Shown here: positions 1 to 64,000 of the stretch, piece by piece | Layout: the number at the start of each line of letters is the position of its first letter | Position numbering within the stretch: the stretch's first letter is position 1 | Assembly: GCA_013140985.1 (NCBI GenBank) | Contig: JABFRU010000021.1 | Coordinates: 1-64,000, forward strand | From: Chitinophagaceae bacterium | GTDB lineage: Bacteria; Bacteroidota; Bacteroidia; Chitinophagales; Chitinophagaceae | DNA: 64,000 nt | Direction: 5' to 3' | Notes under the pieces: model-generated | Seen by the model: only the letters and a program-made list of their open reading frames with translations | Told to the model about the DNA's origin: nothing | The model's database searches: none | Translations under genes and position numbers: made by a program

Positions 1-1723
1 ATAATGGGCTTGTTGTTAATGTATAGCCGGTAGCCATCATTCCCCTCTAATCCAATTTTAAACGTTCCTGTTACCGGTGCAATTAGTTTGCCTGTCCAGC
101 GAACGGAATAAAAATCCGTTGCAGGGTTGGGTCAGGGGCATATAATGTCCAGTGAAAATCAATTGTCTTGTCAATTCGTTTTACAGCAGCATCTCCTTTT
201 GTTGTAATGTTATTAAAGTACTCCGCCTGTAAACCTTCTCTGCCATTATAACTCAGTTGTTTTGATGGAATAACAGCATATTCATTCATTGTGCGGCCAC
301 AACCGGGAGCAAACAGTATTTTGCTGTTGCTCCAGACTTTTTGTTTTATTCCATCAAGAATGCTGACCTTATTATTACCGGGGCCGCTGTAACCACCAAG
401 CCTTGCTTCTGTTGCATCAACGCCTATTACAGCGATTGAACGAATGTTTTTAGAAAGCGGTAACAGATTGTTTTTCCATGCCGGAAGCCGGGCATTTTTC
501 AGTAAGACAATTGATTCAAGCGCTGCTTGTTTTGCAATTATCTTTTGTTGCGGTTGGTTTGCTGCTTCTTTTTGTATTGCTACGTATGGGTTTTCAAAAA
601 GTCCCAGTTCAAACTTTGCTTTCAATACTCTTGCTACCGCATCATTGATCCTGTTGCTGTCAATGTTTCCATCCAGGAAAGACGGAATAAACAATTGATG
701 ATGCTTATATTCTGTTTGAAAAATAACATCCAGTCCGTTGCTGATAGCATGCTGGCCACTTGCGGGGTAATCTTTCGCTGTGTTGTGCAACACCACTTCT
801 CCGCCAACAGCATTAGCATCTGAAATAACAAAACCATCAAAGCCCCATTGTTTCTTTAGTTTCTCCTGTAATAACCAACTGTTGGCTGAGCAGGCAACGC
901 CATCCAATGAATTATACGAGGTCATTACTGACCGGGAACCTCCTTTTTCAAAACAGGCTTTGAAGGGTACGAAATAAATTTCTTGCAGCAGCCTTTCATT
1001 GATGTGAATAGGATAGCTATCCCTGCCACCATCGCCTGCATTGGCAATAAAATGTTTGGGTGTGGTAATAATGCCATTCTTTTCAAATGCACTTACAAAT
1101 GCCACACCCATTGCCGATGTAAGGAACGGATCTTCGCCATAGGTTTCTTCTGTTCTGCCCCAGCGAACATCGGAAGCAATATTTATAACCGGGGAAAGTA
1201 TTTGCCTGATGCCCCTTCGTTTCGCTTCATCAGCAATGACATTCGCTGCTTTATTCATCAGCGCCGTGTCCCATGTAGCAGCCAATGCAATGGCCTGTGG
1301 AAAAACAGTGGCTCCCTCTCTTACCAAACCATGCAGGGCCTCATCAAAAGGAAGAATGGGAATGCCAAGCCTTGTTTTTTCAACAAAATATTTCTGAATA
1401 GCGTTTATTTTCAACGCCAGCTTTTCAGCATTTTCATCTGTACCATAGTTGAGCATTTGTCCGCCGGCATCGCCTTTTGATACAGCACTTACCTGGAAAC
1501 CGAAAAGTCCATTCTTGTATTGGGTTGGCTCTGCATTATCCAAATCACCGGGAATCATGAACAGTTGCCAGAATTTTTCTTCGGGAGTCATCCGGCTGAG
1601 TAAGTCCTGCACCCTTTTTTCTATTGGCTGTGTTTTGTCTTTATAAATGGGTACGTTCTGTGAAAAGGCAAAATGTCTGCAGCCCAACATCAAGAAGAAA
1701 AAAAGAAGGTTTCTTTTACCCAT
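1..1723 (-). pseudogene. Glycoside hydrolase family 3 (beta-glucosidase-like) with PA14 domain; frameshifted near the window edge and continuing beyond it
   Basis: ORF 83..1723 has signal peptide, GH3 motifs (KHFIANAGDGGRD, GFDGFVISDANAV) and the start of a PA14 domain. The PA14 sequence resumes in another frame at about position 118 (DFYSVRWTGKLIAPVTGTFKIGLEGNDGYRLYINNKPI). Confidence 0.85.
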
Positions 1724-1759
1724 AATTCAGGATGATTAAGAAAGGCAGAAGGTAAAATA

Positions 1760-1786
1760 AAAAACCTCAGCAGAAACTGAGGTTTT
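1760..1786 (-). terminator. Hairpin downstream of tRNA-Phe
   Basis: aaaacctcag-cagaaa-ctgaggtttt, perfect stem with flanking A/T tract. Confidence 0.7.
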
Positions 1787-1788
1787 CG

Positions 1789-1861
1789 TGGTGTGGGGCG
1801 GGATCGAACCGCCGACACAAGGATTTTCAGTCCTTTGCTCTACCGACTGAGCTACCGCACC
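1789..1861 (-). tRNA. tRNA-Phe (anticodon GAA)
   Basis: Reverse complement GGTGCGGTAGCTCAGTCGGTAGAGCAAAGGACTGAAAATCCTTGTGTCGGCGGTTCGATCCCGCCCCACACCA folds as a cloverleaf; anticodon loop CTGAAAA. Confidence 0.95.
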
Positions 1862-2009
1862 ATTCCTGAAACACATCAACTCCGGTAAGTGGAAGCCTAT
1901 CCTTCGCTTTTGTGCTTCGGGGCTGCAAATATAGGCAGGTTTGCCTTAAATCCGAAGCCTAATGGCGCCTTAATTAGTACTTGAGATTTGTTCTTTGGAA
2001 TTTTGAACC

Positions 2010-4292
2010 CTACATCCCATATTCACTCAAAAACTTGATCCGCATGATCTTGAGCTGTTCCCAGTTGAAGTTGAACTCGGACAGTTCTTCCTGGGCCACC
2101 TGTAAAGAAGATGTTTCGCAGCCTTTGAAATATTCCATGATCTCTACCTGGTCGTCTTCATCAAGCATTTCATCGATAGCATAAGTGAGGTTGAGTTTCG
2201 TGCCGCTGGCTGCAATGGTCTCCATCTCTTCGAGCATCTCATCCATCCGCCAGCCTTTGTTCTTTGCTATCGTTTCGAGAGAAACTTTTTTATCGGTGTT
2301 CTGTATGATATAAACCTTGTTGCCGCTTTTGTTTACCACACTCTTCATCACAAAATCATCGGGGCGTTCAATATTATTCTCTTCCACATACCTGGCTATC
2401 AGCTCCACAAATGGACGACCATATTTGATCGCTTTGCCCTTGCTCACTCCCTGGCATTTTTCCAGGCCTTCCATGGTAATGGGATAGAAGGTGGCCATAT
2501 CCTGCAGGGATGCTTCGAGGAAAATAACAAAGGGCGGAAGGTTTTTTTTCCTGGCTTCTTTTTGCCGAAGCTCCATCAGCATGGCAATTAGTTTTTCATC
2601 CAGCGCAACGCCGCCGGTTGTTTCTGGTCCTTCTTCATCATCGGCATTGGCATCATCATAGGTATTGTTCAATACCATCTTGAATGATTTCGGTTTTTTC
2701 AAAAACGCTTCGCCGGCTTTGGTGAATTTCAACACCCCATATTCTTCAATATCTTTTTTCAGCAGGCCGCCGAGCAATAATTGGCGGATAAGTGAATTCC
2801 AGAAATGATTGTCCCTGTCATTGCCGCTGGCAAATGCATTGAGTCCTTCATGACGGAACATGGTTATCTGCGGCGTTAGTTTACCGCTGACGATCTGCAC
2901 CACATATTCTGTCGCAAACTGTTCGTTCAGCTCCTGTATCGCTTTCAAAACAAGAACAGCTTCGTCTTTTGCTTCTGTTTTTTCTTTCGGATGTTTACAG
3001 TTATCGCATTGCCCGCAATTTTCTTTGGTATATTCTTCTCCGAAATAACTCATCAGCACTTTGCGGCGGCAAACACCTGTCTCCGCAAAACCAACTGTCT
3101 CATTAATGAGCTGCGCTCCTACTTCTCTTTCGCTAAGCGGTTTGTCCCGCATCAAATGTTCCAGCTTGCTTACGTCTTTATGCGAATAATACAAAACGCA
3201 TTTTCCTTCGAGGCCATCACGGCCGGCACGGCCGGTTTCCTGGTAATAATTCTCAATTGATTTGGGAATATTATAATGGATAACGAAACGGATATCCGGT
3301 TTGTCAATTCCCATTCCGAATGCGATCGTTGCACAAATGACCTGCACTTCTTCATTGAGGAACTGGTCCTGTCTTTCCGATCTTAATTTACTATCAAGCC
3401 CTGCATGATAAGCCACGGCTTTGATACCATTGGCATTTAAAATATCGGCCAGCTCTTCTGTTGTTTTTCTATTGAGTGTATAAATGATGCCGCTTTTATT
3501 TTTCATTCCTTTTATAAAGCGGACAATATTCTCATCTGTTTGCGCCTTTTTTATTTTCGGCAATACTTCATAATAGAGATTGGCCCGGTTGAACGATGAA
3601 ATAAAAACATTGGGCTCTCTCAGATCGAGGTTCTTGATGATATCGCTTTGCACTTTGGGTGTTGCCGTCGCTGTCAATGCAATAACGGGTGCGTCGGGAT
3701 TTATTTGTATCATCATTTCCCGCAGGCGGCGATATTCAGGACGGAAATCATGTCCCCATTCAGAGATACAATGTGCCTCATCCACTGCGAAGAAAGAAAT
3801 TTTCAGATCGGAAAAGAATTCAAGGTTTTCCTGCTTGGTCATTGTTTCAGGAGCTACATATAGCATTTTTGTTTTGCCTGTCAGCAGGTCATCATGTACT
3901 TCTTTTATTTCTTTTTTATTCAATGTAGAATTTAAAAAATGGGCCACTTCATCATTGCTGCTGTAACCACGGACAAGGTCCACCTGGTTTTTCATCAAAG
4001 CGATCAACGGTGAAACGATCAATGCAACGCCTTCGCTGATCATGGCCGGGAGCTGGTAGCATAAACTTTTTCCTCCGCCCGTTGGCATGATGACGAATGT
4101 ATCACGACCGGCCATCAATGATTCAATTGCTTTTTCCTGTGTGCCTTTGAATTTATCGAAGCCAAAATAGTCCTGCAATGACTTGTGGAGATCAAATCTT
4201 TTTTTAGGAGAAGTTGTATCCTTACTCTTTACGGTTTTTCCCCCGGCGGGCTGAGCTTTTTTTGCTGCCGGTTTCTTTGTTGTTGTTCCCAT
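2010..4292 (-). CDS. recQ: ATP-dependent DNA helicase RecQ
   Basis: Walker A MPTGGGKSLCYQLPA, DEAH box, TGRAGRDG, Zn-binding CRRKVLMSYFGE...CGQCDNC, C-terminal HRDC. Confidence 0.95.
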   Translation of the reverse strand: MGTTTKKPAAKKAQPAGGKTVKSKDTTSPKKRFDLHKSLQDYFGFDKFKGTQEKAIESLMAGRDTFVIMPTGGGKSLCYQLPAMISEGVALIVSPLIALMKNQVDLVRGYSSNDEVAHFLNSTLNKKEIKEVHDDLLTGKTKMLYVAPETMTKQENLEFFSDLKISFFAVDEAHCISEWGHDFRPEYRRLREMMIQINPDAPVIALTATATPKVQSDIIKNLDLREPNVFISSFNRANLYYEVLPKIKKAQTDENIVRFIKGMKNKSGIIYTLNRKTTEELADILNANGIKAVAYHAGLDSKLRSERQDQFLNEEVQVICATIAFGMGIDKPDIRFVIHYNIPKSIENYYQETGRAGRDGLEGKCVLYYSHKDVSKLEHLMRDKPLSEREVGAQLINETVGFAETGVCRRKVLMSYFGEEYTKENCGQCDNCKHPKEKTEAKDEAVLVLKAIQELNEQFATEYVVQIVSGKLTPQITMFRHEGLNAFASGNDRDNHFWNSLIRQLLLGGLLKKDIEEYGVLKFTKAGEAFLKKPKSFKMVLNNTYDDANADDEEGPETTGGVALDEKLIAMLMELRQKEARKKNLPPFVIFLEASLQDMATFYPITMEGLEKCQGVSKGKAIKYGRPFVELIARYVEENNIERPDDFVMKSVVNKSGNKVYIIQNTDKKVSLETIAKNKGWRMDEMLEEMETIAASGTKLNLTYAIDEMLDEDDQVEIMEYFKGCETSSLQVAQEELSEFNFNWEQLKIMRIKFLSEYGM

Positions 4293-4616
4293 TACTCTAT
4301 AATTTCCTAAGCACTTGCTACAAATGCAGATTTATTTAAGATAGTTCTTTTTGTCCGAATGATGGCTATGATACCGTTATAATATTTTATACGGAGTTTT
4401 TTCAGCAGCAAAATCCGGCAGAACTAAGTGTTTCTTCTGTCTAATGACCGGGATGTCAGCAGTTAGTAATTAAACATGCCGGTCAATATCTATTGGCAAG
4501 CGGGCGGCGAATTTACGATAGTAACAGCGTTTTTAATGAATGATTGCCGTTAATTTTCTCTGTCATTACTTAACAGCCTGTTTCATAGCAAATCCTCTAA
4601 ATTTGCGGCGATCATT

Positions 4617-5579
4617 ATGTCTGTATCTATCAAACAGGTTGCTCTAAAAACCATTGGGCTTGAAGCCCAATCCATCAGTGGTCTCGCTTCTTTCATTAAT
4701 GATGATTTTGAAAAGGCAGTGAAAGCTATTGCGACATGCAAGGGCCGGCTGGTGATATGTGGTATTGGTAAAAGCGGCATCATTGCACAAAAGATCGTTG
4801 CCACACTTAATTCTACCGGCACTCCTTCTATATTCATGCATGCGGCTGATGCCATTCATGGCGACCTGGGTATGGTGCAACAGGATGATGTGGTGATGAT
4901 CATCAGCAAAAGCGGCGAGAGCCCTGAGATAAAAGTGCTGGTACCCCTACTAAAGAATTTTGGCAACATCATGCTCGCTATGGTGGGCAGTGTTGATTCT
5001 TTTTTGGCCAAACATTCAACCATTATTTTAAATACAACCGTTGAACAGGAAGCCTGTCCGAATAACCTGGCGCCGACCACCAGCACTACGGCACAATTGG
5101 TGATGGGTGATGCGCTGGCGGTTTGTTTGATGGAGCTGAAAGGATTTCAAAGCGATGATTTTGCAAAATTTCACCCCGGTGGAATGCTGGGAAAAAAGTT
5201 ATACCTGCGGGTGGCTGATCTTTATATCAATAATGAAGCACCAGCGGTTTTATCAGGGCAATCATTAAAGGAAGTAATCGTTGAAATGACAGCAAAAAGA
5301 TTGGGCATCACAGCGGTGACAGATACTGATAATAATTTACTGGGCATCATTACCGATGGCGACTTGCGGAGAATGCTGGAAAAAAATACAGCGATCTCCA
5401 CGATAAAAGCAGACGATATTATGACGGCTGATCCAAAAACCATTGGTCCGGACGAACTGGCTGTGGATGCATTGGATATGCTGCGCAAAAATGGAATAAG
5501 CCAATTGGCAGTAACAGAGAAAGGAAAGTATTTCGGAATAATTCATTTACATGACCTGATCCGTGAGGGGTTAATATAA
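4617..5579 (+). CDS. kdsD: KpsF/GutQ-type arabinose-5-phosphate isomerase (SIS + two CBS domains)
   Basis: SIS motifs GIGKSGIIAQKI, SKSGESPEI; FHPGGMLGKKL; CBS pair; upstream TAAATTTG -7 element. Confidence 0.92.
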   Translation: MSVSIKQVALKTIGLEAQSISGLASFINDDFEKAVKAIATCKGRLVICGIGKSGIIAQKIVATLNSTGTPSIFMHAADAIHGDLGMVQQDDVVMIISKSGESPEIKVLVPLLKNFGNIMLAMVGSVDSFLAKHSTIILNTTVEQEACPNNLAPTTSTTAQLVMGDALAVCLMELKGFQSDDFAKFHPGGMLGKKLYLRVADLYINNEAPAVLSGQSLKEVIVEMTAKRLGITAVTDTDNNLLGIITDGDLRRMLEKNTAISTIKADDIMTADPKTIGPDELAVDALDMLRKNGISQLAVTEKGKYFGIIHLHDLIREGLI

Positions 5580-5637
5580 GTTGACAAGTTAACAGGGCTC
5601 GTTCCTTGTTAACTTATAAACCAGTCAACTTTTCAAC
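5580..5637. repeat. Octamer-phased degenerate inverted repeat
   Basis: GTTGACAA GTTAACAG ... TTGTTAAC TTATAAAC CAGTCAAC TTTTCAAC, period 8. Confidence 0.65.
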
Positions 5638-5645
5638 AGAACCAA

Positions 5646-6728
5646 ATGAACAAACATCACTACGTAGCAATAATGGCAGGAGGTATCGGCAGTCGTTTCT
5701 GGCCGATGAGCCGAACGGATTTTCCAAAACAGTTCCTTGATATACTCGGTACGGGCAAAACGCTGGTACAACAAACTTTTGACCGCTTCCGGCAATTTAT
5801 TCCTGCAGAAAATATTTATGTCATCACTTCGCAGGAATATATTCCCATTGTAAAAAAACAGTTGACCGATATTCCCGAAGAAAATATTTTGGGTGAACCC
5901 TCAAGAAAGAATACAGCGCCTTGTGTGGCGTATATTTCTTTTAAGTTACAGCAAAAAGATCCCAAAGCAACACTGATCGTTGCGCCTTCCGATCATTTGA
6001 TACTGGAAGAAGAAAAGTTTACTGCCACTTGTAAAAAGGCGCTTGACTTTGTAAGCCACATGAGCGCTTTGGTGACGCTGGGTATTCGTCCTTCTTATCC
6101 CAACACTGGTTATGGTTATATCCAGCATGAAACTGCTGAAGCGGTGCCGGGTGTTTATAAAGTGAAAACATTTACAGAGAAACCCAATACTGAACTGGCC
6201 AAAACATTTATCGCCAGCGGAGATTTTTTATGGAATGCGGGCATATTTGTGTGGCAGGTGAAAAAGATATTGGCCGCTCTTGAAAAACACATGCCGGAAA
6301 TGTATGAGCTGTTCGCTGCGGAAAAGGATACGTTCAATACAAAAAATGAAATGGCTGCGCTTGCAGAGATCTATCCTTTATGCACCAATATCTCCATTGA
6401 TTTTGGCGTAATGGAAAAAGCAGATAATGTGTTTGTCATTCCCGCTTCTTTTGGCTGGAGCGATCTTGGTACCTGGAACAGTGCCTGGGAAAATATGGAT
6501 AAAGATTATTTGGGCAATGCAGTAGCGGGTAAAAAAGTAATGGCAGTAGATGCAAGGAACTGCATGGTGCATGTGCCCGATAATAAATTAGTGTTGCTGC
6601 AGGGGCTTGATGATTTCATTATTGTTGATACCAAAGATGTTCTGCTGATCTGCAAAAAAGAAAAAGAACAGGAGATCAAAGAATATGTGGCAGAGGTGAA
6701 GAGAAATATGGGGGATAAACATATTTAA
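5646..6728 (+). CDS. manC: Mannose-1-phosphate guanylyltransferase
   Basis: MAGGIGSRFWPMSRTDFPKQFLD nucleotidyltransferase signature; FTEKP; FGWSDLGTW. Confidence 0.92.
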   Translation: MNKHHYVAIMAGGIGSRFWPMSRTDFPKQFLDILGTGKTLVQQTFDRFRQFIPAENIYVITSQEYIPIVKKQLTDIPEENILGEPSRKNTAPCVAYISFKLQQKDPKATLIVAPSDHLILEEEKFTATCKKALDFVSHMSALVTLGIRPSYPNTGYGYIQHETAEAVPGVYKVKTFTEKPNTELAKTFIASGDFLWNAGIFVWQVKKILAALEKHMPEMYELFAAEKDTFNTKNEMAALAEIYPLCTNISIDFGVMEKADNVFVIPASFGWSDLGTWNSAWENMDKDYLGNAVAGKKVMAVDARNCMVHVPDNKLVLLQGLDDFIIVDTKDVLLICKKEKEQEIKEYVAEVKRNMGDKHI

Positions 6729-6753
6729 TGGTTTAAAATACCAGGAACTTATC

Positions 6754-6777
6754 GCCCCGGTTTGTCCGGGGTTTTTT
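6754..6777 (+). terminator. Rho-independent terminator
   Basis: ccccgg-tttgt-ccgggg followed by T tract. Confidence 0.85.
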
Positions 6778-6805
6778 ACTTTTAGGCACAAAACCATGCC
6801 TGCCT

Positions 6806-7525
6806 ATGTCTTTTACATTCAATAACATTTTGTTTCTTGATATAGAAACAGTGCCGCAATCTCCCGACTATAATTCATTGCCGGATGACTGGCGTCATTT
6901 GTGGGACACCAAGTCTGCAGGTTTGCTGAAATACCACGAAGGACAAACGATCGAATCGCTGTATCCCCGTGCAGGCATCTATGCCGAATTTGGAAAGATC
7001 GTTTGCATAAGCTGTGGTGTGCTGCAGGGGAATGGCGGGCAAAGAAAGATCGTCATCAAAAGTTTTTCCGGCGATGATGAAAAGAAATTGTTGCAACAGT
7101 TCGTTGATATGCTGAATAAGTGGACGCCCGGCGAACAAAAATATTTATGTGCGCATAATGGAAAGGAATTCGACTTTCCTTATCTCTGCCGCCGCATGAT
7201 CGTTAATGAAATTCCCATTCCCGCTATTCTGAATATAGCCGGCAAAAAACCCTGGGAGGTAAGTCATCTTGATACATTAGAGTTGTGGAAGTTTGGTGAT
7301 TTTAAAAGTTATACTTCGCTGGTGCTGCTGGCACATACATTGGGCATACCTACACCAAAGGATGATATCGATGGCAGCATGGTCTGGGAAGTATATTGGA
7401 GAGAAAAAAATTTAGACCGAATCGTTACCTATTGCCAGAAAGATGTGACAACGGTAGCACAGATATTTTTACGGATGAATGGTGAGCCGCTGCTTAAAGA
7501 AGAAAATATTGAGATCAAATCATAA
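6806..7525 (+). CDS. Predicted 3'-5' exonuclease (PolB-like, DEDDy)
   Basis: FLDIETVP, HNGKEFDFPYL, YCQKDV motifs. Confidence 0.85.
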   Translation: MSFTFNNILFLDIETVPQSPDYNSLPDDWRHLWDTKSAGLLKYHEGQTIESLYPRAGIYAEFGKIVCISCGVLQGNGGQRKIVIKSFSGDDEKKLLQQFVDMLNKWTPGEQKYLCAHNGKEFDFPYLCRRMIVNEIPIPAILNIAGKKPWEVSHLDTLELWKFGDFKSYTSLVLLAHTLGIPTPKDDIDGSMVWEVYWREKNLDRIVTYCQKDVTTVAQIFLRMNGEPLLKEENIEIKS

Positions 7526-7527
7526 TA

Positions 7528-7917
7528 ATGCAAAGAACAAATTATTCCTCCGGCGCCAAATGGGAAGATATTGTCGGTTATAGCCGTGCCGTAAAAGTGG
7601 GAAACATCATCGAAGTAACAGGAACGGTGGCTGTAGATGATAACAGCAATTTGGTTGGTGGCAATGATGCATACGAACAGACCAAATTCATCATTCAAAA
7701 AATAGAAGCCGTTTTACAAAAAGCCGGCGCCTCGTTGAAGGATGTGGTGCGGACAAGGATGTTTGTGACCGATATTTCCCGCTGGGAAGAATATGGAAAA
7801 GCACATGGTGAATTTTTTGCCACTATCAAACCGTGTACAAGCATGATAGAAGTAAAAGGTTTGATCGCCCCGGAATATTTAATAGAAATAGAGGCCACCG
7901 CCATTCTTCAACAATAA
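7528..7917 (+). CDS. RidA (YjgF/YER057c/UK114) family protein
   Basis: Family-typical length; VRTRMFVTDISRWEEYGKAHGEFF and EIEATAI. Confidence 0.9.
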   Translation: MQRTNYSSGAKWEDIVGYSRAVKVGNIIEVTGTVAVDDNSNLVGGNDAYEQTKFIIQKIEAVLQKAGASLKDVVRTRMFVTDISRWEEYGKAHGEFFATIKPCTSMIEVKGLIAPEYLIEIEATAILQQ

Positions 7918-7924
7918 AAATCTT

Positions 7925-8575
7925 ATGATGAGAAACATTCTTTGTTTTGTTGCTGCTGTTTTGTTGATCGCAGCTTGTAAGTCAAAAGACAAAAATAAAA
8001 AAATAGATGCAGAGGTTCCTTTTACCGAATTCCGCAAATCCGGGGATTCGGTGTTGATCACCGATAGTACATGGGGTTGGATAGTTGCCGGCGATAGCAT
8101 TGAAACCCTGAAAGAATTATATGGCGGGAGTAATATTAGAGATGAAACGATTTGCGGGCCCGAATGTGTGGATTCGGTTGATGTTACATTGGTTTATCCG
8201 GGCAGTAACAGGGAGTTTGTCGTTTATTGGGAGGATAGTCTTTATCATAAAAAGATTAGACTTATCCGATGTAACACAAAAGATGCTCCTTATCACACAG
8301 CGGGTGGAATAAAAATAGGAACGACATTAGATAAGCTGGTGCAGATGAATGGCAAGCCTATTTCTTTTTGGGGATTTGGCTGGGACTATGGCGGGACTGT
8401 TTTCTCATTGAATCATGGTGTACTGGAAAATTCCGGGGTTGCTTTTCGTCTTGAGATAATGGAAAACACAGACAGCGATGTGGTGGGTGATTCGGAATTC
8501 AACTCTGATATGCCGGAAGTAAAAGCGGTGCAGGATAAGATCTATATCAGCGAACTGCTTCTGCGCCTCCAATAA
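7925..8575 (+). CDS. Putative lipoprotein of unknown function
   Basis: N-terminal lipobox-like AVLLIAACKSK; no recognised domain. Confidence 0.65.
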   Translation: MMRNILCFVAAVLLIAACKSKDKNKKIDAEVPFTEFRKSGDSVLITDSTWGWIVAGDSIETLKELYGGSNIRDETICGPECVDSVDVTLVYPGSNREFVVYWEDSLYHKKIRLIRCNTKDAPYHTAGGIKIGTTLDKLVQMNGKPISFWGFGWDYGGTVFSLNHGVLENSGVAFRLEIMENTDSDVVGDSEFNSDMPEVKAVQDKIYISELLLRLQ

Positions 8576-8577
8576 CG

Positions 8578-8910
8578 ATGAACATTGAGATATTAAGAGA
8601 GTATTGTCTTTCCAAACCCGGCGCTGAAGAAACACTTCCTTTTGGGCCGGATACCCTGGTGTATAAAATAAACGGCAAAGCTTTTTTGCTGACAGGGTTA
8701 GATGATGAGCAATTACGCTTTACTGTAAAGTGCGATCCGGATAAGGCTATTGAATTAAGGGAAGAATTTTCCTGTGTACTCCCCGGTTATCATATGAATA
8801 AAAAACACTGGAACACCATTGTTGTTGACGGTTCTGTTTCCAGCAAACAATTAAAAGAATGGATCGATCATTCTTTTGAACTGGTAGCAGTGAAGAAAAA
8901 GAAAAACTAG
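8578..8910 (+). CDS. MmcQ/YjbR family DNA-binding protein
   Basis: LSKPGAEETLPFGPDTLVYKI, PGYHMNKKHWNTI. Confidence 0.9.
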   Translation: MNIEILREYCLSKPGAEETLPFGPDTLVYKINGKAFLLTGLDDEQLRFTVKCDPDKAIELREEFSCVLPGYHMNKKHWNTIVVDGSVSSKQLKEWIDHSFELVAVKKKKN

Positions 8911-9878
8911 ATCATGATCTCCAGAATATTGCCCGCCACTTCCAGCCCTGCATTTCTCCCGGTATCACTAAATATTATTTTCCCGCTTTTTTTGTCTGAC
9001 AGGTTTACCAAAATGCTTGCGGTCATGCTTTCCTCAATACGTCCGTCCATCAGGCCGTGGATAGGTGAAGCCAATTCGGTGGACTCGCCCCGGTAAGCTG
9101 TGATCTGAAGCAAGTATTTTTTATTTTCCAAACCGATCTCGACTTTATTTATATCGGCAAATGATCTTCGCAGTTTTGTTCTGTTGTAAGTAGTAAAGCG
9201 AAATAATTTTCCATTTAGCCAAAGGCCTGCGATAAAACCGGTGAAAGAACTTTTCATCCAGGGAATTTTTGCTACAGATACTTTTACTGAAATTCCCGGC
9301 TCGCTGAAGTGATTACTTTGCATCCAGAAATAAGCCGAAGGAAAAGAGTGACCCCAATCTTTTTCAATATATCCCCTGCCATTATCAAAGTTGGTCATTT
9401 CTCCCCCGATCTCCAGCTCACCCATAATGCTATGATCCATACTTACAATACCATGATAACATTGCATAAAAGGCACAAATGCAAAAGGCCCCATGATGCC
9501 CGGCGAATAAAATGGTTTGGGCCAACCCACATTGCCGGAAAAATTCAATTCCCCCTTCAGTTCCGGCATATTGAATTTAATTCCGTTCTCTGAAAAACTA
9601 TTTTCGTCAATATCAACATGGAATTTTTTTATAGCGGGTTTAAATAAAATCGCATCAAACCTGTGATACTCTGCTGTTTTCTTTTTTCCGTCCAATACCT
9701 GTATAAAAGCCTGCTTGTTTCCTTTCTCGTCCATCGCAATACCCGGAATAAAAGCAAATGCTTTTGTTTCTGCTGCATTCACCACTTTAAAATACCAGCC
9801 TTCGAAATATTTTTTTGTTTTGCCCCAGCCCTGGAATCGTTCGGGATCAAAAAAGGTCCTGAGTTTTTTAAATGGCAT
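8907..9878 (-). CDS. Tocopherol cyclase-like family protein
   Basis: FEGWYFKVV, GYIEKDWGHSFPSAYFWMQSN. Confidence 0.8.
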   Translation of the reverse strand: MPFKKLRTFFDPERFQGWGKTKKYFEGWYFKVVNAAETKAFAFIPGIAMDEKGNKQAFIQVLDGKKKTAEYHRFDAILFKPAIKKFHVDIDENSFSENGIKFNMPELKGELNFSGNVGWPKPFYSPGIMGPFAFVPFMQCYHGIVSMDHSIMGELEIGGEMTNFDNGRGYIEKDWGHSFPSAYFWMQSNHFSEPGISVKVSVAKIPWMKSSFTGFIAGLWLNGKLFRFTTYNRTKLRRSFADINKVEIGLENKKYLLQITAYRGESTELASPIHGLMDGRIEESMTASILVNLSDKKSGKIIFSDTGRNAGLEVAGNILEIMI

Positions 9879-9979
9879 TGTGATCGTTAAAGAATGAACA
9901 GAAAAGGAACAAAACTGATCTATACAAAAACTTCTTATTGTCAGTATTTTTGAACATTACTTAACCAATTTATCAAATT

Positions 9980-11122
9980 TTGCATATTCAATCCAAACTT
10001 CCCAATGTCGGCACCACCATCTTTACTGTCATGAGTGGGCTGGCGACAGAATACAATGCTGTCAATCTTGGCCAGGGCTTTCCTGATTTCCCGATGAGTG
10101 ATGAGCTGACCTCGCTGGTGAATAAAGCGATGAAAGATAATTTCAACCAGTATTCGCCCATGCCCGGCTGGCGGCCGTTAATGGAATCTATTTCGGAGAA
10201 AGTAGAATTGCTTTATCAAACAAAGGTCAATCCGGCAACGGAGATCGCCATCACGCCTGGCGGTACGTATGCCATCTATTCTGCGTTCACCACTATTCTT
10301 CAACCCGGCGATGAGGTAATTGTATTTGAACCAGCATACGATAGTTATATTCCGAATATTGAGATAAACGGGGCGAAAGCAATAACGATCAATTTAGTTT
10401 ATCCCGATTATCATATTGACTGGGTTGCTGTAAAGAATGCGGTTACTCCCAAAACAAAAGCGATCATCATCAATTCGCCGCATAACCCCACCGGATCGGT
10501 GATCGGTGAAAAAGATATCATTGAATTAAGAAAGATCGTTGAAGGAACAAATATTTTTATCATCAGCGATGAGGTGTATGAGCATTTGATCTTTGACAAT
10601 ATCCCGCATCAATCCATTCTTCGTTATCCCGACCTGTTGCAAAGAAGTTTTGTTTGTTTTTCTTTTGGCAAAGTGTATAACTGCACCGGCTGGAAACTGG
10701 GCTACTGCATTGCGCCCGAACCGTTGATGAAAGAATTCAGAAAAGTTCATCAATACAATTGTTTTAGTTGTCACACTCCTTCGCAGGTAGCATTGGCTGA
10801 ATTTCTGAAAAACAAAGACGCTTATTTATCGCTATCATCTTTGATGCAGGAGAAAAGAGATCATTTCAGAGAATTAATGAAGCAAACAAGATTTACGATG
10901 CATGATTCTTTCGGCAGCTATTTTATTTGTGGTACTTATGAACGCATCAGCGATGAGGCCGATAAAGATCTTGCTATCCGCTTAACCAAAGAAGCCGGTG
11001 TGGCAACGATACCCGTTTCTGCTTTTTATCAGAATGGGAAAGATGATAAGGTGCTGCGTTTTTGTTTTTCAAAAAAGAAAGAAACGCTGGAAGCTGCTGT
11101 TGAAAAACTGTCCCGTTTTTGA
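9980..11122 (+). CDS. Class I/II PLP aminotransferase (methionine aminotransferase/YbdL-like)
   Basis: NLGQGFPDF, NSPHNPTGSV, SFGKVYNCTGWKLGY (PLP lysine). Confidence 0.92.
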   Translation: MHIQSKLPNVGTTIFTVMSGLATEYNAVNLGQGFPDFPMSDELTSLVNKAMKDNFNQYSPMPGWRPLMESISEKVELLYQTKVNPATEIAITPGGTYAIYSAFTTILQPGDEVIVFEPAYDSYIPNIEINGAKAITINLVYPDYHIDWVAVKNAVTPKTKAIIINSPHNPTGSVIGEKDIIELRKIVEGTNIFIISDEVYEHLIFDNIPHQSILRYPDLLQRSFVCFSFGKVYNCTGWKLGYCIAPEPLMKEFRKVHQYNCFSCHTPSQVALAEFLKNKDAYLSLSSLMQEKRDHFRELMKQTRFTMHDSFGSYFICGTYERISDEADKDLAIRLTKEAGVATIPVSAFYQNGKDDKVLRFCFSKKKETLEAAVEKLSRF

Positions 11123-12024
11123 TGACCGTTGATTCCCGATACAAAGGAATCTTTTTCATGCTGCTGGCAGCATTGGGGTTTTCTGTAATGGGTGGCGCCG
11201 CCAAAGCATTGAAAGAAAGTTTTAATGCCGGTCAATTGGTTTTCTATCGCAATGCGGTCGGGCTAATTTTTTTATTGCCGGGATTATTCATCAAACCTCC
11301 GGTGCAGGAAGGGGGTAAACCCTTTCGTCTTGCTTTTCGTGGATTGATGGGAACCATTGCGCTGTACACATTATTGTATTGTGTGCTGCATATTCCCCTG
11401 GGCACTGCGATGAGTTATAATCTTACTTCGGCCTTGTTCATTGCGATCTTTTCTTATTTCTTGTTCGGGGAATTTCATGGTACCCGGGTGGCTATTGCTG
11501 TTGTGTTGGGTTTTGCAGGAATGCTTTTTATCTATAAACCGGTGATGCACCTGCCCTGGTATTATCATTTGGCGGGATTGATATCGGGCATTACTTCAGC
11601 GATCGCTTACCTCACCGTTCACCGGCTGGCAAAATATTATGATCCGAGAGTGATCGTTCTTTCTTTTTTGTTATGCGGGTTTTTGGTTCCGCTGATCACC
11701 ATGCTCATTCATTATACAACCGGCACTCCCGCCGATGGGTTGTTCATTATTGATTTCAAATGGCCGGATGGGATCGAATGGTGCTGGGTCCTGCTCATGG
11801 GGCTTGCTGCATTATTCGGACAATATTTTGTTACCAAAGCCTATGGCTCGGATAAGGCCGGAATAGTTTCTGTCTTTGGTTATGCCAATATCATCTACTC
11901 TGTATTCATTGGCCTGATGCTGGGCGATGCCTTCCCCGATTGGATGAGCTGGCTGGGTATTACCTGTATCATTGTAAGCGGTATCATCATTTCACTTGTA
12001 AAGCGTAAAACAGCGGCTTCCTGA
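11119..12024 (+). CDS. DMT (EamA) family transporter
   Basis: Ten predicted hydrophobic segments in two EamA-like halves; ATGA overlap with upstream gene. Confidence 0.9.
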   Translation: MMTVDSRYKGIFFMLLAALGFSVMGGAAKALKESFNAGQLVFYRNAVGLIFLLPGLFIKPPVQEGGKPFRLAFRGLMGTIALYTLLYCVLHIPLGTAMSYNLTSALFIAIFSYFLFGEFHGTRVAIAVVLGFAGMLFIYKPVMHLPWYYHLAGLISGITSAIAYLTVHRLAKYYDPRVIVLSFLLCGFLVPLITMLIHYTTGTPADGLFIIDFKWPDGIEWCWVLLMGLAALFGQYFVTKAYGSDKAGIVSVFGYANIIYSVFIGLMLGDAFPDWMSWLGITCIIVSGIIISLVKRKTAAS

Positions 12025-12069
12025 CCTTTTTAAAAAATAGTTGAAAAAATGTTTGGTCATACGAAAAGT

Positions 12070-12093
12070 CTTATCGTATATTTGCGATATAAG
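12070..12093 (+). promoter_or_regulatory. Promoter -7 box embedded in palindromic operator of arsR
   Basis: CTTATCG-TATATTTG-CGATATAAG; TATATTTG matches the Bacteroidota TAnnTTTG element. Confidence 0.65.
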
Positions 12094-12101
12094 ATTTAAA
12101 T

Positions 12102-12437
12102 ATGGCTATTCATAAAAAAGAAGAATTCACACAAAAGGAGCAGGACCTTGCCAATTTTGCTAAAGCAATGGCCCATCCTGCCCGCATCGCTATACTAAAA
12201 GTGCTGGCGCAACGAAATGAATGTATCTGCGGCGAGATCGTTGAATTGCTACCATTAGCACAATCAACCGTATCACAACATTTAAAAGAATTAAAGAATG
12301 CCGGGCTGATCGAAGGAACTATTGACGGGCCCCGCAGTTGTTATTGTATCAACTGGAAGGCCTTTGAAAAATTCAACAGTGAATTCACTTCCTTGTTCAA
12401 TAATTTAAAAATAAAGAATGAAAAAGCCTGTTGCTGA
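12102..12437 (+). CDS. arsR: ArsR/SmtB family transcriptional regulator
   Basis: HPARIAILKVLAQRNECICGEIVELLPLAQSTVSQHLKELKNAGLI winged HTH. Confidence 0.93.
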   Translation: MAIHKKEEFTQKEQDLANFAKAMAHPARIAILKVLAQRNECICGEIVELLPLAQSTVSQHLKELKNAGLIEGTIDGPRSCYCINWKAFEKFNSEFTSLFNNLKIKNEKACC

Positions 12438-12439
12438 CC

Positions 12440-12784
12440 ATGAACGTTTCTAAAACATACTATCCCTTTGGCCAGCACAAGATCCTTGCTGACAAAGAAA
12501 CGGGTTCGGCATATTGGTCCATTACCGGAAAGGATCTGCAATTCACCTGGTTTGAAGTTGCGCCTGAAACAAATTTTGCTGAACATAAACACAATAGCGA
12601 ACAAATAACTTTTGTGCTGGAGGGTGAGCTGTTTTTTAAAATAGAGAATGAGGTCTATAAACTGTCCGCGGGAGATTCTATAATGATCCCATCCAATAAA
12701 GAACATTCTGTGTGGACCGGTTCTGTTCCGGCCAAAGCCGTTGACGCCTGGTCGCCCATCAATCAAAAATATTTATCCATTTAA
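12440..12784 (+). CDS. Cupin domain protein
   Basis: HKHNSEQITFVLEGELFF cupin motif; ATG at 12440 preferred over TTG at 12431. Confidence 0.85.
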   Translation: MNVSKTYYPFGQHKILADKETGSAYWSITGKDLQFTWFEVAPETNFAEHKHNSEQITFVLEGELFFKIENEVYKLSAGDSIMIPSNKEHSVWTGSVPAKAVDAWSPINQKYLSI

Positions 12785-12795
12785 AAAGTATAACC

Positions 12796-13653
12796 ATGAA
12801 CACAAATGCAGAACTCAAAAAAACGGTCCGTGATAAGTATGCGGAAATTGCCAATCAGTCCAAAGAGCAAAACCTTTCTTCTTGTTGCGGAGCAACCTCT
12901 TCCTGCTGTGGCGATGATGTATATAATATCATGGCCGATGATTATTCTAAACTGGAAGGATATAACCCGGAAGCCGATCTTGGTTTGGGTTGTGGTTTGC
13001 CTACCGAATTTGCTAAGATCAAAGAAGGCGATACGGTAATTGATCTTGGCAGCGGAGCTGGCAATGATGCATTTATTGCCCGGAGACTTACAGGCGAAAA
13101 TGGAAAAGTGATCGGTATAGATTTCACAGAGCCAATGATCGCCAGGGCCAGAGAAAATGCAGAAAAGCTTGGATTAAATAATGTGGAGTTCCGCCAGGGA
13201 GATATAGAAGATATGCCCGTTACTTCCAACAAAGCGGATGTTATTGTAAGCAACTGTGTGTTGAACCTTGTACCCAACAAGCATAAAGTGTTCAGCGAAA
13301 TTTACCGTGTATTAAAACCGGGCGGACATTTTTCCATCTCAGATATTGTATTGGAAGGCCCTATCCCTGATAAATGGAAAGAGGTTGCTGAACTCTATGC
13401 CGGTTGTGTGTCCGGCGCCATTCAGAAAAAAGAATACCTCGGTATCATTGAAGAATCGGGTTTTAAAAATATCACATTACAAAAAGATAAAACAATCACT
13501 ATTCCCGATGATATCCTGGCCAACTATTTATCTGCGGAAGAAATTACAGAATTCAAAAGTGGAACAACCAGAATTACCAGCATAACAGTATATGCAGACA
13601 AGCCGGCCAAGGATGATCGTAATTGCTGTGAGCCGGGAAGTGGTTGTTGCTAA
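12796..13653 (+). CDS. arsM: Arsenite methyltransferase
   Basis: SAM motif VIDLGSGAGNDAFIARR; YAGCVSGAIQKKEYL; Cys-rich termini SSCCGATSSCCGDD and NCCEPGSGCC. Confidence 0.93.
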   Translation: MNTNAELKKTVRDKYAEIANQSKEQNLSSCCGATSSCCGDDVYNIMADDYSKLEGYNPEADLGLGCGLPTEFAKIKEGDTVIDLGSGAGNDAFIARRLTGENGKVIGIDFTEPMIARARENAEKLGLNNVEFRQGDIEDMPVTSNKADVIVSNCVLNLVPNKHKVFSEIYRVLKPGGHFSISDIVLEGPIPDKWKEVAELYAGCVSGAIQKKEYLGIIEESGFKNITLQKDKTITIPDDILANYLSAEEITEFKSGTTRITSITVYADKPAKDDRNCCEPGSGCC

Positions 13654-13683
13654 TAAAGACTGTTTCTATTTTAAAACATCCTT

Positions 13684-13706
13684 AGCCCCTTTATGGGGTT
13701 GGGGGC
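13684..13706. repeat. Copy of agccccttta(g/t)gggg-ttgggg repeat
   Basis: agcccctttatggggttggggg; related copies at 52509 and, reverse complement, 57401. Confidence 0.6.
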
Positions 13707-13718
13707 AAAAGTAAAGCC

Positions 13719-13805
13719 ATGAACACAAACATTCAAAAAGACCCGGGTTGTTGTGAAGCGGGCAGCATTTGCTGCGGAAACGACGGCGGTATCGGGTGTT
13801 GTTAA
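13719..13805 (+). CDS. 28-aa cysteine-pair mini-protein
   Basis: Translates to MNTNIQKDPGCCEAGSICCGNDGGIGCC; leader and N-terminus resemble arsM. Confidence 0.6.
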   Translation: MNTNIQKDPGCCEAGSICCGNDGGIGCC

Positions 13806-13812
13806 AAAACAC

Positions 13813-13835
13813 GGGTCTCGTCAATGGCGAGACCC
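13813..13835 (+). terminator. Hairpin between mini-ORF and arsC
   Basis: gggtctcg-tcaatgg-cgagaccc, perfect 8-bp stem, weak T tract. Confidence 0.5.
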
Positions 13836-13849
13836 TTACCTTTACCACT

Positions 13850-14242
13850 ATGGTCAAGAAGATTCTCTTTGTTTGCGTTGAGAATAGCAATCGTTCCCAG
13901 ATGAGCCAGGCTTTTGCCAAAATGATCGGTGGCGCTTCAGTAAAAGCTTACAGCGCAGGCTCAAAACCCTCAGGAAGAATAAATCAAAAAGCGATCGTCG
14001 CCATGAAAGAGCTGGGCTATGATCTGAAATCACATCGCTCCAAATCATTGGATCAAATAGAAGAGTATGCTCCTTTTGATGCTGTTGTTACGATGGGATG
14101 CGGTGATGCCTGTCCCTGGATGCCGGCCAAACAATTCATTGAATGGGATATTCCCGATCCAAGGGAAATGAATGAAGAAGACTTCAACAAAGTAAGAGAT
14201 CTTATAAAAGAAAAAGTTACTGATCTATTGAAGTCGCTTTAG
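13850..14242 (+). CDS. arsC: Arsenate reductase, low-MW PTPase/ArsC (thioredoxin-type) family
   Basis: FVCVENSNRSQMSQAFA P-loop-type motif; VVTMGCGDACP; ATG at 13850 within ORF 13769..14242. Confidence 0.9.
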   Translation: MVKKILFVCVENSNRSQMSQAFAKMIGGASVKAYSAGSKPSGRINQKAIVAMKELGYDLKSHRSKSLDQIEEYAPFDAVVTMGCGDACPWMPAKQFIEWDIPDPREMNEEDFNKVRDLIKEKVTDLLKSL

Positions 14243-14774
14243 GTTTCTTATCGATATATTTTTCGGGAATAGGATTCTCTTTGCTTTCACTCTCCCATAA
14301 AATACTCAGCACCCACCAGCGTTGGCCATCGTTCCATAATTGAAAACTATTGATGCCGCGGATAAATGGTTTTTCGTCCGCTTTTGTCTTCCGGCTTTCA
14401 TAGCTGCTGAATGCATGAAGGATATTGCCGTATTGTTCTGTTTTCCTTCCTATCTCTGTTTCAAAAAAACCATTGGCCTCAAGAATGGGCCCAAGACCGT
14501 TGATATAATCTTCCACACTATATGTCCTGATCGCACCTTCGCCGGTTTGGGTTTTGCCGGTCGGCATCATGCGGGCATTGGGCATGAACAAGGTTCTCAT
14601 CCTGTCCCAATTCCTTTTTTCCCCGGCCGGACCGGAGATCACATCATAAACAGCTTTGATAATGGCATCCGACGTTGAAACATCAGCAGGGTTGGCCGGA
14701 ATACTGTCTGTTCTTTCTGCAAAAGACTCTGTGCTGATCACCAGGATCAGTATGGATAAAAATATCTTTTTCAT
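14217..14774 (-). CDS. NTF2-like/SnoaL-like secreted protein
   Basis: MKKIFLSILILVISTESFA signal peptide; NTF2-like sequence; start trimmed from ORF 14217..14792. Confidence 0.75.
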   Translation of the reverse strand: MKKIFLSILILVISTESFAERTDSIPANPADVSTSDAIIKAVYDVISGPAGEKRNWDRMRTLFMPNARMMPTGKTQTGEGAIRTYSVEDYINGLGPILEANGFFETEIGRKTEQYGNILHAFSSYESRKTKADEKPFIRGINSFQLWNDGQRWWVLSILWESESKENPIPEKYIDKKPKATSIDQ

Positions 14775-14841
14775 GTGTTGATTTGATTTCAAGATAGTAA
14801 CATTTATTTTTACTCAATCTCCGTTCATAATAAGTTGCCGC

Positions 14842-14923
14842 AATAGAACACAGATGACGCAGATTTGACGGATTTAAACGGATCTGTGCAAACCGGTTTG
14901 ATCCGTGTCATCCGTGTTCTATT
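14842..14923. repeat. Solo foldback repeat (GxxExxY-element-like ends, no ORF)
   Basis: aatagaacacagatgacgcagat ... atccgtgtcatccgtgttctatt, 20/23 inverted match. Confidence 0.75.
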
Positions 14924-14930
14924 ACTTATT

Positions 14931-16592
14931 TTGCATAAAATCTCCTTTTTGAAACCATTCATTCCCGGCAGCGTTTATAAATTCCTTTTTGCATTATTGG
15001 GATTGGTGTATCTGACCGGTTTGACCGTGCCGCTGATGGATAACGATTCGGCGCATCATGCCAATATTGCTTTGCATATGCACCTGACCGGCGATTATGC
15101 TTCATTAATCGATCATAACGGTGATTATTTAGATAAACCGCATTTGTTATTCTGGCTTTCTGCTTTTTGTTACAAAATATTTGGCGTAACGGGTTTCGCT
15201 TATAAGTTTCCTTCTTTCCTGTTTACGATCCTTGGTGTTTATTCCACTTACCGGCTTGGAAAATCTTTATACAATAAGGAGGTCGGTAAACTTGCCGCAC
15301 TGATCCTTGCTTCTTCATTTGCATTCATATTGGCCAACAATGATGTGCGGATGGATGCGATGCTGACCGCCTGCATCGCATTGGCAACATGGCAGCTCGC
15401 AGAATTCATTCAACATAAAAAACTATTGAATGTGGCCGGCGCTACGTTGGGATTAGCTCTTGGATTTTCAACCAAAGGAATGATAGCCGTATTTGTTCCG
15501 GCCATCGGCGCAGTCTTTTATATTTTATACAGAAAGGACTGGAAGATCTTCTTCAACTGGAAATGGCTGCCAATGCTGTTATTGTTTGCTGTTTTTATTT
15601 CGCCGGTTTTGTATTGCTATTACCTGCAGTATGATCTTCATCCCGAAAAAGTAGTGAGAGGAAAAGATCATATCAGTGGCATTAAATTTATTTTGCTGAA
15701 TCAAAGTGTTGAGCGTTTTGGCGGAGAAACGGGTGATATATCAAAACAGGACTATTTCTTTTTCCTTCATTCTTTTCTCTGGGCTTTTGCGCCATGGAGT
15801 ATTCTTGCTTATATCGCTATTGCAGGAAGGATAAAGAATTTCCTGAAACGAAAAGAAGAATGGTTAACGGCCGGAACTTTTCTAGTGATGCTTATTCTTG
15901 TTTCTCTTTCCGGTTTCAAGTTGCCGCACTATTTGAATATTATTTTTCCTGCTGCTTCGGTGATGACAGCGGTATTCATTATTAATTCCCAATCCAGGGG
16001 GAAGTTCACAAGATCAATTTTTTCTATTCAGCTGGTTGTTTCAGTTTTACTCCTCGTTGCTGTTGCGGTTATTAATGCCTTGGCTTTCCCGGTTAAAAAC
16101 ATCTGGATCATTATAATGCTGGTATTATTACTGGCCCATGTTTTTTATTTTATCAAAAGCAAAATGATACCGCCCTTACAAAAAGCTGTGTTGATCCCTG
16201 TGGCTACAATGATCCTTTGTTTCTTTTTATTGAATACTAATTTCTACCAGCAGCTATTAAAATACCAGGGCGGCAATCAGCTGGCTTCTAAAACAGGGGG
16301 CAAGGTTGATCTTAATAATGTTTATTTCTGGAAGGAGACACAAAGCTCTTCTTTTGTTTTTTATACAAAGACATTGCGCAAACAGTTTGATGATTCGGTT
16401 TTGATTGATGGAAAAAAGATATGGTTGTTATATGATATAAAGGATGAGACTGAGATCAAGGTTAAGTATAAGATCGGTGAACGATTTGAAACATTGGACT
16501 ATGAGATAACCAAGATTGATATAAAGTTTGTGAACCCGGAGAAGAGAGAGAAACAGTGCAGCAAGATGGTGTTAGGGGAAATTTTCAGATAA
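14931..16592 (+). CDS. GT39/ArnT-like glycosyltransferase, multi-TM
   Basis: LTVPLMDNDSAHHANIALHM and DKPHLLFWLSA ArnT/PMT-like; ORF track start 14865 lies inside the repeat, in-frame TTG at 14931 is an alternative. Confidence 0.8.
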   Translation: MHKISFLKPFIPGSVYKFLFALLGLVYLTGLTVPLMDNDSAHHANIALHMHLTGDYASLIDHNGDYLDKPHLLFWLSAFCYKIFGVTGFAYKFPSFLFTILGVYSTYRLGKSLYNKEVGKLAALILASSFAFILANNDVRMDAMLTACIALATWQLAEFIQHKKLLNVAGATLGLALGFSTKGMIAVFVPAIGAVFYILYRKDWKIFFNWKWLPMLLLFAVFISPVLYCYYLQYDLHPEKVVRGKDHISGIKFILLNQSVERFGGETGDISKQDYFFFLHSFLWAFAPWSILAYIAIAGRIKNFLKRKEEWLTAGTFLVMLILVSLSGFKLPHYLNIIFPAASVMTAVFIINSQSRGKFTRSIFSIQLVVSVLLLVAVAVINALAFPVKNIWIIIMLVLLLAHVFYFIKSKMIPPLQKAVLIPVATMILCFFLLNTNFYQQLLKYQGGNQLASKTGGKVDLNNVYFWKETQSSSFVFYTKTLRKQFDDSVLIDGKKIWLLYDIKDETEIKVKYKIGERFETLDYEITKIDIKFVNPEKREKQCSKMVLGEIFR

Positions 16593-16645
16593 TGGTGGTG
16601 TTTTTTGGGAAAACGTATTTCGCCGGCCTGTTATCAAAGACTCAC

Positions 16646-19363
16646 TTAAACCACTCTGTTTTTTACATCTGTTGGCGAATAACCATACCGGTCATTAAAG
16701 CATTTGCTGAAATAGGCCGGGGATGAGAAGCCTGTCATAAAAGCTACTTCAGTTACGTTACCGGCATTTTTTTGTAACAGTTCCAATGCCCTTTCCAGGC
16801 GGAAATTCCGTATCAGTTCATTTGGCGCTTCGCCGGTAAGTGCTTTCAGTTTTCGGTGAAGCTGGCTGCGGCTCATGTTTACCGCATTGGCAAGATCTAC
16901 TACCCCAAACATTTCATTATCCAGGTTTTCATCAATCGCTGCTCTTATCTTTTCAAGAAAAACATTTTCCTGGGATGATACATCCACTTTGTCCGGCGTG
17001 ATGCTGATTATTTTTTTAGAATAGAGTTCTCTTAGTTTTTCTCTTTGATCGATCAGGTTTTGGATGCGGGCAATCAGCTCGTCGCCATCAAATGGTTTAA
17101 CGAGATAATCGTCAGCGCCGGTTTTTAATCCTTCTATTTTACTTTCAGTAGTTGCTTTTGCTGTAAGCATAATGACGGGAACATGGCTTGTCTTTTCATT
17201 TTTCTTCAGTTCATTTGTCATGGCCACGCCGTCCATTACCGGCATCATCACATCTGTGACAATTAAATCGGGTATCAGTAAAAGTGCTTTTTCGATTCCC
17301 TCGCTTCCGTTTCCTGCCAGGGCTACATTAAATTCTTTTTTCAACGTATCGCTGATAAATTGTTGCAGGTCGTTATTGTCTTCTACAATTAACACGGTTG
17401 GAAGTGAAGAGTCCCCGACTGCCTGCTTTGCTTCTTCCTCTGTATATCCTGCAGCTGGAATAACTATTGTTGTCGCTGTTTCTTTTCCCGAAATGTCAAC
17501 ATCTTCATCTGTATAAAATTCTCTTGCCACGGGGATACTGAGCCTGAAGCTGGCTCCGCGGCCCGTATCACTGCTCACACTTATCTGGCCTTTGTGCAAC
17601 TGCACCAGTTCTTTCACCAGTGATAAACCAATGCCCGTTCCGCCTTCTGTTCCTTCCACCTGGTAGAAGCGGTCAAATATTTTATCCAATTGTTCTTTGG
17701 GAATGCCGGGGCCGCTGTCACCGACAGTTATTCGAATTCTTTTATCTCCGTTCTCCACATCCACCGAAACAGAGCCGTTCTCCGGAGTAAATTTGAAGGC
17801 GTTGCTTAACAGGTTGGTAACTATTTTCTGAAACTTATCCTTATCTATCCAGCCAATGATTTCATGTTCGGGAAAATGAGTGTGATAGTTTACCAGCTTT
17901 TGTTCGGCCATACTATTGAATGAATAAACGGTTGCTTTCAGCAATCCGGTAATATCCGTTTTACTCACCCGCAGCCCCAACTTGCCGCTTTCCAGTTTTG
18001 ACAGATCAAGCATCTGGTTGATAAGGTGCAGCAGTCGTTCTCCATTATGCCGCATCATTTTCATATATTTTTTGCTGCTGTCTTCGTCCAGCTTTCCCTG
18101 CTCCATTTGTTTCAGCGGGCCAATCATCAGCGTTAAGGGGGTGCGGAATTCATGAGAAATGTTTGCGAAGAAAGAGTTTTTGACTTTATCAAGATGCCGG
18201 AGCTTTTCTGCTTCTGCATGCTCCATCTCCGCCAGCAGTTTTGCCCGTTTTTGTTTCAACAACTGCTTGTTCCGGAAAATATAAAAAGCTGTTGCTGCCA
18301 GCAAAAGAAGGCCGCCGGAAAGAAATAAAAGCCGGTTTCTTTTTTCTTTTTCCCGGCTTATTTCTTTTTCTTTTTGTGCAGTTTTGTAAATGGTTTCCAG
18401 TTCAAGATTAGCCTTGCTGTATTGCTGACTTAAATGAAGAGAATCTGTTTTGAATTGCAATTGCTGGTAATGCATGGCTTGTTTGTAATCCTGCCGGGCC
18501 ATATACATTTCCTTCAGGCCGATATAAATGCTGGCCTCGCCTTCGGTGTTACCGCATGACTGGCAGACCGGAAGCGCCTTATTGTACCAGGGTTCTGCTT
18601 CGTTCCACCTGTTTTGTTTGCGGTAAGTGTGGCCGATGTTTAATAATGAAAAACAAAGTGCATATTTTTCATCGGGCTCTGTTTCCATTATTTCTGCCGA
18701 CTTTATGTAATACTCCCTGGCTTTGTCAATATCTCCCCGTAACTGGTAAAGAACGCCGGTATTGTTCATTGCGGTAAATTCAAGGTCCCTGTATTGATAC
18801 TTAAGAGCAAGTTCCAGTGCTTTGTTATAATAGGTTAAGGCTGTATCAGAAGGTTTATACATGGAGCCCATAATCATATAATCATGCCCGAGCTCCCGCC
18901 ATTGTTTCAGTTTTTCATGAATGTCGGCAGCTTCGCCTGCCCTTTTTATTGTCAGTGCTTTGTTTTTTTGCGACCTGTTAAGATTGGCGATGGTTTGAAG
19001 TGCGGCGGCTTTTAATGAATCGTTATTATTTTTTTCCGCTTCTTCAAGTATTGGAAGCAATGTTTGTGAAGCTTTTTCAAGGTTTAATTTTTTTATATAG
19101 GAATGTCCGATTTTTAATTGTGCAAAAGGAATATATTCCTTGTCCTTTTCTTTTGCGTACTTAATAAAGTCTTCGCTGATGAGTATGGCAGTATCAATCT
19201 GGTACCGGGAATAGATCTTTTCAAGTTTTTTATAGGCCTCTCGTTTTTCGGTAACACCGCTTGCGGTATTGTAAGCATCCCAATAGGGCTTTGTAAAACC
19301 GGTTTGAGTAAAAGCCGGTTTTGTTATAAGGAGAGTTGTAATTATAATGAAAACAATCCGCAC
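16646..19363 (-). CDS. TPR-containing hybrid sensor kinase / response regulator / AraC-type HTH
   Basis: Signal peptide, TPRs, TM, HisKA (FFANISHEFRTPLTLMIGP), HATPase, REC (LIVTDVMMPVMDG), C-terminal AraC HTH. Confidence 0.92.
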   Translation of the reverse strand: MRIVFIIITTLLITKPAFTQTGFTKPYWDAYNTASGVTEKREAYKKLEKIYSRYQIDTAILISEDFIKYAKEKDKEYIPFAQLKIGHSYIKKLNLEKASQTLLPILEEAEKNNNDSLKAAALQTIANLNRSQKNKALTIKRAGEAADIHEKLKQWRELGHDYMIMGSMYKPSDTALTYYNKALELALKYQYRDLEFTAMNNTGVLYQLRGDIDKAREYYIKSAEIMETEPDEKYALCFSLLNIGHTYRKQNRWNEAEPWYNKALPVCQSCGNTEGEASIYIGLKEMYMARQDYKQAMHYQQLQFKTDSLHLSQQYSKANLELETIYKTAQKEKEISREKEKRNRLLFLSGGLLLLAATAFYIFRNKQLLKQKRAKLLAEMEHAEAEKLRHLDKVKNSFFANISHEFRTPLTLMIGPLKQMEQGKLDEDSSKKYMKMMRHNGERLLHLINQMLDLSKLESGKLGLRVSKTDITGLLKATVYSFNSMAEQKLVNYHTHFPEHEIIGWIDKDKFQKIVTNLLSNAFKFTPENGSVSVDVENGDKRIRITVGDSGPGIPKEQLDKIFDRFYQVEGTEGGTGIGLSLVKELVQLHKGQISVSSDTGRGASFRLSIPVAREFYTDEDVDISGKETATTIVIPAAGYTEEEAKQAVGDSSLPTVLIVEDNNDLQQFISDTLKKEFNVALAGNGSEGIEKALLLIPDLIVTDVMMPVMDGVAMTNELKKNEKTSHVPVIMLTAKATTESKIEGLKTGADDYLVKPFDGDELIARIQNLIDQREKLRELYSKKIISITPDKVDVSSQENVFLEKIRAAIDENLDNEMFGVVDLANAVNMSRSQLHRKLKALTGEAPNELIRNFRLERALELLQKNAGNVTEVAFMTGFSSPAYFSKCFNDRYGYSPTDVKNRVV

Positions 19364-19481
19364 AGATAAAGATTACGCCTGACAAGATAAAAAACCCCGG
19401 GATAAAATTCCATGACAAACAATTTTATTCTTCGGTGATTGCATTTTAGTGCATGAGATCAAATACACTTAATTAGGGTAT

Positions 19482-19515
19482 AAGGGCTGGTTCAGTAAAT
19501 ACAGAACCAGCCCTT
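19482..19515. terminator. Bidirectional-type hairpin terminator
   Basis: aagggctggttc ... gaaccagccctt 12-bp stem. Confidence 0.7.
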
Positions 19516-19522
19516 AGTTTTA

Positions 19523-20008
19523 TTATTGCATTGGTTTCACCGGCGTCATAGCCACCAGTTCACAAAGCCATCCGCCATTTGTTCTTTTAAGTATAACAGA
19601 AAAGGCAAACGCCTCTTTCTCAGCCTTATTACCAAAACGATCGGTACGTTCTTCTGTATATTCCGTCATAATTAAATCATTGCTCAGGTAGCGGGCACTC
19701 CCGTTTAAATGTTTCATGTCTGTCTTGTCAGGCTTGGGCAATGTTTTAAACCATGCAAAAAGTTTTTCAAAAAACTCTTTTAATGCCGCCCGGCCTGATA
19801 CAATTTGTCCATCAGGAGAAATATGCGTTCCGTTTTCGGTGTAATAATTGGCCATCGTTGCAGCATCTAACCGTGCAAAAGCCATCATTATTTGCTGATA
19901 CGTTTTTCCGATGGCGATAGAATCTGCATCAGAAACTTTTTGAGCATTTACATTCATGCTGAATGTGGTGGTAAGCAGCAGCATGGCTGCAATAAATAAT
20001 TTTTTCAT
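19523..20008 (-). CDS. SnoaL/NTF2-like (SgcJ/EcaC-type) secreted protein
   Basis: Signal peptide; FARLDAATMANYYTENGTHISPDGQIVSGRAAL. Confidence 0.8.
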   Translation of the reverse strand: MKKLFIAAMLLLTTTFSMNVNAQKVSDADSIAIGKTYQQIMMAFARLDAATMANYYTENGTHISPDGQIVSGRAALKEFFEKLFAWFKTLPKPDKTDMKHLNGSARYLSNDLIMTEYTEERTDRFGNKAEKEAFAFSVILKRTNGGWLCELVAMTPVKPMQ

Positions 20009-20194
20009 TTTTTGTTTTTTGATTAATAAAAAATTTGATAGGACAAAAATGGGGACAGGAAGGAGGTCAATGCAAACAATCCCGAAGCAAAGACTTTCAA
20101 ATTTGTCGCATATAATACCTGTTGCGACATTTTTAGGATGAAATACTACTAAAGTATTGGTACTATCGGGTTCTGGAAGAATGTTTTTTTAATA

Positions 20195-21205
20195 TTACAA
20201 CCCCGCCCTCTTACTTATCTCCAGCATCCTGTCCATTGGTTTCTTTGCTGCCAGTCTCAGTTCTTCATCCATCGTTATCTCCGGTAGTTCATATTCCATG
20301 CAGAGGTAGAGTTTCTCCAGTGTATTGCGTTTCATATGCGGGCAATCATTGCAGGCACAACTGTTATCGGGAGGAGCGGGAATAAATGTTTTGTCGGGAG
20401 AATATTTCATCATCTGGTGAAGGATACCGGTCTCTGTAGCGACGATATATTCCTGCGTGGTATCTGATTGAGTGAATTTGAGTAACCCTGTTGTACTGCC
20501 AATAAAATCAGCCATGCGAAGAATAGGATCCTCGCATTCAGGATGTGCAATGAGTTTTGCATTGGGGTGACGGACTTTCAACTTCGTTATTCTTTCCAGG
20601 CTGAAGATCTCATGCACCATGCAGGCGCCATTCCATAGCAGCATATTTCTTCCCGTCACTTTGTTGATATAAGCGCCGAGGTTCTTATCAGGTGCAAAAA
20701 TGATCGGCTGTTCTTTTGGAAAACTTTCAACAATGATTTTTGCATTGCTGCTGGTGCAGATCACATCACTCAATGCTTTGATGCCGGCGCTGCAGTTGAT
20801 GTAACTGACGACCACATGATCGGGATGCTGCTCTTTGAATTTTTTGAATAAGGGCGGCGGGCAACTATCGCTCAGTGAACAGCCGGCTTTGAGGTCGGGG
20901 ATAACAACTTTTTTTGCGGGGTTTAGAATTTTTGCTGTCTCTGCCATGAAATGCACACCTGCAAAAACGATCATATCGGCCGTTGTTTTTTCTGCCTGCT
21001 GCGCCAAACCTAAACTATCCCCGATATAATCGGCCACATCCTGTATGTCCGGCTCCTGGTAGTAGTGCGCCAGCAGGATCGCATTCTTTTCTTTTTTCAA
21101 CCGTTCTATTTCGGCAAATAGGTCCAGTTGTGGGTCGAGGTCAATGTCAAGAAAACCGTTTTTGTAAATTTCTGCTTTGGCGGTATGGAAAGTTGCTGTG
21201 TTCAT
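20195..21205 (-). CDS. nadA: Quinolinate synthase
   Basis: [41 protein letters not shown]; conserved cysteines. Confidence 0.96.
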
Positions 21206-21299
21206 CGTTTGTTATCCTGAGCTTGTAGAAGGGTTAAACGTTGGGCAATATTCCGCTAAGCAAACCGGATTTTCAAAAATCATTTTTTTCGACCTGCGT

Positions 21300-21670
21300 T
21301 AATACAATAGTATTAATAATAGATATTTTATAAAAAAGAAACTATTATTATTACAGCTGTGGATTAGTGGAAAAGATACTTCGCAAAATTACTTGTTTGT
21401 TTTAATTCACATTTAAAACAGGGTAATCCACATAAACTATTGTTTACAGTGGCTGATCACAGGCTTCTTTGCACAGGATTGTGGATTACGAAAAAGAATA
21501 AGTTTTTATAAGAAGCCGGGTGGATAAGTGCGGGTCAATATAGAATAAGTACCATTATAAAAACACCTGGCCGAAATGATAACCCCTTTAAAAAAAGTAG
21601 AAGCCAAGAATCCAGTTTCATATCCACATTTCACAACAGGATTATTCACAGAAAAAGGAAGCAATCCACA
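21300..21670. other. Candidate chromosomal replication origin (oriC)
   Basis: AT-rich tract 21300-21355; DnaA-box-like TGTGGATTA (21358, 21480), TAATCCACA (21424), TTATTCACA perfect (21642), one-mismatch sites at 21403, 21519, 21620; on the - strand TAATCCACA-GCTG-TAATAATAATAG. Confidence 0.65.
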
Positions 21671-21810
21671 AAGTGATGGGGAGAAAAACGTTGAAAGGAA
21701 TAGTCATATTGGTCACATAAGTCAAATTAATTACACCTCGATCGACCACTATGAGCAAAAAAAAGGCATAGATCAGAAAGTGTTACTTTTAAAGCCCCAA
21801 ATTTTATAGT

Positions 21811-23976
21811 ATGAGATACCTGAAGATTTTCCTCGTTACAGTATTAATATTTGTAAGAACAGCGGCCCGGGCCGATGAAGGCATGTGGCTTCCTTTGTTA
21901 TTAAGCAAGCTGAATGAAAAACAGATGAAGAGCCTGGGGATGAAGATCAGCGCAAAGGATATATATAGTATTAACAGCGGCAGCCTGAAAGATGCGATCG
22001 TAAGTTTCGGCGGCTTTTGTACTGGCGAGATCATTTCCAATAAAGGCCTTGTACTTACTAATCACCATTGTGGATTTGATGCAGTGCAAAATCATTCTAC
22101 ACTTGAACATAACTATATAAGAGATGGATTTTGGGCAAAGAATTACAGCGAAGAACTAAAAAACCCAACCCTGTTTGCCACATTTATAGTACGGATAGAA
22201 GATGTATCCACCCTCGCATTAAGTGGTGTTACCACAAATATGAGCGAAAGCGAAAGACAATCTACCATTGATAAGAATATCAACCTGATCAGGACCAATG
22301 CAAAAAAAGAGAAATACCAGGATAGTTTTGTAAGAGGGTTCTTTGAGAACAATCAATATTATTTATTCGTTACAGAAACATATAAAGATGTAAGATTGGT
22401 AGGTGCGCCGCCTTCTTCTATCGGCAATTTTGGAAAAGACACTGACAACTGGATGTGGCCACGTCATACCGGCGATTTTTCCATGTTCCGCATTTATGCA
22501 GGTAAGGATAATAAGCCGGCCGAATATTCGCCGGAGAATGTACCATATGTTCCCAAAAAATCATTGTCTATTTCATTAGATGGTGTTGCAGAAAATGATT
22601 TTACCATGGTATTTGGTTTCCCGGGAAGAACGATGGAGTATTTATATTCAGCCGCTGTGGAGCAGATCATGACAGTAAATGATCCGGCAAAAATTGCTAT
22701 AAGAGATAAGGCGTTGAATGTTATTGATGGTTTCATGAGAAAAGATGAGCAGATCAAAATTCAGTATGCGGCCAAATATGCAAGCATTCAAAATTCCTAT
22801 AAAAAATGGCAGGGTGAAGTGATGGGACTCACCAGCACCAATGCGGTGGGTAAAAAGAGAACGTATGAAGCAGAGTTTCAAAAAAGGGTTGATGCAAATC
22901 CTCAATGGAAAGAACAATATGGTTCTTTGCTGAGACATCTCGACGATGCATATTCGGCACTAAAACCCCACGGCTATGCAAGAGATTATTATACGGAGAT
23001 AGTAAGCAGAATAGAATTATTTACCATTGCATCTCAAATGAATTCACTGGTCGCTGCTTATGAAAAAGAAGGGGAAAAAGGATATAAAACAAGACTTGAC
23101 CAGGTAAAGAATATCCTGTCCGGTATTTATGAAGAATACAATGCGGCGGTGGATCAAAAACTATTTGAAACACTGATGGCTATGTATATAAAGGACCAGG
23201 AAGCCAGATATGTTTCGCCGCTGCTCAAAGAATTTTTAAATGACGCCGAAGATTTTAATAAACTGGCTGTAAAAATATTTGATGCCACCAATCTTGATGA
23301 TGCCGGCGCAACAATGAAATGGCTCGATAAACCAGCTGCAGAAGCAGTAGTTGATATAAAGAAGCAGTTGGTGGTTCAGCTTCAGCAGGATCTTTTAAAA
23401 ACATACCAGGCACAAGTGCAGGGAAAGCTGAATGAAATACAAAGCAGTATCAATAAGCTGCAGCGAACCTATATGCAGGCACAGATGGATGTGTTCAAAG
23501 AGAAAACATTTTATCCCGATGCCAACAGCACATTGCGGGTCACTTATGGTAATGTGAAAGGATATAATCCAAGAGACGGAGTGCAATATGGTTTCTACAC
23601 ATACCTCGATGGTGTAATGGAAAAATATAAGCCCGGAGATTATGAATTTGATGTTCCGGAAAAATTAAGATCATTATATAATGCCAAAGATTTTGGTCAA
23701 TATGGAAGCAACGGCAAAATGCCGGTTTGCTTTATTGCCCGCAATCATACTACCGGGGGCAATTCCGGCAGCCCGGCGCTGGATGCATACGGAAACCTGA
23801 TCGGCCTCAACTTCGACCGGGTATGGGAGGGAACCATGAGCGATATTAATTACGACCCCTCCATTTGCCGGAACATCATGGTGGATATCCGCTATGTTTT
23901 ATTCATTGTTGACAAATTTGCCGGTGCCAGCCACCTGGTGAAGGAGATGAAGCTTGTGCATCCGAAAAAGAAGTAG
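21811..23976 (+). CDS. S46 family dipeptidyl-peptidase (DPP11-like)
   Basis: GFCTGEIISNKGLVLTNHHCGF; TGGNSGSPALDAYGNLIGLNFDRVWEG. Confidence 0.93.
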   Translation: MRYLKIFLVTVLIFVRTAARADEGMWLPLLLSKLNEKQMKSLGMKISAKDIYSINSGSLKDAIVSFGGFCTGEIISNKGLVLTNHHCGFDAVQNHSTLEHNYIRDGFWAKNYSEELKNPTLFATFIVRIEDVSTLALSGVTTNMSESERQSTIDKNINLIRTNAKKEKYQDSFVRGFFENNQYYLFVTETYKDVRLVGAPPSSIGNFGKDTDNWMWPRHTGDFSMFRIYAGKDNKPAEYSPENVPYVPKKSLSISLDGVAENDFTMVFGFPGRTMEYLYSAAVEQIMTVNDPAKIAIRDKALNVIDGFMRKDEQIKIQYAAKYASIQNSYKKWQGEVMGLTSTNAVGKKRTYEAEFQKRVDANPQWKEQYGSLLRHLDDAYSALKPHGYARDYYTEIVSRIELFTIASQMNSLVAAYEKEGEKGYKTRLDQVKNILSGIYEEYNAAVDQKLFETLMAMYIKDQEARYVSPLLKEFLNDAEDFNKLAVKIFDATNLDDAGATMKWLDKPAAEAVVDIKKQLVVQLQQDLLKTYQAQVQGKLNEIQSSINKLQRTYMQAQMDVFKEKTFYPDANSTLRVTYGNVKGYNPRDGVQYGFYTYLDGVMEKYKPGDYEFDVPEKLRSLYNAKDFGQYGSNGKMPVCFIARNHTTGGNSGSPALDAYGNLIGLNFDRVWEGTMSDINYDPSICRNIMVDIRYVLFIVDKFAGASHLVKEMKLVHPKKK

Positions 23977-24070
23977 TTAATCAGGAATTGGTTAATTGGG
24001 GATTAGGCAATTAGTACAGAATTTTCCGCACAAAGACCTAATCAACCAATTAACTAATTAACCAGTCAAC
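23976..24070. repeat. Octamer-phased degenerate inverted repeat
   Basis: GTTAATCA..GTTAATTG ... TAATCAAC CAATTAAC TAATTAAC CAGTCAAC. Confidence 0.7.
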
Positions 24071-24098
24071 TATCCCCAATTTTTCCCCAAAAAGCCCC

Positions 24099-24124
24099 TA
24101 TTTTTGCCTCCCGAAAAATTCGGG
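24099..24124 (+). promoter_or_regulatory. Promoter -7 (TATTTTTG) followed by 5'-UTR hairpin
   Basis: TATTTTTG-cct-CCCGAA-AAA-TTCGGG upstream of 24144. Confidence 0.5.
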
Positions 24125-24143
24125 ATTTAAACACAGGTACACT

Positions 24144-26315
24144 ATGTCTATTATTCAAACTATCAGGGATAAAGGAGCAAAGATCTCTGTAGCACTAATT
24201 GCACTGGCACTGGTTGGATTTATTTTGACCGATTATTTTTCCGGTAAGGGCAAGAATGTTTTTTCAGGAGGATCATCAGTAGTGGGTAGTGTGAACGGAA
24301 AAAAAATTTCCTATGATGCATTTAAGGCACAAGTAGATGATAATATAAGCAGGACCGAAAATATGTACAGGCAGCAAGGTATGCAGCCACCTCCCGCATC
24401 AAGGCTTACAAAAGATGCAGTTGACCAGGCCTGGAACCAGGAAGTAAGCCGCTTGCTTCTGCGTGGAGAATTTGATCGCATCGGAATGCGGATAGGTAAA
24501 AAAGAAAGAGGTGATATGTTATATGGTTCCAATGCACCGGACTTCATAAAAAAGGCAGGCACTGATGAGAATACAGGTATTTATGACCCCATAAGAGCCA
24601 AGCAGCAGGTTGATCAAATGCTGAAAAACAGGCAAACACCACAGGAACAAAAAGACGAATTCAATAATTATCTAAACAGCATGGATGATTACCGGATGCA
24701 GGAAAAATATACTTCGCTTTTTTCCAATAGCCTCAATTATCCCCGCTGGTTCATTGAGAAACAGGTAAACGATAATGCACAGGTGGCAAAAATATCAATG
24801 GTAAAAATGTTGTACACGGATTCATCATTTGTTGACAGTACCATACAGATCACTGATAAGGAAATAGCTGAATATATCGGCAAGCGCAAAGACCTGTTCA
24901 AACAGGAAACATCAAGAAGCATACATTTTGTATCGTTCAGCGCATTGCCAACGAAAGAAGATTCTGCAGAAGCAAAAAAAGCGTTGCTTGACCTGAAACC
25001 AGAATTTGATACAGCTACCGAATTCTCCTCTTTTGCTGCCCGTGATGTTGAGATGCAGTCTCCAGATATCTTTTCAACGCCAGCGCAGTTACCGCCTGTT
25101 GGTAAAGACAGCATTGTTCGGCTCGGAAAAAATGGAGTATATGGTCCTTATCTGGAAGGAGGGGCCTATGTAATGGCGAAATTGTTCGACACAAAGATTT
25201 TACCCGACTCTGTAAAATGCCGCCACGTATTGGTCGGCACAGATCCGCAGAGCGGTGGCGTGGATGATAGTACTGCATCCCGCCGGATTGATAGTATTAA
25301 AAGAGCGATAGATGGCGGCGCTACATGGGAAGCAATGGCGATGAGGTATAACTCCGATGATACAAAAAACACCAAAGGAGAAATGACTTTCTCTGCTGCC
25401 CAAATACAATCGGTGAATTTTGCAAAAGAGTTCGGTCAGTTCATTTTATGGGATGGAAAACCCGGGGATAAGAAAGTGGTGAAAACATCTTTTGGATATC
25501 ACTATATCGAAATACTTTCTTTTATCAAACCCGGAACACAATATAAAGTAGCGTATCTCGCCAAAGGGGTGTTGGCGAGTGAGCAAACCGACAAAGACGC
25601 ACAACAGCTGGCCAATGATTTCTTTGGCCAGGCAAAGGATATGAAAACCTTTGATGCGGCCGTTGAAAAATTGCTAAAGCCTTCCGGCGGAGCCAAAGCA
25701 ATTGCGTCAAACATTCGCCCATTGGATGCAATGGTAAATGCAACTGGCGCCACACCAATGACATCCCGTTCTTTTGTAACGAATATCTATAAAGCAAAGT
25801 TGGGTGAAGTAATGGCGCCCGAGAAAGTGGAAAGTAATTATGTGGTAGCAATTGTTACGGAAGTGAACGAGGAGGGAACCATGCCGGTTGCAAAAGCCAG
25901 GCCCGGCGTTGAGTTTGAAATTCGGAAAAAGAAAAAGGCGGCAATCATCAGGCAAAAGATCGGCACTGTTACTACACTTGAAGATGCAGCAGCAAAGCTT
26001 GGAAAGCAGATCGAAACGATTGACAGCCTCCGGATGGAGGCGGGCAGTTCTTCTATTGTTGGATATGAACCAAGAGTTATAGGAGCGGCTTTCAATCCGG
26101 CCAATAAAGGAAAAGTTGTAACTGAAATTCTGGAGGGATCAAGCGGCGTATATGTGATCCGGGTAGAAAACACAGGCGCCACCCCATCAACTGAAGGAAG
26201 TGTGGAGGATCAAAGAAAAGCAAAATACCAGTCGGGAAGAGGACAACAGGTAGGCCCAATGGAAGGATTGAGAAAAGCAGCGACAATAAAAGATAAGCGA
26301 GCCAATAGGTTTTAA
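24144..26315 (+). CDS. PpiD/SurA-like peptidylprolyl isomerase
   Basis: N-terminal TM anchor, SurA_N-like region and PPIC-like domain. Confidence 0.9.
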   Translation: MSIIQTIRDKGAKISVALIALALVGFILTDYFSGKGKNVFSGGSSVVGSVNGKKISYDAFKAQVDDNISRTENMYRQQGMQPPPASRLTKDAVDQAWNQEVSRLLLRGEFDRIGMRIGKKERGDMLYGSNAPDFIKKAGTDENTGIYDPIRAKQQVDQMLKNRQTPQEQKDEFNNYLNSMDDYRMQEKYTSLFSNSLNYPRWFIEKQVNDNAQVAKISMVKMLYTDSSFVDSTIQITDKEIAEYIGKRKDLFKQETSRSIHFVSFSALPTKEDSAEAKKALLDLKPEFDTATEFSSFAARDVEMQSPDIFSTPAQLPPVGKDSIVRLGKNGVYGPYLEGGAYVMAKLFDTKILPDSVKCRHVLVGTDPQSGGVDDSTASRRIDSIKRAIDGGATWEAMAMRYNSDDTKNTKGEMTFSAAQIQSVNFAKEFGQFILWDGKPGDKKVVKTSFGYHYIEILSFIKPGTQYKVAYLAKGVLASEQTDKDAQQLANDFFGQAKDMKTFDAAVEKLLKPSGGAKAIASNIRPLDAMVNATGATPMTSRSFVTNIYKAKLGEVMAPEKVESNYVVAIVTEVNEEGTMPVAKARPGVEFEIRKKKKAAIIRQKIGTVTTLEDAAAKLGKQIETIDSLRMEAGSSSIVGYEPRVIGAAFNPANKGKVVTEILEGSSGVYVIRVENTGATPSTEGSVEDQRKAKYQSGRGQQVGPMEGLRKAATIKDKRANRF

Positions 26316-26336
26316 GCATAACATTTCTGAATACAG

Positions 26337-26366
26337 CCCCGCTTTGAATGATCATAGCGGGGTTTT
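26337..26366 (+). terminator. Rho-independent terminator
   Basis: ccccgct ... agcggggtttt. Confidence 0.8.
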
Positions 26367-26433
26367 GTTTTACGGATGTCGCAAACAAGAGGCTGGCATT
26401 ATTTGTTAGTTTTACAGACCTATCATTTATTAC

Positions 26434-26943
26434 ATGAGCGACCCGATAATAAACAGAGTAGCAGAAAGCGGATTGATAACACTGAATCCCGAGGACTATT
26501 TTCCGAAAGGAGAAACAGCGTTATTTGACCTGAAGGATCATTTGTTCATGGGCCTGATCCTAAAAGAAAAAGATTTCAGGGAAGCCCTGAAGAATATTGA
26601 CTGGGCTGTTTATCAACATAAGAATGTTGCATTATTCTGTTCCGCAGATGCCATCATTCCTGTATGGGCATGGATGCTGGTTGCATCCTACCTTCAGCCC
26701 GTAGCCAAAGAAATTGTCATGGGCGATGAGAAAGAATTGCACAAACAGCTTTTCCTTAAAAATCTATCCGCCATAAATATCAATGAGCTTGCCGACAAAA
26801 GAGTAGTAATAAAAGGTTGCGGAGAAACTCCTGTCGGAGATTATGTATATATGGAGATTACCAAAATGATCCGCCCGGTTGTGAAGAGTATTATGTATGG
26901 CGAACCCTGCAGCACTGTTCCGGTATTTAAGAAAGCCCGTTGA
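26434..26943 (+). CDS. DUF2480 family protein
   Basis: IINRVAESGLITLNPEDYFP...LFDLKDHLFMGLILKEKDFREAL. Confidence 0.85.
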   Translation: MSDPIINRVAESGLITLNPEDYFPKGETALFDLKDHLFMGLILKEKDFREALKNIDWAVYQHKNVALFCSADAIIPVWAWMLVASYLQPVAKEIVMGDEKELHKQLFLKNLSAININELADKRVVIKGCGETPVGDYVYMEITKMIRPVVKSIMYGEPCSTVPVFKKAR

Positions 26944-26950
26944 TCAACGA

Positions 26951-28063
26951 TCAGAACCAGCCCCGTCTTTTAAAAATATATAACATGATCGTTGGGATGA
27001 TGAGCATTACTCCCACGGTGACAAAAAAACCGATACCATTGCCCGCAAAAGGGATCTTTTGAAAATTCATTCCGAAAATGCCGCCAATAACAGTGGCCGG
27101 CGCCAACAGGCAGGTAACGATGGCCATCACCTTCATCACTTCATTCATTTTTAGGTTCACATTGTTGACATGAAGATCCTGCATGCTCACCATTATATCC
27201 CGGTAGTTCTCTACCAGGTCAATGGCCTGGACAATGTGGTCATAAACGTCTTTATAATATTTAGTGTGGCGGTCTTCCAGCAATTCGCTTTCGCTGCGCA
27301 AAAAACCATTCACTACTTCACGAACGGGAGAAAAGTTTCTTTTTAATACGATCAACTCTTTTCGTAACTGGGTGATATGGGCTAAAGCCCTGGGATTGTT
27401 ACCTCTTGCCACCTCCTCTTCCACCTCTTCGATACGTTCTCCCAGTTTTTCCATTACAACGAAATAATGGTCAACGATCATATCAAGCAATGAATAACAG
27501 AGATAATCGGCGCCCCGCTGCCTTAATTTAGAGATCGGCGATTTTATTTTTTCCCGCAAGGAATTAAATACATCCCGGTGTGCATCTTCCTGGAAGCTGA
27601 TCACAACATCTTTGGCAAGAATGATACTGATCTGTTCTTGTTCTATCAGATCTTTGTCATGATTATAGTAAAGCATATTCAGCAGGCAAAAAACACTGTT
27701 TTCTGCTTCGTCAAGCTTGGGCCGCTGGTTGATACTTAATATATCTTCAATAACGAGAGGGTGAATATCGAAATTGGTGCAAATAGCCTCCACATCAGCT
27801 TTGCGCAACCCATCAACATTGATCCAGGTGGTGCGGCCACTTGTTTTATAACAGAAACTATCAGTAACGGAGAATAATTTTTTTTCTTCCAGTGAATCGG
27901 GGTTATAATCAAAAACACGGATGACAACTTCCTTCGCTTCTTCCCGTTGGGGAATAATGGTTGGGTTTACCGATAAGATCTCTTTTGTTCTTTTAGTGGC
28001 GAACAGGTTGGGCAGGTAGAGATATTTCAGATATTTATCGGGCCGAAGCTTATCCAGTTTCAT
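26951..28063 (-). CDS. corA: CorA family Mg2+/Co2+ transporter
   Basis: IFGMNFQKIP (GMN motif), two C-terminal TM helices. Confidence 0.94.
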   Translation of the reverse strand: MKLDKLRPDKYLKYLYLPNLFATKRTKEILSVNPTIIPQREEAKEVVIRVFDYNPDSLEEKKLFSVTDSFCYKTSGRTTWINVDGLRKADVEAICTNFDIHPLVIEDILSINQRPKLDEAENSVFCLLNMLYYNHDKDLIEQEQISIILAKDVVISFQEDAHRDVFNSLREKIKSPISKLRQRGADYLCYSLLDMIVDHYFVVMEKLGERIEEVEEEVARGNNPRALAHITQLRKELIVLKRNFSPVREVVNGFLRSESELLEDRHTKYYKDVYDHIVQAIDLVENYRDIMVSMQDLHVNNVNLKMNEVMKVMAIVTCLLAPATVIGGIFGMNFQKIPFAGNGIGFFVTVGVMLIIPTIMLYIFKRRGWF

Positions 28064-28107
28064 AAAAGGAAAGTTAGCAAAAGAAAACGAGTGATAAAAA
28101 GGAGGAG

Positions 28108-31100
28108 CTATTTATTCGCTTCAATCCATTCAATGGCTTTTGTAATGATCGCATCAGCCAGTTCGTTCAACTTGTCTTTTGTGCCGGCCATATCAAATTG
28201 CTGTTTGCTATCATCCCCCTTTTTCAGATTTACTTTTATCGTTATTGCGTTTTCTTTTACAGCATAGCCGCCAGCCAGGGAATAAGCTTCAAAAGAACCG
28301 CTTGAGGGAAGAAAAAGAATATTCTTCCCAGCTTCTGTTTTCGAAAGATCGTCCAGCCGCTTGTCAATTAATTTCCGCATACCAAGATCATCATCGCTTA
28401 TGGCGATATTTAAAAAATTCCCGGAAGTGAATAATGTCTTGGCATCTTCCGACAGTTTGATCTTTGCGATCACTTCATTATCCACCAGCCCCACATTGAA
28501 GTCGGTGTTGGTTACGATCTGCGGTTCCTGCCGGCTTGGATCTTGTTTTGTAATATCACTCACCGTTTGGGCAGCCGTATTAAACCAGCGGCTTACATTC
28601 AGGTATTTACCTTCATCCAGGATATCCGGTTTTTCTTTGATCACTTTTAATAAAGAAAAAGTAAGATATCCATGTCCGTATATGCCCGACTCAAAAGCCA
28701 CCTGGCTGCTGGTGGATGCAGATAAAATGAACAAACCAGATCGTTCATTTAATTTATCAATTGCTTTTACCTGTTGTGCATCATTGTCGCCCCTTACAGC
28801 AAGCAACCGATGATCGGGGATCATATTATTGATAGCTTGTCCGCTTTTACAGGCATCCAGGATAAGAATTCTTTTTTGCGCTTTGATGTTTTGTGGCTTG
28901 ATCCAGTCGGTTAGTTCTGTCATGCTGAGGCCGACATCTTTAAAACTCGCCTCATCACTCAGCGAAGATGCATCGGCTGTCATGTAGTAGAACTGTTTTG
29001 TTTTATCATGCATTACCCCATGTCCCGATAAAAAAATAAAAAGAATATCATTAGGACCCGCTTTGGTGGCAATATCATCAAGGGTCCTTTTAATTGCTTT
29101 TTTCTCAGGAAACAGGTAACCGCTGTCCGTAGTAAGGTTATACATAAAGACATGGTCATTCCCCAGCAGTTTTTTTGCCGCATTGGATATGGTGGCAGAA
29201 ATTTCTGTTGCATCGTTGGCAGCATATTCAAGGTCCATTTTTTCACCCTTATAATTACTCACACCCACCATTACGCCAAAAAGATTCGGCGGCGTTCTTT
29301 TTTCTTTGCCCGGATCGTCTATAATAACCAATGGGCGGGACGAGGAACTATTGTTGGCTGTATAGGCTTTAATTGCAATGCTGTTTTCTTGTCCCGCAAT
29401 AAAATAACCCAGCAGGTCTTTCTTAAATAATCGCAATTCATATGCATTACCAACTTTTTTTAATTGTGAGGGTTGAATAGAAAGAGTTGGCGTTCCGTTA
29501 AAGCTTACTACTGTTTCTCCCAATCCGCCGCTACGGGGTTTTATTTTAAAATAGAATTCGCCGGCAATGCCCTTGCTCTGCTCAACAGCAGGAGTAAGGC
29601 TGCAGATGCTGAGCTCGTCAATCGTTTTGGAATTGATCGCCTCTCCCCGGCTGATACGCCGTGCCAGGTCCGGAACCCAAAGTTGGTCTTTCACCTGGTC
29701 GAGCCCGACGATCTCATTGCCACAAACGAAATGAAGTAATTTTCTTGCGGCATCAGTTCCGTCATAGCGGCTGGAAGAATCAATAACCAGGTAGTTGGAA
29801 TTATCAATGATCACCAATCTCAATATTGGTTTTGGGTTTTCCAGGTCATATATCTTAATGGAATTATTGGCCGAAGTTGCTATCACTCTTTTATGGTCCG
29901 GGCTTAGCTGAACATGATTGTGTATCTCTTTTTCGCTGGTCCAAAAACTATAATACTGATCAGTGTAAATATTTTGAACAACAATGATGTCAACAAGCCA
30001 GCTCAGCACAAGACTGTCATAGGTAATATTACCGGCACGGGTGGCAATATGCCAGTTGATCTCAGAAGTGTCGCCGTTATTCTTGAGGGGAAGAGGGGAA
30101 AGCGAGCCATTCTCTATGTCCCACACAAGATCGTTACCCGTTGTTTTGATAATTATCTTTTTGCCCGACGGATCATATTGAGTTCCCAATAAAGAAAGCG
30201 TTTCTGCTTTCAGTTCGTTAACAGGTTTAAGTGGTGCCGGTCCTGTTTTCGAAGAAATATCCCAGAGAGCTGCTTTTTTATTTTCATTTCCCGTGATCAT
30301 TTTTTTTCCATCTTCACTAATGCGGGCATCATACACAGTAGAAAAGCCGGAGATGGCTGGAAAAGACTCAGCGGGCTTGCCGGTTTGTGAATCATAAATT
30401 ATTACTTCATCACCATCAGCGATAAAAAATTTTTTCCCGTCAGCACTGAAGCTGACAGCATGTATTTCATTTTTTCTTTGTATGGCAAAAAGCTCCTTTC
30501 CGGTTGCAGTTTCTATCATACAAAAACTGGAATCCTGTTTTTTTAAGGCAAGTATCCGGCTACCATCAGGGCTTAAGAAATCGGAACCAACCGGGACAAG
30601 AAGGTTGTTTCTTGCATAACTCAGCCGGCCTGTTTTTTTATCATAAACCGAAAGGGAATCCCAATACTCTAAAAATTGAATATTGTTATAATAGCCGTTA
30701 TACTTATTTAGTTTTATGCAGAACCTTCCATCCTTTGAAATTTTATACAGAACCTTTTCCTCAAGATCGGGCCCGCCATCGAATTTTAATTGCGTAAGCT
30801 TTTTTCCTGTAACGGCATCTATAGTAACCGGCGAATCATCGGAGATGGTATAGGTGATCGTTTTATCGTCCCAGCTAAATGCGATATCTAAAACGTTTTT
30901 GGGAGTTTGTTTCGATAACAGTAAGGGTTTCCCGGTTTGGGCATCCCATGTCCTTACGCCGCCATCAGAAGAATAAGTAGCTATTTTTTTTCCATCACGG
31001 CTATATGCAAATTTAGATATTTTGCTCCCGGGAGTTTTAAGGATAAAAACCGGTTTCAGGGTTTCTACGTCAAGCACCCAAAGTCGGCCAAGTTCCGTGA

Positions 31101-31527
31101 TCTCATTTATTCTTTTATTGTCAGGACTAAATTGATAATAGCCGGCATAAAAACTTTCCTTGTCGTTCAGCGCAACCCCTTCTTCAATAAAGTTCCCTGT
31201 AGCAATATCATACATTCGTATTTCGTCATATTCATAATATATGAATGCTTTTTTTCCCGCCGGGCTGAAGCGGGCCCCCGTAACAAGGACAATCGAAGCA
31301 TCGCCCTGGGATTTAAAATCTTTCAGCAGCTTTCCCGACCCGGTTTCCCAAAGTTTGGCGGTTCCGTCTGTAGAAACTGTAAGGGCCAGTTTACCATCGG
31401 GGCTAAGCTTCGCAGATACAACTCTTTCACTGTGCCCGATGGGTAAAATAAGGGTTGGCTGCTGGGAAAAAGTTTTAATACCCACCAACATCAGCAATAA
31501 ATAAAAATAAACAACTCTTTTCCGCAT
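28108..31527 (-). CDS. WD40 repeat protein with caspase-like (peptidase C14) domain
   Basis: Multiple WD40-like repeats; His-Cys dyad FLSGHGV and LDACKSGQ. Confidence 0.9.
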   Translation of the reverse strand: MRKRVVYFYLLLMLVGIKTFSQQPTLILPIGHSERVVSAKLSPDGKLALTVSTDGTAKLWETGSGKLLKDFKSQGDASIVLVTGARFSPAGKKAFIYYEYDEIRMYDIATGNFIEEGVALNDKESFYAGYYQFSPDNKRINEITELGRLWVLDVETLKPVFILKTPGSKISKFAYSRDGKKIATYSSDGGVRTWDAQTGKPLLLSKQTPKNVLDIAFSWDDKTITYTISDDSPVTIDAVTGKKLTQLKFDGGPDLEEKVLYKISKDGRFCIKLNKYNGYYNNIQFLEYWDSLSVYDKKTGRLSYARNNLLVPVGSDFLSPDGSRILALKKQDSSFCMIETATGKELFAIQRKNEIHAVSFSADGKKFFIADGDEVIIYDSQTGKPAESFPAISGFSTVYDARISEDGKKMITGNENKKAALWDISSKTGPAPLKPVNELKAETLSLLGTQYDPSGKKIIIKTTGNDLVWDIENGSLSPLPLKNNGDTSEINWHIATRAGNITYDSLVLSWLVDIIVVQNIYTDQYYSFWTSEKEIHNHVQLSPDHKRVIATSANNSIKIYDLENPKPILRLVIIDNSNYLVIDSSSRYDGTDAARKLLHFVCGNEIVGLDQVKDQLWVPDLARRISRGEAINSKTIDELSICSLTPAVEQSKGIAGEFYFKIKPRSGGLGETVVSFNGTPTLSIQPSQLKKVGNAYELRLFKKDLLGYFIAGQENSIAIKAYTANNSSSSRPLVIIDDPGKEKRTPPNLFGVMVGVSNYKGEKMDLEYAANDATEISATISNAAKKLLGNDHVFMYNLTTDSGYLFPEKKAIKRTLDDIATKAGPNDILFIFLSGHGVMHDKTKQFYYMTADASSLSDEASFKDVGLSMTELTDWIKPQNIKAQKRILILDACKSGQAINNMIPDHRLLAVRGDNDAQQVKAIDKLNERSGLFILSASTSSQVAFESGIYGHGYLTFSLLKVIKEKPDILDEGKYLNVSRWFNTAAQTVSDITKQDPSRQEPQIVTNTDFNVGLVDNEVIAKIKLSEDAKTLFTSGNFLNIAISDDDLGMRKLIDKRLDDLSKTEAGKNILFLPSSGSFEAYSLAGGYAVKENAITIKVNLKKGDDSKQQFDMAGTKDKLNELADAIITKAIEWIEANK

Positions 31528-31566
31528 CCGATTTTTTTAGTAGGTATAACTATAAACCAGAAAAAA

Positions 31567-31944
31567 TTAATCTTCCTTTTTCCTTACTATCAAATACCAG
31601 TCATTGTCCAACGGCAAGTAACCATAGTCGTAACAATAATAATAGGTCTTGCCTGTCCTGGTTGTATAGATATGAGTCAGGTATTTGAATTGAAAACCCA
31701 GCCGCTGCAATTTTTCTTTATTCGCTTTTGCGGTTTCTTCACCTTCAGGCAAAATTGACTCCAGCGCCTTCCTGTTTTTAAGCAAAGCATTGTTGATATT
31801 CCTCACAAAACTGCTGTGATTACTCTTTGCTTTTTGCCGGTTATTATAATTATTGCGGCAATAATCGTCGCAAAATTTTTTGTCTGCTCTTCCTTTTATG
31901 GGTTTGCCGCAGGCAAGACAGGTTTTGGTTTCTGGTGCAGTCAT
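31567..31944 (-). CDS. DUF2116-type zinc-ribbon protein
   Basis: CLACGKPIKGRADKKFCDDYCRNNYNN. Confidence 0.75.
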   Translation of the reverse strand: MTAPETKTCLACGKPIKGRADKKFCDDYCRNNYNNRQKAKSNHSSFVRNINNALLKNRKALESILPEGEETAKANKEKLQRLGFQFKYLTHIYTTRTGKTYYYCYDYGYLPLDNDWYLIVRKKED

Positions 31945-32068
31945 AGTAAGGCTTTCGGGCTATCAAGATAAGGAATATTATCCGTGTGCAAACGTTTTTA
32001 CCCGGTTAGCTTCGGGAAGAAACGGTTAAAAACCGACTCCGGCTTTATGGCACTATCATCTTTGTGTT

Positions 32069-32095
32069 GTCAATCGGATGACGTCGCCGGTTGAC
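32069..32095 (+). promoter_or_regulatory. Hairpin in ssb leader
   Basis: GTCAATCGG-atgacgtcg-CCGGTTGAC, one mismatch in 9 bp. Confidence 0.45.
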
Positions 32096-32162
32096 TGAGA
32101 TAACAAAATTCAAAAATCGTTTCCGTAAAAATTAAATACACGGAGGCACAAATTTTAAAACT

Positions 32163-32510
32163 ATGTACGCTTTAAAAAACAAAGTTCAACTGATCGGTAA
32201 CCTGGGTAATGCACCTGAAGTAAAAACATTAGAGAGTGGCAAGAAGATGGCCCGCTTCAGCGTAGCCACCAGCGAGAATTACCGCAATGCAAAAGGCGAG
32301 AAAGTAACAGAAACGCAATGGCACAACCTGGTAGCATGGGGTAAAGTAGCAGAGATCGTTGAAAAATTTCTGACCAAGGGAAAAGAAGTTGCGATCGAAG
32401 GAAAGCTTATCAACCGCAGTTATAATGATAAAGAAGGAAATAAGAAATATATCACTGAAATACAAGTGAACGAATTGTTACTGTTGGGTGCGAAATCTTC
32501 TGAAGCATAA
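32163..32510 (+). CDS. ssb: Single-stranded DNA-binding protein
   Basis: NKVQLIGNLGNAPEVKTLESGKKMARFSVATSENYRN...TQWHNLVAWGKVAE. Confidence 0.95.
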   Translation: MYALKNKVQLIGNLGNAPEVKTLESGKKMARFSVATSENYRNAKGEKVTETQWHNLVAWGKVAEIVEKFLTKGKEVAIEGKLINRSYNDKEGNKKYITEIQVNELLLLGAKSSEA

Positions 32511-32517
32511 TACAATT

Positions 32518-33008
32518 TGGCCACGAAATCACACAAAATCGACACGAAAAGATTATATGTGGTTTTGTGGTCTTCTTTTAATTTTCCGAAACCATAACAA
32601 CATGATTTTACTTTTAAAGGAGGAGGTTTATAGGATTGTAGGGTATTGTATTGAAGTTTGGAAAACCCTTGGCTATGGCTTTTCTGAAGTTATTTATAAA
32701 GATGCAATGGAAGTGGATTTCATTGAAGACGGACTTACTTTCGTCCGGGAAGAAGAACTTCATGTCTATTATAAAGGGAAAACATTGCGCCATAAATTCA
32801 AAGCGGACTTTACTTTATTTGGTAGCATTATCGTTGAGGTGAAAGCGGGAGAAGAGGGAATAAACAATGCTGTTATTTCACAAACGCTGAACTATCTTAA
32901 AGCTTCGGGTTGCCGGGTAGGCTTAATTATAAATTTTGGCAGATCAAAAATGGAATACAAAAGACTTATCGTGTAAATTTTCGTGTTATTTAGTGTGCTT
33001 TCGTGGCA
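32518..33008 (+). mobile_element. Putative GxxExxY element with terminal inverted repeats (CCACGAAA family)
   Basis: Left gCCACGAAAtCACACaAAATcgACACGAAAA versus right (reverse complement) gCCACGAAAgCACACtAAATaACACGAAAA. Confidence 0.6.
32602..32976 (+). CDS. GxxExxY protein (PD-(D/E)XK nuclease-superfamily-like)
   Basis: LGYGFSEVIYKDAM; KADFTLFGSIIVEVKA; LNYLKASGCRVGLIINFG. Confidence 0.9.
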   Translation: MILLLKEEVYRIVGYCIEVWKTLGYGFSEVIYKDAMEVDFIEDGLTFVREEELHVYYKGKTLRHKFKADFTLFGSIIVEVKAGEEGINNAVISQTLNYLKASGCRVGLIINFGRSKMEYKRLIV

Positions 33009-33021
33009 AAAAAATTAAACC

Positions 33022-35547
33022 GTGGCAACATTTACCCCCGATACAAATAATGAAATGTTTCAACTGGCCATCCAGCTGGTGAACCAAAGCAACCGGAATA
33101 TCTTTCTTACGGGTAAGGCCGGTACGGGCAAAACCACTTTTTTAAAATATATCCGGGAGAATTGCCACAAGCAAATGGCTATCGTGGCTCCTACCGGCGT
33201 TGCGGCAATCAATGCCGGAGGTGTTACCATACATTCCTTTTTCCAATTACCTCTTGCCCCTTTTATTCCAGGGACAAAGGGGTTTACCGGTAATAATGAA
33301 GAAACTGTCAACCGCCATAGTTTGCTAAGCCGCCTGCGTTTCAACAGCGACAAACGAAAAGTACTACAGCAGCTGGAGCTGCTGGTGATCGACGAGATCA
33401 GCATGGTTCGCTGCGATGTGCTGGACGCCCTTGATACCATACTTCGTCATATCCGCCACCGGCCATTTGAAAGATTCGGGGGCGTTCAGCTATTATTTAT
33501 CGGGGATATGCTGCAATTGCCACCTGTTGTAAAGGAGCAGGAATGGCGATTACTTTCTGACTATTACAATGGCCAGTATTTTTTTGACAGTAAAGTATTG
33601 CAGGAAGAACCACCGGTTTATATCGAATTCAATAAAATATACAGGCAAAGCGATGAACAATTTATTGCTGTGCTGAACCAGGTGCGCAATAATGAATTGG
33701 ATGAAGAGGGAATGAAAGTACTGGAAACAAGATTTCAACCCACTTTTCGCCGCAGCAAGCAGGACGGCTATATTATTCTTACGACACACAATGAAAAAGC
33801 AAGGGAAATAAATATACGGGAACTAAGCAGCCTTGGTGGAAGCCTGTTTACATACGAAGCAGAGATCAAAGGAGAATTTTCTGACCGGGCTCATCCTGCC
33901 GATGAAATATTACAGCTGAAGACGGGAGCACAGGTTATGTTTATAAGAAATGATGCGGCCGAAAAGGGAAAACGTTTTTTCAATGGGAAGATCGGGATCG
34001 TTTCAAAACTGGAGGCAGAAAAAATATTTGTACAGTGTGAAGGAGAGTCATACGACATTGAGGTAGGCAGAGAAGAATGGGAGAATATCCGTTATACATT
34101 GAATAAAACAAACCGTCAATTAGAGTCGGATGTACTCGGTTCTTTTAAACAATATCCGTTGCGCCTTGCCTGGGCAATAACGATACACAAAAGCCAGGGA
34201 CTCACTTTCGACAAAGCGATTATTGATGCGGGAGAAGCATTTGCCCCGGGACAAGTATATGTGGCGCTGAGCCGCTGTACCAATCTTGAAGGCATGGTGC
34301 TGAAGAGCAGGGTAAGACCGGCCAGCCTGTACATGGATGCGAGAATAATTGAATTCTCAAACCGGGCGGCCACCAACAATCAACTGCAACAAGAATTAGC
34401 TGTTGCCCGGAAGGATTATCAACGATCGATATTGATTTCGTTGTTCGACTTCAGCAATGCGATTGGCAGCACAAAAGAATTAAGAGAATACATTGAAGAG
34501 CACAGCGTATCATTTAATCCTGAAACATTATCCTGGACAGATGAACTATCGTCAAGCCTCAACAAAACACAAACGACAGCGATAAAATTTCATACACAGC
34601 TAAGGGCTTTGTTTCAACAGGAACCGGCGCCGGAAGACAACCCGGTCTTAACAGAGAGAATACAAACAGCGGCAGGTTATTTTGTCAATGAAATAAGATC
34701 AGCGATACAATTTATTCAACGATCACCCGCCATTACCGATAGCCGTATTCATGCTAAAGAATATAATGAAACGCTGAAAGAGGTCTTTACAGAACTAGCC
34801 ATGAAAATTTTTTTACTGGAAGGCTTTGCCGGAAAATTTGATATTGGATATTATCATAACAGGAAGCAAAAATTTGTATTGCCCGCTATTAGCATCAATG
34901 CTTATGCAGGAGCGTCTCAAAAAAAACAGGATAGCCCACACCCCATTCTTCATCAGCAATTAAGAAAATTGAGAGAAAGCATTTGTTCCCGCAAAGACCT
35001 GCCTATCTATATTGTAGCGGGCAGTACGACCATCGATGAAATGGCCCGTTATTTACCACAAACATTAACTGAGTTGAGAAATGTAAGCGGATTTGGCGAT
35101 GCAAAAATTGAGCAATACGGACAATCATTTCTGGACGTGATAATTGAATACTGCCAGCAACGTCAGCTTTCTTCTCTTATTCATGAAAAATCTCCCAAGA
35201 AAGAACGAAAAGAAAGAATTGGCCCGGCAAAAAGGAAAGGAAATACACATGCCGAGTCGTTAAGGTTGTATAAAGAAGGAAAAACAATTGCAGCGATCGC
35301 TAAAGAAAGAAACCTGGCAACTCAGACCATCGAAGGCCATCTTTCAAAATTTGTCCGCAGTGGTGAAATCAAAGTTGATGAATTAGTAAGCCGTGAAAAG
35401 ATCATATTGATAGAATCAGCGTTGAAAAATTTTGATGGGACATCCATTGCTCCGATAAAGCAACAACTTGGTGATGAAATTGGTTTTGGAGAAATAAGAT
35501 TGGTAATAGCAAGCCTGGGGATCAGCCAGCATCATTCATCGGATTAA
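33022..35547 (+). CDS. PIF1-like AAA helicase with HRDC and C-terminal HTH_40-like domain
   Basis: FLTGKAGTGKTTFLKY; VIDEISMVRCDVLDALD; ITIHKSQGLTFD; GTG start. Confidence 0.9.
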   Translation: MATFTPDTNNEMFQLAIQLVNQSNRNIFLTGKAGTGKTTFLKYIRENCHKQMAIVAPTGVAAINAGGVTIHSFFQLPLAPFIPGTKGFTGNNEETVNRHSLLSRLRFNSDKRKVLQQLELLVIDEISMVRCDVLDALDTILRHIRHRPFERFGGVQLLFIGDMLQLPPVVKEQEWRLLSDYYNGQYFFDSKVLQEEPPVYIEFNKIYRQSDEQFIAVLNQVRNNELDEEGMKVLETRFQPTFRRSKQDGYIILTTHNEKAREINIRELSSLGGSLFTYEAEIKGEFSDRAHPADEILQLKTGAQVMFIRNDAAEKGKRFFNGKIGIVSKLEAEKIFVQCEGESYDIEVGREEWENIRYTLNKTNRQLESDVLGSFKQYPLRLAWAITIHKSQGLTFDKAIIDAGEAFAPGQVYVALSRCTNLEGMVLKSRVRPASLYMDARIIEFSNRAATNNQLQQELAVARKDYQRSILISLFDFSNAIGSTKELREYIEEHSVSFNPETLSWTDELSSSLNKTQTTAIKFHTQLRALFQQEPAPEDNPVLTERIQTAAGYFVNEIRSAIQFIQRSPAITDSRIHAKEYNETLKEVFTELAMKIFLLEGFAGKFDIGYYHNRKQKFVLPAISINAYAGASQKKQDSPHPILHQQLRKLRESICSRKDLPIYIVAGSTTIDEMARYLPQTLTELRNVSGFGDAKIEQYGQSFLDVIIEYCQQRQLSSLIHEKSPKKERKERIGPAKRKGNTHAESLRLYKEGKTIAAIAKERNLATQTIEGHLSKFVRSGEIKVDELVSREKIILIESALKNFDGTSIAPIKQQLGDEIGFGEIRLVIASLGISQHHSSD

Positions 35548-36993
35548 CACCACAAACCCCTTCCTCATTTCCTTTGTTTTTCCCGGCAATACAAATTCAG
35601 CCATCCAAATAAACAGATTTCCATCTGTTCTAGATTCTTTTACAGTACCATTCCATTTTTCAAAAGGGTTGGTTGAATAAAATACCCGTTCACCCCAGCG
35701 ATTATAAACACCGAACTTGTATTCCTTCAGATCGAACAGACTTCCCAACGGACCAAAAGCATCATTCTTTCCATCTCCATCCGGCGTAAAGGCAGAAGGA
35801 AAGAAAATGCCGATACAGGAAATGTCTTTTTCTGCTTTACCAACGGCAGTTATGGGGCATACATCTGTTCCGGATATGGCAACATTATAAAACCCTTCAG
35901 AGAGACCCGAGATCAGCGGAGTTGTTTGCGGAGGAACAGTATTCCATACAGTATTTAATGTTATGCCGGGAGCCCCTTCAACAGTTACAATAAGCGAACC
36001 GCCGGTGTTTGTCTGGCAGTCCACCATTTGCAACATGTCTATTTCGGCTCTTATAATATAAATATCTTTTGTTGTTGTAGAAGGCGCATTACCCGGACCC
36101 GTTACTGTCAATGTAATGGTATATTTTCCCGGGGCTGAAAAAGCATGAGAGGGGTTGGGTAATGATGAAGTATTATTTCCCCCGGATAGCAGATCGCCGA
36201 AATCCCAATTAAATGTTGCAGGGCATAAAGCAGAAGCATTTTTAAAATTTGCGGTGTTATTGCCAACACATGCATACGTAAATGCGGCGGCATTAGGAGG
36301 CGCTTCTTTTATTGAGATATCGTCAACAGCAAAACCGTCATAACTATTACAAATAGTTCCGGCACCAAAAATGAAACGGAAAATAACACCGGCTCTTCCT
36401 GCCAGGTAAGGCATCGTATGTTTGGCCGTTAACCATTTATTGCTTCCATTACCGCCACGGCAACTACCTGCAGATGCTTGAATATTACCAGACCAACCAT
36501 TCCGGTCAGATGATAAAGGGGCCAAATATGTTATAGAGGAATGATTGAACCAGTTTGAATTCAAACAATTAATAGCATCATTGGCGGCACCCACATTTAT
36601 CCATGATGCGCCGTTGTCTATTGAATACTGAAAACCTCCTCCATCAAATTGTTGTTCTGTTTCCCAAAACACTTTGAATTCAATGTATGGGTATTGAAGA
36701 TTGGTGAAATCAAAACAAGGGCTTTGTATCCATGATGCCTCTGCATTGGTATAAGAGCTGCCGGTCAATCCTCCAACAACCCAACACTTAACTCCTCCTC
36801 CGGCACCGGTTATAACCGGTTTTGATGGAGTGCCCCATGTCCAATCATTACCTGCTCCACCAGAAACCCATCCCCCATCTGTGGTTTCAAAGTCTTCTGT
36901 ATAAGGAAAGCTATTGATAGGCGAAACGCATTGAGTGTTTGCGCCAATGGATATGACCACTAATAAAAGAGTTAAACAAACGATCTTCTTCAT
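35536..36993 (-). CDS. PKD-domain protein with gliding-motility/T9SS C-terminal domain
   Basis: FFPSAFTPDGDGKNDAFGP...YNRWGERVFYSTNPFEKWNGT CHU_C-type domain; FNWDFGD PKD; start trimmed to MKKIVCLT. Confidence 0.9.
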   Translation of the reverse strand: MKKIVCLTLLLVVISIGANTQCVSPINSFPYTEDFETTDGGWVSGGAGNDWTWGTPSKPVITGAGGGVKCWVVGGLTGSSYTNAEASWIQSPCFDFTNLQYPYIEFKVFWETEQQFDGGGFQYSIDNGASWINVGAANDAINCLNSNWFNHSSITYLAPLSSDRNGWSGNIQASAGSCRGGNGSNKWLTAKHTMPYLAGRAGVIFRFIFGAGTICNSYDGFAVDDISIKEAPPNAAAFTYACVGNNTANFKNASALCPATFNWDFGDLLSGGNNTSSLPNPSHAFSAPGKYTITLTVTGPGNAPSTTTKDIYIIRAEIDMLQMVDCQTNTGGSLIVTVEGAPGITLNTVWNTVPPQTTPLISGLSEGFYNVAISGTDVCPITAVGKAEKDISCIGIFFPSAFTPDGDGKNDAFGPLGSLFDLKEYKFGVYNRWGERVFYSTNPFEKWNGTVKESRTDGNLFIWMAEFVLPGKTKEMRKGFVVLIR

Positions 36994-37208
36994 TATAAGA
37001 AAACGGCAAATGTACTGTGAAATAACTGCTATCATATTATAATAACGAAACGATTTTTAAAACGTATAGTGTATCATGATTGAACAAGACTCGGCAACGT
37101 TATTCTATAATACTTATTAATTATTCACATTTAACTTTTAATGATTATAATAGATTTGTTACATTAAACTTTATATATATCTTCATTATATTACTTACTA
37201 ACTCATTT

Positions 37209-37721
37209 ATGCAAACCCCAACCAACCTCGGCTACCGAACCGTCAGCAATCATGAGTTTGCTGTGCGAAGACAAAAGATCACCAATGGCCAAAACGCATT
37301 GTTTACACTCCGCTCCTACCAGCCAGGTGAAATAATTGCGGACTTTTCTGCAGGAACTATTTCTGCAGAACCCACTTACTTAACTGTCCAGGTGGGAATG
37401 GCGAAACACATAACATTGCAACCCGAGTTCTTACAGTATATCAACCACAGTTGCGATCCCAATGTTTTTTTTGATACAACAACCATGCAGTTGGTTGCAT
37501 TAAAACTATTACAGCCAGAGGTAGAGATGACTTTTTTTTATCCTTCTACTGAATGGGAAATGACACAATGCTTCCACTGTTATTGCGGAAGCGATCATTG
37601 TCTTGGTGAAATAAAAGGAGCTGCGTATCTTTCAAAAGAAGCACAGGAGAAATACCGGCTAACTGATTTTATTCAGCAGCAGCTAACCAAACGAAAGAGA
37701 TCGACAAGAAAAGTAGCCTGA
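37209..37721 (+). CDS. SET-domain protein
   Basis: INHSCDPNVFF SET motif; EVEMTFFYPS; post-SET-like CFHCYCGSDHCLGEI; start trimmed from ORF 37080. Confidence 0.85.
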   Translation: MQTPTNLGYRTVSNHEFAVRRQKITNGQNALFTLRSYQPGEIIADFSAGTISAEPTYLTVQVGMAKHITLQPEFLQYINHSCDPNVFFDTTTMQLVALKLLQPEVEMTFFYPSTEWEMTQCFHCYCGSDHCLGEIKGAAYLSKEAQEKYRLTDFIQQQLTKRKRSTRKVA

Positions 37722-37724
37722 TTT

Positions 37725-38888
37725 GTGATGAAGACAGCAGAAGCTATACAGTTATTAAAGCCATACACTATTTGGGTCCTTGCTCCGCATCTTGAATCGG
37801 ATGACCCGAACATTCAGCATTATTACGATTTCTCCCAAAGTATAAAGGAATACACTAAAGTATTTGATGAACTAAAGGCTCAATGGAAATGGCAGCCGGT
37901 CACCATGGATAATTATAAAACTATTATCAAGTCTATTACCGAAAGTAGGAATGGAAAGACGCCGCTGGTTTTAAATCTTTGTGATGGGGACGAAATTAAT
38001 GGCACACCTGGCATATCAGTCATCAATGAATTAGAAAAGCATAACCTGGCATATACCGGATCTGATGCATATTTCTATAATACCACCACCTCCAAGATAC
38101 CCATGAAGAAGGCTTTTGATAAAGCCGGTGTACCAACAGCCAACTGGAGAGTGATAACGGAAAAGATGGGAACGATCAGGGGCATTTGCAAAAGAGTTGG
38201 AACACCATTACTTATTAAGCCCGCAGTTTCAGGGGGAAGTATGGGGGTTTCTGTAAAAAATGTGGTGAATTCAGAAGAAGAGCTGATCAACCGGGCAAAA
38301 GAAATATACAAAGGTTATCATGGCTGGAATTTATTGATAGATGGATTGTTTGTTGAGCAATTCATTACAGGACCAGAGTACACAACATTCATTACCGGAT
38401 CTTCAGATGATCCTGCTAACTGTAAAATATATGAGCCGGTAAAAAGAGTTTTTCATGAGTCTCTTCCCGAAGAGCAAAAATTCCTTTCCTTCGATCGCCT
38501 CTGGGAAATATATGAAGAAGAATCGCCAATGCCCGAGAATGGGAATTTCTATGAGTATTGCCGGGCAGAAGCATCGTTGATACCGGCATTGAAGAAGATT
38601 AGTCTTGATGCATATAAAGCATGTGGCGGTAAGGGATATACCCGCATAGACATAAGACAGGATAGTGTGACAGGAAAATTATATATGCTGGAAGTAAATG
38701 CGCAGTGTGGCTTAAGCGAGGATGAAAATTATACTTCTATCGGGGCAATACTTAAAGCGTCCAATGTTACTTTTACAGAGATCATTGCAGAGATATTGAA
38801 TGATGCATTGAGAAGAACTGAAACAAGATCAGCGGGAATAAAAAAGACCAGAGCGAGCAAAACCAAGAAAGCCGTCGCGGTTAAATAG
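37725..38888 (+). CDS. ATP-grasp (D-Ala-D-Ala ligase-like) protein
   Basis: PLLIKPAVSGGSMGVSV; YTRIDIRQD...MLEVNAQCGLSEDENY. Confidence 0.88.
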   Translation: MMKTAEAIQLLKPYTIWVLAPHLESDDPNIQHYYDFSQSIKEYTKVFDELKAQWKWQPVTMDNYKTIIKSITESRNGKTPLVLNLCDGDEINGTPGISVINELEKHNLAYTGSDAYFYNTTTSKIPMKKAFDKAGVPTANWRVITEKMGTIRGICKRVGTPLLIKPAVSGGSMGVSVKNVVNSEEELINRAKEIYKGYHGWNLLIDGLFVEQFITGPEYTTFITGSSDDPANCKIYEPVKRVFHESLPEEQKFLSFDRLWEIYEEESPMPENGNFYEYCRAEASLIPALKKISLDAYKACGGKGYTRIDIRQDSVTGKLYMLEVNAQCGLSEDENYTSIGAILKASNVTFTEIIAEILNDALRRTETRSAGIKKTRASKTKKAVAVK

Positions 38889-38927
38889 CCAACCGGCTTA
38901 CTTCCGCTTTCATTAGCATAAGATAAC

Positions 38928-40355
38928 ATGAAAGTTTGTGTACTGCAGCCAGACTACTCCACTACGGGAGTTGATTACAAAAACTACGATCCACCAAGAG
39001 ATCTGTCTGTCCTTATACCCGAACATGAAGTGCACAATGTTTTTCTTAATAAGCTTACTACGTATAAACAACTGAAACAACTCAGCAAGGAAGGGTATGA
39101 CATATTTGTCAACCTTTGCGAAGGTTATTTGGAATGGGAAGTGCCGAGTATTGATGTGATATATTCAATGGAATTGCTGAACCTTCCGTTTACCGGCCCC
39201 ACAACAAAACTATATGACCCGCCTAAAGAACTGATGAAGTACATGGCCTATTGCGAAGGAGTAAAAACGCCGGGTTATGTGATCATTCATGAATTAAAAG
39301 AAGTTGATGAAGCGGTAAAGCATTTGCAATTCCCATTATTTGTAAAGCCGGCTAAGGCAGGCGATAGTCTTGGAGTAGATGAACAATCGCTTGCCCATAA
39401 TAAAATTGAATTGCAGCAAAAATGTATCAGCATTCTGGAAGAATACGGACCATTATTGATCGAAGAATATATAGCCGGAAGAGAATTTACTGTATTGGTT
39501 GCAGCCAATACAGACGGACATAGCTGCACTGTATTTCGGCCTGTTGAGTATTTATTTCCCGAAGGAAAAGAATTCAAGACCTACGCATTAAAAACATCGG
39601 AGCTTCACCCCGACTGTAATGTTGGCTGCGATGATGACGTTTTGGATAAGCAACTTCGTTCGGCAGCAGAAAAGATATTTAAAGGATTCAATGGTGTTGG
39701 CTATGCCAGGCTTGATTTCAGGGTAAACGATAAGAATGAGATCTGGTTTTTGGAAATAAACTTTACTTGTTCTGTTTTTTATTCCGATGGTTTTGAAGGC
39801 TCGGCTGATTTTGTATTAAAATTCGATGGTATTGGCCAGGATGGTTTTTTAAGACATATAATAACCGAAGGTATTTCCCGTCATAAGCGGGGAAAGAAGC
39901 CTTTTATCATGAAAGGCAATTCTATTGCTGGCTATGGCATTTATGCCAGCCGAAATATAAAAGAGGGAGAAATCATTTTTAAAGGAGAAGGAAGATCGCA
40001 GCGGGTAATTACCAAACGATTTGTTGAAAAAAATTGGAATGAAGAGGAGAAAATGCATTTCCGGCGCTATGCCTATCCTGTAAGCGAAGAGCTTTTTATT
40101 TTGTGGGATGACGACCCTTCCGAATGGGCGCCGCAAAATCATAGTTGTGATCCCAATACCGCATTTGATGGCCTTAATGTTTTGGCAGTAAGAAACATTT
40201 CAAAAGGAGAAGAGCTTACGCTTGATTATACTGAATTTTTGGATGAGAATATGGAGCCCTTCCAGTGTCAATGCACTGCTGCTAATTGCAGAGGAACAAT
40301 TGAAGGGATACGTCATAATTCACTAACGCATCGGGAAGTGAATCTTCAGAAATAA
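38928..40355 (+). CDS. ATP-grasp / SET domain fusion protein
   Basis: N-terminal ATP-grasp (PLFVKPAKAGDSLGVDE, GYARLDFRVND..FLEINFTC); C-terminal SET (PQNHSCDPNTAF, GEELTLDYTEF) and post-SET CQCTAANCRGTI. Confidence 0.88.
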   Translation: MKVCVLQPDYSTTGVDYKNYDPPRDLSVLIPEHEVHNVFLNKLTTYKQLKQLSKEGYDIFVNLCEGYLEWEVPSIDVIYSMELLNLPFTGPTTKLYDPPKELMKYMAYCEGVKTPGYVIIHELKEVDEAVKHLQFPLFVKPAKAGDSLGVDEQSLAHNKIELQQKCISILEEYGPLLIEEYIAGREFTVLVAANTDGHSCTVFRPVEYLFPEGKEFKTYALKTSELHPDCNVGCDDDVLDKQLRSAAEKIFKGFNGVGYARLDFRVNDKNEIWFLEINFTCSVFYSDGFEGSADFVLKFDGIGQDGFLRHIITEGISRHKRGKKPFIMKGNSIAGYGIYASRNIKEGEIIFKGEGRSQRVITKRFVEKNWNEEEKMHFRRYAYPVSEELFILWDDDPSEWAPQNHSCDPNTAFDGLNVLAVRNISKGEELTLDYTEFLDENMEPFQCQCTAANCRGTIEGIRHNSLTHREVNLQK

Positions 40356-40369
40356 ATCGCTTCTTCAAA

Positions 40370-42232
40370 TTATCTTCCCATAAACACCATTAAGATTTGA
40401 ACATCACTGGGATTAATGCCCGATATCCTGCTCGCCTGTCCAAGTGTGCGGGGTTTTATTTTAATGAGCTTTTCCCTGGCCTCATTACCAAGAGAAATGA
40501 TTTTTTTATAATCGAATGTTTCGGGGATTTCCAATTCTTCGAGCTGGCTCATTCGCTGAACTAATTCTTTTTCTTTTTCAATATAGACATCATACTTGAT
40601 CTGTATGGATGCTTGCTCTATCATTTCTTTTGAAAAAGGAAAAAGAGCTTCTTTTAGCTTCGGAAGCACTTCGGCAAGAGCCGGCAATTCAACATCGGGG
40701 CGCAATAAAATTTTTTGCCCCTTTTGTTTTTCTGATATTTTAGAAGAATTAATTTTTTCAAACCAATCATTGATTTCGTTTGGCTCAACTGACATTTCTT
40801 TCAAAATGCTTTTTATTTTCTCAACCGATTCTCTTTTCTCAATCACATTATCCATTCTTTCCTGAGAAGCCAAGCCAAGACGATAACTTAATTCAGTTAA
40901 TCTCAGATCTGCGTTATCTTGCCTTAGTAAGGTTCTGAACTCTGCTCTTGAGGTAAACATCCTGTAAGGTTCTTGTGTTCCCTTACTGATAAGATCATCA
41001 ATTAATACTCCAATGTAGGCATCACTTCTTTTTAAAATGACAGGTTCAAGGTCTTTTGATCGTTGATGCGCATTGATACCTGCCATCAATCCCTGGCAAG
41101 CCGCTTCTTCATAACCGGTAGTGCCATTTATCTGCCCGGCAAAAAATAAATTATTGATCAGCTTTGTTTCAAGCGAATAAATAAGTTGGGTCGGAGGAAA
41201 GTAATCGTATTCGATCGCATAGCCGGGACGAAACATTTTCGCATTTTCAAAACCCACTATATTACGAAGAGCTTCGTATTGTGTTTCTTCCGGCAATGAC
41301 GTAGAAAATCCATTTATATAAACTTCAACCGTATTCCATCCCTCTGGTTCTACAAAAAGCTGGTGTCTTTCTCTTTCAGAAAAACGGTTGATCTTATCTT
41401 CAATACTTGGACAATATCTTGGCCCTACTCCATCGATCCTTCCTGAAAACATTGGACTTTTATCAAACCCGGTCTTTAATATATCATGTACAGTTTGATT
41501 GGTATAAGTTATCCAGCAGCTTCTTTGCTTTTTTGGTTTCTCAATATCTAAAAAAGAAAAGCCAATAACTTCATCATCTCCTGGCTGCTCCTCCATTTTT
41601 GAATAATCCAGACTACGACCATCTACTCTTGGCGGGGTACCGGTTTTTAGGCGATCACTTTCAAAACCAAGTGATACCAATTGTTCGGTTATCCCGGTGG
41701 CGGCCTTCTCTGCCATCCTTCCACCACCAAAATTCTTTTCTCCGATATGAACGATCCCATTCAGGAAAGTTCCATTTGTTAGCACAACTGACTTTGCTTT
41801 TATCTCATGGCCCAATCCTGTTATTATACCATGGCATTTCCTTCCTTTAATAAGCAGGCATTTGACCATGTCCTGGTAAAAGTCAAGATTATTGGTTTCT
41901 TCTAGTTTCTCTCTCCATTTTAGATGAAAAAGCATCCGGTCGTTTTGAGCTCTCGGACTCCACATAGCAGGCCCTTTGCTTCGGTTGAGCATCCGAAACT
42001 GAATAGTAGAAAGATCTGTAACGATTCCGGAATATCCACCCAGGGCATCAATTTCTCTAACGATCTGTCCCTTGGCAATACCTCCCATGGCTGGATTGCA
42101 GCTCATCTGAGCAATAGTCTGCATATTCATGGTCACCAAGAGGGTTTTGGAGCCAAGATTAGCCGCCGCTGCTGCTGCCTCGCATCCAGCATGACCAGCA
42201 CCAACTACAATAACATCATATTCGGGGAACAT
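40370..42232 (-). CDS. mnmG: tRNA uridine-5-carboxymethylaminomethyl modification enzyme MnmG
   Basis: YDVIVVGAGHAGCEAAAAAANLG; CNPAMGGIAKGQIVREIDALGG; start trimmed to MFPEYD. Confidence 0.96.
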   Translation of the reverse strand: MFPEYDVIVVGAGHAGCEAAAAAANLGSKTLLVTMNMQTIAQMSCNPAMGGIAKGQIVREIDALGGYSGIVTDLSTIQFRMLNRSKGPAMWSPRAQNDRMLFHLKWREKLEETNNLDFYQDMVKCLLIKGRKCHGIITGLGHEIKAKSVVLTNGTFLNGIVHIGEKNFGGGRMAEKAATGITEQLVSLGFESDRLKTGTPPRVDGRSLDYSKMEEQPGDDEVIGFSFLDIEKPKKQRSCWITYTNQTVHDILKTGFDKSPMFSGRIDGVGPRYCPSIEDKINRFSERERHQLFVEPEGWNTVEVYINGFSTSLPEETQYEALRNIVGFENAKMFRPGYAIEYDYFPPTQLIYSLETKLINNLFFAGQINGTTGYEEAACQGLMAGINAHQRSKDLEPVILKRSDAYIGVLIDDLISKGTQEPYRMFTSRAEFRTLLRQDNADLRLTELSYRLGLASQERMDNVIEKRESVEKIKSILKEMSVEPNEINDWFEKINSSKISEKQKGQKILLRPDVELPALAEVLPKLKEALFPFSKEMIEQASIQIKYDVYIEKEKELVQRMSQLEELEIPETFDYKKIISLGNEAREKLIKIKPRTLGQASRISGINPSDVQILMVFMGR

Positions 42233-42284
42233 AAGCCGGTAAAGGTACTGTATGATTTTTGGGTTTAAGCCCTTCTGGGGGAGT

Positions 42285-42324
42285 TGTTCCACGAGGAACA
42301 ATCAAATTTGTTTCACGGGGAACA
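42285..42324. promoter_or_regulatory. Pair of parS-like palindromes upstream of mnmG
   Basis: TGTTCCACGAGGAACA (42285-42300) and TGTTTCACGGGGAACA (42309-42324), each one off TGTTNCACGTGNAACA at position 10. Confidence 0.5.
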
Positions 42325-42753
42325 TTAAGGGAGCCTTGATATATAGAAACCCTCTTTCTCCCTGATTTGTTTTACCTGTTTTGCTGTCTTGTCTTCAAAC
42401 CCACATAAATGTAAGGCGCCATGAAAAATAACTCTGTATAGTTCTCTTTTAAAGGGTGATCCAAGATTCATAGCATTTTCCTTAACTCTGTCAATGCTTA
42501 TATAAACTTCCGCTATAATAGTATTGGATTCAGAAAGATCAAAGCTGATAACATCAGTATAAAAGTCGTGCTGAAGAAACTGCTGATTGATCTCTAGTAA
42601 TCGCTTATCCGTACAGAAGATGTAGTTGATAGAGCCTAGTTTCCTTTTTTCCTTTTTAAAAAGGGATTCAATAAAAGACTTCAAAACACTCCTGTTCTTT
42701 AAAGTGAATTTATTATGTTCAAAAAAGAAACAAACTTTTGATTTTGAAGGCAT
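42325..42753 (-). CDS. ybeY: Endoribonuclease YbeY (16S rRNA maturation)
   Basis: DVISFDLSESNTIIAEVYIS; FHGALHLCGFED. Confidence 0.9.
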   Translation of the reverse strand: MPSKSKVCFFFEHNKFTLKNRSVLKSFIESLFKKEKRKLGSINYIFCTDKRLLEINQQFLQHDFYTDVISFDLSESNTIIAEVYISIDRVKENAMNLGSPFKRELYRVIFHGALHLCGFEDKTAKQVKQIREKEGFYISRLP

Positions 42754-42818
42754 AATTTCAAAATTCGTAAAGGAAAGCCATTCGACAAAAGTAGTTTTGC
42801 ATAATAACCTACAGATAC

Positions 42819-43049
42819 ATGATTGCTAAGCTTTCAGAGCTAAAACCAGGACAGGAGGGAGTGATCAAAGAGTTCAATAACACTGAGATCTTTCTGAAAC
42901 TAATGGAAATGGGATGTGTCCCCGGGGAAAAAATATTATTGGAGCAAATTGCCCCTCTCGGAGATCCAATCTCAGTAAATGTTGCAGGATATCGTCTAAG
43001 CCTTCGTTTAAACGAGGCGGAACATATTGTTGTTGAAATAATTAATTGA
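42819..43049 (+). CDS. feoA: Ferrous iron transport protein A
   Basis: LMEMGCVPGEKILLEQIAPLGDPISVNVAGYRLSLRLNEAEHI. Confidence 0.92.
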   Translation: MIAKLSELKPGQEGVIKEFNNTEIFLKLMEMGCVPGEKILLEQIAPLGDPISVNVAGYRLSLRLNEAEHIVVEIIN

Positions 43050-43065
43050 ATTTCAATACTTTACA

Positions 43066-43635
43066 ATGAAAATAGGACTTTATTTTGGATCATTCAACCC
43101 TGTCCATGTTGCACATCTAATCATTGCTAATCACTTTTTGAATGAAACCGAAATTGAAAAAGTCTGGATTGTTGTTTCTCCGCAAAACCCATTCAAGGAG
43201 TCAAATTTGCTGAATGAATATCATCGTCTGGAACTGGTTCGTTTAGCCACAGAAGATGATGTTAGAATAAAAGCTTCAGATATTGAATTTGCTTTACCCA
43301 AGCCTTCTTATACCAGCACTACTCTTGCCTATTTGGCGGAAAAATATCCGGAACATGAGTTTTGTATCATCATGGGAAGCGATAGTTTTCAAAATCTTCA
43401 TAAATGGAAAAATGCCGAAACGATAATTAATAATTACACGATCTATGTTTACTTAAGAAGCGGATTTGATATTGATAATACAGTAGGGGCAAAGCTTACA
43501 ATTCTCGAAGCTCCATTGCTTCAATTATCGGCAACACAAATACGCAATCATATCAAGCAAGGAAAATCTGTTCGTTATATGTTACCGGATAAAGTGCTGG
43601 ATGAAATAGAGAAAGGCGGTTATTATAAAAAATGA
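43066..43635 (+). CDS. nadD: Nicotinate-nucleotide adenylyltransferase
   Basis: GLYFGSFNPVHVAHLIIA; LLQLSATQIRNHIKQGKSVRYMLPD. Confidence 0.95.
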   Translation: MKIGLYFGSFNPVHVAHLIIANHFLNETEIEKVWIVVSPQNPFKESNLLNEYHRLELVRLATEDDVRIKASDIEFALPKPSYTSTTLAYLAEKYPEHEFCIIMGSDSFQNLHKWKNAETIINNYTIYVYLRSGFDIDNTVGAKLTILEAPLLQLSATQIRNHIKQGKSVRYMLPDKVLDEIEKGGYYKK

Positions 43636-44889
43636 TCATTGAAAGAAATAACCGAGCAAAAAACAGGCGACGACAATAAAGGGAGCGGCGATCTTTGTAA
43701 AATTCAATAATAAAAAAGTTCCAAAAATTACAAGCACACTGATAAGACTGCCAATAGGACGATCGTCGGAAAAAGAAATATCCTTCATCATATAAATGGT
43801 GGAAGCAATCATTATTCCGACCACAGCTGCATTTATTCCTTCCAGCGAACGATAAACAGCGGCATATTTTTTCAGGTTACTCCAGATAGGAAAAAAGAAC
43901 AGCACCAGCAAGGCGCTGGGTAAAAAAATGGCGATCATCCCAATTAAACAACCGATCACCTGCATCTCGGTTCCCATATCTTTCAGGGCCATGCCACCTG
44001 TAAAAGAAGCAATGGAAAAAACAGGACCAGGAACCGCTCTTACAATTCCCATTGCATTATAAAGATCTTTTTCATCGATCTGAACCGCATCAGGGTTTCT
44101 GTCTTTTGCTTTTAATACCTCCGGCCGCACACTCCATTGTTCATACATCATCGGCATCAACACTTGTCCGCCGCCAAAAACAAGGCTGCCCATTCGATAG
44201 GTGTTTTCAAAAAGATTAATCGGTTTTCGATTTGGCCAATCATGTGTACGGGCCATTTCACTGACAATACCCGCCACAATAAAAATTATTCCAAAGAGCC
44301 AGAAGTTCCACCATTTTATTTTTCGGGGTTTTTGTTCTACTTGTGGAATACGCTTATGACTGAAGTTGGTAGCAATGCCGGCAGATACGATTAGTGCAGG
44401 GATCACCCAGGGCTGACCAAATAAAAAATAAGTGGCTGCAGCACCCGATATCATAATAATCCAGGTGATAGTGTTTTTAATGGCCAATGGAAAAGCAGTA
44501 ATAGCGGCATAGGCCAAAAAGCCAACCGCCATAGAAGGAATGAATTTAAAAATATCAGTGCCTAATTTCCGCTGATCGATATACTCAAGTAAAAAAGATA
44601 ACGATCCCATTAAAATACAAGCGGGAAGCATCCAAATAATAAGCGTAAGAACTGCCAAAGGAACGCCGCCTCGTTTATAACCGATCAAAGTAAGTGTTTG
44701 AGTAGACGAAGCGCCCGGCAATAACTGGCAAAAGGCATTATACTCCATTAACTCATGCTCGGTTATATAAGGACGGCGACGAACAAATGTTTTCAACATC
44801 ATGCCGAGATGAGCCTGTGGCCCCCCAAAGGCAGTAACACTGTGTAAAAAAACAGCCTTAAGAAAAGGGATATGGCGTAGCAGCAGCAT
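43636..44889 (-). CDS. chrA: Chromate transporter (ChrA/CHR family)
   Basis: [34 protein letters not shown]; two-domain CHR architecture. Confidence 0.9.
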
Positions 44890-45073
44890 TGAACTTTAAA
44901 TATAAATAAAATCAGAAAGCGCCGCATGATTAGAATCAAACCATCATTTTATGTGCAAATGTTTATTGTTTTGTTTGCCACATTGAATTCGCCATAAAAT
45001 TTTCATCGCTGGCTGTTATAATAGCTCGAAAATTTTATGACTCATTTCCTGTAAATTCATAAAAAATAATACA

Positions 45074-46375
45074 ATGAAGAAAGATTTTATTGTCTGCACA
45101 CTTGTTTTTTTATGCATATCCGCTGCTGCTCAAAATGATATTACCAAGCTGAAAGAAAAAGCAGCTGCAGCTGCGGATAAGATAGAAAGCAAGTGCATTG
45201 CCTGGAGAAGGGATATCCATGAAAATCCGGAGCTCGGAAACCGAGAGACAAGAACGGCAAAACTAATAGCAGATCATTTAAGAAAATTAGGGCTTGAGGT
45301 GAAAGAAGGCGTGGCAAAAACCGGTGTAGTAGGAATATTGAGAGGGGGAAAACCAGGACCTTGCATAGCGTTAAGAGCAGATATGGACGCTTTGCCGATT
45401 ATAGAAAACGCAAACGTTCCTTTTGCATCAAAACAAAAATCAACCTACAATGGATCTGAAGTAGGAGTGATGCATGCCTGCGGACATGATACACATGTGG
45501 CAATGCTGATGAGTGTGGCAGAAATTCTTTCCGGAATGAAAAACGAAATCAAGGGAACAGTGAAGTTTATTTTTCAACCATCTGAAGAAGGTCCGCCGGA
45601 AGGAGAAGAAGGAGGTGCGCCGCTGATGGTCAAAGAAGGAGTGATGGAAAATCCCAAAGTGGATGTAATATTCGGAATGCATATCGAATCAGATATAGAA
45701 GCAGGAAAGATCGAATATAAGCCCGGCGCCTTTATGGCATCATCGGATTGGTTTCATATTGTGGTGAAAGGAAAAGGGAGTCATGGCTCACAACCCTGGA
45801 AAGGAATAGACCCTATTCAAATATCTGCGCAGATCATAGAAGGACTGCAATCTATCGTTAGCAGGCAGATGGAAATTACAAAAGCCCCTGTTGTTATTAC
45901 CGTTGGAAAAATTCATGGAGGAGTAAGGAATAATATTATCCCCGAAGAGTGTGTGCTGGATGGAACGATAAGAACACTTGACAACGACATGCAAAAACAG
46001 GTTCATGAAAAAATAAAATGGACCGTTGCAAAAATTGCAGAGGCATCGGGTGCTACGGCTGAAACAACGATTGACACAAAAACATTGGTAACGTATAACA
46101 ACCCCGATCTTGTAAAGAAAATGATCCCTTCCCTGCAGTCTGCCGCAGGAGTGAACAATGTAAAAGAAAGGGAATGGGTGACCGGCGCTGAGGATTTTTC
46201 TTACTATGGAACCAAGGCACCTGCATTTTTCTTTTATCTCGGTGGCATGACCAAAGGAAAAGATCCAAAGACGGCCCCACCACACCATACGGCCGATTTT
46301 GTTATTGATGAAAGCGGAATGAAAACCGGCATCAAAGCTTTTTGTGACCTGGTGATCGACTACATGAACCAGTAA
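45074..46375 (+). CDS. M20 family amidohydrolase/carboxypeptidase
   Basis: IALRADMDALPI; MHACGHDTHVAMLM; GAEDFSYY. Confidence 0.94.
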   Translation: MKKDFIVCTLVFLCISAAAQNDITKLKEKAAAAADKIESKCIAWRRDIHENPELGNRETRTAKLIADHLRKLGLEVKEGVAKTGVVGILRGGKPGPCIALRADMDALPIIENANVPFASKQKSTYNGSEVGVMHACGHDTHVAMLMSVAEILSGMKNEIKGTVKFIFQPSEEGPPEGEEGGAPLMVKEGVMENPKVDVIFGMHIESDIEAGKIEYKPGAFMASSDWFHIVVKGKGSHGSQPWKGIDPIQISAQIIEGLQSIVSRQMEITKAPVVITVGKIHGGVRNNIIPEECVLDGTIRTLDNDMQKQVHEKIKWTVAKIAEASGATAETTIDTKTLVTYNNPDLVKKMIPSLQSAAGVNNVKEREWVTGAEDFSYYGTKAPAFFFYLGGMTKGKDPKTAPPHHTADFVIDESGMKTGIKAFCDLVIDYMNQ

Positions 46376-46388
46376 TTTCATAGATCAA

Positions 46389-47276
46389 ATGATTTGTATG
46401 ATAAAGAAGAACATTTTGTTTCTCGCCATTTTACTTCCTGTTTTTTTATTAGCACAAAAAACAGATAAGAAATTAGATGCAAAACTCCGGGAAGCCATCA
46501 GCGGCTTTAATGGCGATATTGGTGTTTATGTAAAAAGCCTGCGAACCGGAAAAATAGTTGCTATTAATGCGGACACCATTTTTCCAACAGCCAGTATCGT
46601 AAAAGTGCCGATACTACTCGGCATTATGGACAGAATAAACAAAGGAGAGCTACAATACGATTCCGCATTTACTTATAAAGATTCGTTGCTGTATGCCGGG
46701 TCTGATATTCTCGGCTCATTTAAAAGCAATGAAAAAATTGCGTTGAAAAAAATAATCATGCTGATGCTGACCACCAGTGATAATACAGCCAGCCTTTGGT
46801 TGCAAAGCATTGCCGGAACCGGGACAAGGATCAATCAAATTCTTGACAGCATGGGAATGAAAGACACAAGGGTAAATTCGAGAACAACAGGAAGAGAAAA
46901 CAACCGTACACAATACGGTTGGGGCCAAACCACTCCGAAAGAAATGGGAGCCATTTTTGAAAAGATTTATAATAAAGAAATTTTTTCTCCGATAACCTGC
47001 GAAAGAATGATGCGCTGCCTCGGCAGAAATTACTGGGATGAAAATGAAGCGATCTCAATGATACCACCAACCATCGAGGTGTTCAGTAAGAATGGATGTG
47101 TGAATGCATCAAGAAGTGAAGCAATGATCGTTAATGCCCCCAACAATCCCTATGTGTTTTGCATTTTTACAAAGAATAACAAAGATCAGCAATGGAATAA
47201 TAATAATGAGGCATGGTCAATGGCGAGAAAGATCTCAAAACTATTGTGGGAATATTATGAACCAGAGTATAAATAA
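46389..47276 (+). CDS. Class A beta-lactamase-like serine hydrolase
   Basis: FPTASIVKVPILL (SxxK); TTSDNTASLWL (SDN); SKNGC in the KTG position. Confidence 0.85.
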   Translation: MICMIKKNILFLAILLPVFLLAQKTDKKLDAKLREAISGFNGDIGVYVKSLRTGKIVAINADTIFPTASIVKVPILLGIMDRINKGELQYDSAFTYKDSLLYAGSDILGSFKSNEKIALKKIIMLMLTTSDNTASLWLQSIAGTGTRINQILDSMGMKDTRVNSRTTGRENNRTQYGWGQTTPKEMGAIFEKIYNKEIFSPITCERMMRCLGRNYWDENEAISMIPPTIEVFSKNGCVNASRSEAMIVNAPNNPYVFCIFTKNNKDQQWNNNNEAWSMARKISKLLWEYYEPEYK

Positions 47277-49412
47277 TTATTTAAACAGTTGATAAACTAT
47301 CCAGCTCATCACATAAGCCAGCCCTGTCATATAGATCAATTGGATGACCGGCCATTTCCATGATCTTGTTTCTCTTTTTACTACAGCCAGCGTACTCATA
47401 CATTGCATGGCAAACACATAAAATATCATCAGCGATAAACCAGTAGCAAGATCGAATACAGGCTTGCCATCAGGTCTTTTGGCCTGTTTCATTTTTTCTT
47501 TCAACAGCAATTCCTGTTTTTTATCATCACCCACACTATAAAGTGTTGCCATGGTTCCTACAAAAACTTCCCGGGCGGCAAATGATGTGACAAGAGCAAT
47601 GCCTATTTTCCAGTCAAATCCTAATGGCTCAATTACCGGCTCAATAGATTTTCCCATTATACCAGCATAAGAATGTTCCAGTTTTTCAGATTGTAATTGT
47701 TGTTGAAGTGCAGCAGTATCCACACCGGGTTGCGCTATTCTTGTCTCATATCGCTGCTCCACTTCCCGCATAGTATTGCCGGGGCCAAAAGAAGAAAGAC
47801 CCCATAAGACTAAACTGATGACCATAATAATCTTTCCCGCATCGAACACAAATATTCTAGCCTTGCTAATCATGGCCGGCAAGATATTTTTCCAGCGGGG
47901 CGAACGATAAACTGGCAATTCAAGAATGAAAAAACTTTTCTCTTTTATTTTAATGAACCACTTGGCAACATAAGAAACGATCAATGCCATTACCAGGCCT
48001 AATAAATACAAAGCCATCATCACTAATCCCTGCACACCCAGAAAACCTAATAGGTAAGTCTTGGGAATTACAAGACCTATCAAAATAGTATAGACGGGTA
48101 ATCTTGCCGAACAGCTCATCAATGGGGTGATGAGTATTGTCAATAATCTTTCTTTCCTGTTCTCAATATTTCTTGCGCTCATGATGGCAGGCACGGCGCA
48201 GGCAAAACCACTGATCATCGGCATCACACTTTTACCATTCAGGCCAACGCTTCGCATCAGCCGATCCGATAAAAAACTGATACGGGCCATATAGCCGGAG
48301 TCTTCCAGCAATGTTATCAATCCAAATAATATCATGATCTGTGGCACAAAGACCAGTATGCCATTGAATCCCGCAATTATTCCATTCAATAAAAGATCTG
48401 ACCAGCGGTTATCGGGTAAGACAGATGATAAAGCCTGGTTTAATTTTAAAAAACCAAGATCGATCCAATCCATTGGATATTGCGCCAGCCAGAAAATACT
48501 TTGAAACAAAAGAAATAATACTGCCAGCATAATAAGATAACCCCAACGGCGGTGCAATAAAAGATTATCCAGCTTTTCGGTGAACAATGATTTTTGCAAC
48601 TGATCGGGTTCTGATACCGATTGCTGCATCACTTGCCTGATGCGGCTGTATCGCTGTAAAATTTCTTCTGCCTGTGTTTTGGTCGGATTGAAATTATTTT
48701 TTAGCTCAATGTTCTCTATCATTTGCTGCATGGTGTTATCCAATGCAAACGATTCATGATTGATGAGATAGTGGATAGCCGTATAATCGCTGAGCTGTGG
48801 CAAGTGTTGTTTGACCTCCTCAACAGCAGCGGCAGCAAGGGCTTTATTATCTATAAAATCTCTGGCAGGTAATTTATAAGATAGCTGAGCCGTAAGCGAA
48901 ATAGCTTTCTTTAATTCAGGGATGCCTTTATTTTTTCTTGGATTAACGGCAACGATCGGAACACCGAGTTCTCTTTCAAGTGCAGGGATATCTATTTTAA
49001 TTCCTTTTCGTCTTGCCAGGTCCATCATGGTCAAAGCAATAACGACCGGCAGTTTCAGGTCAATGATCTGGGTACAGAAAAGAAGATTCCGTTTCAGGTT
49101 GCTGGCATCGGCAACTACAACAAAAACATCCGCTTCAATTTCTTTATCCTGGTTCAGAAATACTTTATAGCTTACCCATTCGTCCTGTCGCCGGGGATAA
49201 AGACTATAAGTGCCGGGCAGGTCTATTACTTGGGCAGATTCATTACTGGGCAAATTGATTGAACCAGTTTTTTTGTCAACTGTTACACCGGGAAAATTCC
49301 CGACACTTTGGTTAAGACCGGTCAGGCAATTGAACAGCGAACTCTTTCCGCTGTTAGGGTTACCTACTAAAGCAATATGGAGTTTCTTTTTTTTCAATGC
49401 GACAATCTGCAA
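47277..49412 (-). CDS. feoB: Ferrous iron transport protein B
   Basis: LVGNPNSGKSSLFNCLTGLNQSVGNFPGVTVD; IDLPGTYSL; Gate-domain TM segments. Confidence 0.96.
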   Translation of the reverse strand: MQIVALKKKKLHIALVGNPNSGKSSLFNCLTGLNQSVGNFPGVTVDKKTGSINLPSNESAQVIDLPGTYSLYPRRQDEWVSYKVFLNQDKEIEADVFVVVADASNLKRNLLFCTQIIDLKLPVVIALTMMDLARRKGIKIDIPALERELGVPIVAVNPRKNKGIPELKKAISLTAQLSYKLPARDFIDNKALAAAAVEEVKQHLPQLSDYTAIHYLINHESFALDNTMQQMIENIELKNNFNPTKTQAEEILQRYSRIRQVMQQSVSEPDQLQKSLFTEKLDNLLLHRRWGYLIMLAVLFLLFQSIFWLAQYPMDWIDLGFLKLNQALSSVLPDNRWSDLLLNGIIAGFNGILVFVPQIMILFGLITLLEDSGYMARISFLSDRLMRSVGLNGKSVMPMISGFACAVPAIMSARNIENRKERLLTILITPLMSCSARLPVYTILIGLVIPKTYLLGFLGVQGLVMMALYLLGLVMALIVSYVAKWFIKIKEKSFFILELPVYRSPRWKNILPAMISKARIFVFDAGKIIMVISLVLWGLSSFGPGNTMREVEQRYETRIAQPGVDTAALQQQLQSEKLEHSYAGIMGKSIEPVIEPLGFDWKIGIALVTSFAAREVFVGTMATLYSVGDDKKQELLLKEKMKQAKRPDGKPVFDLATGLSLMIFYVFAMQCMSTLAVVKRETRSWKWPVIQLIYMTGLAYVMSWIVYQLFK

Positions 49413-49544
49413 ATGTAGCTTTCAGGGGGTGAAGGGGGTTACGATTTTCGGATTTTGAGCTTCTTAACCCGGAAAAATTTACTTTAAAATGAAGTTTATA
49501 TTCAGGGAAACAGCATAGCGGAAGATACCTTTGCCGATCAATAA

Positions 49545-51215
49545 ATGATTATGCAAAAGACCCATTTAAAGATAATATTGTCGGCCCTGATCGCTGTCCA
49601 TTCCGGAAAAACGAACCTTAGGGCGCAGAAGATCGAAAAGAACCTGCGTTCACACATAGAATTCCTGGCAAGCGATAAACTGGAAGGAAGAAGGACGGGT
49701 ACCCAGGGCGAAGAGCTGGCAATGCAGTATATCACTGACCAGTTTAAAAAAGCCGGGCTACAGCCAAAAGGCAATAAAGATTTTCAACAGGCATTTGAAG
49801 TAAGCGATGGAAAGATGATGAGTGAGTCGGTTGCCTTTTCCATCAATGGAAATAAAATAGAAAAGGACAAAAATTTTTTTGTGTTCCCCTTCAGCGCCAA
49901 TATGGAAGTGGTGGCTGATATACCGCTGGTGAACCCGGAAGGAGGGGGCTCACAGATCATTGATCTGAAAGCAACGTTGGAAGAAAATAAGAACAATCCG
50001 CATTTTGATCTGCCCGAATACATTCACAAAAAAGCGAAAGAAGTGATTGCAGGTGGCGCTAATGCTGTTATTTTTTATAACAGTTCGGATATTGACGACA
50101 AACTTGTATTTGACGGGAAAAACAAATCAGAAGGACTGAACGGAGTGTCAGTGTATTTAAAAAAAGTAGAAGCGGAAAAATATTTCGGCGCTGATGCAGG
50201 TATGGTTCATGTTGAACTAACATCGGTATTGAAGGAAAAGAAAAGAACCGGTTATAATGTGATCGGTTATATAGACAATAAAGCGGCTACGACTGTTGTT
50301 TTGGGCGCACATTACGATCATTTGGGATATGGAGAAGATGGTAATTCAAGAGAAGCGGGGCATGAAAAAGGAATTCACAATGGCGCCGATGATAATGCAA
50401 GCGGCACTGCGGCATTGATAGAACTCGCATCATTATTAAAAAGAGCAAAAGCAAAGAATAATAATTATCTCTTCATTGCATTTTCGGGAGAAGAATTGGG
50501 ATTATATGGCTCAAAATATTTTGTCGAAAATCCAACGATCGATCTGAAGACAGTGAATTATATGATCAATATGGATATGGTGGGAAGATTGAATGACAGT
50601 ACAAAAGTGTTGACGATTGGAGGATATGGAACATCACCTGGATGGCCAATTTTTAGTCCAAAGGAGAAAAGAATGCAGGGAGACAATATTATAATGCCAC
50701 GACTTGTAATTAAACTTGACAGCAGCGGCATCGGCCCAAGTGATCATACATCTTTTTATAGAAAAGACATCCCGGTATTATTCTTTTTTACAGGATTGCA
50801 CACAGACTATCACAAACCAACCGATGACGCTGATAAAATAAATTATAGAGGAACGGAAATTATCATCGGGCATATTGTTGAATTGATCCATTTGCTGGAT
50901 GATGATGGCAAGCTTGCTTTTACTAAAACAAGAGAAGCACAAACAACTACTTCAGCAAGATTCAGCGTTTCAATGGGCATCATGCCGGATTATACTTTTT
51001 CCGGAACAGGTGTGAGAGCAGATGGGGTATCCGAAGGCAAGCCGGCCATGAAAGCCGGATTAAAAACCGGAGATATTATTATACAGATTGGTGATTACAA
51101 TACAAACTCATTAGAGAATTATATGCAGGCATTGGGCAAATTCAAAAAAGGCGAGAAGACCAAAGTGAAATTTAAAAGAGGAAATGAAACCCTTGAAGCC
51201 GAGGTTGAGTTTTAG
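49545..51215 (+). CDS. M28 family peptidase with C-terminal PDZ domain
   Basis: GAHYDHLGYG; HNGADDNASGTA; FSGEELGLYGS; PDZ GKPAMKAGLKTGDIIIQIGD. Confidence 0.94.
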   Translation: MIMQKTHLKIILSALIAVHSGKTNLRAQKIEKNLRSHIEFLASDKLEGRRTGTQGEELAMQYITDQFKKAGLQPKGNKDFQQAFEVSDGKMMSESVAFSINGNKIEKDKNFFVFPFSANMEVVADIPLVNPEGGGSQIIDLKATLEENKNNPHFDLPEYIHKKAKEVIAGGANAVIFYNSSDIDDKLVFDGKNKSEGLNGVSVYLKKVEAEKYFGADAGMVHVELTSVLKEKKRTGYNVIGYIDNKAATTVVLGAHYDHLGYGEDGNSREAGHEKGIHNGADDNASGTAALIELASLLKRAKAKNNNYLFIAFSGEELGLYGSKYFVENPTIDLKTVNYMINMDMVGRLNDSTKVLTIGGYGTSPGWPIFSPKEKRMQGDNIIMPRLVIKLDSSGIGPSDHTSFYRKDIPVLFFFTGLHTDYHKPTDDADKINYRGTEIIIGHIVELIHLLDDDGKLAFTKTREAQTTTSARFSVSMGIMPDYTFSGTGVRADGVSEGKPAMKAGLKTGDIIIQIGDYNTNSLENYMQALGKFKKGEKTKVKFKRGNETLEAEVEF

Positions 51216-51221
51216 AGAATC

Positions 51222-51737
51222 GAACACAGATGACACGGATCTTACGGATTTGCACCGATCGCCTTAATATCATTTGTAAATATTTTTCGCTTAAACTCCG
51301 GCTTTTTACCAAAGTTTAGGAGTAATCCTACTTCCTTGTCTGTCGCCTTAAGGTAGTTTAGAAGCTGCAATTCATGCTCTTCGGCAACAACTTCTGTCGC
51401 CTTTAGTTCCAGAATAATGAGGTTCTCAACGACGATATCAGCAAAATAATCGCCGACAACGATGTTATCATAGAATACTCGTATTGATTGTTGCTTGATA
51501 CAATGAAAACCGAGCCGGCCCAATTCAATAATCATTGCATTTAGATAAACTTTTTCCAGAAAACCATAACCCAATTTATTATAAACTATATAAAAGGTTT
51601 TGATAATCTTGTCCGTAATCTCTTTGTGTAATATCACAGAAAAATTTTGCGTAAAGTATTTTTTCTGCTAGATATGACAAAGGGAAAAAAACAAAAATAA
51701 TCCGTGTTTATCCGCCCGATCCGTGTCATCCGTGTTC
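51222..51737 (-). mobile_element. Putative GxxExxY element with terminal inverted repeats (ACACGGAT family)
   Basis: Left gaacacagatgacacggat..cggat; right reverse complement gaacacggatgacacggat..cggat. Confidence 0.65.
51242..51637 (-). CDS. GxxExxY protein (PD-(D/E)XK nuclease-superfamily-like)
   Basis: LGYGFLEKVYLNAM; ADIVVENLIILELKA; LNYLKATDKEVGLLLNFG. Confidence 0.92.
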   Translation of the reverse strand: MILHKEITDKIIKTFYIVYNKLGYGFLEKVYLNAMIIELGRLGFHCIKQQSIRVFYDNIVVGDYFADIVVENLIILELKATEVVAEEHELQLLNYLKATDKEVGLLLNFGKKPEFKRKIFTNDIKAIGANP

Positions 51738-51769
51738 TATTTTGTAACTTAGCTTTAAGACTCTAACCC

Positions 51770-52219
51770 ATGGCCGAACGCAGTTCCAAATTTGTATTGG
51801 ACACAAAAGGAATGACGGATAGTTTTTTTGATGACACCCGCCTGCTGGGTATCATGGCCCCCGTAAAAGATTATCAGTTCTGCTGGCATCTCAATAATAC
51901 TATCGGCCTCAACTTCCGCATCAATAATGATCTTGAGATACAACTCAACAAAAAGAAAAGAAGTTATTTTTTCTCGGTGTATGAATATGCTGAACCCACC
52001 CGTTTCTTATCGCACTATGTTTACAACAACCAGTTTGATGGTGAATATTTATTACCCGAGTTCAAACACCTCGATTTTTTATGGATGATGAAAGGAGATG
52101 AAGTAAGCGACGAGTCGTTACAGGAAACCATTCAAACTATCAAGATGATCAATAGTGTTCAATTGGTATTAGAGTTGACAAACGAAAAGATCAAAAATAA
52201 AGAGCATTTAGTTTTTTAA
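51770..52219 (+). CDS. IPExxxVDY family protein
   Basis: [22 protein letters not shown]...YFFSVYEY. Confidence 0.75.
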
Positions 52220-52266
52220 TTGCCATTTTCAAATCGTCACATTGGCCAATCGTCAAATCATTTCAT
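52219..52266. repeat. Octamer-phased tandem degenerate repeat
   Basis: ATTGCCAT TTTCAAAT CGTCACAT TGGCCAAT CGTCAAAT CATTTCAT. Confidence 0.7.
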
Positions 52267-52497
52267 ATGTGGGAAGAAAAAGATAACAAGCTTTACAAAA
52301 AATTCCAGTTCAAAAATTTCAGCGAAGCTTTTGCTTTTATGACAAGGGTTGCCATTGAAGCAGAAAAAATGGATCATCACCCGCTATGGACCAATGTGTA
52401 CAATACAGTAGAGATATGGCTCAGCACTCATGATGCCGGGGATGTTGTTACGGAAAAAGATCACAAACTCGCCAAAAAAATAGATACATTGCTGTAA
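52267..52497 (+). CDS. 4a-hydroxytetrahydrobiopterin dehydratase
   Basis: [44 protein letters not shown]. Confidence 0.92.
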
Positions 52498-52508
52498 AGA
52501 AACTGCTA

Positions 52509-52529
52509 AGCCCCTTTAGGGGTTTGGGG
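52509..52529. repeat. Copy of agcccctttaggggtttgggg repeat
   Basis: agcccctttaggggtttgggg immediately upstream of the 52534 start codon. Confidence 0.65.
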
Positions 52530-52533
52530 TGTC

Positions 52534-53451
52534 ATGCCTCTCGCCACCACCATACTAATGATTCGCCCGGCTGCTTTTGGTTTCAATGAAGAAACAGCAG
52601 CCAATAATTATTTTCAAAACCATCCCGGCATCAGCAAAGAGGAATTGCAGCAAAAAGCATTACTGGAGTTTGATAACATGGTGCAAGAACTACACAACCA
52701 TGAAATCAATGTGCTGGTGATAGATGACACCAACGAGCCCGCCAAGCCGGATGCCATCTTTCCCAATAACTGGCTCAGCACTTCGCCGGATGGGATTATT
52801 TCTGTTTTTCCAATGTATGCGCCGAGCCGCCGTGCAGAAAAGCGGGAAGATATTTTACAACAGCTCGCCAAAGAATTTGTTGTAAAAGAGGTGCAGGACT
52901 GGAGTGAATATGAAGTGGAAGGAAGATTTTTGGAAGGAACGGGCAGCATGGTAATAGACCATGATAATAAAATGATCTATGCAGCCGTGTCGGAGCGGAC
53001 AAGCTTATCCGTTTTGGAAAAATATGCAGCGGGGAATGGCTGCCAGGCCATTGTTTTTTTGGCCGCCGATAAAAACGGAATGCCCGTCTATCATACCAAT
53101 GTGGTGATGACGCTGGGCGAAAATTTTTGTGTGCTTTGCGAAGAAGCGATCGAAGAAGAATGGGAGCTGATAGCAGTAAGACAATTATTGGAATCAACCG
53201 GTCATGCTATTGTTGCCATTACAAAAGAACAGATGCATTGCTTTGCCGGCAATATGCTGCAGGTAAAAAATACCAAAGGAGAAAAGATCCTGGTGATGGG
53301 CAAGACCGCATTTGATTCTTTGCGTAAAGAACAAAAACAAATGCTGGAAGCTTATGGAAAAATTTTATCTATCGCCGTTCCTACTATTGAAGAAGTGGAA
53401 GGAGGAAGTGTAAGGTGTATGATGGCGGAAGTTTTTTTGGAAAAGAAATAA
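52534..53451 (+). CDS. Amidinotransferase-family hydrolase (CtlX-like)
   Basis: ILMIRPAAFGFNEETAANNYFQN; FPNNWLSTSPDG; EGTGSMVIDH; H..NVVM. Confidence 0.88.
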   Translation: MPLATTILMIRPAAFGFNEETAANNYFQNHPGISKEELQQKALLEFDNMVQELHNHEINVLVIDDTNEPAKPDAIFPNNWLSTSPDGIISVFPMYAPSRRAEKREDILQQLAKEFVVKEVQDWSEYEVEGRFLEGTGSMVIDHDNKMIYAAVSERTSLSVLEKYAAGNGCQAIVFLAADKNGMPVYHTNVVMTLGENFCVLCEEAIEEEWELIAVRQLLESTGHAIVAITKEQMHCFAGNMLQVKNTKGEKILVMGKTAFDSLRKEQKQMLEAYGKILSIAVPTIEEVEGGSVRCMMAEVFLEKK

Positions 53452-53488
53452 CAAAAAACCCAACATTAGGCGCAGCACTGATTTTAAA

Positions 53489-54139
53489 TTATTCCTCCAG
53501 AGGTTTTATATCGCCCGAAAGCATATACTCTTTGAAGCTTTCCTCAAGCAGTTCCTTAGGGGTTTTATCGAATAATAATAAGCATCTTTCGTGTAGTCTT
53601 TCTAATTCATGACGCCTTGGATAAGTTAAGCTATCGAGATTGCGTTCGCTTATTATTTTCATGGCTTTCGTTTTCTCTTCCAAAAAAGCAAGTGCAAGAA
53701 AATAGTCTAACTCCTCAACCGTTTTGAACTGCTTGTGAGGCACATAGCCGCCCTCCCACAACTTAACAGCAGAAACATATTGCGCCGTCGCTTGCACAGG
53801 CATTCCAGCCTTTCCATAAAGCATGCCCAAAAAGACATATGCACTTACTTTTAATAAATTTCCGTTGTCAAGAGAAATCATTCTCTTATATGTTTCCGCT
53901 GCATCCGCATAATCACACAGAAACCATTGCGCTTCGGCTTTTAAATGGTAAGAAAAGCTATTGGTAGGATCATAAGAGATGGCAGAATCCAAAAGTTTAA
54001 TGCTCTTTCTGAAATAATACTTCTGGTAAGCCTTCCAGGCAGAATCTGCAAAAGATTTAGCTCTAATTGTATCCTTTGCTTGACTATACGAAATCAAGCC
54101 ATAGAATAAAAAGAGGCATATAAAAATTAGTTTATTCAC
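53489..54139 (-). CDS. TPR-like hypothetical secreted protein
   Basis: Signal peptide; LDSAISYDPTNSFSYHLKAEAQWFLCDYADAAETYKRMI. Confidence 0.65.
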   Translation of the reverse strand: MNKLIFICLFLFYGLISYSQAKDTIRAKSFADSAWKAYQKYYFRKSIKLLDSAISYDPTNSFSYHLKAEAQWFLCDYADAAETYKRMISLDNGNLLKVSAYVFLGMLYGKAGMPVQATAQYVSAVKLWEGGYVPHKQFKTVEELDYFLALAFLEEKTKAMKIISERNLDSLTYPRRHELERLHERCLLLFDKTPKELLEESFKEYMLSGDIKPLEE

Positions 54140-54200
54140 AAGATAGTTTGTACTGTAAAGCTGCGCCTAACAATGTAATATAAGCCACTTCTTGCATAGA

Positions 54201-55277
54201 TTATTTCACCAAAACCCTCTTCTCATTCTCCGCAATCATCTTTCCAACCGGCTCAACAAAAGATGACAAGCCGCTTTCCTCCAACAGCATTTTCACATTT
54301 CCCATACTTTCCATATTTACACTAATTAATATTCCCCCATTCGTCTGCGGGTCAGGCAGCAGCGTAAATGCTTCCATCACATTCACTCCTTTTTCAAATT
54401 TTACTTTATCACTATAGCTGCTCCAGTTCCTTGTTGTTGCATCGGGGAAAATTCGTTGGGCGATATAATCTTTCACTCCTGCAGCAACGGGTATCTTATC
54501 ATAATAAATTTCTGCGCTGAGTCCGCTGCCTTCGGCCATTTCAATTAGATGTCCCAGTAAACCAAAACCGGTTACATCGGTCATCGCTGTTACTCCTTTT
54601 ATCTTTCCCAACTCTTCACCTATCTTATTCAGTGATATCATTTGATCGATCATTACCGCCAAATGTTCTTCTTTCAACAACCCTCTTTTTTGTGCAGTTG
54701 ATAAAATACCAACACCAAGTGGTTTTGTCAAAAACAAATGATCGCCTTCCTGTGCTGTATTGTTCTTCTTTAAATTTTCTATCGGAACAATTCCCGTTAC
54801 GGCTAAACCAAATATCGGTTCGGGAGAATCAATACTATGTCCACCGGCTAATGGAATTCCTGCTTCGGCACAAATTGTTCTTCCGCCTTCAATTACTTTT
54901 TGCGCTATCTCAACAGGAATTTTTTCAACCGGCCAACCTAAAATGGCAATAGCCATCAATGGCTTTCCGCCCATAGCATATACATCGCTGATAGAATTAG
55001 CCGCCGCTATTCTTCCAAAATCAAATGCATCATCAACAATGGGCATAAAAAAATCTGTGGTGGAGATCAGGGCCATTCCATTACCAAGATCATATACCGC
55101 CGCATCATCCTTGCTATGATTACCGACCAATAGTTTATTATTATCAGGCAATGCAATGCTGCTTTTCAGAATTTCATCTAAAACTTTTGGTGCGATCTTG
55201 CAGCCACAACCTGCGCCATGAGAGTAGTGAGTAAGCTTAATGGAGTCGATAGTCAGGAGTCCGGAGTCGGGAGTCAT
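54201..55277 (-). CDS. selD: Selenide, water dikinase (Cys form)
   Basis: GAGCGCKIAPKVL; STTDFFMPIVDD; GGHSIDSPEPIFG; TDVTGFGLLGH; ATG at 55277 lies in a heptamer repeat. Confidence 0.95.
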   Translation of the reverse strand: MTPDSGLLTIDSIKLTHYSHGAGCGCKIAPKVLDEILKSSIALPDNNKLLVGNHSKDDAAVYDLGNGMALISTTDFFMPIVDDAFDFGRIAAANSISDVYAMGGKPLMAIAILGWPVEKIPVEIAQKVIEGGRTICAEAGIPLAGGHSIDSPEPIFGLAVTGIVPIENLKKNNTAQEGDHLFLTKPLGVGILSTAQKRGLLKEEHLAVMIDQMISLNKIGEELGKIKGVTAMTDVTGFGLLGHLIEMAEGSGLSAEIYYDKIPVAAGVKDYIAQRIFPDATTRNWSSYSDKVKFEKGVNVMEAFTLLPDPQTNGGILISVNMESMGNVKMLLEESGLSSFVEPVGKMIAENEKRVLVK

Positions 55278-55278
55278 T
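55244..55278. repeat. Heptamer-phased tandem repeat over the selD start
   Basis: AGTCGAT AGTCAGG AGTCCGG AGTCGGG AGTCATT, five units with period 7. Confidence 0.8.
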
Positions 55279-55338
55279 GCTTGTTGCTTTGACAAGCAAG
55301 ATAACCATTCGTCTTAATTCGTGTAATTGGCGCCTGTG

Positions 55339-57021
55339 TTATTCTTTCTTTCTGAAAACTATCCCGGAACTTTTTTGCATATCGGAACTGAAACGGAGAT
55401 TATAAACATCATCGCCATCATGCACTACCAATAAACCGGTGTTGGGTGGATATTTTCCCAGGTTGTCGGCAAATAATACTAATGTAAAATCTTCATTGCC
55501 CCGGGTGATATAAATTGTTTTCTTGATGGCTTTGGATTTTAATCCCTGTTTTGCCATTATCACTTCGCCATTCATGAACACACTTACAGTATCGCCATCG
55601 ATCTCACCATTATCATACAAGGACAACACAAGGCTATCCGACTTGAAATTTACTACCTGCGAAAACTCAGACTTTCTTCCCTCGATCACAGCGGCGGGTT
55701 TTAGAAGATCGGCCTCTGATTTTCTTTCCACAGGGTTTTTCATGACAGCAACCGTTTCGGGTTTGGTCACAGGATCATTCCCGACTGCAGTTTTTGTTTC
55801 CGGTTTTGTAGTGGGTTGAGTTTTTACTGTTGGTTGATCCTGTTTTACAATTGTTTTTGTAGCAGGTGCTGAAACAACCGGGTTATTTGGCCTGACCTCA
55901 TTTTTATTGTTGACGGGTTTATTAACTGCCGTTGTATTTGTTGTTGAAGGATTAGTCGTAACTGGCGGTTTCTTTGTTTCGGCCACTGTTTTGTTCACTG
56001 AAGATGGAGCAACATTGACGGAAGAAGAAGAAATATTCTTTGCATCCGTTCTTACTGCATCATTATCCTGTTTCTTTATGGAGACCGATGACAGTTCTGT
56101 TTCCGCAATTATTTTATTCACAGAGGAAGGCGTAAGGTTGACTGACGACGAAGAAATTTTTTTTGTATCTGGTTTGATCATATCAACATCTTGCTTTTTT
56201 ACCGAGACCATTGATAGTTCTGCTTCAGCTATCGTTTTGTTGACCGATGAAGGAGCAAGAATGATGGAGGAAGAAGGAATATTCTTTGTACCTGATTTGG
56301 GCAACTCGTCACCCTGTTTGTTGATTGATACGATAGGTTGATCTGTATCTGCTTTTTGTATAATTGGCTGAGCAGGGACAATTGCGACATCATTATTGAC
56401 CGATAATGACGGCGGCCCGTCTGTATATTCCGGTTTTATTTTTTCAGGCTTTGCAATTTTTACAATAACAGGAGTTTCTTTCTGCTCTTTATAAAAAGCA
56501 ACATCATTGGTAAGGTTCAGTTCTTCGAGGTGCGGGAAAAGTTTTGATACCGCCATATCTTTTTCTTCTTTCAATCCAACCTTGCCGGTAACAGCGTAAT
56601 ATTTTTTTGTGACGTTGGTTTTCCATGTCCCTTCAAGGTACCAGGCGCTGTCGCTGCCGTTGCGGCGGAATGTGCTGGTCACTTTTACTTTTTTGTCCAG
56701 CTTTCCTTTGAAATTATAAGCAATGATCTCATCGTCCGTCACTTCACACACATCGCCTTCGATCGTTCCTTTCACTCTTTTTACAATATAAAAAAGCTCA
56801 TCATCCACAATGAACTCACTACAGGAGTAACCATATACTTTGCCTTTATATTCTGTCAATGCAATTTCAAATGACTGATCTTTTCTTACGGTAGTACTAT
56901 CATTGCTCATGGCGCCCGACCAAAGACCTGTCAACGTTTGAGCAAAGAAAAACAGGGGCGATAATAAGAGTATCGTCGTGAGCTTAAGACGTTTGATATT
57001 GATGACAGAAATAAGGGACAA
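55339..57021 (-). CDS. Hypothetical secreted protein with internal 41-aa repeats
   Basis: Signal peptide; repeats KPDTKKISSSSVNLTPSSVNKIIAETELSSVSIKKQDNDAV and neighbours. Confidence 0.7.
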   Translation of the reverse strand: MSLISVINIKRLKLTTILLLSPLFFFAQTLTGLWSGAMSNDSTTVRKDQSFEIALTEYKGKVYGYSCSEFIVDDELFYIVKRVKGTIEGDVCEVTDDEIIAYNFKGKLDKKVKVTSTFRRNGSDSAWYLEGTWKTNVTKKYYAVTGKVGLKEEKDMAVSKLFPHLEELNLTNDVAFYKEQKETPVIVKIAKPEKIKPEYTDGPPSLSVNNDVAIVPAQPIIQKADTDQPIVSINKQGDELPKSGTKNIPSSSIILAPSSVNKTIAEAELSMVSVKKQDVDMIKPDTKKISSSSVNLTPSSVNKIIAETELSSVSIKKQDNDAVRTDAKNISSSSVNVAPSSVNKTVAETKKPPVTTNPSTTNTTAVNKPVNNKNEVRPNNPVVSAPATKTIVKQDQPTVKTQPTTKPETKTAVGNDPVTKPETVAVMKNPVERKSEADLLKPAAVIEGRKSEFSQVVNFKSDSLVLSLYDNGEIDGDTVSVFMNGEVIMAKQGLKSKAIKKTIYITRGNEDFTLVLFADNLGKYPPNTGLLVVHDGDDVYNLRFSSDMQKSSGIVFRKKE

Positions 57022-58090
57022 GCTGGCTGGTATTTTCAGGGGTTACGGATTTACAGTCAATCGAATGTAATAACGAATTTAACCCCTCCCGATTGTGTAA
57101 GGCTTTTAAATAAAACTTATCGTAGTATTTCAGGAGAATGCGGAAACTTTCTATCGTATTTCCCTCCTCCAGCAGCTGAATAGCTGTTTTGGCATCCAAG
57201 CCTCCGAGTTTCTCCTTAATTCTTCCGATAGCATCTATCACCCGTTGTTTATCAAGATTGCCATATTCTTCAGTGATATGCTTTAGTCTTTCTTCAAAAG
57301 GGATATCCAAAAAATAGATCGGGGACTGCCGCATGGTCTTCCACAATTCATTCGGAATATTTACATGACCGATGCGTTGTGATTCGTCTTCGAGCCAGAT
57401 GCCCCCCAACCCCCTAAAGGGGGCTTTCGAAGACCCTGCATTTTGCTCGCAGCTAATAGCCCGGAGCTCGCAGCTTAGTATATTTTCAAACATCTCCTGC
57501 GTTGGCTGCGCCGGCATTCCAATATTTCCAAATGCAGAACCTTTATGTTTGGCAATGTCTTCAAGGTCAATAATGGTTTCTCCTTTTTCTTTTAATGCCT
57601 TTAATAATTCCGTTTTACCGGAACCGGTGTAGCCACCCAATATATTAAACGAATAAGATCCTTTAAAAACTTCCAGTACATGATTGCGGAATTTTTTATA
57701 GCCGCCTATAAGCGTATAAACCTTAAATCCATAAAGATCCAGCAACCAGGCAACAGCAGCGCTGCGCATACCACCCCGCCAGCAGTGGGTCAATAAGCAA
57801 TTGGCAACAGGCAAATGGGTTTCCTCATTGCCAATTATTCTCTCAACCTCTTCCACCATCTTCTTCATCTTCGGGCCAAAAAAATCCAGGCCGATCTTTA
57901 TTGCAGCTTCACGGCTTTCCTGTTTGTAAGCAGTGCCAACAATTTTTCTTTCTTCGTCAGAAAATAAGGGAAGGCTATGTGCTCCGGGAATATGTGCATG
58001 TTTGTATTCGCCCGGGCTGCGCACATCAATAACGGGATGCTGCTTTGCCAACTCAAGAAATTGTTCAATATTTATTTTATTGATTCCCAT
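56984..58090 (-). CDS. mnmH: tRNA 2-selenouridine synthase
   Basis: Rhodanese LTHCWRGGMRSAAVAWLL; GGYTGSGKTELL; WLEDESQRIGHVNIP. Confidence 0.94.
   Translation of the reverse strand: MGINKINIEQFLELAKQHPVIDVRSPGEYKHAHIPGAHSLPLFSDEERKIVGTAYKQESREAAIKIGLDFFGPKMKKMVEEVERIIGNEETHLPVANCLLTHCWRGGMRSAAVAWLLDLYGFKVYTLIGGYKKFRNHVLEVFKGSYSFNILGGYTGSGKTELLKALKEKGETIIDLEDIAKHKGSAFGNIGMPAQPTQEMFENILSCELRAISCEQNAGSSKAPFRGLGGIWLEDESQRIGHVNIPNELWKTMRQSPIYFLDIPFEERLKHITEEYGNLDKQRVIDAIGRIKEKLGGLDAKTAIQLLEEGNTIESFRILLKYYDKFYLKALHNREGLNSLLHSIDCKSVTPENTSQLVPYFCHQYQTS
57401..57426. repeat. Copy of agccccctttagggggttgggggg repeat within mnmH
   Basis: Forward gccccccaaccccctaaagggggct. Confidence 0.65.
57441..57475. 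repeat. Heptamer-phased repeat within mnmH
   Basis: TTTTGCT CGCAGCT AATAGCC CGGAGCT CGCAGCT, period 7. Confidence 0.65.
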
Positions 58091-58124
58091 AATAAAAAAG
58101 CTACCGAAAGATCAGTAGCTGTAT

Positions 58125-58172
58125 TATATCATTGGCATATTTGCATATCAGCAAATTGGCACATTAATTATC
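58125..58172. repeat. Octamer-phased tandem degenerate repeat
   Basis: TATATCAT TGGCATAT TTGCATAT CAGCAAAT TGGCACAT TAATTATC. Confidence 0.7.
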
Positions 58173-59799
58173 CGTTCATGCTTGCCAAAAACTCCTCATT
58201 GCTCTTTGTTCCTTTCATCCTGTTCTGCAATTCCCGCATGGCTTCTTCCACATTCATATCAGTAAGATAAACACGGAGCAGGTTCATGCGCTGCAACACA
58301 TCTCTTTCCAATAACAGGTCATCCCGGCGGGTTGATGAAGCAACAATGTCAATAGCAGGATAGATACGTTTGTTGGATAATTTTCTGTCAAGCTGCAATT
58401 CCATATTACCGGTTCCCTTGAATTCTTCAAAGATCACCTCGTCCATTTTACTTCCGGTATCAACCAGTGCAGTTGCAATGATCGTTAAAGAACCACCGCC
58501 TTCGATCTTGCGGGCAGCGCCAAAGAATTGTTTGGGTTTTTGCATGGCGTTTGCTTCCACACCACCGGATAAAACTTTTCCGGATGCGGGAGCCACTGTA
58601 TTATGTGCTCTTGCCAAACGGGTAATGGAATCCAGCAATATCACTACATCATGCCCGCACTCTACCAAACGTTTTGCTTTTTGCAAAGCAATGGTAGAAA
58701 CTTTTACATGTTTTTCAGCAGGCTCATCAAATGTAGAAGCGATCACTTCTCCTTTAATGCTGCGTTCCATATCTGTAACCTCTTCCGGTCTTTCATCCAC
58801 CAGCACTACCATCAGGTAACATTCAGGATGGTTGGCAGCAATGGCATTGGCCACCGCTTTTAATAACATTGTCTTACCTGTTTTTGGCTGCGCAACGATC
58901 AATCCCCGTTGTCCTTTACCGATCGGGGTAAATAGATCCATGATACGGGTAGAATAATCGGAAGGAGTGGTAAAGAGATTTAATTTTTCAAACGGGAACA
59001 ATGGTGTGAGATAATCAAATGGCACCCTGTCACGGACTTCTTCCGGGCTCTTGCCATTGATCGTATCTACTTTCAATAAAGCAAAATATTTTTCACCTTC
59101 TTTCGGAGGACGAACAGCGCCATACACTGTATCACCTGTTTTTAATCCGAATAATTTTATCTGTGAAGGAGAAACATATACATCATCAGGAGAGGAGAGA
59201 TAATTATAATCAGAAGAACGAAGGAAACCATAACCATCCGGCATCATTTCCAATACACCTTCACTTAGTATCACGCCGTCAAATTCAATATTGAATTGTT
59301 GTTCCCTGCGCTGCGGATAAATTTTGTTTTGTGCAGCAGTGGCTTCTGCCATAGACTGCTCTGTTGTTTGACCCGCCTGGTCTGCTTGTGCTACCGGGCT
59401 TGCTGTTTCCGGTTGGGGTATTGATTGGTCCTGCGTTTCTTCCGCAACAACAGGTTGTTCTGCTTCTTTTTCATCAGGTTTCTTACGACCTCTTTTTATC
59501 GGGGCCTTGTCTTCTTTCTTTACGGGCATATTGGGTTTTTTAATAATTGATTTTTCGTCGCCATTACTTTCTACTACAGCCTCTTCGCTGCCGGTGCTGG
59601 TTGTTGTTTTAATAATGCGTTTGCGTTTGCCATCATCGGCAGGCCTGGCGCCCTTTGACCCGGCAATGGCCTGGCTGTCTAATATTTTATAGACGAGGTC
59701 TTGTTTGCCTAATTTTTTGGCGTTGGGTATTTTGAGTTGTTCGGCAATGTCCAGCAACTCAGGAACGAGCATGTCGTTCAATTGGAGAATATCGTACAT
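58168..59799 (-). CDS. rho: Transcription termination factor Rho
   Basis: [51 protein letters not shown]; extended charged insertion after Rho_N. Confidence 0.96.
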
Positions 59800-60022
59800 A
59801 TAAACATCTTGAGGTTAATACTCACTGCAACCAGTCTTAGAAATCTGAAATTTTGAGTTTATGTTGAATGAAATTGGCAGGTAAATGATCAACAAAAATC
59901 CTGGGAGAACTATACTTATCGGCCTGTTTCTGTTGCAAGGATACGTCAAATTTGGCAAAATCAAAAATTTTTGACCAGTAGGCAACAACTGCCGGGGTTT
60001 TTAACCGCTGACAGGGTTCCTT

Positions 60023-60030
60023 TATCTTTG
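60023..60030 (+). promoter_or_regulatory. Promoter -7 element of asnS
   Basis: TATCTTTG, six bases before ATG 60037. Confidence 0.55.
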
Positions 60031-60036
60031 CCGGCT

Positions 60037-61491
60037 ATGTTTAACAAGCGAATCAAAATAAAAGAACTCCTTTCACAAGAACCTGCGGAGCAGGAAGTAA
60101 CAGTAATGGGTTGGGTGCGCACATTTCGCAACAACCAGTTCATAGCACTCAATGATGGCAGCACCAATAATAATATACAGGTAGTAGTGGAGTTGGGTAA
60201 ATTCCCGGATGAACTATTAAAAAGGATCACTACCTCAGCAGCATTGAAAGTAACAGGCGCTGTTGTTGCTTCATTAGGCAAGGGACAAAAAATGGATCTG
60301 AAAGCAGGCAACATTGAAATACTTGGCGACAGTGATGCAGAAAAATATCCTTTACAACCCAAGAAACATAGCCTTGAATTTTTAAGAGAGATCGCTCATT
60401 TACGTTTTCGTACCAGCACATTTGGGTCGGTGTTCCGTGTACGGCATGCGCTGGCATTTGCTGTTCACAAATTTTTCAATGAGAAAGGATTCGTGTACAT
60501 GCACACTCCTATTATCACGGCAAGTGATGCAGAAGGTGCAGGAGAAATGTTCAGGGTAACAACATTGCCCATTGATGGAACGGCTCCTAAGAATGAGGAT
60601 GGTTCTATTAATTTCAAAGAAGATTTTTTTGGCCGCAGTACAAATCTTACTGTAAGCGGACAGCTCGAAGGAGAATTAGGCGCTACAGCATTTGGTGATA
60701 TTTATACGTTTGGACCCACATTCAGAGCCGAGAACAGTAATACGACAAGGCACCTGGCAGAATTCTGGATGATAGAACCTGAAATGGCTTTTTATGATAT
60801 CGAAGACAATATGAATCTTGCCGAAGAATTCATTAAGTATATCATCGGGTATGCCATAGAAAATAATAAAGAAGACCTTGAATTCCTCGCCCAGCGTTTG
60901 GCGGATGAAGAAAAGCAACTGCCGCAGGATAAGCGAAGCGAAATGGGGTTGATGGAAAAACTTGAATTTATTCTCCATAATAATTTTGAAAGACTTACTT
61001 ATACCGATGCGATCAATATCCTGGGAGAGAGCAATCATAATAAGAAAAAGAAATTTCAATACGAGATAACAGGATGGGGAATGGATCTGCAGAGTGAGCA
61101 TGAAAGATACCTGGTAGAAAAACATTTTAAGAAACCTGTCATCCTTTATAATTATCCTGCAGCTATCAAAGCATTTTATATGCGGCAGAATGATGGATGT
61201 GAACCGGGCAAAGAAACTGTGGCCGCTATGGATATACTGGCGCCGGGGATTGGTGAAATTGTTGGCGGATCACAGCGGGAAGAAAGATTAGACAAGCTTG
61301 AACGAAGAATGAAAGAGATGCATATTCCGGCGGAAGAGCTCTGGTGGTATTTAGATACAAGAAGATTCGGTACTGTTCCTCATGCAGGATTTGGATTGGG
61401 TTTTGAAAGAATGGTACAATTCGTTACCGGCATGACGAACATAAGGGATGTGATCGCTTTTCCAAGAACACCCGGCAGCGCCGAGTTTTAA
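60037..61491 (+). CDS. asnS: Asparaginyl-tRNA synthetase
   Basis: [60 protein letters not shown]; start trimmed to [12 protein letters not shown]. Confidence 0.96.
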
Positions 61492-61497
61492 AATAAA

Positions 61498-61527
61498 AAA
61501 AGCCCCGGCAGTATTACCGGGGCTTTT
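61498..61527. terminator. Bidirectional Rho-independent terminator
   Basis: aaaagccccgg-cagtatta-ccggggctttt. Confidence 0.9.
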
Positions 61528-61545
61528 CAATTATGAAAAGAAAAA

Positions 61546-61947
61546 TTATTTCGCATACATCTTATCTGTGATGGCGCTTAGCTTCTCATTAAATTTCAAT
61601 GCTTCAGCAGGATCAGTAAATGTGTCCATAAACTTAGTTGAAGCGTTTAAAACTGTTGTATATAAGCTGGTCAGCTCAGTATAATGACCTTTATAATTAG
61701 GATCTTCTTTTTGTTTTTTTTCATCAGCTATACGGGCATCCACTACTTTTTGCATGGCAGCAAGAATAGAAGCTTCATCTTTTAATGCAGCCGTTTCAAT
61801 TTTAGGCACCATGCCATCATCGGCAGCCGTGGTATTATTTTCAATATTTGCTTTTTTGTCTTCTTTCTTTTTATCCCCGCCACCGCAGGAAAGAAGGAGA
61901 AAAGAAGAAACAATGACAGCTATGGCAGAAAAATGTTTCAGTTTCAT
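61546..61947 (-). CDS. Putative lipoprotein
   Basis: MKLKHFSAIAVIVSSFLLLSCGGGDKKK lipobox; start trimmed from ORF 62223. Confidence 0.75.
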   Translation of the reverse strand: MKLKHFSAIAVIVSSFLLLSCGGGDKKKEDKKANIENNTTAADDGMVPKIETAALKDEASILAAMQKVVDARIADEKKQKEDPNYKGHYTELTSLYTTVLNASTKFMDTFTDPAEALKFNEKLSAITDKMYAK

Positions 61948-62046
61948 AATAAAATATTTGATCGAAAAGGTACAATTAGAAATCACACAAATGCTGAAAT
62001 GGTGTGGAATTTTTATAAAACAGCTTCTTATTCTCAAACAAATGTT

Positions 62047-62580
62047 ATGACTGATATTGCTTCGGCGGTGAATGAGAACCGCAAAGCCGGAATACGGCAA
62101 AAGAAACATAGTCTTAAAATAGATATGACGCCGATGGTTGATCTTGGTTTTTTGCTGATCAGTTTTTTTGTGATCACAACAGAAATGAGCAGGCCAAGGG
62201 CAATGAAGCTTTTTATGCCGCATGATGGAAAGCCAACGCCATCAAAAGAATCAACAACGATCACTATTCTTACCGGCGCTGATGATAAACTGTTTTATTA
62301 TTACGGCGAAGAAAAAAATGCCGGCACTAAAAACCCTATTATACAAACTTCATGGGATGAAGAAACAGGTATTGGAAAAGTTCTCAGTGATAAACAAGCA
62401 GGACTTGATCAAACAAAAGCCGGAAGGGATGAAATGGTAGTGATCATTAAGCCAGGTAAGCGATCGAACTATAAAAACATGGTGGATATATTGGATGAAA
62501 TGCTCATTCATCGGATAACCCGGTATGCGATCGTGGACCCGGGAGCTATTGACGCGGCCTTCCTGGAAAAAGCCGAGTGA
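62047..62580 (+). CDS. ExbD/TolR family biopolymer transport protein
   Basis: KIDMTPMVDLGFLLISFFVITTEMSRP. Confidence 0.9.
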   Translation: MTDIASAVNENRKAGIRQKKHSLKIDMTPMVDLGFLLISFFVITTEMSRPRAMKLFMPHDGKPTPSKESTTITILTGADDKLFYYYGEEKNAGTKNPIIQTSWDEETGIGKVLSDKQAGLDQTKAGRDEMVVIIKPGKRSNYKNMVDILDEMLIHRITRYAIVDPGAIDAAFLEKAE

Positions 62581-62694
62581 TCCTTTTTTATCTTCAACAA
62601 ATTTTTTTATAAGCCTTTTTTCAGGCAAATAGCTGAAAAAGAAGGCTTTTGTTTTTGAGCTGAGTCCCAAGTCCCCGAGTTACTGTAAAAAATA

Positions 62695-62737
62695 TGGTAC
62701 TTTGTGTTGCATAGTACCAAACATCACCCTATCTTTG
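62695..62737 (+). promoter_or_regulatory. Inverted-repeat operator plus TTG-N20-TATCTTTG promoter of padR
   Basis: TGGTACT-N11-AGTACCA (62695-62719); TTG 62707-62709; TATCTTTG 62730-62737. Confidence 0.6.
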
Positions 62738-62763
62738 TTCCATAATTGATAAATTGAAAGGAA

Positions 62764-63114
62764 ATGAATATTGAAAATACACAGAGCCAGATGCGGAAGG
62801 GGATATTGGAGTTTTGCATTCTTTCCATCATTCGTCGTGGCGAAGCCTACCCGAGTGATATCGTTGAAGAAATGAAAGCGGCCAATCTCCAGATACTGGA
62901 AGGCACTTTATATCCCCTGCTTACCCGTTTGAAAAATGCAGAGATGCTTACATACCGGTGGGTAGAAAGTAATTCCGGTCCGCCGAGAAAATATTTCTCT
63001 CTGACAGAAAAGGGCCTGAGTTTTTATAAAGAGCTTGAACAAACCTGGAATGAACTTTCTAACGGAGTGAATGCACTTACCAGTAAAAAAGCAGATGAAC
63101 CATTGAATAATTAA
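62764..63114 (+). CDS. PadR family transcriptional regulator
   Basis: QMRKGILEFCILSIIRRGEAYPSDIVEEM...LEGTLYPLLTRLKNAEMLTYRW. Confidence 0.93.
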   Translation: MNIENTQSQMRKGILEFCILSIIRRGEAYPSDIVEEMKAANLQILEGTLYPLLTRLKNAEMLTYRWVESNSGPPRKYFSLTEKGLSFYKELEQTWNELSNGVNALTSKKADEPLNN

Positions 63115-63144
63115 TCAACCAGTTTCAACCAAATAATTACAACG

Positions 63145-64000
63145 ATGAAAAAGATCATTAATATAAACTTAAGCGGCAGGGTGATACCGATAGAAGATTC
63201 GGCATACGAAAAGCTGCAGGCTTATATAGAAAGCTTACGCCGCTATTTTTCCAACGAAGAAAGTCGTGAGGAAATCATCAACGATATTGAAAGCCGTATT
63301 GCAGAATTGTTGCATGAGAAAATTCGCAAAGGTACATCAGCTGCAACGGATGCTGATGTGGATGAGATCATCGCCTCCATGGGTACCATTGAAGATTTTG
63401 AAGCAGCAGAAAAAGAAAATATCGCATCATCGGCAACAAGTTCTTCAACATCCGGACAAAGCCAGCAACAGCAATATACTTACTCCGAAAAAAAATCAAA
63501 AGGCAGGTTATACCGGGATTCCAATGATAAATTCATTGGCGGCGTATGCAGCGGCATTGCAAACTACCTGAACCTTGATACATCTATTGTAAGAATATTA
63601 TTTGCCATAATAACTTTTGGCGGATTCGGGCTCGGTATTCTTGCTTATATCATTTTATGGATAGTGTTGCCGCCAAAAGACCTGGAGGGTTCATATAGAA
63701 AAAGATTATACCGCAATCCTGACAACAGGATCATAGGAGGTGTGGCAGGTGGTCTTGCTGCTTATTTTGGCAGAAACGCAAACACTATCCGGCTGATATT
63801 TGCCGCACCGATCCTGTTGAGCATAATTATCCGAATCATTAACAGGATGTCATGGGACAATGATTTCGATCTCGCATTTAATATTGGTTTTGGTTCATTG
63901 ACAGGTGTATTTGTTTTAACCTATATCATATTATGGATCGTATTGCCCGAAGCAAACAGTGATTATGAGAAAATGGAAATGCGGGGAGAAAAGGTTGATG
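63145..64000 (+). CDS. PspC domain protein, tandem PspC domains, truncated by window end
   Basis: Manual translation MKKIININLSGRVIPIEDSAYEKLQAYI...; GRLYRDSNDKFIGGVCSGIANYL and KRLYRNPDNRIIGGVAGGLAAYF. Confidence 0.9.
   Translation, partial: MKKIININLSGRVIPIEDSAYEKLQAYIESLRRYFSNEESREEIINDIESRIAELLHEKIRKGTSAATDADVDEIIASMGTIEDFEAAEKENIASSATSSSTSGQSQQQQYTYSEKKSKGRLYRDSNDKFIGGVCSGIANYLNLDTSIVRILFAIITFGGFGLGILAYIILWIVLPPKDLEGSYRKRLYRNPDNRIIGGVAGGLAAYFGRNANTIRLIFAAPILLSIIIRIINRMSWDNDFDLAFNIGFGSLTGVFVLTYIILWIVLPEANSDYEKMEMRGEKVD

Follow-up and report, generated by a model that had tools for sequence, protein, structure and literature searches.

A probable chromosomal replication origin beside nadA in a Chitinophagaceae bacterium, with a family-conserved unwinding module of reversed triplet polarity

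The window analysed here is a stretch of 64,000 nucleotides (contig C51:1-64000) from a 3.86-Mb genome in 83 contigs, which is placed in the Chitinophagaceae by the relatives of its NadA protein. Two divergent genes enclose the region of interest. The quinolinate synthase gene nadA (20195-21205, minus strand; Pfam NadA, 5.4e-122) is the conserved neighbour of the putative origin in most of the family, and the other flank is an S46 peptidase gene (21811-23976, plus strand; Pfam Peptidase_S46, 9.3e-233). The intergenic gap at 21206-21810, from the nadA start at 21205 to the S46 start at 21811, has the 605 bp that an earlier note on this DNA had given it and is the candidate oriC. A PpiD-like gene (24144-26315) comes after the S46 peptidase gene, which separates it from the candidate origin; in the loci of Chitinophaga, Niastella and Hydrotalea the PpiD-like gene flanks the gap directly. 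The far flank of the gap differs among relatives, being an S46 gene, a PpiD-like gene or others. The window holds no dnaA, as had been remarked before; the dnaA of this genome sits on another contig and encodes a complete DnaA with a helix-turn-helix domain IV.

The gap contains a cluster of DnaA boxes. Seven box-like sites had been claimed, and the cluster stands while the count does not, as eight sites lie within one mismatch of T(T/A)AT(C/T)CACA and a weaker ninth accompanies them. The box TAATCCACA occurs at 21358-21366 (minus), where it adjoins the unwinding tract, and matching sequences are found again at 21424-21432 (plus) and 21480-21488 (minus). The box TAATTCACA at 21403-21411 (plus) is a further sequence match, and TTATTCACA at 21642-21650 (plus) occupies a position, about 415-460 bp from nadA, that many relatives share. 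Three sites carry one mismatch: TTATCCACC at 21519-21527 (minus), ATATCCACA at 21620-21628 (plus) and CAATCCACA at 21662-21670 (plus). The ninth site, TTTTCCACT at 21366-21374 (minus), is a second tandem box that overlaps the first by 1 bp and for which the consensus of the relatives is TTWTCCACN. Five of the eight TWATYCACA sites in the window fall in the 605-bp gap and three in the other 63.4 kb (Poisson P about 1.6e-10). Across the 3.86-Mb genome TWATCCACA is not more frequent than its reversed control (48 vs 59 sites), and the gap is the only place in the genome with three such sites within 150 bp. A box cluster beyond chance, which is one criterion for an oriC, is thus present in the gap.

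Beside the first box lies what appears to be an unwinding module. On the minus strand, positions 21342-21366 read TAATCCACA-GCTG-TAATAATAATAG, letter for letter as in the earlier note. The module consists of the box, the GC-rich spacer GCTG (21354-21357, minus; [GC]CC[GC] in the consensus of the relatives) and a proximal array TAATAATAATAG, four TAR triplets on the box strand (21342-21353, minus) with counterparts in 51 of 53 relatives. The AT-rich tract reported next to this box was borne out: the stretch at 21286-21345 is 80% AT and is the presumed duplex-unwinding element, so that the adjacent AT-rich tract expected of an oriC is found on the evidence of base composition. A distal array, TAATAATAG at 21314-21322 (plus), lies 19 bp beyond the proximal one, and its polarity relative to the box is that of published DnaA-trios; 16 of 52 relatives have it in strict form, vs 2.4% of shuffled tails. 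The two TAR arrays, at 21314-21322 (plus) and 21342-21353 (minus), are the facing arms of an inverted repeat with a T-run/TATAAAA core (CTTTTTTATAAAA-like) between them, and the strict form of this inverted pair recurs in about a third of the relatives. When compared with the rules for a basal unwinding system (BUS), which is made up of box, spacer and DnaA-trio, the locus has a box with at most two mismatches followed by a tandem second box (TAATCCACA and TTTTCCACT), and GCTG agrees with a spacer of at most 16 bp that is typically 4 bp long and GC-rich.

The arrangement is conserved beside nadA. Within 700 bp upstream of nadA at 54 loci, the present one included, TWATYCACA was counted 108 times; the reversed pattern was counted there 5 times, and TWATYCACA itself twice in the segment at 800-1500 bp. 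Of 53 distinct relatives, nearly all of them Chitinophagaceae, 51 have on the nadA-sense strand a box followed after 2-6 bp by three or more TAR triplets; the pattern was absent from all 52 control segments. The relatives share a consensus in which TTWTCCACN overlaps NAATYCACA, followed by the spacer [GC]CC[GC] and then TAATARTARTAR. The first count for this consensus was biased by sites having been picked by TAR, and it was repeated with the TAR condition removed. The module TYCACANNNNTARTARTAR is present in 135 of 199 family genomes, and in 83 of the 102 genomes with both the module and nadA listed it lies 39-169 bp upstream of nadA, on the strand of that gene. A second genomic match to the module, at C1:239001, with no strict box in its vicinity, was taken as a chance match.

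The proximity to nadA raises the question of whether the gap, instead of being an origin, serves to control nadA or the S46 gene, for example as a promoter regulated by DnaA. Most of the boxes are indeed found a short way upstream of nadA, with the module on the sense strand of that gene. However, in two genera (g2 and g33) the module is found about 0.3-0.46 Mb from nadA, accompanied by three to four copies of TTATCCACA within about 1.8 kb (G001, 62154-63984; G104, 1819-3648; G032, 1081401-1082843; G196, 497060-498502). Additionally, a genome of the same genus as the window (G157; 2.0 Mb, rated 100% complete) has no NadA match and retains a module match at C1:451431, which stands outside any TTATCCACA cluster in a genome with eight TTATCCACA in all. 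Because module and boxes travel together apart from nadA in the two genera, and the module match persists where a nadA match is missing, the module behaves like an origin and not like a promoter or control element of nadA. A search of the gap for Rfam families and known RNA elements found none, and the GC skew switches at this locus in two relatives, as described below. A control region is therefore a very improbable explanation of the gap.

The earlier note had named a GC-skew minimum as the check on an origin at this site. Since the 83-contig assembly of the window's genome is unsuited to whole-chromosome skew, the check was run on relatives, using 40 evenly spaced 20-kb samples from each; it held at the locus in two of them (G121 and G023) and was weak, borderline or uninformative in four others. 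In the first two, both single-contig assemblies, the minimum coincides with the nadA-side locus to about 0.13 Mb and the signal exceeds the 99% permutation level. The breakpoint in G121 lies at 3.09-3.23 Mb and the module at 3.223 Mb; the best breakpoint in G023 is 0.68-0.77 Mb, with 0.60-0.68 Mb nearly equal, and the module is at 0.640 Mb. The skew of G005 is weak, with a best breakpoint at 2.80-3.06 Mb and a next-best one at 3.693-3.713 Mb that contains the module (3.711 Mb). G087 shows no significant skew (p 0.32), and its fit points away from the module. For G019 and G118 a strand-biased octamer served as proxy instead: the former is borderline (p 0.053), with breakpoints at 2.14-2.65 Mb that bracket the module at 2.376 Mb, and the latter gave no skew signal. 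The window's own contig has no sign change in skew, with only 21 kb to the left of the site.

DnaA-box clusters occur outside origins, and the skew is not decisive in four of the six genomes. It could therefore be argued that oriC lies elsewhere, for example near dnaA, and that the boxes in the gap titrate DnaA in the manner of datA/DARS-type sites. The position of dnaA speaks against this. The gene is at 1.45 Mb in G121 (C1:1450207), 2.54 Mb in G023 (C1:2539354) and 1.93 Mb in G005; in G121 and G023 it is ~1.4-1.8 Mb distant from the locus with the skew minimum, and of the two fitted points the terminus is nearer to it than the origin. In the window's own genome, the 20 kb fetched around dnaA (within about 10 kb of the gene) contain no strict boxes. 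Furthermore, a module of the unwinding type is not expected of a titration site, and we give this explanation very little credence.

These results indicate that the gap at 21206-21810 is very probably the chromosomal replication origin of this Chitinophagaceae bacterium, as the earlier note had proposed. The reading is supported by the box cluster that is unique in the genome and kept in relatives, the family-wide module beside nadA, the skew minima at the orthologous place in two relatives, a remote dnaA devoid of strict boxes, and the module with boxes away from nadA in two genera. Our best call is a genuine oriC with a variant unwinding module. This assigns an origin at the sequence level in a family where the usual rule, to look next to dnaA, fails, and it can be used in the ordering of draft genomes, in methods that derive growth rate from coverage and in the building of replicating vectors. 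Among the papers searched, none dealt with a Chitinophagaceae oriC or with an oriC beside nadA. The origin is ordinary in kind, but it supplies a new rule for locating oriC in this family and displays the trio repeat in an unexplained, reversed form.

At this location and conserved module, which are seen in the genomes themselves, we infer the steps of initiation by analogy with B. subtilis, H. pylori and E. coli. Made from its gene on another contig, DnaA would bind both the clustered boxes at 21403-21670 and the two overlapping tandem boxes at 21358-21374. From the tandem boxes a DnaA oligomer would reach past the spacer of 4 bp into the AT-rich tract (about 21310-21353) and open it, and this is also where the helicases would be loaded.

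The BUS of B. subtilis oriC (PMC6669920, PMC8287927, PMC10201434) has the same tandem overlapping boxes, 4-bp GC-rich spacer, triplet repeat, AT-rich tract and distal box cluster, and its overlapping boxes 6 and 7 are a precedent for the box overlap. It differs in that the TAR triplets are here on the box strand and not on its complement, and in that the present origin is not beside dnaA. The oriC2 of H. pylori (PMC8235120) likewise has an unspaced box pair, a GC-rich spacer and a five-triplet tract followed by an AT-rich region, but its box strand reads 5'-YTR-3' where the present one reads 5'-TAR-3'. In T. maritima (PMC10316083) a triplet tract adjoins the box and a second array lies further out, as here, whereas the box sequence differs and both arrays share one strand. 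The E. coli oriC, on the 13-mer side of the R1 box, is also remote from dnaA and has TAATAA on the box strand (complement TTATTA); unlike the present module, it has a spacer of 14 bp between R1 and TAATAA and lacks a regular four-triplet array.

The earlier note had seen in the tract the known layout of box, GC-rich spacer and DnaA-trio. The boxes, their overlap, the spacer and the position agree with that layout. The strand of the TAR repeats does not: they share it with the box, opposite to what is found in H. pylori and B. subtilis. In B. subtilis the strand complementary to the trios reads CTACTATTACTTCTACTA, and C. difficile has CTACTACTATTACTACTA. TAG-type trios of B. subtilis are listed in PMC10316083. 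In H. pylori the trios are 5'-YTR-3' downstream of the box pair, and reversal of their polarity blocked unwinding (PMC8235120); we infer that the box there is read on the same strand, as the bottom-strand guanines G3, G4 and G8 of ts1 (TCATTCCAT) would fit only in this orientation. The known systems carry TAG-type trios on the complement of the box, whereas the Chitinophagaceae carry them on the box strand in a family-conserved manner.

In the window, the complement of the box strand (plus, 21343-21354) reads TAT TAT TAT TAC. This agrees with the loose BUS rule (PMC8287927), which asks that the complement of the box strand carry three or more 3'-NAN-5' triplets. The stringent 3'-[G/A]A[T/A]-5' consensus is absent from the complement next to the spacer, where the triplets end in a pyrimidine, and an array of consensus polarity, TAATAATAG, is reached only 19 bp beyond the proximal one. 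Most probably DnaA captures the same strand as in the known systems, the one complementary to the box strand, on which it would here read 5'-TAY-3' triplets as well as the distal TAATAATAG array.

Alternatively, DnaA on overlapping boxes of ordinary orientation might capture the TAR repeats of the box strand, or both strands, as a polarity-inverted DnaA-trio; capture of both is conceivable because a second array, in inverted orientation, borders the AT-rich core. On the box strand, triplets 1-3 have a purine as third base in 155 of 156 cases, with no purine condition imposed, which is the published trio consensus read on that strand, and YTR arrays of published polarity follow the box at only 2 of 53 loci. 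We nevertheless consider an inverted trio unlikely. Apart from the block to unwinding in H. pylori, the same box orientation here should presumably fix the direction of the filament, and the distal array of published polarity exists in the window and is enriched in relatives. The R1-box strand of E. coli also has TAATAA, and E. coli DnaA binds its T-rich complement. If an inverted trio were true, the strand that is first captured and first given a helicase would differ from that in B. subtilis and H. pylori. The conserved reversed repeat offers a concrete way to test the strand choice of DnaA and the universality of trio polarity.

The exact module was also searched for across the class. It was found in 56 of 289 genomes; because these matches were scattered and those of the reversed-pattern control similarly common, the exact form looks like a feature of the family. 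In three Sphingobacteriaceae loci (L047, L063 and L075) the space between divergent nadA and nadB genes contains DnaA boxes and a degenerate CTAATAANNAATAAG-like tract, and from these loci an origin beside nadA may extend beyond the Chitinophagaceae.
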